A stretch of DNA of 34,379 bases from Lachnospiraceae bacterium (lineage in GTDB: Bacteria > Bacillota > Clostridia > Lachnospirales > Lachnospiraceae). Below, piece by piece: positions 1 to 34,379 of this stretch. The notes beneath the pieces were generated by a model. It was not told the DNA's origin and searched no databases. It was given only the letters and a program-made list of their open reading frames with translations. The stretch spans positions 1-34,379 of the forward strand of contig JAFXCD010000029.1 of NCBI GenBank assembly GCA_017521605.1. Reading direction: 5' to 3'. The position numbers and the translations under genes were made by a program. The first letter of the stretch is position 1, and every line of letters begins with the position of its first letter.

Positions 1-2
1 AT

Positions 3-215
3 TTGCGAATAGCACCGGAAGTGTATATGCGGATAGTGCAAAATAGGAAAGCGTCCGAAAAACATTACAGACGAATTGAAGAGTACACACCTAAAACCGG
101 AATAGTGAGACTTTTACATTTGACAGAGAAGCAATATAATAATATTTATATGGTAGCAGGTGAACCAGATTATCAAGAAAAAGTAGTTGGTACAAACAGT
201 CATATTATGTTATAA
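3..215 (+). CDS. cas2: CRISPR-associated endonuclease Cas2, C-terminal part
   Basis: Partial gene running in from the left edge; 70 codons, stop TAA at 213. Cas2 is the dimer that bridges two Cas1 dimers in the spacer-integration complex. The diagnostic features are the VYMRIV strand, the long helix with ASEKHYRRIEE, the stretch GIVRLLHLTEKQY (the VxxLTVTEKQ motif of type II Cas2) and a short tail ending HIML. The N-terminal 28 residues are at the opposite end of the window (34294-34379). If about 5 nt are missing at the join, the assembled protein would be 101 residues, the normal size. A leader and a CRISPR-like repeat follow directly, as expected for a cas1-cas2-array order. The TTG at 3 is an internal codon and not a start. 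Confidence 0.85.
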   Translation: MRIAPEVYMRIVQNRKASEKHYRRIEEYTPKTGIVRLLHLTEKQYNNIYMVAGEPDYQEKVVGTNSHIML

Positions 216-281
216 TGAGACTTGTAACAGACTAATTATCTATATTGGGGGAGTTAATAAAACTTTTTACTAAATATAGTG
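216..281 (+). promoter_or_regulatory. Putative CRISPR leader
   Basis: A 66-bp AT-rich stretch between the cas2 stop codon and the first repeat. Its place next to cas2 and the first repeat is where a type II leader lies; no internal motif proves it. If correct, the repeat at 282 is the leader-proximal one, so what follows it is the most recently gained part of the array. Confidence 0.5.
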
Positions 282-317
282 GTTGAATGACCCGCCAAAA
301 ATGGTGCATCGTTCAAC
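282..317 (+). CRISPR. CRISPR-like 36-bp repeat, copy 1
   Basis: First of three identical 36-bp copies. The sequence is almost a full palindrome: outer arms GTTGAATGA and TCGTTCAAC pair over 9 bp with one G-U; a 2x2 internal loop follows; then CGCCA pairs with TGGTG around an AAAA loop. Length, terminal GTTG/CAAC and position behind cas2 and a leader fit a CRISPR repeat. No 30-bp spacer follows; the next copy is 1,294 bp away. Confidence 0.75.
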
Positions 318-722
318 AAAGTAGTTTCAATATTGTTAAAAAAATTTCATAATCGTGCCCCATTTTTTATAGCTCATTCATTAGGTATAGAAGTGACATT
401 TTTGGATTTCAATCAACACATCTCTGCTTTTTCAGAAAGAAAAGACCATTTTGACAGAGGGCGTATTTATATTAACCGTAACCTTGGTCATTATATGCAG
501 AAGCTACTCTGTGCCCACGAGCTAGGGCATATGTTACTTCATGATGTGTGTGAAACAACTTTTTTTGATGCTGATATTGAGCCCCAAAAAGAATATGAAG
601 CGAACTATTTTACAGCAATGTTGTTGCCACAACTTATCAACAATGAAGACATTTGGGATTATTCAATGGAAGCTTTCAATGCATATATAGCATCTCGTGT
701 TTATTTTGCTTCGAAAACATAA
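318..722 (+). CDS. ImmA/IrrE-family metallopeptidase, 5'-truncated
   Basis: Zinc metallopeptidase of the ImmA/IrrE type (COG2856, DUF955), usually found in phages, ICEs and toxin-antitoxin loci where it cleaves an XRE-type repressor. Seen: the family's N-terminal stretch with NRAPFFIAHSLGIEV, the zinc-binding AHELGHMLLH (HExxH) near residue 70, and the following EYEANYFTAMLL with the third ligand region. The frame is open straight through the upstream repeat (from 291), so no native start is present. The homology begins within ~10 residues of the repeat edge, meaning that the start codon and first residues are lost at the junction. A TTG at 333 could act as a substitute start. The C-terminus is short and ends without an extra domain. 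The lipoprotein gene follows after 23 bp. The partner XRE repressor is not in the window. Confidence 0.75.
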   Translation, partial: KVVSILLKKFHNRAPFFIAHSLGIEVTFLDFNQHISAFSERKDHFDRGRIYINRNLGHYMQKLLCAHELGHMLLHDVCETTFFDADIEPQKEYEANYFTAMLLPQLINNEDIWDYSMEAFNAYIASRVYFASKT

Positions 723-745
723 AGAAACCGCAAAGGAGAATTGAA

Positions 746-1567
746 ATGAGAAGAAAAGCCACCTTATTAATAGTTTTGCTTTTACTTTTAACCTCATGCA
801 GTTATGATGTTAATACTGAATCCCCCAAAAAAGTTGCTTCCATAACAACAGACCAATCAACACCAGCACCCTCAACTGAAAACACTCAAACCGAAGAACT
901 GATTGTTGTATGCGATAAAGAAATCCTTTTTATGAACATCCCTTGGGGAACTAGTTTTACCAAAGTAGACGAGATGCATGGAGAGTTAGAATTGTGGGGA
1001 TTAAGTGGAGACAGTTACAAAACCTACTCTGTAGATGATATTATATTGGGGGAATATGAAGGGATTGATTTTGAATACGATGACATCAATATAATTGGTA
1101 ATTGCTTTAACAGTGAGGTAGAAGTTGCTGGTTATACAACGCAAAAAGTTGCACTATATTTTGCTTACAATATTGTAGATGGCACATTACCTAAAACAGA
1201 AAATGAAAGTTCTTTATATGGTGGACAATATATATTTGATACAGAGAATTTAGATGGTATGTATTCAGACTTAAAAGATAAACTCACTTCATTATATGGC
1301 GAGCCTAGCAAAACAACACAAAGAACTGACTATCTTGACATTAGTTACACATACACTTGGTGGTATGGTTTGAATAATACTGTTGTTGTATTGAAATCAC
1401 AGGATGCCTCAAATGACACTACCGATTTATTTGACGATGAAATCACAATATCCTATGCGTGGATGAATGGTGATGAATTGTTACAAAACGCAAGCGACTG
1501 CTTAAAACAAAACGCATTAAATGAAGAGGAAAGCAATTATGGTTCCAACAATACATCTGGACTATAA
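746..1567 (+). CDS. Putative secreted lipoprotein of unknown function
   Basis: A 273-residue protein. The start ATG at 746 is preceded by AAGGAG at a good distance. The N-terminus has two basic residues, a run of leucines and isoleucines and a lipobox LLTSC, so it should be exported and lipid-anchored at Cys ~18. A serine/threonine/proline-rich linker follows, up to about residue 50. The remainder is a globular, acidic region with repeated aromatic residues (for example the TYTWWYG stretch) that I do not match to a named family. It lies 23 bp behind the peptidase gene and ends at a perfect 13-bp hairpin, so the two probably form one unit of the mobile element from which this segment comes. 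Confidence 0.7.
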   Translation: MRRKATLLIVLLLLLTSCSYDVNTESPKKVASITTDQSTPAPSTENTQTEELIVVCDKEILFMNIPWGTSFTKVDEMHGELELWGLSGDSYKTYSVDDIILGEYEGIDFEYDDINIIGNCFNSEVEVAGYTTQKVALYFAYNIVDGTLPKTENESSLYGGQYIFDTENLDGMYSDLKDKLTSLYGEPSKTTQRTDYLDISYTYTWWYGLNNTVVVLKSQDASNDTTDLFDDEITISYAWMNGDELLQNASDCLKQNALNEEESNYGSNNTSGL

Positions 1568-1571
1568 AACT

Positions 1572-1610
1572 AGAACTGCCCAGCAACTTTTTTCATAGCT
1601 GGGCAGTTCT
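1572..1610 (+). terminator. Terminator hairpin cut off before its U-run
   Basis: Perfect 13-bp stem AGAACTGCCCAGC / GCTGGGCAGTTCT with a 13-nt loop, 5 bp behind the lipoprotein stop codon. An intrinsic terminator would continue with a T-run, but the base after the stem is the first base of the second 36-bp repeat. The U-run appears to have been lost at the junction. Confidence 0.65.
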
Positions 1611-1646
1611 GTTGAATGACCCGCCAAAAATGGTGCATCGTTCAAC
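1611..1646 (+). CRISPR. CRISPR-like 36-bp repeat, copy 2
   Basis: Identical in all 36 positions to copies 1 and 3. It abuts a terminator stem on the left and the middle of an ATPase gene on the right. The distance to copy 1 is 1,294 bp and to copy 3 is 1,381 bp. Confidence 0.75.
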
Positions 1647-2405
1647 GGTGGTTGGCCGGGGAATCTGGATATCCCTATGGGGCAGGCAGAACTGCTTCCG
1701 GGGGAGTATTTAAATGCTGTGATAGATGATGATGTATTCCGGATAGATGGTGTAAAACGCGATACAAGGAAAATTAGATTGCTGTTAAAGTCTCTTGCAA
1801 GAAATGAGAGTACGACTGCAACGAATAAAAAGCTGAAAAACGATATTAAAGAAATTGATGACGAAGATATCAATATTGATACCGTAGCGGAGTATTTGGA
1901 TATATTTAACCGGCTGTTTCTTACAGAAAATCAGCCACCGTTTGCAACGCGAATACGTTCTTCGGTACGTGTAAAACAGGTGGAAAAACGACATTTTGTT
2001 GATCCGTCGCTCCCCTGTGCCGTTTTGGACGTGAATTCCGAACGATTGATAGGGGATTTAGAAACGGCGGGATTTTTGTTTGAAGCATTATGTGAAAGAG
2101 ATTTGCGGATTTATGCCGAGGCTTGTGATGCTGCACTGTACCACTATCAAGACTACGCGGGTAAGGAAATAGACGCAGTGGTAGAGTTTAAAAACGGTGA
2201 CTGGATTGCCTTTGAAATCAAACTTGGTGCAAATCAGATAGATGCGGCAGCGGAAAATTTGCTTGAGATTCGCGACGCTGTTGCGGAAGAAGCAGGAGGT
2301 ATGTTGCCGAAGGCACTGTGCGTTATCTGCGGAATGTCGAATGCAGTATATCAACGCCCGGACGGTGTTTATGTGGTACCGATTACGGCATTAAAATCGC
2401 AGTAG
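1647..2405 (+). CDS. DUF4143-type ATPase, C-terminal part only
   Basis: C-terminal 252 residues of an AAA-type ATPase with the DUF4143 (restriction-endonuclease-like) domain. The full family has about 400 residues with an N-terminal Walker A/B ATPase domain; here everything before GGWPG is missing. Seen: GGWPG at the junction (the family's RGGWP motif), DDDVFRIDGVKRDTRK, FVDPSLPCAVL, FLFEALCERDLRIY, and a nuclease-like end with EIDAVVEFKNGDWIAFEIKLG (a D-E-K arrangement). The frame continues open into the repeat, and no convincing start codon or ribosome site is present, so the gene is broken at 1646/1647. An ATG at 1677 has no Shine-Dalgarno. Cellular role is not established; these genes are common in accessory regions. 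Confidence 0.75.
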   Translation, partial: GGWPGNLDIPMGQAELLPGEYLNAVIDDDVFRIDGVKRDTRKIRLLLKSLARNESTTATNKKLKNDIKEIDDEDINIDTVAEYLDIFNRLFLTENQPPFATRIRSSVRVKQVEKRHFVDPSLPCAVLDVNSERLIGDLETAGFLFEALCERDLRIYAEACDAALYHYQDYAGKEIDAVVEFKNGDWIAFEIKLGANQIDAAAENLLEIRDAVAEEAGGMLPKALCVICGMSNAVYQRPDGVYVVPITALKSQ

Positions 2406-2427
2406 GGAATAAGCAAGGAGGGGGACT

Positions 2428-3036
2428 GTGAAAAAGTTTATTATTTCAGTGAGTATAGCGTTGCTTGCGGTTGTGGGCGTTGCTGGGTACCTGCGGTGGA
2501 GTGAGGTCCACACGCATTATCAGGCGGAGCCTCCGGTAAGCTATGTGACCGAGGCGGACGGAGTAACGCTTGCAGAGGGAGAAAACTGGATCCCGTGGCG
2601 GGTAGACGTGATTACGTCAAATCAGTATTATCGGAAGGATGGAGAACGGAAGTTAAACGGTACGGAGTTGGAGACATTGTATTACGCATATCAGGAGTCC
2701 TGGGATGCGTTTGTTGAGACGGCTCATGCAAAGGAGTTAAAACGCTATGAACGGCAGCATTCCGTAGGTGGCGGCATATTTCACTCCTTTAACGACATCT
2801 TTTGCGTGGTGGAGCAGAACTATGCCGGGTTGCAGCCGGAGGTAGAGGCTGTGTCGCAGATTGTAAAGGAGAACGGAAAAAGCAAGGTGACGCTTTATAT
2901 TTCCTACACGGGAGAAGGAGTGGAGGATGAGAGGGTGACCTATTATTATTTTGTGAAGCTTCCGGAGGGACTTCCGCGGGTAGAGGAGATTGTCATTTCC
3001 ACGGACCGGTCAGACAGGGAGAATGAAGTTGAATGA
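2428..3036 (+). CDS. Membrane-anchored or secreted protein, 3' end replaced by repeat
   Basis: The 202-residue frame starts at GTG 2428 behind a strong AAGGAGGGGG site, 22 bp after the ATPase. Residues 5-21 form one hydrophobic segment (signal anchor or signal peptide without a lipobox), followed by an extracellular region with no family I recognise. The last codons GTT GAA TGA lie inside the third 36-bp repeat: the stop codon is supplied by the repeat, so the native C-terminus has been cut and the last three codons are foreign. The body is rich in G/C-ending codons compared with the AT-rich ImmA-lipoprotein segment, suggesting that the two segments have different sources. Confidence 0.6.
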   Translation: MKKFIISVSIALLAVVGVAGYLRWSEVHTHYQAEPPVSYVTEADGVTLAEGENWIPWRVDVITSNQYYRKDGERKLNGTELETLYYAYQESWDAFVETAHAKELKRYERQHSVGGGIFHSFNDIFCVVEQNYAGLQPEVEAVSQIVKENGKSKVTLYISYTGEGVEDERVTYYYFVKLPEGLPRVEEIVISTDRSDRENEVE

Positions 3037-3063
3037 CCCGCCAAAAATGGTGCATCGTTCAAC
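3028..3063 (+). CRISPR. CRISPR-like 36-bp repeat, copy 3
   Basis: Third identical copy. Its first nine bases form the last three codons of the gene to its left. No further copy is found to the right in this window, so the remaining side leads into a mobile-element remnant and then into recQ. Confidence 0.75.
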
Positions 3064-3068
3064 CAAAT

Positions 3069-3208
3069 TATACCCTCTACCAGCTAATCAAAGAGCTTTA
3101 CTTCTGTGATGACACGGGCACAGAAACAAAGCTCTTTTTGTCTGCTTCAAAACCGGCGACCAGAATCCTAGTCCCCGACTTTTCGCAGACCCGCAGATAG
3201 AGGGTATA
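3069..3208. repeat. 140-bp element bounded by perfect 11-bp inverted repeats
   Basis: TATACCCTCTA at 3069-3079 and TAGAGGGTATA at 3198-3208 are exact inverted copies. Between them lies the strong hairpin at 3090-3139. The left arm begins 6 bp after the third CRISPR-like repeat. It could be part of an ICE end, a transfer origin or a long-stem RNA; no gene is present. Confidence 0.6.
3090..3139 (+). terminator. Strong two-stage hairpin with U-run
   Basis: Outer stem AAAGAGCTTT / AAAGCTCTTT (10 bp, perfect), a symmetric AC/AC internal loop, inner stem TTCTGTG / CACAGAA (7 bp, perfect) and a 10-nt loop, followed by TTT before G. It fits an intrinsic terminator in plus orientation or a structured RNA. 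No intact gene ends just before it, because the upstream side is the CRISPR-like repeat. Confidence 0.6.
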
Positions 3209-3390
3209 ACACACTAGACTTTGCAAGCAAAATCCGTGTGCCAAAGAGGGGCGTTGCCCCCTTTGGATTCCCCCATCATTTCAGTTTCTCGGATACGAAA
3301 CCGACCTTACCGTTTTTGTATCCTTGCCCCGGAAATCAAAAAAGCACCGTCGCCATCTTCATAGGTGATGTTGACCGTGCTTCTTTATTT
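3209..3390. other. Non-coding mobile-element remnant
   Basis: About 180 bp with no supported gene. It contains a GC-rich hairpin at about 3242-3263 (AAAGAGGGGC / GCCCCCTTT). Such hairpins are common near mobilisation genes of Firmicute conjugative elements; this is recalled resemblance, and no relaxase gene is present here. Confidence 0.35.
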
Positions 3391-3580
3391 TTATCCCAAA
3401 GTTGTTTTCTTGCAATACTGCGTAAGCGTGGGTTGTAGTGTAATATCTTTAACTGTGGGAACCTCCTCTCTCCCACTTTGCTACACTTTGCGCTGTAATT
3501 CCCAAATACTCTGCCACATCCTCCTGTATCAGATTCTTCATTATACGATACTCTTTTAGATTTTCCGATATCTTTAACAT
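3391..3580 (-). pseudogene. Small XRE-family regulator, frameshifted
   Basis: Starts at ATG 3580 behind an excellent site (TAAGGAGGGCAAT). The first frame reads 43 residues with a clear Cro/C1 helix-turn-helix (LIQEDVAEYLGITAQSVAKWERGG) and stops at 3449. The continuation expected for this family (P-T-V-K-D-I-T-L and on to a stop at 3391) is present in another frame, so an insertion or deletion of 1-2 bases near 3460 has split the gene. Regulators of this size are typical ICE or phage control genes. A promoter is visible upstream (3611-3638). A genuine 43-residue product is possible but would lack the usual C-terminal half. Confidence 0.55.
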
Positions 3581-3610
3581 ATTGCCCTCCTTATGATTGT
3601 TTCTAATAAA

Positions 3611-3638
3611 ATCATAGCACGAGCACTGCCTATTTCAA
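3611..3638 (-). promoter_or_regulatory. Sigma-A promoter for the small XRE gene
   Basis: On the minus strand TTGAAA, 16 bp, TATGAT, about 31 bp ahead of the XRE start codon. An imperfect inverted repeat around GTTGAAC/CTCAAC lies just upstream (about 3648-3664) and could be an operator. Confidence 0.5.
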
Positions 3639-3680
3639 TGGCGTGGTAGTTGTGTTGAACTCAACTATATTTTTCCAGGT

Positions 3681-5423
3681 TTATAAATGTTGCAAAATAA
3701 CCTCCTCAAAATCTTCCCCATACCTCTGGTATTTATTTTCGCCTACACCGCTTATCTGAAGCATCTCCTGCTTATTCGTAGGACATTTCACACTCATCTC
3801 CAGCAATGTCTTATCAGTAAATATCATATAAGGTGGCAGGGATACGGCTTTTGCAATACGAAGTCGAAGAGCTTTTAACTGCTTAAAGAGCTCCTGCTGC
3901 TTTTCTGTCAGTTGCTCCACACTAAATGTTTCACTGCCGGCACCACGCTTGTTAACGGCACTTTCCCCATATACGCCTGTACCATAAGCACTCTGTTTGC
4001 CGGCACCTTTTCCTCCGCCTATATTGGGACCTATTCCTCTTCCGGCACCCATTTTCTCATACTTGGCACCGAAATAAACAATATCCTTTTTTTCATCATA
4101 CACCACACCTGTATATCCGTTGCTCTCATAGGCATCGTACTCATCCCAGAAATCCTTATAACCATAGGTATCGTACTCCTGACGCTCGGAAGCATTCACA
4201 CAGACGGAACAATTCCCACAATACTTCCCCGAAATATCCTGCCAGCGTGAGGTACCAAAATACCGCAAAATATATTCCCTCAAGCAATAATTGGTCTTAC
4301 AATACCCAGCCATGGCCCACAAACGTTCCCTATCGTTCTTTAACACCAATTCTGCCTGTTCTTCCGTCAGTTCACTATTTTCCCCACGATTTTCAATTAG
4401 ATATTTATTGATATGTACATCCTGTGGGGAATAGAGTATGACACACTCTGCAGACATACCGTCACGGCCGGCGCGCCCTGCTTCCTGATAATAGTTTTCC
4501 AAGCTCTGAGGCATATTGTAATGCACCACATACCGCACATTGGACTTATCAATCCCCATACCAAAAGCGTTGGTAGCTACCACGATAGGCTTTCGATCAT
4601 AAATAAAGTCCTCCTGATTTTCTTTTCGTTCCTGAGGTGACAATCCTGCGTGGTACCGTGTTACAGGCAATCCACGTGATTCCAGAAATTCACAGACCTT
4701 TTCCACATTTTTCCGAGTGGCACAGTAGATGATACCGCTTTCCTCCAAATGGTTCTGTAAGTAGTGTAAAAGCTGGTCATCCTTATTCTTGCCGGTACGT
4801 ACTTCAAAGAATAGATTCTCCCTATCAAAACCGGTAACCAATACCTTTGGATTCTGTAAACACAAAATCTCCAAAATATCTTTCCTTACCACAGTCGTAG
4901 CCGTAGCTGTAAATGCACTGACAATGGGGCGTACAGGCAATCTGTCTATAAATTGTAGTATTTTCAAGTAACTGGGGCGGAAATCCTGTCCCCATTGAGA
5001 AATACAATGGGCCTCATCAATGGTTACCATACTGATATCTGCATTTAGAGCAAAATATAAAAATCTCTCGGTTTCCAGTCGTTCCGGTGCTACATATATA
5101 ATTTTATATTGCCCCATGGTAGCGTTTTGCAATGCCTTGGCAATCTGGTTCTCTGTCAGTGAACTATTGATATAAGCAGCATGTACACCAGCTTGATTCA
5201 GTGCTTTAACCTGATCCATCATCAAGGATATGAGAGGCGAAACCACAATGGTAATACCCCCCATACACAAAGCCGGTACTTGATAACAAATGGATTTACC
5301 TGCTCCTGTGGGCATGATACCCAGCACATCCCAACCTGCCAAAATACTATCTACCAGTTCTTCCTGTCCTTCCTTAAAACTTGTGTATCCAAAATACTGC
5401 TTTAGGACTTGATACTTTTCCAC
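3681..5423 (-). CDS. recQ: ATP-dependent DNA helicase RecQ
   Basis: 3'-5' SF2 DNA helicase acting in recombination and fork repair. In order: Walker A TGAGKS (about residues 39-44), DEAH box in IDEAHCISQWGQDFR (about 136), motif IV-VI region ending in YYQEAGRAGRDG, a zinc-binding set of four cysteines (CKTNYC and CGNCSVC, about 373-403), and an HRDC domain at the C-terminus (about 505-580). Between the zinc cluster and the HRDC is a ~90-residue glycine-rich, low-complexity linker in place of a clear winged-helix domain. Length (580) is normal for Firmicute RecQ. The start is GTG 5423, 6 bp behind AGGAGA. It stands alone: a terminator ends the upstream NlpC/P60 transcript just before it, and mobile-element DNA lies downstream. 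Confidence 0.93.
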   Translation of the reverse strand: MEKYQVLKQYFGYTSFKEGQEELVDSILAGWDVLGIMPTGAGKSICYQVPALCMGGITIVVSPLISLMMDQVKALNQAGVHAAYINSSLTENQIAKALQNATMGQYKIIYVAPERLETERFLYFALNADISMVTIDEAHCISQWGQDFRPSYLKILQFIDRLPVRPIVSAFTATATTVVRKDILEILCLQNPKVLVTGFDRENLFFEVRTGKNKDDQLLHYLQNHLEESGIIYCATRKNVEKVCEFLESRGLPVTRYHAGLSPQERKENQEDFIYDRKPIVVATNAFGMGIDKSNVRYVVHYNMPQSLENYYQEAGRAGRDGMSAECVILYSPQDVHINKYLIENRGENSELTEEQAELVLKNDRERLWAMAGYCKTNYCLREYILRYFGTSRWQDISGKYCGNCSVCVNASERQEYDTYGYKDFWDEYDAYESNGYTGVVYDEKKDIVYFGAKYEKMGAGRGIGPNIGGGKGAGKQSAYGTGVYGESAVNKRGAGSETFSVEQLTEKQQELFKQLKALRLRIAKAVSLPPYMIFTDKTLLEMSVKCPTNKQEMLQISGVGENKYQRYGEDFEEVILQHL

Positions 5424-5442
5424 ATCACTTCTCCTACAATCT

Positions 5443-5463
5443 AAAAAAATCCCCTACTCGGGG
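5443..5463 (-). terminator. Intrinsic terminator upstream of recQ
   Basis: On the minus strand CCCC-GAGTA-GGGG followed by ATTTTTTT. It sits 20 bp ahead of the recQ start, so it either ends the NlpC/P60 transcript or acts as an attenuator in the recQ leader. Confidence 0.6.
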
Positions 5464-5488
5464 CAACACATATGACCTATAGAAAACC

Positions 5489-5528
5489 GTATGAAAACGT
5501 CGAACCTAGTACCGCTACCTTTTCATAC
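5489..5528. repeat. Inverted repeat in the recQ upstream region
   Basis: GTATGAAAA and TTTTCATAC, 9-bp exact arms with 22 bp between them, in the 168-bp gap between the NlpC/P60 gene and recQ. With the terminator-like hairpin at 5443 it could form a leader-RNA switch for recQ. I do not recognise a known riboswitch class. Confidence 0.35.
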
Positions 5529-5591
5529 AATCAAGAGTGCGTTCTTATAGGATATTTATGTTGCTCCGAGAAAGGAGAATCTTTTTATCTC

Positions 5592-6794
5592 TTACTCTAC
5601 AATCCTTCTCACACCGATAATCTCTCGGTATGTGGCTTTATTTACCTTGATACCACCCTGCGGATATGGTTTGCTGCTGCTGGCATGAACGATATAGCCC
5701 CCACCAATATAGATACCTACATGCCCACTATACATAATCAAATCGCCCGGCTGAGCATTTGCATAGTCCACCGCTTTGCCGGAGCTTCTCTGGGCATAAG
5801 AGGTACGTGGCAGGCTATAACCAAATGCTTCATACACTCGATAGGTAAAGCCGGAACAATCCACACCATTGGTCAGACTGGTACCGCCATATACATACTT
5901 ATTGCCTACATATTGTAAACCATACTTGGCAATCTTCTTTCCAATTTCACTCCCGCCGGCATTATCCACAATCTGGGTATAGCTGGTGGTTTCATAGGTC
6001 TTGTTTAAAGCTTCCTGGCGTTTACGTTCTTCCTCCTGTCGACGCTTTTCGGCATCCTTCAGCTTCTTTAACTCCTTCTGCTCTGCCTGAAGAAGCTTTT
6101 GAGCCGCTTTGGCTTCCTTCTCCGCACTGGCTATCAAAGCATCATAATTATCCGACTGCGCCTTTAACTGCTTCATCAACTCGTCGCAATACTTTTTCTG
6201 ATCCTCCAGCTCCTTCTTCTGCGTCTGTAGGTCTTTTTTTTCAGCCTCCAATCTATCCCACAAATCATGTACCTGATTCTTAGCTGTTTCATATTTATCC
6301 AGCATGTGATTATTATAATCCAACACACTCTCCGTATAAGTCAGATTATTTAATATATCTCCAAAACTGCTACTTTTGATAATTTGGTTAAACCAGGAAG
6401 TCTTGCCGCCCTCATACATCATCTTAACCTGAACTTTCATAGCTTCACGCTGTTGTTCTTCCACATTTTTTGCAGCTTCATATTCCTGTTGTGTCTTCTT
6501 AATATCCTTTTCTTTCTGGGCAATTTCATCAGTCAGCATACCAATGCTTGTCATCATATTGATAATTTCTGCATTTAAATCATCCATCTGTTCCAAAAGG
6601 ATATCCTGTTCGCCTGCCAAGGCATCGATTTCATCATTAATCCCTTCGATGACTTCCTTTTGATGGTCAATGGATTCCTGCACCTCGTTAATTGTTCTGT
6701 CTGCATACACATCCATGGAAGGTACTGCCAGCATTCCCAGTACCAAAGTTCCACACAATATACAATTTATTAAACGCTTTGTCATAGCTTTCAT
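5592..6794 (-). CDS. Secreted NlpC/P60 peptidoglycan endopeptidase with coiled coil
   Basis: 400-residue cell-wall hydrolase cleaving peptide cross-links of peptidoglycan. N-terminal signal peptide (about residues 1-32, cut near VYA-D), then about 230 residues of charged coiled coil (CwlO/PcsB-like, heavy in Lys, Glu and Gln), then an NlpC/P60 domain from about residue 290. Catalytic Cys is in GVDCSGFTYRVYEAFG, catalytic His in GHVGIYIGG, and the third polar residue is in IVHASSS. Such proteins are usually held inactive until the coiled coil contacts FtsEX or another activator. Start ATG 6794 gives a proper signal peptide. On the minus strand, TTAAAT-17-TATGAT ahead of it is a possible promoter. 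It is separated from asnS upstream by a terminator. Confidence 0.9.
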   Translation of the reverse strand: MKAMTKRLINCILCGTLVLGMLAVPSMDVYADRTINEVQESIDHQKEVIEGINDEIDALAGEQDILLEQMDDLNAEIINMMTSIGMLTDEIAQKEKDIKKTQQEYEAAKNVEEQQREAMKVQVKMMYEGGKTSWFNQIIKSSSFGDILNNLTYTESVLDYNNHMLDKYETAKNQVHDLWDRLEAEKKDLQTQKKELEDQKKYCDELMKQLKAQSDNYDALIASAEKEAKAAQKLLQAEQKELKKLKDAEKRRQEEERKRQEALNKTYETTSYTQIVDNAGGSEIGKKIAKYGLQYVGNKYVYGGTSLTNGVDCSGFTYRVYEAFGYSLPRTSYAQRSSGKAVDYANAQPGDLIMYSGHVGIYIGGGYIVHASSSKPYPQGGIKVNKATYREIIGVRRIVE

Positions 6795-6920
6795 AATGAT
6801 TATCCTCTAAGTGTTATCTGTTCCCACAAATCCACTCCCCACATATATCTATCATACCACAACATGTAGATAAATTTAACCCCAAATATTGTAAAATATT
6901 CTTAATATTTGAACCAACTT

Positions 6921-6947
6921 AAAAGGGCTGACCCTTAAAGCCAGCCC
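6921..6947 (-). terminator. Terminator behind asnS
   Basis: On the minus strand GGGCTG...CAGCCC followed by TTTT, about 25 bp after the asnS stop codon. It ends the foldase-asnS transcript. Confidence 0.7.
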
Positions 6948-6972
6948 ATAGCAGTTCTCTATTCAGAATAGT

Positions 6973-8367
6973 TTACAGTTCACAGTTATTTACAGTACGA
7001 GGGAATGGAAGTACGTCCCTGATGTTGCTCATACCGGTCAAGTACATTACACATCTTTCGAAGCCAAGTCCGAAGCCTGCATGACGAACAGAGCCGTATC
7101 TACGTAAGTCTAAATAGAAATCATAATCTTCCTTGTTGAGACCCAGTTCATCCATTCTCTGCTCCAGAAGTTCCAACTTATCTTCACGCTGGCTACCACC
7201 GATAATTTCACCGATACCGGGTACAAGACAGTCCATAGCAGCTACAGTCTTGCCATCCTCGTTCAGCTTCATGTAGAAGGCCTTGATTTCCTTGGGATAG
7301 TCCGTTACAAATACAGGACGCTTGAATTCCTGCTCCGTCAGGTATCTTTCATGCTCGGTCTGTAAATCACAGCCCCAGAACACCTTGTAATCAAACTTAT
7401 CGTTGTTCTTTTCCAGAATTTCAATAGCTTCTGTATAGGTTACATGCCCAAAGTCAGAGTTTACTACATGATTCAATCTTTCGATTAAGCCCTTATCTAC
7501 AAACTGGTTGAAGAAGTTCATCTCTTCAGGAGCATTCTCCAGTACATAGCGGATTACATATTTCAACATGCTTTCAGCTAAAATCATATCATCCTTCAAA
7601 TCCGCAAAAGCCATCTCCGGCTCAATCATCCAGAACTCAGCCGCATGACGGGTGGTGTTTGAATTCTCCGCTCGGAAGGTAGGTCCAAAGGTATATACGT
7701 TCTTAAATGCAAAAGCATAGGTTTCTACGTTTAACTGTCCGCTTACAGTCAGGTTGGTAGGCTTGTTAAAGAAATCCTGTGAGAAGTCTACCTTACCATC
7801 TTCCGTCTTAGGCAGGTTGTTCAAATCCATGGTAGTTACCTGGAACATTTCACCGGCACCCTCACAGTCACTTCCTGTGATAATAGGTGTGTGTACATAT
7901 ACAAAGCCTCTTTCCATAAAGAAGCTGTGAATCGCATAAGCAATCAAAGAACGTACACGGAACACTGCCTGAAAGGTGTTGGTTCTGGGACGTAAGTGAG
8001 AAATGGTTCTCAAATATTCAAAGCTGTGACGCTTCTTCTGCAAAGGATAATCTGCTGAGGAAGGACCTTCTACAATTACCTCCAGAGCCTGCATTTCAAA
8101 GGGCTGCTTTGCCTGAGGAGTTTCCACAATAGTTCCTCTGATTACCAAGGCTGCGCCTACATTGATTTTGCAAAGCTCTGCAAAGTTCTCCAGCTGGTCT
8201 CCATATACTACCTGCAATGCTTCAAAGAAAGTACCGTCATTAATTACCAGGAAGCCGAAATTCTTACTGTCACGGTTACTTCTTACCCAACCGCCTACGG
8301 TCACTTCCTTTCCGATATATGCTTCGCGGTTGCGAAATAAATCCTTAATGTCTGTTAAGTTCATCAT
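6973..8367 (-). CDS. asnS: Asparagine--tRNA ligase
   Basis: Class IIb aminoacyl-tRNA synthetase charging tRNA-Asn with asparagine in the cytoplasm. N-terminal OB-fold anticodon-binding domain (about residues 12-100, [19 protein letters not shown]), then the catalytic core: motif 2 with [22 protein letters not shown] and motif 3 [15 protein letters not shown] near the end. 464 residues, the family's usual size. ATG 8367 is chosen because GGAGG ends 8 bp upstream. A GTG five codons further upstream would use the ribosome site itself as coding sequence. The gene starts 21 bp after the foldase lipoprotein, so both share a transcript ending at the hairpin at 6921. Confidence 0.96.
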
Positions 8368-8388
8368 ACTACTTTCCTCCACATCTAT

Positions 8389-9453
8389 TTATTGCACAGT
8401 AATTACTGCGTTTTCCACTAAAAATGCTATGGTGTCTTCAAACATGTAATATTCACGGTAATCTTCTCTGGTATTTTCTCCTAAGAATTCCTGCACATTT
8501 GTATATCCATTAGCTGTTGCCGCTTCACTGATAGCTGCATCCAGTTCTTCTTCCGTTCTCATAAGACCTTCTTTATTTGCCAAGGTCTGTAACGCAATCA
8601 CCTGTTTTGCCGACACTTCAGCATACATATCCAAAAAGTCAGCCAGTACCATACCATTCACATACTGACAGTATGACTCAGCATCCATTCCATACATTGT
8701 CGCCTCAGCTTCTACACTTTCCATCAGTCTTACACGATAATTATCTATCATTTCCTGAGGCAATTTCTCTGCAAATACACAATTCTGGATAAATTGTGTT
8801 ACTACAGCATTCTCTACCACATAGTCATAATTGCTCTGTGCCATGGAAAGCAGATAATTCTCTATATAAGCATCCAACTCATCCACAGTTTTATAAACAT
8901 CTTCACCCCAGGAAGCTATAATCTCATCCTTAAATTCCGGATAAATAAAATTAACGGTAACCGTAAATACTACGGCCTGTCCTGCCAGTTCTGCATTGCC
9001 ATAATTTTCAGGAAAGGTCAGATTCAAATCTACGGTTTCTCCTACGTTTACACCAATAAGCCCTGACTCAAAGCCCGGAATAAACTGATTTGTACCAATT
9101 CCAAGTGACTGACCAGCTGCCGTACCACCGGCAAAAGCTACACCATCCTTCTTGCCTTCATAATCAATATTCACATAATCACCATTCTTTACGGTACCCT
9201 CCAGAATACCATCCTTCTCTTTGGTGATATATTGATTAAACACCTGTCTCATAAGCTGCTCTTTTTCTGCAGGATTTACTGCCACCTTAGGAGCAGTAAC
9301 TGCCAGCCCTTTATACTCACCCAGTGTTACATATTTCTCCACTTTCATCTCCGTCACATTTATATTTTCATTATCTTTGCCTTTCTCTCCACAAGCAGTC
9401 AAGGAAAATGCCAACAACAACATAGTTAAAAGTAATGCAAATTTCTTTTTCAT
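8389..9453 (-). CDS. Trigger-factor-like lipoprotein foldase (FKBP type)
   Basis: 354-residue exported lipoprotein: basic start, hydrophobic stretch and lipobox SLTAC (Cys at ~21). Residues ~90-180 form an FKBP-type peptidyl-prolyl isomerase domain (GDYVNIDYEGKKDG, FIPGFESGLIGVNVGE, FPENYGNAELAGQ). The remainder resembles the helical C-terminal domain of trigger factor, including KLPQEMIDNY. No ribosome-binding N-terminal domain is present. It most likely assists folding of exported proteins at the outer face of the membrane, as PrsA does in other Firmicutes; this role is inferred. Transcribed together with asnS downstream. Confidence 0.88.
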   Translation of the reverse strand: MKKKFALLLTMLLLAFSLTACGEKGKDNENINVTEMKVEKYVTLGEYKGLAVTAPKVAVNPAEKEQLMRQVFNQYITKEKDGILEGTVKNGDYVNIDYEGKKDGVAFAGGTAAGQSLGIGTNQFIPGFESGLIGVNVGETVDLNLTFPENYGNAELAGQAVVFTVTVNFIYPEFKDEIIASWGEDVYKTVDELDAYIENYLLSMAQSNYDYVVENAVVTQFIQNCVFAEKLPQEMIDNYRVRLMESVEAEATMYGMDAESYCQYVNGMVLADFLDMYAEVSAKQVIALQTLANKEGLMRTEEELDAAISEAATANGYTNVQEFLGENTREDYREYYMFEDTIAFLVENAVITVQ

Positions 9454-9564
9454 CTTAACTCTCCATTTCTAAAGCCTATACCATTAAATATAGTTACATA
9501 AAGATATATATACCACAAACTTCCGCTCAATGAAAGCATTTTATGAAAAAAACTCTTAATTTTC

Positions 9565-11037
9565 CTATAAAACAGGGGATAATAATCTGCAAAGCTGTTC
9601 CTTAAAGCGAATCTGAAGGCTTCTCCCGGCATATACATCCTTGGAAATCCGACTACAATATATCAAATCCTTCTTAAAGCAGGCTTCCATTTCTCGGGCC
9701 TTTTCCACATCATAAACTGTGGCATTCACCTCAAAATTCAGGGCGAAGCTTCGAATATCCATATTTGCCGTTCCATAACAAAATACTTCTCCATCCACAA
9801 CCATACCCTTAGCATGTAAAAAGCCATTATTATAGGTATAGCCATTGGCTCCTGCCATTACTAAATCTCCTACATATGAATAAGTCGCCCAATATACAAA
9901 CATGTGATCTGGCTTACAAGGTATCATGATATTTACCTCCACCCCTGACAGGATTGCCATATAGAGGGCCTGTGCCACGGATTCATCCGGTATAAAATAA
10001 GGCGTCTGTATATAAATACTCTTCCTTGCTTTATAAATCAGATACAAATAGTTATCCCGAATGGTCTGTCCCTTATGGTCCGGTCCACTGGCTATAATTT
10101 GCACCTTACAATAGTCTCTCTCCCCGTAAGCCGCCTCCAAATAATACTTAGGCTCTCCAAACAGGTTTTTCCCGGCAGCATAGTTCCAATCCTGCAAAAA
10201 CTGTATCTGTAGATTTAATGTAGCAGTTCCACTAATACGTAAATGAGTATCCCTCCAATGTCCCAGCTTTTCATCCAGATCCACATATTCCCGTCCTATA
10301 TTGAAGCCTCCCACATATGCTACCTTATTATCCACAATTAGTAATTTTCGATGATTTCTGTAGTTTATACGCAGATGAAAACGCCCTAATAATGCAGGGA
10401 AAAATACCGCCACCTCCATACCCTGAGCCTTCAACTTCTCCCAGAAGCTCATACTTACAGTACGACAACCCATAGCATCATAAAGGATACGTACCTCTAC
10501 CCCCTCCTTTATTTTACGTTCCAAAACCTCCCGTATCCTTTCAAACAATATATCATCTTTAATTATATAGTATTGCATGTGAATAAAGTATTTAGCCTTC
10601 TCCAAATCCTCTATAATAGTATCATAAAGTTTGTTTCCGTCTGTAAAAATATCTATATCATTATCTCCAGTAAGTACCCCCCCACCTGCTTTCAGATTAT
10701 AAATAATCAGCTCCTTATATTTATCCAGCCCCAGCTCCAGTTCCTGCTGAGTTAAAGTTTGGAGGCTATGTTCCTGTATACGGCCTGCTTCCTGCAGACT
10801 GTCCGCTACTTCCTTTACCTGAAATCGCTTACGCTTACGTAAGTCCACACCCACAAATAAGTAAAACAAAAAACCAACCACCGGCAAGAAATATAAAAGC
10901 AACAACCACGCCCATACGCTTTTGGGATTACGCCTTTCGAAAAATATGACTACAATAGCCAATACTATATTAACCCACAGAATATGCTCTCCCAAATAAC
11001 GGACAATTTCTGCCAAAAACCACAACATTTCTTTCAT
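9565..11037 (-). CDS. cls: Cardiolipin synthase (phospholipase D family)
   Basis: Membrane enzyme that joins two phosphatidylglycerols to make cardiolipin and glycerol. Two N-terminal transmembrane segments (about residues 8-55, with the RRNPKSVWAWLLLLYFLP signature) and two PLD catalytic HKD motifs: HRKLLIVDNKVAYVGGFN near residue 225 and HAKGMVVDGEVFCYGTANMD near 405. About 490 residues, as usual for Firmicute ClsA. ATG 11037 follows a weak GGTGAG; a GTG five codons upstream at 11052 is an alternative. It faces away from the plus-strand gene at 11199. Confidence 0.93.
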   Translation of the reverse strand: MKEMLWFLAEIVRYLGEHILWVNIVLAIVVIFFERRNPKSVWAWLLLLYFLPVVGFLFYLFVGVDLRKRKRFQVKEVADSLQEAGRIQEHSLQTLTQQELELGLDKYKELIIYNLKAGGGVLTGDNDIDIFTDGNKLYDTIIEDLEKAKYFIHMQYYIIKDDILFERIREVLERKIKEGVEVRILYDAMGCRTVSMSFWEKLKAQGMEVAVFFPALLGRFHLRINYRNHRKLLIVDNKVAYVGGFNIGREYVDLDEKLGHWRDTHLRISGTATLNLQIQFLQDWNYAAGKNLFGEPKYYLEAAYGERDYCKVQIIASGPDHKGQTIRDNYLYLIYKARKSIYIQTPYFIPDESVAQALYMAILSGVEVNIMIPCKPDHMFVYWATYSYVGDLVMAGANGYTYNNGFLHAKGMVVDGEVFCYGTANMDIRSFALNFEVNATVYDVEKAREMEACFKKDLIYCSRISKDVYAGRSLQIRFKEQLCRLLSPVL

Positions 11038-11130
11038 TCTCTCACCAACCACTTCCGGCTTCTTCTACATACTTTCACAATATACTATTCCAAAAAACTC
11101 TTAAAATACTCTAAAAAGATAATTTGTTGG

Positions 11131-11159
11131 TTGCTTAATGTGGAAAAGAATGTTAAAAT
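11131..11159 (+). promoter_or_regulatory. Sigma-A promoter for the 11199 gene
   Basis: TTGCTT, 17 bp, TAAAAT with a TG directly before the extended -10, 39 bp ahead of the ATG. Confidence 0.55.
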
Positions 11160-11198
11160 TGGTTAGAAAATAAAAGGACATGCTAGGAGGATTTATAC

Positions 11199-11663
11199 AT
11201 GAAGATATTTCTGATTGTCTTGCTTGTTATTATCGTAGTCTTTATCATACTGTATTTCGTGGGTAAAAAAGCACAGAAGAAACAGGCAGAGCAGCAAGCT
11301 CTACTGGAACAGTCTAAGCAGACCATCTCCATGCTTATCATTGACAAGAAGCGCATGAAGATTAAAGATTCCGGTCTTCCCGCTGTTGTCATAGAGCAGA
11401 CACCCAAGCTCATGCGCAACTCAAAGATGCCGATTATTAAGGCTAAGGTTGGACCACAGATTATGTCTTTAATCTGCGATGACAAAATTTTTGACAGTGT
11501 TCCTGTAAAGAAGGAAGTAAAAGCCGTTGTCAGTGGTATCTACGTAATTGGCGTAAAAGGCTTACATGGCAAGTCAGAACCAATGCCTACCAAGAAAAAG
11601 AGCCGTTTCAAACGTGCTTTGGAGGCAGCTCAGGAAAAAGCCGGCGCAACACCAATTAAATAA
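11199..11663 (+). CDS. Small membrane-anchored protein of unknown function
   Basis: 154 residues. Residues 2-21 form one very hydrophobic segment, followed by a basic and glutamine-rich stretch (KKAQKKQAEQQ), so the protein should sit in the membrane with the rest in the cytoplasm. The middle (about 45-125) is a compact beta-rich region without a family I can name. The tail is strongly basic (KKKSRFKRALE). Start ATG 11199 follows AGGAGG at 8 bp. Monocistronic: its own promoter at 11131 and a terminator at 11674. No function can be assigned from the sequence. Confidence 0.75.
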   Translation: MKIFLIVLLVIIVVFIILYFVGKKAQKKQAEQQALLEQSKQTISMLIIDKKRMKIKDSGLPAVVIEQTPKLMRNSKMPIIKAKVGPQIMSLICDDKIFDSVPVKKEVKAVVSGIYVIGVKGLHGKSEPMPTKKKSRFKRALEAAQEKAGATPIK

Positions 11664-11673
11664 GTATACAATT

Positions 11674-11702
11674 AGAGACCCGATTCGTCGGGTCTCTTTT
11701 TT
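11674..11702 (+). terminator. Intrinsic terminator
   Basis: AGAGACCCG-ATT-CGTCGGGTCTCT hairpin followed by TTTTTT. It ends the 11199 gene and lies between it and the convergent DUF1934 gene. Confidence 0.85.
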
Positions 11703-11703
11703 A

Positions 11704-12129
11704 TCACAATTTACTCTTTACCATAATGCGGATATTACAATCTGCCATATGTTCCTCTTCTGCATTCAGCTCATATTCAATCTGAATGGCCAAAGCATTT
11801 TCTTCCTCCATCATATGAATATGCTGAGTCTGCATCCCCATCATAATTACCCCAAACGGTGTTTTATACCGGGTTCTGTGACACTTATCCTTTTCAAAAA
11901 TCATATGGGAGTCCACCAGGCCCTTCTTGGTCATTTCTACATAGTCTTCTTTCACCTTCAGCAGACATTTACTGACCTCCGTAAAGCCCTCCACTTCCTC
12001 TTCAAACTTTACAAAGTGAGTGCCATTGCGGAAGAAATACTCACCGTCTGTTTCTGTTACGGTTTCCACCCTTTCGCCCTCCAGATACTTCTGCAGCCCC
12101 TTAATCTTTATAGTTACCTCTTTTTTCAT
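11704..12129 (-). CDS. DUF1934 family protein (YwiB-like)
   Basis: 141-residue cytoplasmic protein of the DUF1934 calycin-like family. Seen: the family's layout with an N-terminal VTIKIKG strand, a YFFRNGTHFVKFEEE segment, a central YVEMTKKG, and TPFGVIMMGMQTQHI with a C-terminal strand ending in NIRIMVK. The molecular role is unknown; the calycin-like fold suggests binding of a small ligand. It is last in the ispE-gntR-small protein-murI-DUF1934 operon, 12 bp behind murI. Start ATG 12129. Confidence 0.8.
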   Translation of the reverse strand: MKKEVTIKIKGLQKYLEGERVETVTETDGEYFFRNGTHFVKFEEEVEGFTEVSKCLLKVKEDYVEMTKKGLVDSHMIFEKDKCHRTRYKTPFGVIMMGMQTQHIHMMEEENALAIQIEYELNAEEEHMADCNIRIMVKSKL

Positions 12130-12141
12130 ACTTTACTTTTC

Positions 12142-12984
12142 CTAATACTGTTCAATATTTACTGTCTTAGCCGAAAGAATTCCATACTTAATTATGGAAT
12201 TGGCAAAGGTCTTAAACTTCTCTGCTTTATCACTGACAAAGAACTGATACTGATTCTCTCCCAGTGCCGGATGTCTATCGTTTAACATATTCCTATCCTG
12301 CAACAGTTCCTTTAGCTCCAATGCAGTTTCATATGCCGGATTTACCAGACTTACCTCTTTTCCCATTATTTTACCTAAAGTAGAGCGAATCAAAGGATAA
12401 TGGGTACAACCTAATATCAGAGTATCAATATCCAAATCTATAAGCTCCGTCAGATATCTTCTGGCAATCTCATCTGTTACCGGATCCTCTAAAAGCCCTT
12501 CTTCCACCAACGGAACAAACAAAGGACATGCCTTACCATAAATGGTTACATCCTTATTTAGTTTAGTTATGTATTCATTATAAATACCACTACTGATGGT
12601 TGCTTCTGTGGCAATTACACCAATTTTACCATTCCGGGTTACATCACTGGCTGCCTTGGCTCCCGGTTTTACCACACCAATTATAGGTATGGAGGATTCT
12701 TTCTCCAGTTCCTCCAACGCATAGGCACTTGCTGTGTTACAAGCTACAACTATAGTTTTCACGTCAAAGGTTTCCAAGAAACGAACTATCTGCTGGGAAA
12801 AACGTGTTACCGTATCCTTGGACTTGGAACCATAGGGGACTCTGGCTGTGTCTCCGAAATATACTATTTTCTCATTCGGCATCTGGTGCATAATTTCCTT
12901 TACCACCGTCAACCCACCTACACCGGAATCAAATACTCCGATGGGTGAACCTTCATCTGCATTACATACATTACCAAAAGTCAT
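12142..12984 (-). CDS. murI: Glutamate racemase
   Basis: Cofactor-independent racemase making D-glutamate for peptidoglycan precursors. Catalytic Cys pair is in VACNTASAYALE (about residue 79) and LGCTHYPLIR (about 190). Substrate-binding IGVFDSGVGGLTV lies near residue 16. The 280 residues include a short N-terminal extension before the conserved IGVFDSG; a later start is not excluded. The ATG shares bases with the stop codon of the small gene upstream (TAATG), so translation is coupled. Confidence 0.95.
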   Translation of the reverse strand: MTFGNVCNADEGSPIGVFDSGVGGLTVVKEIMHQMPNEKIVYFGDTARVPYGSKSKDTVTRFSQQIVRFLETFDVKTIVVACNTASAYALEELEKESSIPIIGVVKPGAKAASDVTRNGKIGVIATEATISSGIYNEYITKLNKDVTIYGKACPLFVPLVEEGLLEDPVTDEIARRYLTELIDLDIDTLILGCTHYPLIRSTLGKIMGKEVSLVNPAYETALELKELLQDRNMLNDRHPALGENQYQFFVSDKAEKFKTFANSIIKYGILSAKTVNIEQY

Positions 12985-13259
12985 TACTTTGCTTTTTCCT
13001 CTTCAAAATATTCCTGCAACAGCTTCCAAAGCCTGCTGCTTATTACTATGCGGTCACGCTCCGCATCCTGCAGCTCCCAAAAGGACTGCCCATTAAGTTC
13101 ACATTCTATCACTTCTGAGGCTTTCTGTACAGTACCATCTTCCCGGACTACCACATACACATCCGCTGCCTGCTCCAGCTCCGGATACCAAAATCCCCAC
13201 CATCCCAGACCAATACATAATACCGCTACTGCTCTCCATTCCTGCCATCTCTTTTTCAT
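12984..13259 (-). CDS. Small single-pass membrane or secreted protein upstream of murI
   Basis: 91 residues from ATG 13259, chosen because GGAGG lies 6 bp upstream; a longer frame reaches 13376 but would overlap the gntR 3' end and has no ribosome site. N-terminus MKKRWQEWR, then a hydrophobic stretch (AVAVLCIGLGWWGFW) that is a signal anchor or uncleaved signal peptide. The remainder is an outside domain with a VYVVVREDGTV strand pair. No family recognised. It overlaps murI by TAATG, which ties its synthesis to the cell-wall gene. Confidence 0.65.
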   Translation of the reverse strand: MKKRWQEWRAVAVLCIGLGWWGFWYPELEQAADVYVVVREDGTVQKASEVIECELNGQSFWELQDAERDRIVISSRLWKLLQEYFEEEKAK

Positions 13260-13335
13260 CCTGTACCTCCACATATCATACCTTTTTACTATATGGGAAG
13301 TATGAACAAAAATCCTGTATATTATACCTGTAAAC

Positions 13336-14016
13336 TTATTTTCCTTTTTCCAAACGAATCTGCTGGATAATCGCATGCTCCTGATTATCTATATGCAGCT
13401 TTGCTGCCGAACTTGCCGCTTCCTTATCTCTTTTCACAATACTTTCATAAATAATCCTGTGTTCTTCAATTAAATTTTCGTGTCGTGTACAATCCTTCAA
13501 ATACTCAAATCGGTACCGATACATCTGCTCTGAAAGATTATTGATTAACTGTACCAGACGACTGTTTCCTGTAGCCTGCACAATAATATCATGAAGAGCC
13601 ACATCTGCCTTGGCAATCACTTTAATATCCTTGGATTTCACTGCTTCCGCAAAAGCATCACAGGCTTCTTTTAAAGACTTCAGAGCTTCCTCTGTAATAC
13701 GTTCACAGGCCAGCTCTACACAAAGTGCATCCATGGTACGTCTTACCTCCAGCACATCCATCATACTCTTTTCCGTAATCTGAGCCACTTCAGCCCCACG
13801 GCGGGGAATCATGATAACCAATCCTTCCAGCTCCAGCTTACGAATGGCTTCACGAATGGGTGTACGACTAACGCCCAATTTATTGGCCAGATGAATCTCC
13901 ATTAATCTCTCACCGGGCTTTAAATCTCCTGTCAATATAGCCTGGCGCAGGGTGTTAAAAACCACATCCCTTAAGGGTAAAAACGCATTCATCTGAATCT
14001 GAAGATTATCCTGCAT
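13336..14016 (-). CDS. GntR-family transcriptional regulator, FCD (FadR) type
   Basis: 226 residues. N-terminal winged helix-turn-helix (about 15-80: LRQAILTGDLKPGERL, LGVSRTPIREAIRKLE), then an all-helical FCD ligand-binding domain with the metal/acid ligands in LEVRRTMDALCVELA, DVALHDIIVQATGN and EEHRIIYESI. It should sense a small organic acid or sugar acid, which I cannot name. The gene overlaps the ispE 3' end by 11 bp, and its ribosome site AAAGGAGGT lies inside ispE. A perfect TTGTATACAA palindrome at the operon promoter, matching the core of the Bacillus subtilis GntR operator, points to autoregulation of the ispE operon. Confidence 0.9.
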   Translation of the reverse strand: MQDNLQIQMNAFLPLRDVVFNTLRQAILTGDLKPGERLMEIHLANKLGVSRTPIREAIRKLELEGLVIMIPRRGAEVAQITEKSMMDVLEVRRTMDALCVELACERITEEALKSLKEACDAFAEAVKSKDIKVIAKADVALHDIIVQATGNSRLVQLINNLSEQMYRYRFEYLKDCTRHENLIEEHRIIYESIVKRDKEAASSAAKLHIDNQEHAIIQQIRLEKGK

Positions 14017-14884
14017 GGGTACCTCCTTTCACAAAACCTGTAACAAACAACTGCTTCGCCAGTTCCTTTTCCTGTAATACCTGTAAGGCTTCCTGCGCCT
14101 TTTCCTTTTCTGTAAATATGCCAAAGACCGTTGGACCGCTACCACTCATAAGACTTCCCGCGGCTCCGTTTTCCAACATGGTTTTCTTAATCTTTTGTAT
14201 GATAGGATATTTTTTCACAGTCACTGTTTCCAATACATTACCCAGTCGTTCTACAATTCCTTCCAGGCTACCCTGCTTCAGTGCCTCTATCATACCGTCT
14301 ATATCCGGATGCTTTTCTACTCCCTCTGCATCCAAGTGTTCATATACATACTTGGTAGATACATTAATATCCGGCTTGGCAATCAATAAATAGCAATCCT
14401 TTGGCGCAGGTAATGGACTTAGTTTTTCTCCAATTCCTTCTGCCAGAGCTGTTCCGCCTAAAATACAGTAGGGTACATCCGCTCCTATCTTCACGCTCAA
14501 TTCTCTAAGTGCCCCTTCATCAGCACCAACTTCAAATAATTCATTCATACCAATAAAGGTAGCTGCTGCATCTGTACTGCCACCTGCCATGCCTGCTGCT
14601 ATAGGAATATTCTTCTCCAAATGAATCCTTACACCACCGGGTAGCCTATACTTTTCTATCATCAGCTTAGCCGATTTATATATCAGATTATTCTCATCCG
14701 TAGGAAGCTCTCCATTATCTGTAGTCACCACAATTCCTTGCGGAATCTTCTCCAAAGTGAGTACATCATAAAGCCCTATGGTCTGCATAATCATTTTTAC
14801 TTCATGATAACCATTTGGCAATACTCCAATAACATCCAAACCCAGATTAATCTTAGCATATGCCTTTTTGATACAACTTTCCAT
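14006..14884 (-). CDS. ispE: 4-diphosphocytidyl-2-C-methyl-D-erythritol kinase
   Basis: GHMP-family kinase of the non-mevalonate isoprenoid pathway. It phosphorylates CDP-methylerythritol with ATP. Seen: AYAKINLGLDVIG at the start with Lys as catalytic residue, NGYHEVKMIMQTI, the glycine-rich ATP loop PIAAGMAGGSTDAAA (about residue 92-106), the catalytic Asp in GADVPYCILGG, and MSGSGPTVFG near residue 250. 292 residues, normal length. First gene of the operon with gntR, a small membrane protein, murI and DUF1934; promoter and operator are visible directly upstream. Confidence 0.95.
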   Translation of the reverse strand: MESCIKKAYAKINLGLDVIGVLPNGYHEVKMIMQTIGLYDVLTLEKIPQGIVVTTDNGELPTDENNLIYKSAKLMIEKYRLPGGVRIHLEKNIPIAAGMAGGSTDAAATFIGMNELFEVGADEGALRELSVKIGADVPYCILGGTALAEGIGEKLSPLPAPKDCYLLIAKPDINVSTKYVYEHLDAEGVEKHPDIDGMIEALKQGSLEGIVERLGNVLETVTVKKYPIIQKIKKTMLENGAAGSLMSGSGPTVFGIFTEKEKAQEALQVLQEKELAKQLFVTGFVKGGTHAG

Positions 14885-14915
14885 CTAAAAATCTCCATCT
14901 GTACACAAATGTTTT

Positions 14916-14925
14916 TTGTATACAA
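14916..14925. promoter_or_regulatory. GntR-type operator TTGTATACAA
   Basis: Perfect 10-bp palindrome lying where transcription of ispE-gntR should begin, 2 bp downstream of the -10 box. It matches the core of the known Bacillus subtilis GntR operator (CTTGTATACAAG). Binding by the FCD-type regulator of this operon would block the promoter; the pairing of site and protein is inference. Confidence 0.65.
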
Positions 14926-14927
14926 GG

Positions 14928-14956
14928 ATTGTACTAAAATAAATACAATCTGTCAA
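14928..14956 (-). promoter_or_regulatory. Sigma-A promoter of the ispE operon
   Basis: On the minus strand TTGACA (exact consensus), 17 bp, TACAAT, about 44 bp ahead of the ispE ATG. Confidence 0.8.
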
Positions 14957-14968
14957 TGTTTCTCCACC

Positions 14969-15010
14969 AAAAAAGTCTTCAAATCCGCACATTTGCAGAC
15001 TTGAAGACTT
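14969..15010 (-). terminator. Terminator of the serine protease gene
   Basis: On the minus strand AAGTCTTCAA / TTGAAGACTT (10-bp perfect stem, further pairing inside) followed by TTTT, 5 bp behind the protease stop codon. Confidence 0.85.
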
Positions 15011-15014
15011 TCCA

Positions 15015-16349
15015 CTACTTAGTCCAATCCTTAGTTGGTAAATAAATCACATAGAGAGTACCATATTGGGGCTCTCCTCCCTCTTCCATAATATAGTAAT
15101 CAACAAAGTCAAATACTAAAACTTCCTCATCCTTAGGTACATAAAATACCAGTTTTCCTCTGGTTTCCTCATCTGTTATGGTATATTCATCAGGTAACTG
15201 ACCCTCTATCAAACCGGACTTTAACGGCTCACAATAATCATCCATCCATTCTGCTGTGAAATCATAATAATACATCTCTACCGGCTCATTCAGTCCTTCC
15301 GCCGCCCAAAGGGAGACATCTACTATCATAAACTGATAACCTTCTTCACTGTTTTCCCCTGCCAATGTATCTGTATAGCTCACTCCGTTTATCTGTACAT
15401 CATAAAACATGGTGGAAACCTTTTCATCATAACTATACTCTTCCATATCAACATAGCCATCATCCGTAGTTTCTTCTGTCACTGTCATAGCCGGATAAGT
15501 AATATCTGATATAGTGGCTGCCTCTATCTGCTTTCCAAAACTGTTAGGCATATGACCTATGAAACTAAGTACATTACTGGCCATATGCATGGCAACTACT
15601 TCACCATATTCATTGATAACAGGTCCACCGCTGGCACCGGTAGTTCCCGGCTTTCCATCCAGACTATAATACAAAACTCCGCCATCCACATCCTTTACTT
15701 CACCGGGATACACACAATTTTCATTAATGACCTCGCTATCCCACAGGCTAGCCAGCAAATAAATCTTATCTCCCACCTTGGGCATAGTTTTAGCCAGTTG
15801 CAAAGTTTTCAAATCCTCTCCGCCCTGTATGGTAAATGCAGCCACATCCCTATCAACTACAGGCACTGCATTAGCATCCTTAATCACCAGACAATTCTTT
15901 ATGGATGCATTGGTGGGTGCAAAATCATAAGCATAATAAATTTCTCCCCCATGTACAAACTCCGGAAGCTCTTCACCGGTAAAGTTCTGTGCATCCTCCG
16001 GCCACAAAAAATGAAATGCTGTAACCAGTAGTTTTTGTCCATGCTTTTCAGAATCCATTACAAAAGCAGTTCCGGAAGAATAATCTCCATCTTCTGTATA
16101 CCAATGCACATTAAAAGCTCTCTCTGCCGCCAGTGCTTCAATCTCCTCCATGGATAATTTTTCACGTTCTTCGGTTACATTCCCCTGCTTAATATCAGCA
16201 AATGGATCCTCTCCTTTTAACAAATCCCCTTTCTCTTCCACGTTTTCCTTATTGTTGTCCACATCCTCTGTTTTCTGACTGCCACAACCGACCAGTGCCA
16301 ATATCACTAGCAAAAAACACAAAAACAAGCTACATTTCTTATTTCTCAT
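15015..16349 (-). CDS. Trypsin-like serine protease lipoprotein
   Basis: 444 residues. Signal peptide with lipobox ALVGC (Cys 22), then an acidic linker to about residue 75. Residues ~80-280 are a chymotrypsin-fold protease with a complete triad: His113 in TAFHFL, Asp168 in DRDVAAF and Ser240 in GTTGASGGPVINEYG. Residues ~300-440 form a beta-rich C-terminal domain that resembles the extra domain of surface lipoproteins and may bind substrates or the wall. It should act outside the membrane; the substrate is unknown. It has its own terminator and is divergent from the 16570 gene. No inhibitor or partner gene lies nearby. Confidence 0.85.
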   Translation of the reverse strand: MRNKKCSLFLCFLLVILALVGCGSQKTEDVDNNKENVEEKGDLLKGEDPFADIKQGNVTEEREKLSMEEIEALAAERAFNVHWYTEDGDYSSGTAFVMDSEKHGQKLLVTAFHFLWPEDAQNFTGEELPEFVHGGEIYYAYDFAPTNASIKNCLVIKDANAVPVVDRDVAAFTIQGGEDLKTLQLAKTMPKVGDKIYLLASLWDSEVINENCVYPGEVKDVDGGVLYYSLDGKPGTTGASGGPVINEYGEVVAMHMASNVLSFIGHMPNSFGKQIEAATISDITYPAMTVTEETTDDGYVDMEEYSYDEKVSTMFYDVQINGVSYTDTLAGENSEEGYQFMIVDVSLWAAEGLNEPVEMYYYDFTAEWMDDYCEPLKSGLIEGQLPDEYTITDEETRGKLVFYVPKDEEVLVFDFVDYYIMEEGGEPQYGTLYVIYLPTKDWTK

Positions 16350-16460
16350 CCTTTATCCCCCATTTCTTTAGTACGCTAAAGTACATCTTATAAGAATATA
16401 GAAAATATGTCAATATCTATAATATTTCTTGCAGTTCATGAACCATTTTAAATTTACCTC

Positions 16461-16487
16461 TAAACTTTTCTTTAAATATACCGATAC
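16461..16487 (+). promoter_or_regulatory. Sigma-28 (SigD/FliA)-like promoter
   Basis: TAAA, 15 bp, ACCGATAC against the consensus TAAA-N15-GCCGATAA: six of eight -10 positions and all of the -35 core match. It lies about 83 bp ahead of the ATG at 16570. Two TATAAT-like boxes at about 16502 and 16541 lie closer to the gene but lack good -35 partners. Confidence 0.55.
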
Positions 16488-16569
16488 AAGAATTAGAACA
16501 GTATAATTATCACCAATTCATGGATGATACGGTTGATAGTCGTATAATTACGACAGATAGGAGTGAAAT

Positions 16570-17160
16570 ATGAATGTAAACGGAATTACATCAGTACAGG
16601 TTGCTTATGCAGGTTATCCTGCCTCTTCGCCGAAAGCAGCAGAAGCTAAAAACACAGACCCTAAGACTACCGATGTAGCAGAAGAAAGTGGCGTTGTATA
16701 CGAACCTTCCAAAGAATCCAAAGTAACAAAAAAATATGTACCCGACACTGCTCTGATTCAGAAGCTGAAAGCAGATGCTGACGCTAGAACCTCACAGCTT
16801 CGTTCTCTGGTAGAACAGATGATGGTAAAGCAAGGCACTGCTTACGGACAGGCTAATGACATCTGGTCCTTCTTAGCAAAGGGAAACTATAAGGTTGACC
16901 CCGCTACCAAAGCACAGGCTCAGGCTGACATTGCAGAAGATGGTTACTGGGGTGTAGAGCAGACCTCTGGCAGAATCATCGATTTTGCTACCGCTCTAAC
17001 CGGTGGTGACCCCGACAAAGTAGAAGATATGCGAGAAGCTTTTAAAAAGGGATATGCTATGGCAGAAAAAAAATGGGGGGGCGAGCTTCCTGAAATTTCC
17101 AAGCGCACCTATGAAGCAGTTATGAAGAAATTTGACGAGCTTGCAGGAATTACTGAATAA
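16570..17160 (+). CDS. Putative DUF5610-like protein, possible motility regulon member
   Basis: 196 residues. N-terminal ~60 residues are low-complexity and polar, without a signal peptide, like the flexible starts of flagellar export substrates. The C-terminal ~110 residues (YWGVEQTSGRIIDFATALTGG, AFKKGYAMAEKKWGGELPEIS, RTYEAVMKKFDELAG) recall the DUF5610 family; I make this link from memory and only tentatively. The sigma-28-like promoter upstream supports a place in the flagellar or chemotaxis regulon. ATG 16570 follows GGAGTG at 5-6 bp. A terminator follows the stop codon. Confidence 0.65.
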   Translation: MNVNGITSVQVAYAGYPASSPKAAEAKNTDPKTTDVAEESGVVYEPSKESKVTKKYVPDTALIQKLKADADARTSQLRSLVEQMMVKQGTAYGQANDIWSFLAKGNYKVDPATKAQAQADIAEDGYWGVEQTSGRIIDFATALTGGDPDKVEDMREAFKKGYAMAEKKWGGELPEISKRTYEAVMKKFDELAGITE

Positions 17161-17170
17161 AAGCACAATC

Positions 17171-17198
17171 AAAAGAGGGCTTTAAATGCCCTCTTTTA
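17171..17198. terminator. Bidirectional terminator between convergent genes
   Basis: AAAAGAGGGC / GCCCTCTTTT, 10-bp perfect stem with U-runs on both sides. It serves the 16570 gene and overlaps the last codons and stop of the convergent sipL-like gene. Confidence 0.85.
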
Positions 17199-18735
17199 TA
17201 ATTAACAACTTCTGTCCAACCTGCAAATCGTCGGCATTCAACTCATTCATTTTTCTCAATCTATCCACAGAGATATAATATTTCTTGCCGATACTCCACA
17301 AGCTGTCCCCGGGCTTTACAGTATAAATAGCCATGCCCGGCAGATTACTTAGCTTCTTGGTATCTAAGGGGGCTGTAACAACATCACTTACCAGCTTTTT
17401 CTTATCCTGTTGAAAGACAGTTACTGTAAATGAAGGTACTGCTTTTACATCCAGCTCTTCCCCATCCAGTATGGTAACCTGCATTTGCTCCAATGCTGCC
17501 TGCACATCCAAAACATCTTCGGTATGGATTCCGTTTATCTCCATTTCATATTTATAGGGAATCTGTGTCCGCAAAGCATCATAAGGTTTCCTGTCATCTC
17601 CACTGATATACAAAACCTGAATAGGGATACTGCCCATCATGGTAACCCCATTCGGTCCTACCTGTACCTTATCCAAAAGCACACTGCCCTCACTGTGAAG
17701 AAGTTGCAGGATACTGCTATTAGTATTGGCAATCCGTACATGCTCAGTAATCTTCTGTTTACCGGTGGTTTTAGCCAGTAGCCTTCGCATGGTTACTTCC
17801 TTCTCGACTACATTCACATCATTTTTCACACCATATACATCAGTAATCAGTTCTACTTTTGCTTCTTCATAAATCTTCAGCTTCAGCTCCAGCAATGCCT
17901 CCAATGCTATGACTCTTTCCTCTCCATCATTGTCCGGTCGAATAATCAGCTCTTGTTGTCCGATACAAAAGGAAATAGCCGGAATCATGCCTTCCTTACA
18001 GCCATGACACTCGATATTTCCACTAAAGGGCAGGTTAGTTTCATAGCTTCGAATATCCTTTTCATCACTTTCATAAATAATCTGTGCCTTCAAGTCACCC
18101 TGAATGGACAACTTTCCGTCCATGGGACGAAACTCCACATCATCCATAGTCAGATTACTCCATAAAATCTGATAGATATTAGGATAATTAGAAGATAGGT
18201 TAATTTCCTCCTTCAGTCTGTAAACATCATTTTTACAAATAGCAATCTGAGCGATTTCCATGGGACTGCGTCGGTATTCTACTTTTTCTTCTCCATGGAG
18301 TCCAATAGGCACTTCCTCATCATAAAGATCCTCTGCACAGGCAGTCAAGTTCACTACTGATTGAATGCTCAGCTTTCGGGAATTGATAATACTGATACTC
18401 AAATCCTCCACACTACCTTCCGCTTTTACAGTATCCGCGCCGTTCAGTCCCGACATATGAATCTTCTCTTCAAAGGGAATCTTGCCTTCCACAGTGGCCA
18501 AGTCATGCTCCTCCTCATCTGTGTGATAAAGCACATGAAAAAGCAAGCGTCCCCGCACAGTTATACCATCTCCATAAGTCTTAACTTCATCAATAATCAC
18601 ATTGCCTTTCTCCAGGCAAATACACTCAATATCAGGCTTTACATCCGACAGATTCATATCCTCTTCCAATACAAGCTGGGTAACTGCCTTTGCTTTTGTA
18701 AAATCCATATGTATATTCTTTTTTACCAGTTCCAA
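17182..18735 (-). CDS. sipL: SipL-like spore morphogenesis protein (SPOCS/DUF3794 plus LysM)
   Basis: 517 residues. Two to three SPOCS (DUF3794) domains cover about residues 30-440, seen as repeated strands such as VRGRLLFHVLYHTDEEE, QGDLKAQIIYESDEKD and MGSIPIQVLYISGDDRK. A C-terminal LysM domain (about 470-512) has YTVKPGDSLWSIGKKY. The layout and length match SipL of Clostridioides difficile, the partner of SpoIVA in spore coat assembly, so the gene marks a spore former. Start is TTG 18735, 8 bp behind GGAGG. A mother-cell sporulation promoter (sigma-E) would be expected; I did not identify one. It is downstream of pyrD with 78 bp between. Confidence 0.8.
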   Translation of the reverse strand: MELVKKNIHMDFTKAKAVTQLVLEEDMNLSDVKPDIECICLEKGNVIIDEVKTYGDGITVRGRLLFHVLYHTDEEEHDLATVEGKIPFEEKIHMSGLNGADTVKAEGSVEDLSISIINSRKLSIQSVVNLTACAEDLYDEEVPIGLHGEEKVEYRRSPMEIAQIAICKNDVYRLKEEINLSSNYPNIYQILWSNLTMDDVEFRPMDGKLSIQGDLKAQIIYESDEKDIRSYETNLPFSGNIECHGCKEGMIPAISFCIGQQELIIRPDNDGEERVIALEALLELKLKIYEEAKVELITDVYGVKNDVNVVEKEVTMRRLLAKTTGKQKITEHVRIANTNSSILQLLHSEGSVLLDKVQVGPNGVTMMGSIPIQVLYISGDDRKPYDALRTQIPYKYEMEINGIHTEDVLDVQAALEQMQVTILDGEELDVKAVPSFTVTVFQQDKKKLVSDVVTAPLDTKKLSNLPGMAIYTVKPGDSLWSIGKKYYISVDRLRKMNELNADDLQVGQKLLIIKEGI

Positions 18736-18813
18736 AAAAACACCTCCATATATTCACCTATGGTAAATATATGAAGGTCATTCTATAGTTATGCCTTTTA
18801 TTCCAACTTAAGT

Positions 18814-19722
18814 CTATTCCTGAACCGCACCGATCAAATCCTTAATATCTGCCACACCATAGGTTACCATATACTTCTCGATACCTTCTATAACCTCAAT
18901 CGTAGTATAAGGATTCACAAAGTTCATGGCACCTACACTGACTGCTGTAGCACCTGCCAGGATAAATTCAATCGCATCCTCAGCTGTAGCGATACCACCC
19001 ATACCAATCACGGGAATCTTTACTGCATGTGCTGCCTGATACACCATACGCACTGCCACAGGCTTGATAGCCGGACCACTCATACCACCGGTTTTATTTG
19101 CCAGAGCAAATCTACGCTTATGAATATCTATCTTCATACCGGTTAGTGTATTAATCAGGGAAATTGCATCTGCACCTGCTGCCTCTGCTGCTTTTGCCAT
19201 CTCGGTGATGTCCGTTACATTGGGACTCAGCTTCATAATAATGGGCTGTTTCGCATGCTTCTTGATTTCGGAAGTAATATTGTAAAGGGCATCTGCCTTC
19301 TGACCAAAAGCAATAGCACCTTCCTTTACATTAGGGCAGGATACGTTGATTTCCATCATGGCAATATCCTCATGACCTAATCTATCCACAACCTCTAAAT
19401 AATCCTCTACACTTTTTCCACAAACATTTACAATAATCTTGGTATCGTACTGCTTTAAGAAAGGAATGTCTCTTTCACAGAATACTTCAATACCCGGATT
19501 CTGCAAACCGATAGCATTTAACATACCACCGTACACTTCTGCCACACGGGGAGTTGGGTTGCCCGGCCATGGAATGTTTGCCACACCCTTGGTTACTACA
19601 GCACCCAGTCTGTTCAAATCTACAAATTCACCATATTCCATACCGGAGCCAAAGGTACCGGAACCGGTCATTACAGGATTCTTAAGTTCTACACCAGCAA
19701 TATTTACACTTGTGTTAATCAT
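18814..19722 (-). CDS. pyrD: Dihydroorotate dehydrogenase B, catalytic subunit
   Basis: FMN enzyme oxidising dihydroorotate to orotate, the fourth step of UMP synthesis. 302 residues, class 1B. Seen: NPVMTGSGTFG near the N-terminus, INVSCPNVKEG with the catalytic Cys of class 1 enzymes, IMKLSPNVTD, and the phosphate-binding IPVIGMGGIATAEDA and AVSVGAMNF. Needs PyrK to pass electrons to NAD+; pyrK lies directly upstream with a TAATG overlap. Confidence 0.95.
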   Translation of the reverse strand: MINTSVNIAGVELKNPVMTGSGTFGSGMEYGEFVDLNRLGAVVTKGVANIPWPGNPTPRVAEVYGGMLNAIGLQNPGIEVFCERDIPFLKQYDTKIIVNVCGKSVEDYLEVVDRLGHEDIAMMEINVSCPNVKEGAIAFGQKADALYNITSEIKKHAKQPIIMKLSPNVTDITEMAKAAEAAGADAISLINTLTGMKIDIHKRRFALANKTGGMSGPAIKPVAVRMVYQAAHAVKIPVIGMGGIATAEDAIEFILAGATAVSVGAMNFVNPYTTIEVIEGIEKYMVTYGVADIKDLIGAVQE

Positions 19723-20492
19723 TAGATTTCTACCTCCTCTGCATCAAATACAGGTCCATCCGTACAAATGCGGGCATTATGTACGTGAGAATGATGGTCT
19801 ACTTCCTTGGTTTTCACTACACAACCTAAACAGGCACCTACACCACAGGCCATATGCTCTTCCAGGGAAATATATGCCTTGATGCCCTTCTCGGCTGCGT
19901 ATTTCTTGATGGCACGAAGCATGGGCATGGGACCACAGGCAAAAATCACCTCTGCATCCAAAGCATTTGCCTCAATAGCATGCATTACATTACCCTTGGT
20001 ACCTACGCTACCGTCCTCGGTTGCCACATAAACGGTTGCATACTTATCCAAATCATCCTTCAGGAATAAATTGCTGTCACGATAGCCTACCACTACCTGT
20101 TTCTCAGCATCCAGCTCTTTGGCCAGCTGCAAAATAGGGGGTACACCGATACCGCCACCCATAAGGAATACCTTCTTACCCTTGCCTTCCTCTAAGGGGA
20201 AACCATTGCCCAGAATACCTAAAATTTCTACACTGTCGCCCACTTCATAGCCGGAGAATTCCTTGGTACCCTGACCTGCAATACGATACACCAGACGAAG
20301 TGCTGTATGTTCCTCGTTCACCTCACAAATACTGATGGGTCTGGGCAAAATGGTACTCTTATTCTTGGGATATACTCCCACAAACTGTCCCGGATGAGCC
20401 TCTTTTGCAAGACTGGTCTCAATCCACATATCAAAAATGTTTTCTGCGATTTCCCTCTGGGAAATCACTTTTGCGGTTACTTTTTCCTTCAT
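19722..20492 (-). CDS. pyrK: Dihydroorotate dehydrogenase B, electron transfer subunit
   Basis: 256 residues. FAD-binding ferredoxin-reductase fold (PRPISICEV with the RPxS flavin motif near residue 52), an NAD-binding GGGIGVPPI, and near the C-terminus four cysteines for the [2Fe-2S] cluster: EEHMACGVGACLGC, with the fourth in ARICTDGPVF. It passes electrons from PyrD to NAD+. ATG 20492 is chosen because AAAGGA stands just upstream. The frame stays open for another 25 codons through a GC-richer intergenic element and should not be counted as protein. Confidence 0.94.
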   Translation of the reverse strand: MKEKVTAKVISQREIAENIFDMWIETSLAKEAHPGQFVGVYPKNKSTILPRPISICEVNEEHTALRLVYRIAGQGTKEFSGYEVGDSVEILGILGNGFPLEEGKGKKVFLMGGGIGVPPILQLAKELDAEKQVVVGYRDSNLFLKDDLDKYATVYVATEDGSVGTKGNVMHAIEANALDAEVIFACGPMPMLRAIKKYAAEKGIKAYISLEEHMACGVGACLGCVVKTKEVDHHSHVHNARICTDGPVFDAEEVEI

Positions 20493-20892
20493 CTTTATGT
20501 CCTTTCTATGCGCGTAGTAATGAGCCATGCGCAGATGAACCGAATTGGCTGACGGGAGCTTGCTCACAGGCAGACATATTCGAGTTCAGATGCATACGGC
20601 GAATGCCGCGACAACGAGCAAGCTGAAGGCTTGCGAGTCTGTCGGCATGGCAGAAAAAACCTCTCTTTTTTAACTACTATTCCACCTTTTCTCTACCCAT
20701 GATACCACTATTTTTCTTCCATGGGTAGAAAAAACTTGCTTTTTACGCTTATAATCCGGCTATTTTTCTACCCATAAGAATCGGTTATAATCAACTTGGG
20801 TAGAATCCGACCCACGACATCGGCTTACAAGTCTGCCGGTATGACGTAAAGCTGGTGAAAGCCAAAAGTTTGCAGTGCTCTACAAATTGCAA
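20493..20892. repeat. Hairpin-rich intergenic block upstream of pyrK
   Basis: A 400-bp gap without a gene. Left half (about 20500-20652) is GC-richer and carries several small inverted repeats. A 24-bp unit at 20628-20651 recurs with 19/24 identity at 20822-20845 (GGCTTRCRAGTCTGYCGGYATGRC). Between these two copies lie four CTACCCA-type boxes in alternating orientation (about 20693, 20719, 20768, 20797) which can form two 9-bp hairpins, TCTACCCAT/ATGGGTAGA and TTCTACCCA/TGGGTAGAA. The layout suggests an interspersed repeat or a leader-RNA structure ahead of pyrK. Confidence 0.6.
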
Positions 20893-21366
20893 TTACCTCT
20901 CAATGTTCATTTGAAATTCTTCTTCCGTTAACATATCTCTATCTGTACGTTCACCACATTTTTTACATCGCATGAAATGAAAGGCAGATGAATATCTGTG
21001 ATGCCACCCAGTTGGAAAGAGAATATGGTTTTCTTCCCCTGGAATTAAAATATGTTCGGCTATTGTTTCAAAGCACCGACGGCAAAGCCATTTTTCATGA
21101 TATTTTACATCTGTATAGCTTTCACCAATATGGACACAAAGAGAAGAATACCAACACCCTTTGTAGTGAAATATCGTTGGAAACAGATGTTTATCAAAAT
21201 GTTGTTCCGCTACGTCAATGTTGTACTGAAAAGCTTTCACATAAACATCGGGCAAATTTAATTCTCCCATGAGATTGGTGTCAGACAGCAGGAGTTTCGC
21301 ATTTTCAGGGGTAAAAATATATGTTTTTAAACCTTCTATATATACCTCTACCTTTGCATATTTCAT
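20893..21366 (-). CDS. Hypothetical protein with two CxxC pairs
   Basis: 157 residues, ATG 21366 behind a GAGGTGATG-type site. No family recognised. The second half has CRRC (about residue 95) and CKKC (about 135), suggesting a single zinc site or zinc ribbon formed by the two pairs. The first half is mixed helix/strand. Highly polar and without signal or membrane segments, so cytoplasmic. First gene next to the pyrK spacer in an AT-rich cluster of small genes with patchy distribution. Confidence 0.6.
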   Translation of the reverse strand: MKYAKVEVYIEGLKTYIFTPENAKLLLSDTNLMGELNLPDVYVKAFQYNIDVAEQHFDKHLFPTIFHYKGCWYSSLCVHIGESYTDVKYHEKWLCRRCFETIAEHILIPGEENHILFPTGWHHRYSSAFHFMRCKKCGERTDRDMLTEEEFQMNIER

Positions 21367-21398
21367 ACATCACCTCTATAAATTTCAAATTCATGCGT

Positions 21399-21427
21399 AC
21401 TTTCAGCCTCACTAGAAGCCTGAAAGT
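21399..21427. terminator. Hairpin behind the GNAT gene
   Basis: ACTTTCAG / CTGAAAGT, 8-bp stem with a 13-nt loop, 10 bp behind the acetyltransferase stop codon. No clear U-run, so termination is only possible. Confidence 0.35.
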
Positions 21428-21436
21428 TCCGTGTGC

Positions 21437-22204
21437 TTAATATGCAACTTTTATAATAGTACATTCGTCCTTTTTTACAAATCCTAACCTTTCTGCCATT
21501 TTTTCAGACGCTATATTTTTGTAGTGACACGCCCACACAGGATTCTTGCCTTGTTCAAGAGTATATTGTATCACCTTACTTGCCACAATCATCCCTAAAC
21601 CTTTCTTTTTATAGTTCGGATTCGTTTCTATTCCAATATCTATCTCTTTTGTACTTACAGCCGCAGAAAATGCCCAAGAAACAATATCATCCCCACAGCT
21701 AATACAATACCCTTTCCCTTTTTTCAAAAATTCATTAGTATCTTCCCAAAATAGTGAAGGGACAATCGTTCCATGTATTTTTATCAATAGTTCCTTATTT
21801 ATTTCTTTCAATTCATATTCCATAGGTAATTCAAGCACATTGTTTTTCCCTATATACTGAAACAAATATCTGCATTCCATAACAATATCTTTTTTACCCT
21901 TAAAATAATTCAGCACATACTCATCTTTTGACATTAAAAGAAATCGTTTGTCGCCTGTTTGGCTTCTATCTATCATAAAGTCATAGATATCATTCAGAAA
22001 GTCCTCATCAACATTTCCCGAAAGATATGCAAATCCACTTTGCACCCAAAAAAGAATCTCATTATAGTTCGCCTCTGAACGTGTGTAAATATCTCCTTCT
22101 TGAATACCCTCCGCAACTGAAAGGGGATAAACACAGCCACAATTATGAGTACCTGCAATATTAATTAGATTGGAATATTGTACCTTATTGAGTTTTTTTA
22201 ACAT
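21437..22204 (-). CDS. GNAT-family N-acetyltransferase
   Basis: 255 residues. The C-terminal ~110 residues carry the GNAT acetyl-CoA fold: IDIGIETNPNYKKKGLGMIVASKVIQY holds the Q/RxxGxG/A-type pyrophosphate loop (KKKGLG), and AERLGFVKKDE is the usual C-terminal motif. The N-terminal ~130 residues form a separate domain, as in the larger GNAT_acetyltran proteins. Substrate unknown. ATG 22204. It belongs to the AT-rich accessory cluster between pyrC and pyrK. Confidence 0.8.
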   Translation of the reverse strand: MLKKLNKVQYSNLINIAGTHNCGCVYPLSVAEGIQEGDIYTRSEANYNEILFWVQSGFAYLSGNVDEDFLNDIYDFMIDRSQTGDKRFLLMSKDEYVLNYFKGKKDIVMECRYLFQYIGKNNVLELPMEYELKEINKELLIKIHGTIVPSLFWEDTNEFLKKGKGYCISCGDDIVSWAFSAAVSTKEIDIGIETNPNYKKKGLGMIVASKVIQYTLEQGKNPVWACHYKNIASEKMAERLGFVKKDECTIIKVAY

Positions 22205-22223
22205 CCTATATCCTCCATCAAAT

Positions 22224-22457
22224 TCAAATTCGCCTCTCTTTATTACCTATATTGTATTCTTCAAAAAATCTATCATTTTCAATGGTACATAATACAAATA
22301 CTTGTATAGCCAAGTATTCCATTCTTTCCACATATTCTTTCGCATTTGTTGTACAACTATGAAGCATGTCTTTTGCATTCTTTAGGCATCTATACTTCTT
22401 TCCTTCTAGCCAAACACATTCTCCATCATCGCATACATACCTAACATCTATGGCCAT
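22224..22457 (-). CDS. Small hypothetical protein
   Basis: 77 residues, start ATG 22457 with AAGGAA upstream. Four cysteines scattered over the chain, an acidic start with a hairpin-like CDDGECVWLEGKKYRC and a helical rest. No family recognised; no membrane segment. Ends 19 bp ahead of the acetyltransferase start, so the two may be co-transcribed. Confidence 0.45.
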   Translation of the reverse strand: MAIDVRYVCDDGECVWLEGKKYRCLKNAKDMLHSCTTNAKEYVERMEYLAIQVFVLCTIENDRFFEEYNIGNKERRI

Positions 22458-22502
22458 AATTATGTTCCTTTATATACTTTATAAGATAAAACACAAATCC
22501 TA

Positions 22503-22763
22503 TTAACAAGGAATTGTATTCATATATTTATATAATTCCTCTTCTCCATCTTCCACGAGAATATCCATAGGTATTCGATTATCAAATGCCGGTATTGGCG
22601 AATAGAACCATTTCACTAACCGCTCACCACCCGGATATATAGTACGTGCCCCCATGGACCATAATAAATCCGATAGTCCTTCTATTTCTGACTTCACAAA
22701 AGAATTCTCTTTTTTCAATATTTCTTCCATATGCTCCATTACTTCTCTTGTTGTCATTAGCAA
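22503..22763 (-). CDS. Small protein with a possible MbcA/ParS-type toxin-binding domain
   Basis: 86 residues, start ATG 22757 or 22763. The C-terminal half (ERLVKWFYSPIPAFDNRIP and then MDILVEDGEEELYKYM) resembles the pattern W-x-x-x-P-x-P-x-x-x-x-R-x-P-x-x-x-L-x-x-G of the DUF2384 (MbcA/ParS/Xre) antitoxin domain. The N-terminal half is a short helix pair instead of a full DNA-binding domain. No RES toxin, the usual partner, is seen next to it, so the antitoxin role is a weak inference. Confidence 0.45.
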   Translation of the reverse strand: MLMTTREVMEHMEEILKKENSFVKSEIEGLSDLLWSMGARTIYPGGERLVKWFYSPIPAFDNRIPMDILVEDGEEELYKYMNTIPC

Positions 22764-22846
22764 TATACCTCTTAGTAGACTTTAAATTCATCTTTCAATT
22801 AAACTCACCAGCTTACTGAAATTTTCATGTACTTGACATATTATAC

Positions 22847-23305
22847 TTAAGCATTCAAATCATCCGCTTCCGTATCTTCATAGGACAGGTGTATCTTTTT
22901 TACAAGATGGCTGTAAGCTAGAATTTGTGGTCTGTTAAGACTATCAAATTCAATGCTATTCCAATCATAAGAATCAATATCGGGAATTTCAACTTCACCG
23001 GTACACCATGTTGTCACATGAAAGCAAACACTGCCATCATCATTTTTTGCAAGGATTCCGGCCGGCATCTCATATTCAACAGTCAGGATACCTTCTTGGA
23101 CACTGAAATCGTTGACGATAAACTCATCGGACTCCCGAACCTCGACAAATGTAATCTTATCAACGTCCTCATAATCAATATAGCCAAGTGGTCTCAGTGC
23201 TTCTTTCAAAAGCTCCAAATGTGTTTCAGCGTAATTTCCGACAATATCCCACAGAAGTCCCTCTCCGATTATTTCGACCAGTTCATCGTTGCTATTAATC
23301 TTCAT
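22847..23305 (-). CDS. Hypothetical acidic protein
   Basis: 152 residues from ATG 23305, chosen for GAGAGG seven bases upstream; a GTG five codons earlier is less likely. Very acidic, soluble, predicted alpha/beta with an EYEMPAGILAKNDDG strand-turn and a C-terminal helix. No recognised family; the general character (small, acidic, between Fic and other accessory genes) is that of an immunity or accessory protein. This is a guess from context. Confidence 0.55.
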   Translation of the reverse strand: MKINSNDELVEIIGEGLLWDIVGNYAETHLELLKEALRPLGYIDYEDVDKITFVEVRESDEFIVNDFSVQEGILTVEYEMPAGILAKNDDGSVCFHVTTWCTGEVEIPDIDSYDWNSIEFDSLNRPQILAYSHLVKKIHLSYEDTEADDLNA

Positions 23306-23376
23306 TTTGATACCTCTCACTATCCAAACTCAAGTTTCCTCTCTGTTACATCGCCCAGCTGACAGACTCACAAGCT

Positions 23377-24477
23377 TTACCCAATCTTCGAGAGAATCTT
23401 TTTCTCGTTCCGCTTTGCAAACTCACTCAATGAATACGAACGAATTCTTTGACTCACGATATTCGGAATCAAGAAACCATTATTCGTAAGCTTAGCACAA
23501 CGGTTGATAATCGTTTTATTTGTTACACCAAACATCTTACTTACATCAATGGGCGTAAACTCCAACATTCTCTTTTTCAAAAGGAATACCAGCAAATCCT
23601 TTTCCTTTGTATTCAAGTAGGACAAGCTACCCTCCAAATCATCTGCCATAACACCCTTTGACAATTCACAAACCTTTTTCGAATATAATTCTACCATACG
23701 CAGAAAATAGTTCACCCAAATTTCAGGATGTGGCGGATTTTCTCGTCCAGAGTAATACAATACCGGAAGCCCCATCTGGAGCGCTTCATAATACTCATCC
23801 GGGTCATATGCAAAGTATTCTTCTAAGGAACCGATTCCATTAAATCCATAACCATAGAAGTCTAATATATATCCGGACATAAGTCTTGCTGTTCTTCCGT
23901 TTCCATCTTCAAAGGGATGTATTGTAACTAATTGATAATGCACTATCGCTGCAATGATGAGTGGATGATCATCCGTTGTATTCACATAATTTACCAATTC
24001 CTCTAACAGTTGCGGAATCTCCGAATATTCAGGCGGAATATAATCCGGAGCTCCCGTTGCCGTATCATACACCGCAAATAGCACACCCGGAGGCATCGAT
24101 CCTCTGAGACCTATCTTTTCTTTTGATGCACCTTTTTCAACCATTACCTGCACTTCAAGAATCATTTCTTTTGAAAAAGTTTCTTTTCTCTTTAACTTTT
24201 CCTCAAGCAGATTTAATGCAAGAAAATAATTTCTAATCTCCTGCTCCGGTTTCAAAAAATGCTTATGTTCATCTCTCTCAATAGCCTCATTCGCCTGTTC
24301 TTCCGTAAGAGGATTTCCCTCAATTTTATTTGACGCATAAGAACTCTTCTTCTTGGAATTCTTGCGCAGCCTATTTTTCGTCATTATCGGTAACTCTATC
24401 GTACTTAATGAAAAACGATTTTCATCAATTGATGATATTTTCTTCAATATATCGTTGGTTAATGTAACTTTTATCAT
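23377..24477 (-). CDS. Fic-domain protein with self-inhibitory helix and C-terminal winged HTH
   Basis: About 366 residues. Fic enzymes move AMP (or another nucleotide) from ATP to a hydroxyl group of a target protein. Seen in order: a class II inhibitory motif near residue 52 (SNKIEGN, matching S/TxxxEG/N); the Fic core with the full active-site loop HPFEDGNGRTAR near residue 190, including the catalytic His; and a C-terminal winged helix (about 290-365, with IDVSKMFGVTNKTIINRC). The N-terminal placement of the inhibitory helix means activity is held off in cis. The HTH suggests that the protein also controls its own gene; phased repeats lie upstream (24542-24577). ATG 24477 is chosen for AGAGGTGA six bases upstream; ATG 24483 and GTG 24486 are alternatives. 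No separate antitoxin gene is required. Confidence 0.85.
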   Translation of the reverse strand: MIKVTLTNDILKKISSIDENRFSLSTIELPIMTKNRLRKNSKKKSSYASNKIEGNPLTEEQANEAIERDEHKHFLKPEQEIRNYFLALNLLEEKLKRKETFSKEMILEVQVMVEKGASKEKIGLRGSMPPGVLFAVYDTATGAPDYIPPEYSEIPQLLEELVNYVNTTDDHPLIIAAIVHYQLVTIHPFEDGNGRTARLMSGYILDFYGYGFNGIGSLEEYFAYDPDEYYEALQMGLPVLYYSGRENPPHPEIWVNYFLRMVELYSKKVCELSKGVMADDLEGSLSYLNTKEKDLLVFLLKKRMLEFTPIDVSKMFGVTNKTIINRCAKLTNNGFLIPNIVSQRIRSYSLSEFAKRNEKKILSKIG

Positions 24478-24541
24478 GAACATCACCTCTTCACCAAAGT
24501 TATCGTATAGAGATAGTATAGCTCAATCGCCCAAAAAATTC

Positions 24542-24577
24542 CACTAAATTTTCACTATTTTTACACTATTTTTCACT
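24542..24577. repeat. Four phased CACT/AGTG boxes upstream of fic
   Basis: CACT followed by A/T-rich filler occurs at 24542, 24553, 24564 and 24574, steps of 11, 11 and 10 bp, one helical turn each. Placed between the pyrC stop codon and the fic start, it could be a binding site for the Fic protein's own winged helix. Confidence 0.45.
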
Positions 24578-24593
24578 GTCATTCGACACACTA

Positions 24594-25877
24594 CTACGCC
24601 TGGAACACTACCTTACCATCGCAAATAGTGGTACAAACCACACCGTCCAGTTCCCATCCGGTAAAAGGGGTATTGGAAGCCTTAGAAGCGTATTCTTCAA
24701 ATACCTGGATAGCATCCTTATCTACAATAATCATATCTGCAGGACCACCCTCTGCCAGATAACCTGCATCCAGATGATACATCTGCGCCGGATTGTAGGT
24801 CATCTTTTCCAGCACCTGCATCATAGTCAGGTGTCCACCATTTACCAAAACACTGATTGCTAAAGGAAGTGCCGTCTCCAGACCGATGATACCACTTGGT
24901 GCTTCTGTTATAGGCTTTTCCTTTTCCTCTGCGGTATGAGGTGCATGGTCTGTGGCAATCAAATCAATGGTACCGTCTGCCAGACCTTCAATGATAGCCA
25001 ATCGGTCCGCTTCCTCACGAAGGGGAGGATTCATCTTCGCCATGGTACCATATTTAATCGCAGCCTCTTCATTTAAAGTAAAATGATGGGGTGTGGCTTC
25101 CGCATGGATATTCTTGCCCTGCTTCTTCGCCTGACGTACCAGCTCTACAGCTTCCTTGGAGCTGATATGCTGGATATTAATACAGGCACCTGTTTCCAGT
25201 GCTATCTGCAAATCCCTACCGGAAAGACTGATTTCTGCCTCCCTGGGAGAGCCTCCGATACCATAGAACTCGCTTGCTTTGCCTCGATTAATACCGTTAT
25301 TGGTAATCAATGTAGCATCTTCCTCATGAAAACTAATGGGCATATCCAGTTCCGCCACCTGCTTCATAGCTTCACGCACCAGTTCCACGTCCATAATGGG
25401 CACACCATCGTCTGTAAAACCTACGGCGCCATTATCCGCCAAGGTCTTCATATCCACCAATTCCTTACCCGCCATACCCATAGTTACATTGGCGCAGGTC
25501 TCCACATGAATGCCGGTGGTCTTTCCTCTTTCCAAAATATACTGCAAGGTCTCTACATTATCCACCTGAGGTTTTACATTAGCCATCAGTACCACTGTGG
25601 TAAATCCACCCTTAGCTGCTGCCTTACTGCCGGTTTCAATATCCTCTTTATGGGTAAATCCGGGCTCTCTGAAATGTACATGCACATCCACCAGACCGGG
25701 AGCTACGATTTTGCCCTCTGCATCTATGATTTGGCACTGTTTCAACTCCTGCGCGCTTAAATCTTTCGCCAAATCAGTACCCATTTTTTCTATTCTTTTT
25801 TCCTTCACCAATATGTCCATAACGCCTTCGCGGCAGGACTTGGGGTCGATGACATAACCATTCTGAATCAGTAACAT
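24594..25877 (-). CDS. pyrC: Dihydroorotase
   Basis: Zinc amidohydrolase closing carbamoyl-aspartate to dihydroorotate, third step of UMP synthesis. 427 residues, type I. Metal ligands: DVHVHFREPG (HxH, about residue 60), HIQHIS region, EATPHHF, and the catalytic Asp in IATDHAPHT near residue 310. ATG 25877 is chosen because AGGAGG lies 6 bp upstream; the open frame extends seven codons further. It probably once stood next to pyrK-pyrD, as in relatives; here the accessory cluster lies between them. Confidence 0.95.
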   Translation of the reverse strand: MLLIQNGYVIDPKSCREGVMDILVKEKRIEKMGTDLAKDLSAQELKQCQIIDAEGKIVAPGLVDVHVHFREPGFTHKEDIETGSKAAAKGGFTTVVLMANVKPQVDNVETLQYILERGKTTGIHVETCANVTMGMAGKELVDMKTLADNGAVGFTDDGVPIMDVELVREAMKQVAELDMPISFHEEDATLITNNGINRGKASEFYGIGGSPREAEISLSGRDLQIALETGACINIQHISSKEAVELVRQAKKQGKNIHAEATPHHFTLNEEAAIKYGTMAKMNPPLREEADRLAIIEGLADGTIDLIATDHAPHTAEEKEKPITEAPSGIIGLETALPLAISVLVNGGHLTMMQVLEKMTYNPAQMYHLDAGYLAEGGPADMIIVDKDAIQVFEEYASKASNTPFTGWELDGVVCTTICDGKVVFQA

Positions 25878-25934
25878 AATCTGCCTCCTGTTTTGCATTC
25901 GCTATCTTTAAGTGTACCATGTTTAACCCAAAAT

Positions 25935-25973
25935 GAAAAGCAGGGAATCATATCACTCAATGATTCCCTGCTC
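25935..25973 (-). terminator. Terminator of the HD-GYP gene
   Basis: AGCAGGGAATCA / TGATTCCCTGCT, 12-bp perfect stem with a 10-nt loop. On the minus strand it is followed by TTTTC and TTTT, right behind the HD-GYP stop codon and ahead of pyrC. Confidence 0.8.
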
Positions 25974-25974
25974 C

Positions 25975-27153
25975 TTAATTATCCGGATATTTACGCATAA
26001 CCTCTAAAAACTCATCAAAATGTTCATCAAACAGTGCTGTCAACTTAGGATCAAACTGCTTGCCGCTCTGATCCATGATTTCTTTTCTGGCATCCTCCGG
26101 CGTCCACTGTTCCTTGTAGCAACGCTTACTTACCAAAGCATCAAACACATCGGCTATGGCAACACAGCGAGCAAATAAATTAATATCTTCCCCACTCAGA
26201 TTGTGCTGATATCCCACACCATCGTATCTTTCATGATGTTGCTGGGCAATATCTGCTGCGATTTGGATAATTTCACCGGGAGAATTCCTCAAAATATCAT
26301 ACCCATAATCTACATGCTTCTTAACTTCTTCAAACTCCTCATCACTCAATCTTGCGGGCTTATACAGGATTTCCTTGGGCACTGCAATCTTACCCACATC
26401 ATGCATCATACTGGCTACACTTACCTTCCAGGTTTCTTCTTCAGATAGACCCAGTGCCTTACACAAAATTTCCGTATAGGCGGAGACTCTCTTGACATGG
26501 CGACCGGTTTCATGACTTTGGGCCTCTATCAGCTCTGCCAAAGACCCCAGTAAGGTTTGCTGGTCCTCATACAGCTCATTGTTCTTCTGAATCAAATCCG
26601 TTACCAGTTTCTTCATTCGATTGGTAACACTGGCACATACCACGGTGACAGCTAGCAATTCTATGACTCTTGGAATAATACCATATAGCATAGTCCCCTT
26701 AAGGGTAACCAAGGGTTCGTCCGGTACTATCTTTAAGTGAAGGGCAATCAAATGACTTATAATCATCACCGGCACAGATAAGAAGTAGGTATAAATAACG
26801 CACTTTTTATCACAATACAGGCAGGACACCGCCACCGGAAAAACTATCATAATTACCACATGATAGGACAAAATGGCATAGAGCAAGCCGGACATAAACA
26901 CCAATAAGGTCATTAAGAAGTATCTGGCCCACTTCACTTCCAGCTTCAAAATATCATGCAGTATGGTAGGAACAAACAAAATAACCATAGATATTATCAA
27001 AGTGGGATAAATTTCATTTGAAATGATAAACACACCCACCTTGTTTAATATCATAACCACTACCATGAGCACCATGATACTCCGACAAATAGCAGAAACC
27101 CTTCGATCCGCCTCCACTGCGAAATCCTTCATCAAACGCTTGGTAAAATTCAT
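25975..27153 (-). CDS. Membrane HD-GYP protein, putative cyclic-di-GMP phosphodiesterase
   Basis: 392 residues. Six or so N-terminal membrane segments (about residues 22-185) serve as a sensor or anchor without a recognised domain. A short coiled linker follows, then an HD-GYP domain (about 205-375) with HETGRHVKRV, the HD pair in MMHDVGKIAVPKEIL and HHERYDGVGYQ. The canonical GYP triplet is GYQ here. HD-GYP enzymes degrade cyclic di-GMP (or related cyclic dinucleotides) at a two- or three-iron site; the GYQ change may alter partner binding more than catalysis. Start ATG 27153. Monocistronic: a terminator follows and 79 bp separate it from the kinase gene. Confidence 0.85.
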   Translation of the reverse strand: MNFTKRLMKDFAVEADRRVSAICRSIMVLMVVVMILNKVGVFIISNEIYPTLIISMVILFVPTILHDILKLEVKWARYFLMTLLVFMSGLLYAILSYHVVIMIVFPVAVSCLYCDKKCVIYTYFLSVPVMIISHLIALHLKIVPDEPLVTLKGTMLYGIIPRVIELLAVTVVCASVTNRMKKLVTDLIQKNNELYEDQQTLLGSLAELIEAQSHETGRHVKRVSAYTEILCKALGLSEEETWKVSVASMMHDVGKIAVPKEILYKPARLSDEEFEEVKKHVDYGYDILRNSPGEIIQIAADIAQQHHERYDGVGYQHNLSGEDINLFARCVAIADVFDALVSKRCYKEQWTPEDARKEIMDQSGKQFDPKLTALFDEHFDEFLEVMRKYPDN

Positions 27154-27232
27154 ATGTTATCCCTCGTACTAAAAGCAAAACCGTGTGATTAAACTACAAG
27201 TACCTACATAAATATTTTAACATGTATTCATA

Positions 27233-28363
27233 TTAAGTGCAATAATACTTTATACCTACAAGCTCTATAACAAAGGCTTTATACTCCTCTTCCCATTCAT
27301 CCAGATAAAATATCCTACCATCATGTCGCTCTACTATTTTCTTCGAAATAGAAAGTCCCAGACCACTACCATTTTTCGTATTTCGGGAACTGTCACCTAC
27401 TGCAAAGGTTTCAAACAAACACTGTTGCAAATCCTCTCCTATTTTAGGACCATTATCCGCAATGACTATTCGAATCCCCTTTTCACCGCTGGCTAATTCT
27501 ATTTTTTCTTCCATTATAACCTTGCACTTCGTTCCCACCGGATTATGCTTTACCATATTGGTCAGCAAATTTAAAAATACTCTTCTCATCTGAGGTTCAT
27601 CTACACTAAACTCCACACTCCCATCGGGGATATCTAATTCCACCTCTATACCGGCACTTTCCATGGTAGGATAGATTCCGGCCACACAGGAACGCAAAAT
27701 TTCTGCCAAGTCCTTTTTTTCCTTTGTCAGTGCGTATGCCGGATTCTCCAGTTTTGCATAAGTCAGTAAGGAATCCAGTAGATTATTGGCCTGCTGTGTC
27801 TGTTCAACAATGGTTTGCAAATAACGCATTGCATCTTCTTCCGGGAGGTTCCTATTACTCTCCAACACCTTGGCATAGCCCATAATCATGGTCATAGGAG
27901 TTTTCAAATCATGGGCAATCCCGGCATACAACTGCTGATTTTGCTGTTCTTGCTGCTCTCTTGCTTTCTTAGCTTTATCTAATTCCTCCACCATTCGGTT
28001 AAAGGTTCGCTGAATTTCTTCAAACTCAAAATCACCGTCTGTAGGTACCTTCACATCCAACTCTCCCTGACTGACACGTTCCATGCCTACTGCTAACTGT
28101 TCGATAGGTTCCGTAACCTTACGTCGAACCTTTCTAAACACAAATAGCAGGATGATAATTACCACTACTAATGCAACACCACCCACAGTGCGGCTCAAAT
28201 CTCCATATTGCCGGATAGCTTCCTCTTCTTCCAGTTCATAAAAGCCGGCAAAGAAACCTAAAAAGAAGTCCACAAAATCATCTGCAAATATGCATACCAA
28301 AACACATATAAACAATAATCCACCCAAATAATTTCGTAACCTTTTCTTACGTTTCATCTTCAT
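27233..28363 (-). CDS. Sensor histidine kinase
   Basis: 376 residues. Two membrane segments (about 9-30 and 58-80) enclose a very small acidic outer loop of about 25 residues, so sensing probably occurs in or at the membrane (intramembrane-sensing type). HAMP domain (about 85-135), HisKA with AGIAHDLKTPMTMIMGY (phospho-His), and HATPase with NLLTNMVKHN, DNGPKIG and GSGLGLSI. ATG 28363 is chosen because GGAGG lies 7 bp upstream; it overlaps the regulator gene by 17 bp. Cognate to the regulator at 28347. Confidence 0.92.
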   Translation of the reverse strand: MKMKRKKRLRNYLGGLLFICVLVCIFADDFVDFFLGFFAGFYELEEEEAIRQYGDLSRTVGGVALVVVIIILLFVFRKVRRKVTEPIEQLAVGMERVSQGELDVKVPTDGDFEFEEIQRTFNRMVEELDKAKKAREQQEQQNQQLYAGIAHDLKTPMTMIMGYAKVLESNRNLPEEDAMRYLQTIVEQTQQANNLLDSLLTYAKLENPAYALTKEKKDLAEILRSCVAGIYPTMESAGIEVELDIPDGSVEFSVDEPQMRRVFLNLLTNMVKHNPVGTKCKVIMEEKIELASGEKGIRIVIADNGPKIGEDLQQCLFETFAVGDSSRNTKNGSGLGLSISKKIVERHDGRIFYLDEWEEEYKAFVIELVGIKYYCT

Positions 28364-29042
28364 GTCGCGCCTCCATACGATACCCCAAACCACGAATGGT
28401 ATGAATATACTCATACTCCCCATCATTCAGCTTGCTACGCAGCTTACTGATAGCTACCATGATACTGTTATCATCGGGAAACTGATTCTCCTCCCATGCT
28501 GCCTCATATATCTGATTCTTGGTGAGCACCCCTCCCTGGTTCTCCATAAAATGCTGTAGCATACGATATTCCAGAGCTGTTAATTCCACTACCTGTCCTT
28601 TTTTCAATAACAGGCATTTATTACTATCCAATTTCAGATTTCCACAAACTAATTCCTGCTTACTTTCAGGTGCACTATATCCATAACAACGTCGTAAATT
28701 GGCAGATACTCTGGTAGCCACCTCTAAAGGGTCAAAGGGTTTTAAAATATAGTCATCCGCCCCAAGCTGTAGTCCCTTTACCCGATCCACCACATCCGTT
28801 TTTGCAGATAAAAAGAGTATGGGAACATTACTTTCCTTACGAATCTTCTCCACTAGGCTATACCCATCCACTTCCGGCATCATAATATCCGTCAACACCA
28901 TATCTATTTTATTTTGCTGCCAACACGCAAGAGCCTGAGCACCATCATAAGCACTTATTACCTTATATCCCTGCATCTCAAGATAAATCTTCAATAACTC
29001 CACAATCTTCGCTTCATCATCCACCACTAAAATCTGATACAT
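28347..29042 (-). CDS. OmpR-family response regulator
   Basis: 231 residues. Receiver domain with acidic pocket VDDE and phospho-acceptor Asp in MVLTDIMMPEVDGY (about 52), conserved Lys in LKPFDP. C-terminal winged helix of the OmpR/PhoB type (about 130-227, ending IHTIRGLGYRME). It is read after the CPBP gene with a 4-bp gap and before the kinase with an overlap. The paired 11-bp direct repeats at 29976 and 30044 have the form OmpR-type dimers bind, so the system probably controls both CPBP genes and itself. Confidence 0.93.
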   Translation of the reverse strand: MYQILVVDDEAKIVELLKIYLEMQGYKVISAYDGAQALACWQQNKIDMVLTDIMMPEVDGYSLVEKIRKESNVPILFLSAKTDVVDRVKGLQLGADDYILKPFDPLEVATRVSANLRRCYGYSAPESKQELVCGNLKLDSNKCLLLKKGQVVELTALEYRMLQHFMENQGGVLTKNQIYEAAWEENQFPDDNSIMVAISKLRSKLNDGEYEYIHTIRGLGYRMEARHEDET

Positions 29043-29046
29043 CGTT

Positions 29047-29871
29047 TCATCCTTCTTCTTTCTTTTTTGCCAGCACCATACACACTATACAATAAATACT
29101 TGTAAGTACAATCAATATAGGATGTACCATATTAAATCCGCTCACTTCATATTGTACAGGAATTCCTAAAATAGTAACGCCTTTATCTTCCAGCATATTC
29201 ATAACTGTTGCAGCAAGATTACAAGTCATATGCGCAATTATACTATACCATATGTTGCCACTGCGGATATAAATTAATAAAAATACCAATCCACCTACTA
29301 AACACATACAGAAGCCTTGCAAAGAATAACCATGTATTACTGCAAAAACCAATGTACACAAAAAAATCGCACTTTTGCTCTCTAAACGCCTTCTAAGCAG
29401 ATTGTAAAATCCATAACGGAATAATAACTCTTCGAATATCGGAGCCAAGCAAATGGAGCACGCCACCTCTACAAACAAAGGAATATCCTTGATGCTTGCT
29501 GCTGAAACATTTGCTTCTGTCAAAGACAATACATGTGCAAACAGGAATGTAGTAATTGCATAAAATAGCACAGAACAAAGACTGAAGGCCCAGCTCGCAT
29601 AATAAGCCGCTGATTTTACTTGAAAAGAGTTCTTCTCTTGCGTATGCCCGGCATAATTCTTCTTTTTTACGTAGATAGCAACCAGGCTACCTGCAACACC
29701 TATTCCTAAGCTTCCACTCATACTATATAGCAAATCTTCATTTATGACAATTCCCAATCCTTTTCCACTTGCCAGCATTGCTACCATAAGTGCAGCCGTT
29801 GATAAAATAACTATAACTCCCAATAACAGTACCAATCCAATTGCATACCCAAAACTCTTTACCTGTTTCAT
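29047..29871 (-). CDS. CPBP-family intramembrane metalloprotease
   Basis: 274 residues, about eight membrane segments. The CPBP (Abi, Rce1-like) motifs are present: EELLFRYGFY (EExxxR), a conserved His in VIHGYS and another in IIAHMTCN. Members act in prenyl-type processing in eukaryotes, and in bacteria in bacteriocin self-immunity or unknown proteolysis. First gene of an operon with the response regulator (4 bp on) and kinase, so it may shape or answer the signal detected by the kinase. ATG 29871. No bacteriocin precursor is seen nearby. Confidence 0.88.
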   Translation of the reverse strand: MKQVKSFGYAIGLVLLLGVIVILSTAALMVAMLASGKGLGIVINEDLLYSMSGSLGIGVAGSLVAIYVKKKNYAGHTQEKNSFQVKSAAYYASWAFSLCSVLFYAITTFLFAHVLSLTEANVSAASIKDIPLFVEVACSICLAPIFEELLFRYGFYNLLRRRLESKSAIFLCTLVFAVIHGYSLQGFCMCLVGGLVFLLIYIRSGNIWYSIIAHMTCNLAATVMNMLEDKGVTILGIPVQYEVSGFNMVHPILIVLTSIYCIVCMVLAKKKEEG

Positions 29872-29939
29872 TTTTTCTACCTCTTTCTTATATATTAAAT
29901 CATCTTTTCCAACGATATGGCGTTATAGTTGCTTCTTGC

Positions 29940-29968
29940 TTTATACTAACAAGTCACATTTTCCGCAA
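29940..29968 (-). promoter_or_regulatory. Promoter of the CPBP-regulator-kinase operon
   Basis: On the minus strand TTGCGG, 17 bp, TATAAA, about 69 bp ahead of the start codon. The paired repeat box at 29976-29998 ends 7 bp upstream of the -35, where an activator would sit. Confidence 0.6.
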
Positions 29969-29975
29969 TTTAAAG

Positions 29976-29998
29976 TTAACCTTAAGCTAACCTTAATT
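29976..29998 (-). promoter_or_regulatory. Putative response-regulator box 1
   Basis: On the plus strand TTAACCTTAAG then CTAACCTTAAT, a direct repeat with 11-bp period. Read on the minus strand it matches box 2 (core CTTAAGGTTA). Tandem sites one turn apart are typical for OmpR-family dimers. Confidence 0.6.
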
Positions 29999-30043
29999 CT
30001 TGAAGCTTTTCGCATTTTCTGATATCTTTTAACCAAGCGAAAA

Positions 30044-30065
30044 ACTTAAGGTTAACTTAAGGTTT
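30044..30065 (+). promoter_or_regulatory. Putative response-regulator box 2
   Basis: ACTTAAGGTTA then ACTTAAGGTTT, 11-bp direct repeat in mirrored orientation to box 1, aimed at the plus-strand CPBP gene. Confidence 0.6.
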
Positions 30066-30070
30066 CTTTA

Positions 30071-30099
30071 ACGTATGGGAAAACTAATCATTTTATTAT
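30071..30099 (+). promoter_or_regulatory. Activator-dependent promoter candidate for the 30144 gene
   Basis: TATTAT at 30094 with 17 bp to a poor -35 (ACGTAT). Box 2 ends 5 bp upstream, so the promoter may need the bound regulator. Confidence 0.4.
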
Positions 30100-30143
30100 A
30101 GGATTATCAAAAGAAAAACATCTCAGAAAGGATTTGAAACACT

Positions 30144-30974
30144 ATGAAAAAAATATTAGAACTAAAAAGAAATCATGTTATCATATTTGCCATTATGGTT
30201 ATATTGGTACACAAACTATTAACAAGTACTTTTGGAACATTAATAAACCATTTAATCCCATTTGATTTAACTACAAATTTCGGATTTATGTTAGTAGAAT
30301 TCACCGTCTTCCTGGTGGCCTTATTCCTACTCTATATTACTTCCCAGAAACAAGTCCTGAACCAAGGCTTTACGGGCTTCTTAAAAAGCTTATGGTCCGG
30401 AATGGTATTCTTTGGCATCGTTGCACTTGGTTGTCTGGTTTTTACAACGGAAGGCATCACAAACAATGCAGAATATAAGAGTTTCCCGGAAATTCTTTTC
30501 TTTATCCTATTTGTACTTCTGGTAGGGTTAGCTGAGGAATTCATATTCCGTGGCATTATTGCAGACAGTATTTTGCAGCGATTTGAACATTCTCCCGCAG
30601 GGATTGTTTTCACAGTAATCAGCAGTTCTGTACTCTTCGGATTGTTTCACTTTTTTAATTTTTTCTCAGGACAATCTCTGGAAGAAACTTTTGTTCAAAT
30701 CATTGCCACAAGTATGACAGGGTGTTTATTGGGTGCTATTTATGTACGTCATAAGAATATCTATGCGGTTGCATTTCTACATGCCATCCTGGACTTCATG
30801 ACAATGTTTGAGGATGGATTCCTTGTAGGAAATTCTATTCAATATGAAAACATAGCTATTGATTTTGTGCCTCGCCTGATTCAAGCCTTAAAGAGTCAAA
30901 GTGTTTTTGTTATTGCTGCTATCTTTGTATTACGTCCTAAAATATTAAAGAAACTTGTAAGAGAGAGTAAGTAA
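30144..30974 (+). CDS. Second CPBP-family intramembrane metalloprotease
   Basis: 276 residues, about seven to eight membrane segments. Motifs: AEEFIFRGI (EExxxR), a conserved His in FGLFHFFN and FLHAILDFM. Same family as the gene at 29047 but only distantly similar in sequence, so not a recent copy. ATG 30144 behind AGAAAGGA. Divergent from the CPBP-regulator-kinase operon, with the mirrored regulator boxes in the 272-bp gap between, which suggests joint control. A terminator follows. Confidence 0.88.
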   Translation: MKKILELKRNHVIIFAIMVILVHKLLTSTFGTLINHLIPFDLTTNFGFMLVEFTVFLVALFLLYITSQKQVLNQGFTGFLKSLWSGMVFFGIVALGCLVFTTEGITNNAEYKSFPEILFFILFVLLVGLAEEFIFRGIIADSILQRFEHSPAGIVFTVISSSVLFGLFHFFNFFSGQSLEETFVQIIATSMTGCLLGAIYVRHKNIYAVAFLHAILDFMTMFEDGFLVGNSIQYENIAIDFVPRLIQALKSQSVFVIAAIFVLRPKILKKLVRESK

Positions 30975-30995
30975 ACCTACTCTCTCTTACTTTAC
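30959..30995. terminator. Terminator between convergent genes
   Basis: AAGAGAGAGTA / TACTCTCTCTT, 11-bp perfect stem with an 8-nt loop. It includes the 3' end of the CPBP gene and the last bases of the convergent lipoprotein gene; U-runs are short on both sides. Confidence 0.6.
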
Positions 30996-31399
30996 TCACA
31001 CACCACTGTCTCATCCAGAGCTTCCGTCTTAATTACAATATAAGGGTAGGATGGTGCTTTGGAGGGTTCTTCGCTACCATCCGGCCCCAGCAAAGTGGTT
31101 TCCACATAAATAGCCGTTTCCGTCAGATACAGCTCATCTACTGTGATGCTGAATCCACCTGTTTTCTGCTGTCCGTATCCGACACATATGTAAAGGGCAT
31201 CTGCGTCTGAATAGGTAAACTTAAATTCTTCTGCCTTTCGCTCATCTATAATGGCTTTTAATTCCGCCGGTAAGACCTCTTCACTTAAAATTACAAACTC
31301 CAAATCTCGAAGCTTTACCCTTTCCATATTCAACATCTCACATCCTGAGAGTATTCCTACCAAAACCACACATAATACCAGCATTTTCCATCTTTTCAT
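30992..31399 (-). CDS. Lipoprotein with PrcB C-terminal-like domain
   Basis: 135 residues. Signal peptide with lipobox ILSGC (Cys ~20). The second half (ICVGYGQQKTGGFSITVDE and PSYPYIVIKT) matches the PrcB_C pattern, a small beta domain first known from a subunit of the Treponema denticola dentilisin protease complex. In Firmicutes the function is not known; it may bind or stabilise surface proteins. ATG 31399. Stands alone between two plus-strand genes. Confidence 0.75.
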   Translation of the reverse strand: MKRWKMLVLCVVLVGILSGCEMLNMERVKLRDLEFVILSEEVLPAELKAIIDERKAEEFKFTYSDADALYICVGYGQQKTGGFSITVDELYLTETAIYVETTLLGPDGSEEPSKAPSYPYIVIKTEALDETVVCE

Positions 31400-31505
31400 T
31401 CTCTTCCATCCTTACTTTTCTTCCTTTTTTGTTGATTCTATTCTATGTACAGAACTTGTAAACTATGCTATACTATTACCATTCTAAGTTATTTTGGAGG
31501 TAATT

Positions 31506-32264
31506 ATGATACGTTTTATTTTTGCCATGGGATGGCTGGCAGTCTTTTTGATTTGTTCCATTCCTCTAATGATTATTGAGTGGATTATTGGTAAGTTTAA
31601 TAAAGACCTGCATGACCGTAGCTCCCTTGCCATTGTACAATGGGCTTTTAGGGTAATGATTGTTTTTGCCGGTACGAAGGTCATAGTAAAGGGTGAAGAA
31701 AATGTCCCCAAAGATACTGCCGTAATGTATGTGGGTAACCATCGCAGCTATTTTGATATTATCCTGACTTATATACGGGTTCCCAGACCCACCGGCTATA
31801 TTTCTAAAAAGGAGATGGACCATATCCCTTTACTGGGTATCTGGATGCGTCATTTGCACTGTCTGTTCCTTGACCGTAAGGATATTAAACAGGGCCTGAA
31901 AACAATACTGGAAGCCATTGAAAAGGCCAAATCCGGCATTTCCATCTGTGTATTCCCTGAAGGCACTCGCAACAAAGGTGGGGCAGACGCAGAAATGCTT
32001 CCTTTCCACGAAGGTAGCTTCAAGATTGCCGAAAAAGCAGGTGTACCCATTGTACCTATTACACTGGTAAATACTGCTGAGATTTTCGAAAATCATTTGC
32101 CCCGTATCAAAAAGACAACCGTTATCATTGAGTATGGTGAACCTATTTACATGAGCAAGCTGGAACGTGATGATCGTAAACACATTGGTGCCAAGGTTCG
32201 CGGACTGATTGGTGAACGCTATGAAGAACTTAAGAAAGATCTTGAACTTCCTGCAAAAATCTAA
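31506..32264 (+). CDS. plsC: 1-acyl-sn-glycerol-3-phosphate acyltransferase
   Basis: 252 residues. Makes phosphatidic acid from lysophosphatidic acid at the inner face of the membrane. N-terminal hydrophobic segment (about 5-25), then the acyltransferase motifs: NHRSYFD (HX4D, about residue 78), FLDRKD, and VFPEGTRN (about 145). ATG 31506 is chosen for GGAGG five bases upstream; TTG 31494 is the only earlier codon and lies over the ribosome site. A symmetrical hairpin follows. Confidence 0.93.
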   Translation: MIRFIFAMGWLAVFLICSIPLMIIEWIIGKFNKDLHDRSSLAIVQWAFRVMIVFAGTKVIVKGEENVPKDTAVMYVGNHRSYFDIILTYIRVPRPTGYISKKEMDHIPLLGIWMRHLHCLFLDRKDIKQGLKTILEAIEKAKSGISICVFPEGTRNKGGADAEMLPFHEGSFKIAEKAGVPIVPITLVNTAEIFENHLPRIKKTTVIIEYGEPIYMSKLERDDRKHIGAKVRGLIGERYEELKKDLELPAKI

Positions 32265-32325
32265 AATAGGCGTTCTTGTTTATTGTGAAGTTGCAGAAAA
32301 GTATTATATGAAATGGTCTAAATAA

Positions 32326-32372
32326 ATAACCGGTAGCTACTCCTTATTTCGAGGCATGGCTACCGGTTTCTG
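32326..32372. terminator. Terminator between plsC and the PHP gene
   Basis: AACCGGTAGC / GCTACCGGTT, 10-bp perfect stem with a 21-nt loop, between convergent genes; followed by T-rich sequence on either strand. Confidence 0.65.
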
Positions 32373-32373
32373 T

Positions 32374-33186
32374 TTACTCTTCAATTGTAATCCACATAGG
32401 TTTTCTTTTGCTAAATACAGCAATCTTTTTAAAGCCACAATCCCTTATCATCTGCAAGGTTTCCGAAACATTTTCTCCTACTCTATCCGTTCTGTGTGCA
32501 TCCGAACCGATGGTTATGATTCTTCCACCAAGCTCATAATATCTTTTAATAATACTGGGATGGGGCAAGGTATGACCCGCCCGATTAATACCTGAAGTAT
32601 TTACTTCTATTCCCTTGCCCTGCTTAATGATTTGTAACAAAATATCATCTAACAGCTCGGGAAACATTTCATAATCAAGCGTATTGTCCTCATAATAGTT
32701 GCATTTGGCAATATATCCGATGTGACCCACACAATCGTAGGCATCCTGCAAATTGGTGTCCGTTACGGATTCATATACGGTTTCCAAATATCTTTTATAA
32801 GCAGTCTCCTTATCTCTTCCTCTTTTAGCTTCGGGCATGTAGCAATCGATACCATCCACACAATGGGTGCTTAATAATACATAATCCAACTCCCAGTCTG
32901 CCAGTACCTTTGCCGTCTGCTCCGCGGTTTCCTTAATATATCCAACCTCCACACCATGATATATGTTTATACCTGAACGCATACTTTTTACTTGCTCTAT
33001 AGCTTCTTTCATTCTATAAAAATCTGGCACTCTGTTGAAAAGTTCCATATTATGTCCCAAGTCCATGTGTTCTGTGAAGCATAAATCCGTAATACCAACT
33101 TTTATAGCGACTTCCACTGCTACTGCCACTTCCATATGCCCATCGGGTGAAAAATAAGTGTGTACATGAAAATCAGGTTTCCGCAT
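32374..33186 (-). CDS. PHP-domain phosphatase, histidinol-phosphatase (HisJ) family
   Basis: 270 residues. PHP-fold metal enzyme with all expected ligands: HVHTYFSPDGH near residue 8, TEHMD (about 40), YHGVEVGY (about 78), STHCVDG (about 108), GHIGYI (about 155) and GSDAHR (about 222). HisJ removes phosphate from histidinol phosphate; with no other his gene in view the substrate is open. ATG 33186 behind AAAGGAG, overlapping the methyltransferase gene by 14 bp, so the two were co-transcribed. Confidence 0.85.
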   Translation of the reverse strand: MRKPDFHVHTYFSPDGHMEVAVAVEVAIKVGITDLCFTEHMDLGHNMELFNRVPDFYRMKEAIEQVKSMRSGINIYHGVEVGYIKETAEQTAKVLADWELDYVLLSTHCVDGIDCYMPEAKRGRDKETAYKRYLETVYESVTDTNLQDAYDCVGHIGYIAKCNYYEDNTLDYEMFPELLDDILLQIIKQGKGIEVNTSGINRAGHTLPHPSIIKRYYELGGRIITIGSDAHRTDRVGENVSETLQMIRDCGFKKIAVFSKRKPMWITIEE

Positions 33187-33904
33187 CTGCTTCTCCTTTC
33201 TCTGCTATCATTATGTCCATGCAGTGTCTATGGGGGATTCCGCCACTATTACAATTAAAAATAGTCTCCTCATTTTTATGGAATAACCAGTCATTATAAT
33301 AATATAATAACTCTCCGGAATACCAGGGTTCTGTTTGTCTTTCAATCTCTTCACTATCCGGTGGAATTTCAATAAATGGCTTTTGTACGAACACATTCAT
33401 GGCATGGATTCCGCCTTCGGTAGTATGCTCCTTTAATTCCTTAAATAGTGTTGCCCTAATATCCTTTCGAATGTAATGACATACCCCACTACAAAACACG
33501 ATATCGTACATTTCTACCGGCTTAAATTCATTGATATCTGCTCTGATAAAATCCACTTCCACACCGTTTACATAAGCTAACTCTCTGGCCTTTTTCAGTC
33601 CGCTTTCCGCCACATCAAAAGCGGTCACCTGATATCCGTTCCTAGCCAGAAATACTGCATCCTTCCCTTCTCCACAACCCATATCAAGAACCCTATAGGG
33701 CTTTATCGGTGGACGTAATTTCATAATCTCACAACATAGTCTGTTTGGTGCAATTCCCCAATAATAGTTCTCATCCTTATACCGCTCCTCATAATCTGTT
33801 TTAGCAGTATAGGAATAACCGACTATGGCATCCACAGATGTATGAAGTATGCGCGCCAACTCCGGAAGAAGTGATATATCAGGCGTTGAAGCCCCGGATT
33901 CCCA
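33173..33904 (-). pseudogene. XRE-HTH plus SAM-methyltransferase fusion, 5'-truncated
   Basis: The readable part has the second half of a Cro/C1 HTH (WESGASTPDISLLPELARIL and then HTSVDAIVGY), a linker, and a class I methyltransferase (about 180 residues) with the SAM motif VLDMGCGEGKDAVFLA and the acidic end of strand 2 in VTAFDVAESG. Families with this HTH-methyltransferase arrangement exist in Clostridia. Everything before the W-E-S triplet of the HTH is missing: at 33905 the expected VSK codons are replaced by unrelated bases with an in-frame TAA two codons upstream. A start at TTG 33859 would leave a methyltransferase without a working HTH. Whether the break is biological or from assembly is open; the junction lies 0.1 kb from the cas1 fragment. 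Confidence 0.75.
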
Positions 33905-33986
33905 TAGTTAAGGTTACTGTTTCCCCTGCGTACTGCATCCCGACACGCAGGGAGTTTCATTTATTCAATTTTTCCGATAAAGCGGT
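33905..33986. other. 82-bp joining segment of unknown origin
   Basis: Between the break in the HTH-methyltransferase gene and the start of cas1 homology. It contains a hairpin CCCTGCGT / ACGCAGGG (33924-33952). The cas1 frame is open across it from 33908 but the encoded residues do not resemble Cas1. Nothing else recognised. Confidence 0.5.
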
Positions 33987-33988
33987 GG

Positions 33989-34297
33989 TTACATCATGAC
34001 AATCAATTGAATGCATTTAATCTGGCCGATGATTTGATAGAACCGTATCGTGCAATAGTTGATTTCGTAGCACATAACAATATAGCGTCAAATATTCAGT
34101 TGACAAAATCAGAAAGAAGAGAATTAGCATATGTATTACATAATGCCTGTATCGTCGATGGAGTCAAGGTTAATATAATGTCGGCGATTGATATTATGGT
34201 AGAAAGTTTAAAGAGGATTATTTTAGATGCTTCGACAGAAAAACTGAAGTTACCAATGATTCTGCCGATTGAAAGTATGGAGGGAATTACGGAATGA
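33989..34297 (+). CDS. cas1: CRISPR-associated endonuclease Cas1, C-terminal part
   Basis: 102 residues of the Cas1 integrase C-terminus. Seen: HHDNQLNAFNLADDLIEPYR, which contains the conserved metal-binding His and Asp of the Cas1 active site, ERRELAYVLHNACIVDGVKV, a helix ending in ESLKRII, and a tail LKLPMILPIE typical of type II-C-like Cas1. The remaining ~190 N-terminal residues, including the first metal ligand (Glu), are absent; homology starts at L-H-H (33989), preceded by Trp where family members have Gly, so the junction is at about 33987. The stop TGA overlaps the cas2 start (ATGA), as usual. No cas9, csn2 or tracrRNA is in the window. Confidence 0.85.
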   Translation, partial: LHHDNQLNAFNLADDLIEPYRAIVDFVAHNNIASNIQLTKSERRELAYVLHNACIVDGVKVNIMSAIDIMVESLKRIILDASTEKLKLPMILPIESMEGITE

Positions 34298-34379
34298 GAT
34301 TACTTGTTATTCTTAGTCCAACAGATAGATGGGGAACTAAAACAGAGTATACGAGGCTTCGAAAGTTTTTACATAAAGA
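34294..34379 (+). CDS. cas2: CRISPR-associated endonuclease Cas2, N-terminal part
   Basis: First 28 codons of cas2, running off the right edge. ATG 34294 overlaps the cas1 stop. The start has the first beta strand (MRLLVIL), and the helix containing TEYTRLRKFLHK matches the conserved KFRKFLIK stretch of type II Cas2. Where the family has F-D-L-P-T with the metal-binding Asp, this protein reads L-S-P-T, so the acidic residue appears to be missing. The continuation expected from the family (Asn/Asp-Gly-Phe/Tyr, then a strand with E-x-V-Y) is found at the left end of the window. Confidence 0.8.
   Translation, partial: MRLLVILSPTDRWGTKTEYTRLRKFLHK

What the first reader, a model, noticed from the sequence alone, without database searches (positions are those of the whole stretch)
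282..3063. CRISPR-like repeats separated by gene-sized segments
Three identical 36-bp repeats follow cas2 and a leader, but the intervals are 1,294 and 1,381 bp and hold genes of mobile-element type. Cas1-Cas2 measures out ~30-bp inserts, so ordinary spacer acquisition cannot make this. Hypotheses: (a) assembly path that leaves the array through a spacer identical to a protospacer in a co-resident element and returns through a second spacer that targets the same element (leader-proximal spacers are the most likely to match elements present in the sample); (b) recombination between repeats and mobile DNA; (c) a repeat-bounded gene-capture system. I rank (a) first.
Basis: partly seen in the sequence, partly recalled or inferred. 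Interest (0 to 1): 0.85.

Follow-up and report, generated by a model that had tools for sequence, protein, structure and literature searches.

The report
CRISPR-derived gene-capture mobile element
Gut bacteria carry a small mobile element whose CRISPR integrase genes sit beside an array that stores gene-sized pieces of other DNA, some with antibiotic-resistance genes, instead of 30-letter spacers.

Summary
The 36-bp repeat (R36) recurs in 23 genomes of a public set, two of them isolates, and in a complete Campylobacter coli plasmid. Intact copies share one anatomy: serine recombinase, MobV relaxase, XRE regulator, type II Cas1, Cas2, leader, R36, [insert-R36]n, trailer. The 28 inserts under 5 kb measure 68-3267 bp; none has spacer length. 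Cas9 reaches its cut-off in 0 of 21 hosts. Native counterparts of three inserts, and of one edge of a fourth, are continuous and lack R36, so R36 is duplicated on insertion. Two array pairs share the leader-distal insert and differ on the leader side. Backbones 99.9% identical carry different arrays. Insert ends share a symmetric A preference; main genes read away from the leader in 23 of 27. Best reading: this Cas1-Cas2 inserts gene-sized DNA at the leader end, an integron-like capture platform on an integrative mobilizable element. Arrays in Fusibacillus kribbianus and C. coli hold aminoglycoside-resistance genes. The window is one such array with a broken cas1. The chemistry is inferred, not shown. 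My open-access searches found no description; preprints were not searchable.

The parts
3..215 (+). cas2, 3' part (residues 32-101); the contig starts inside the gene
   Evidence: 87% to L047 Cas2
187..216 (+). promoter-like TTGGTA-N18-TATAAT at the end of cas2, pointing into the array (candidate array promoter)
   Evidence: consensus match only
216..281 (+). leader, 66 bp, ending ...ACTAAATATAGTG
282..317 (+). R36 copy 1 (leader-proximal)
318..1610 (+). insert 1, 1293 bp: 5'-truncated IrrE/ImmA-type peptidase (333-722) and a lipoprotein-like gene (about 746-1567)
1611..1646 (+). R36 copy 2
1647..3027 (+). insert 2, 1381 bp: DUF4143 protein cut at its 5' side (1650-2405) and a gene of unknown function (2428-3036) that runs into R36 copy 3; the homologue in contig MT839327.1 carries about 197 further residues upstream of the junction
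3028..3063 (+). R36 copy 3 (leader-distal)
3064..3470 (+). conserved trailer, about 0.4 kb, running to the right end of the element (...TATCTTTAACT)
3471..3580 (-). N-terminal part of a host XRE-type HTH gene interrupted by the element (approximate)
   Evidence: HTH assignment by reading, no family search
33173..33859 (-). methyltransferase gene that seems to lack an N-terminal HTH part, next to an element left end; probably a second interrupted host gene
   Evidence: methyltransferase domains; HTH assignment by reading
33900..33990 (+). left end of an element copy (CCCATAGTTAAGG...) and the 3' end of the serine recombinase gene, then an internal deletion (approximate)
33980..34297 (+). cas1, 3' part only (about residues 197-301, type II)
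34296..34379 (+). cas2, 5' part (residues 1-28), to the contig end

Best explanation
The window holds the right end of a copy of an integrative mobilizable element (IME) that carries an effector-less CRISPR adaptation module: XRE regulator, type II Cas1, Cas2, leader and R36. Inferred mechanism: the Cas1-Cas2 of intact copies captures DNA fragments of about 0.07-3.3 kb, probably double-stranded, and inserts them at the leader-R36 junction. R36 is nicked on opposite strands at its two ends, so filling in duplicates it, as in spacer integration but without the ~30-bp ruler. Newer inserts lie nearer the leader. A promoter-like site at the end of cas2 points into the array, so inserted genes facing away from the leader could be expressed. 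The serine recombinase places the element in host genes (XRE type, by reading) and the MobV relaxase would allow transfer, so captured genes can spread, as gene cassettes do in an integron. Shown by sequence: anatomy, R36-free native counterparts, polarity in two cases, fast array turnover, symmetric end signature, orientation bias. Inferred: the enzyme, the substrate, expression and benefit to the host.
For: Recurrence: exact R36 in 28 stretches from 23 genomes of genome contigs (84,980 species), in 5 of 101 genus genomes, the window's own included, at up to 3 mismatches, and in C. coli plasmid p13786. Conserved IME anatomy. Cas1 TIGR03639 241.8 bits against a cut-off of 120; E147/H202/E217 present in 34 of 34 aligned Cas1; dN/dS cas1 0.04-0.13, cas2 0.25-0.29 in three pairs. 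Insert lengths 68-3267 bp, 0 of 28 in the 20-50 bp range. Native counterparts without R36: 505-bp insert = inner piece of a phage capsid gene (PF05065), 505 of 505 positions aligned without gaps at 96.8%, best R36 match 17 mismatches; 1041-bp insert = G494 locus, 1041 of 1041 positions at 97.1%, best R36 match 17 mismatches; 612-bp insert (bactofilin and the front of an AA-kinase gene) is uninterrupted in relatives at about 77%; aph(3')-IIIa region 990 of 990 nt identical to pSERP starting at the base after R36. Polarity: L103 and L107 share an insert at 99.8% over 1059 nt and L107 has an extra 293-bp leader-side insert; L115 and L144 share the leader-distal aph(3')-IIIa junction. Turnover: backbones 99.90-99.98% identical over 5.2 kb with no shared insert. 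Both ends: third base inward is A in 18 of 28 left and 17 of 28 right ends, p=7e-7, 0 of 2000 random draws. Orientation 23 of 27 away from the leader, p=1.6e-4. Contrast: a scan for 18-mers repeated 3 or more times at 50-85 bp spacing is positive in 20 of 30 Cas1 loci fetched from the order, 5 of 7 in the sister clade, and in 0 of 14 R36 loci.
Against: No experiment or read data. Well-studied type II Cas1-Cas2 complexes measure ~30 bp (general knowledge), and how this pair would escape the ruler is unknown. The window's own cas1 is truncated, so this copy cannot acquire now unless another copy helps; several other copies have broken cas1 (L029, L109, L144) and L101, with three inserts, has a broken cas2. 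I found no near-identical native source for the window's two inserts (best 67-70%). Several R36 copies lack leader and cas genes in the stretch read and are unexplained. The promoter matches consensus, but promoter-like sites in the region are no commoner than in shuffles (10 against 9.0), and its conservation is not independent because the backbones are nearly identical. The polarity evidence rests on two pairs, one of them on 41 nt at a contig end. Most assemblies are metagenome bins. The Cas9 search gave weak sub-cut-off matches in 4 of 21 hosts and had no positive control.
Confidence: 0.8

Rival explanations
1. Same chemistry but no function: a decayed CRISPR adaptation module without Cas9 and without length control occasionally inserts long fragments, which are neutral debris.
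For: Many inserts hold truncated genes (AA-kinase/pyrH, capsid, CAT, DUF4143); several cas1 copies are broken (window, L029, L109, L144).
Against: cas1 and cas2 are under purifying selection; all nine loci with full-length Cas1 keep leader and R36; genes face away from the leader in 23 of 27 inserts; inserts include complete resistance genes.
Confidence: 0.14
2. Integron-like cassette exchange: a recombinase acts at R36 and moves circular cassettes that carry their own R36.
For: R36 is an imperfect 36-nt hairpin (z -3.1) and arrays look like cassette arrays.
Against: Native counterparts have no R36; in the all-against-all comparison no insert was seen in two arrays with different known leader-distal neighbours (the one match at unlike offsets, L059/L095, is the end of what looks like a transposase gene); no tyrosine integrase among the backbone genes; a serine recombinase does not make 36-bp duplications (general knowledge).
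Confidence: 0.04
3. Assembly artefact: paths leave a normal CRISPR array through spacers shared with mobile DNA.
For: The window is a contig of a 125-contig assembly whose two ends both fall inside cas2.
Against: Same structure in an isolate and a complete plasmid; no 66-bp spacing of R36 among the pairs examined; exact conserved leader and trailer joins in many assemblies.
Confidence: 0.01
4. Homologous recombination between ordinary CRISPR repeats or spacers and mobile DNA, as suggested for an erm gene in a C. coli CRISPR array.
For: A gene-sized erm insert between repeats of a normal Cas9 array is published (PMC7643735, PMC11823653; passages read).
Against: The native counterparts have no R36 to recombine with, and no short spacers were seen in these arrays.
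Confidence: 0.01

Closest known systems
Type II CRISPR-Cas adaptation module (Cas1-Cas2, leader, 36-bp repeat array)
   Same: Cas1 and Cas2 families, catalytic residues, leader, 36-bp direct repeats, leader-end growth
   Different: no Cas9 in the element or over cut-off in 21 hosts, inserts 68-3267 bp instead of ~30 bp, carried on an IME
Integron (IntI, attI, attC cassette array, Pc)
   Same: array of captured genes, mostly in one orientation, with a promoter-like site at the entry side; resistance genes among the cargo
   Different: no tyrosine integrase; sources carry no recombination site; the repeat is duplicated from the array rather than brought by the cassette; inserts often cut genes
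Casposon (solo Cas1 casposase)
   Same: a Cas1 family enzyme that would integrate kilobase DNA with target duplication
   Different: Cas1 does not seem to move its own element here; the element's left end adjoins a serine recombinase gene; Cas2, leader and repeats are present
Serine-recombinase IMEs of gut Bacillota (e.g. IME_Rho_tet, PMC12904643; passages read)
   Same: serine recombinase plus relaxase, gut hosts, resistance cargo
   Different: that paper's main text has no occurrence of cas1, cas2 or CRISPR; here cargo is collected in a Cas1-Cas2 array
erm gene, later erm(N), inside the C. coli CRISPR-Cas9 array (PMC7643735, PMC11823653; passages read)
   Same: a resistance gene between CRISPR repeats
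   Different: one gene in a normal array with short spacers and Cas9; authors of PMC7643735 suggest recombination between repeats

Membership tests
Type II CRISPR-Cas system | type II Cas1 and a Cas2 | tested here: met
   TIGR03639 241.8 bits (cut-off 120), TIGR01573 48.6 bits (cut-off 24.5); closest solved Cas1 5xvn
Type II CRISPR-Cas system | Cas9 effector | tested here: not met
   no gene of that size in the backbone; TIGR01865 over cut-off in 0 of 21 host genomes, weak partial matches in 4 of 21 (the 14 control genomes also gave none over cut-off, so there was no positive control)
Type II CRISPR-Cas system | array of short spacers of near-constant length | tested here: not met
   0 of 28 inserts of 20-50 bp; range 68-3267
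Type II CRISPR-Cas system | leader-end (polarised) acquisition | tested here: met
   two array pairs: L103/L107 and L115/L144
Type II CRISPR-Cas system | tracrRNA and processed crRNA | not tested
   no search for an anti-repeat was made
Integron | IntI-type tyrosine integrase | tested here: not met
   the five main backbone genes are serine recombinase, MobV, XRE, Cas1, Cas2; the only other sizeable frame noted is a 73-aa ORF
Integron | cassettes bring their own recombination site (attC) | tested here: not met
   native counterparts of three inserts and of one edge of a fourth lack R36
Integron | promoter at the entry end driving cassettes | tested here: inconclusive
   TTGGxA/TTGACA-N18-TATAAT with at least 10 of 12 matches at the cas2 end in 16 of 19 loci, not above chance region-wide
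Casposon | Cas1 encoded within, and mobilising, an element with terminal inverted repeats | tested here: inconclusive
   Cas1-Cas2 lie beside an array inside the element, and its ends (left end next to a serine recombinase gene) lie in varied flanks; which enzyme moves the element was not tested
Integrative mobilizable element | recombinase, relaxase and defined ends in a host gene, without its own conjugation machinery | tested here: met
   NF041497 MobV 174.9 bits (cut-off 100); Ccr-like serine recombinase below equivalog cut-offs; conserved ends in varied flanks; host genes read as XRE by eye

The most novel reading that the evidence does not exclude
A family of mobile elements has turned the CRISPR integrase back into a general DNA-capture machine: Cas1-Cas2 without effector samples kilobase fragments of phages, chromosomes and resistance plasmids, stacks them in an array behind a promoter, and ships them between gut bacteria, an integron equivalent of anaerobic Bacillota that also feeds resistance genes to other phyla.
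Probability: 0.62. Interest if true: 0.96.

Novelty: categorically new. Interest (0 to 1): 0.93.

Why it matters
If true, a CRISPR integrase without effector acts as a gene-capture engine, which would link CRISPR adaptation, casposons and integrons and show that the Cas1-Cas2 ruler can be lost. It would also be a route by which gut anaerobes collect and pass on genes, resistance genes among them. Near-identical elements with different arrays give a natural record of captures, and copies with full-length Cas1 in two isolates make the mechanism directly testable.

Tried and rejected
Assembly artefact: rejected (isolate, complete plasmid, conserved joins). A normal array with this repeat elsewhere: R36 copies with at most 3 mismatches were listed in 101 genus genomes and 22 host genomes or records, and none lies at spacer spacing. 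Second copies of inserts in the same genome: none at high identity for G000, G111, G114, G088. Near-identical sources of the window's own inserts: none in 138 genus and 397 family genomes nor, for the lipoprotein-like gene, in viral contigs. Element backbone in phage records: no match. Cas1 relatives in viral contigs: none confirmed. E. coli genomes: no match to the L104 array. Rfam on window 1-3600: one match (mir-73, 18.9 bits against a gathering score of 86, E 0.63), taken as chance. Viral relatives of two further phage-like inserts were too distant for clean edges at both ends. No structure prediction was run. Literature searches, of which I saw listings and the starts of abstracts, that showed no description of such a system: (looked for the erm gene only). 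Passages were read in PMC12904643, PMC11823653, PMC10800408, PMC7643735 and the review PMC11656645 (12 of 18 places shown; 'orphan' and 'solo' do not occur). No preprints are held.
Full report
OBSERVATION. The three identical 36-bp repeats (R36) are at 282-317, 1611-1646 and 3028-3063, with 1293 and 1381 bp between them. They follow the 3' part of cas2 and a 66-bp leader. The window is the whole of contig C20 of a 3.8-Mb, 125-contig genome.

IT RECURS, SO IT IS NOT AN ARTEFACT. Exact R36 occurs in 28 stretches from 23 genomes in a set of 84,980 species (the count of 23 is mine from the record titles). Most are Lachnospiraceae metagenome bins, many named for animal gut samples; two are isolates, Flavonifractor sp. 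AGMB03687 and Fusibacillus kribbianus YH-rum2234. In the window's genus 5 of 101 genomes, its own included, have it at up to 3 mismatches. Among 72,556 plasmid records a leader-R36 query in megablast mode matched one, C. coli p13786, a complete plasmid with two exact copies; two Lachnospira eligens plasmids carry cas2, leader and a variant repeat. Two IMG/VR records also hold exact R36.

ANATOMY. Copies with full-length Cas1 read: serine recombinase (-), MobV relaxase (-), XRE regulator (+), Cas1 (301 aa), Cas2 (101 aa), leader, R36, [insert-R36]n, trailer, where the contig reaches that far. NCBIfam names Cas1 as type II (241.8 bits, cut-off 120), Cas2 and MobV; the recombinase resembles Ccr proteins below their cut-offs. 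Conserved ends (CCCATAGTTAAGG... on the left, a variant in L110 and L115, and ...TATCTTTAACTAAGGG on the right, with small variants) lie in varied flanks, which I read as host XRE-type genes. Full-length Cas1 is present in nine loci (L027, L091, L100, L101, L104, L108, L110, L112, L115); the relaxase is split in L091 and cut by the contig end in L027, and cas2 is broken in L101. Nine arrays run from leader to trailer and hold 0 to 3 inserts (window 2, L091 2, L097 1, L101 3, L103 1, L104 2, L108 1, L027 1, L112 0; for L108 and L027 only 19 and 17 nt of trailer remain before the contig end). The Flavonifractor array (L112) is empty.

INSERTS. I took all adjacent R36 pairs (at most 4 mismatches) in 37 loci: 29 pairs. 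I dropped one 7.7-kb pair without leader or cas genes (L093). The remaining 28 inserts measure 68-3267 bp, median 1337, and none is 20-50 bp. As a contrast, I scanned the 30 loci fetched for a Cas1 search of 392 genomes of the order (window fragment and relic L257 among them) for 18-mers repeated three or more times at 50-85 bp spacing: 20 of 30 are positive; the same scan is positive in 0 of 14 R36 loci. On a Cas1 tree of 34 sequences (the window fragment was dropped as too short) the element's Cas1 groups with the relic L257 and is sister to a clade of seven at 32-36% identity, of which 5 are positive in that scan; E147, H202 and E217 are present in 34 of 34.

SOURCES LACK THE REPEAT. (1) The 505-bp Fusibacillus insert is an inner piece of a phage capsid gene (PF05065 30.7 bits, cut-off 24.2; phrog_10 major head protein): all 505 positions align without gaps to IMG/VR contig L152 at 96.8%, the native sequence continues on both sides, and its best R36 match has 17 mismatches. 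(2) The 1041-bp insert of L101 matches a locus of another genome (G494) over exactly 1041 positions at 97.1%, again without R36. (3) The 612-bp insert of L101 holds a bactofilin gene (PF04519) and the front of an AA-kinase gene (PF00696; pyrH by reading), cut at R36; relatives have an uninterrupted counterpart at about 77%. (4) In p13786 the base after the second R36 starts 990 nt identical to the aph(3')-IIIa region of pSERP, whose sequence upstream of that point (end of sat4) has no R36. (5) In the window, insert 2 starts inside a DUF4143 gene; the homologue in MT839327.1 (67% DNA identity) has about 197 more residues upstream. So R36 is not brought by the insert; a copy is made on insertion. 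That is the mark of CRISPR-type integration.

POLARITY AND TURNOVER. L103 has one insert; L107 has the same insert (99.8% over 1059 nt) plus a 293-bp insert on the leader side. L115 and p13786 share the junction to aph(3')-IIIa at the leader-distal side (41 of 41 nt, up to the contig end of L115) and have different leader-side inserts. L100, L101 and L104 have backbones 99.90-99.98% identical over 5.2 kb, and L110 and L115 99.92%, yet no insert is shared among them (L100 and L110 run off the contig, so only part of their arrays was seen). Arrays therefore change faster than the element.

BOTH ENDS LOOK ALIKE. Reading inward from each R36, the third base is A in 18 of 28 left and 17 of 28 right ends (35 of 56, p=7e-7, or 3.4e-5 after correction for 48 tests); 0 of 2000 random draws from inside inserts were as extreme. 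A symmetric preference suggests that one kind of subunit holds both ends of one DNA.

ORIENTATION AND EXPRESSION. The longest reading frame of an insert points away from the leader in 23 of 27 inserts (at least 60 aa; the 68-bp insert has none; p=1.6e-4) and in 17 of 19 at 150 aa (p=3.6e-4). A TTGGxA/TTGACA-N18-TATAAT site lies at the end of cas2 with at least 10 of 12 matches in 16 of 19 loci examined, although promoter-like sites in window 1-3600 are no commoner than in shuffles. Selection for expressed genes is my inference.

CARGO. Besides phage and chromosomal pieces, the Fusibacillus array holds an aph(2'')-IIa-like gene and an aac(6')-Im-like gene (names from the plasmid annotation; Pfam APH and GNAT acetyltransferase): 1488 bp at about 96.5% also occur in five plasmid records of Klebsiella, Citrobacter and Enterococcus; the two stretches I fetched have no R36 (best 16-17 mismatches). 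p13786 has a GNAT gene and aph(2'')-Ii between two R36, then aph(3')-IIIa. L115 has a pyridoxamine-oxidase-like gene (PF12900; nim-like by eye) plus a chloramphenicol acetyltransferase fragment (PF00302, profile positions 46-205), cut at R36. The p13786 authors noted cas1 and cas2 beside tet(O) as unusual for a plasmid; the passages I read mention no repeat-bounded insert, and they call aph(3')-IIIa partial in their table and aph(2'')-Ii partial in the text (PMC10800408), whereas the plasmid table predicts both genes at 100% identity. p13786's cas1 is annotated as 516 bp, so it is truncated.

THE WINDOW COPY. The right end of the contig carries an element left end that jumps from the recombinase's 3' end into cas1 near residue 197-200, and both contig ends fall inside cas2. 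I read this as one or two element copies, with the assembly broken in a repeated cas2; the contig carries genes that look chromosomal (asparaginyl-tRNA synthetase, murI, pyrC, pyrD by eye) and is unlikely to be a real circle. Other decayed cas1 pieces lie in C25 and C39.

MECHANISM, SHOWN AND INFERRED. Shown by sequence: anatomy, R36 duplication around R36-free DNA, leader-side growth in two cases, end symmetry. Inferred: that this Cas1-Cas2 does it, that the substrate is double-stranded, that the ruler is lost, that inserts are expressed and useful. Selection keeps cas1 and cas2 intact in good copies (dN/dS 0.04-0.13 and 0.25-0.29, three pairs).

WHAT IT IS NOT. Not a working CRISPR-Cas9 system as far as tested: Cas9 over cut-off in 0 of 21 hosts, with weak partial matches in 4 (no positive control). 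Not an integron: no IntI, sources without attC. Probably not a casposon: the element's ends do not look Cas1-made, though which enzyme moves it was not tested. A resistance gene inside an ordinary C. coli CRISPR array is published, with recombination between repeats suggested (PMC7643735, PMC11823653; passages read). My full-text searches of an open-access library showed nothing that describes a repeat-bounded gene array with effector-less Cas1-Cas2 (listings seen); preprints and most subscription journals were not searchable.

VERDICT. Real, recurrent and, as far as I could search, undescribed. Gene capture by Cas1-Cas2 is the best explanation (0.8); a dedicated, useful capture platform is likely but unproven (0.62).

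Noticed in passing
window 33860-34379 and 1-215: Both contig ends lie inside cas2 with about 5 nt missing between them, and the right end is a deleted element left end; the contig is probably broken at a multicopy element.
   Followed up: partly
L014 (G000:C38) R36 variants at 4030 and 5596, minus strand: Two degenerate R36 copies (3-4 mismatches) bound a 1530-bp segment with a 467-aa aminotransferase/decarboxylase-like frame (by eye), with no leader or cas genes in the stretch.
   Followed up: partly
L257 (G859:C13), 2100-2700: Decayed second lineage: Cas1 63% identical over the matched part, cas2-like sequence, and a repeat that differs from R36 at 12 positions and contains a perfect 26-nt palindrome.
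   Followed up: partly
L145/L146 (Lachnospira eligens plasmid), 10397 and 11109: cas2, leader and an R36 variant (3 mismatches) followed by a second, frame-shifted variant copy about 0.68 kb on; cas1 is not annotated beside it.
   Followed up: partly
L093, L094, L096, L098, L106, L111, L113, L030, L059, L060: R36 copies without leader or cas genes in the stretch fetched; some are near contig ends, others unexplained.
   Followed up: no
L111 after its R36: An insert shared with L096 (96% over 789 positions) joins the trailer directly, without a terminal R36.
   Followed up: no
L013 (G000:C36) 7082-7217: Relic of a cas2 end, leader and repeat (74%) beside chromosomal-looking genes.
   Followed up: partly
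L059 and L095, after the last R36: Both share 123 identical nt at different distances from R36; it looks like the start of a transposase gene (by eye), so probably an insertion sequence.
   Followed up: partly
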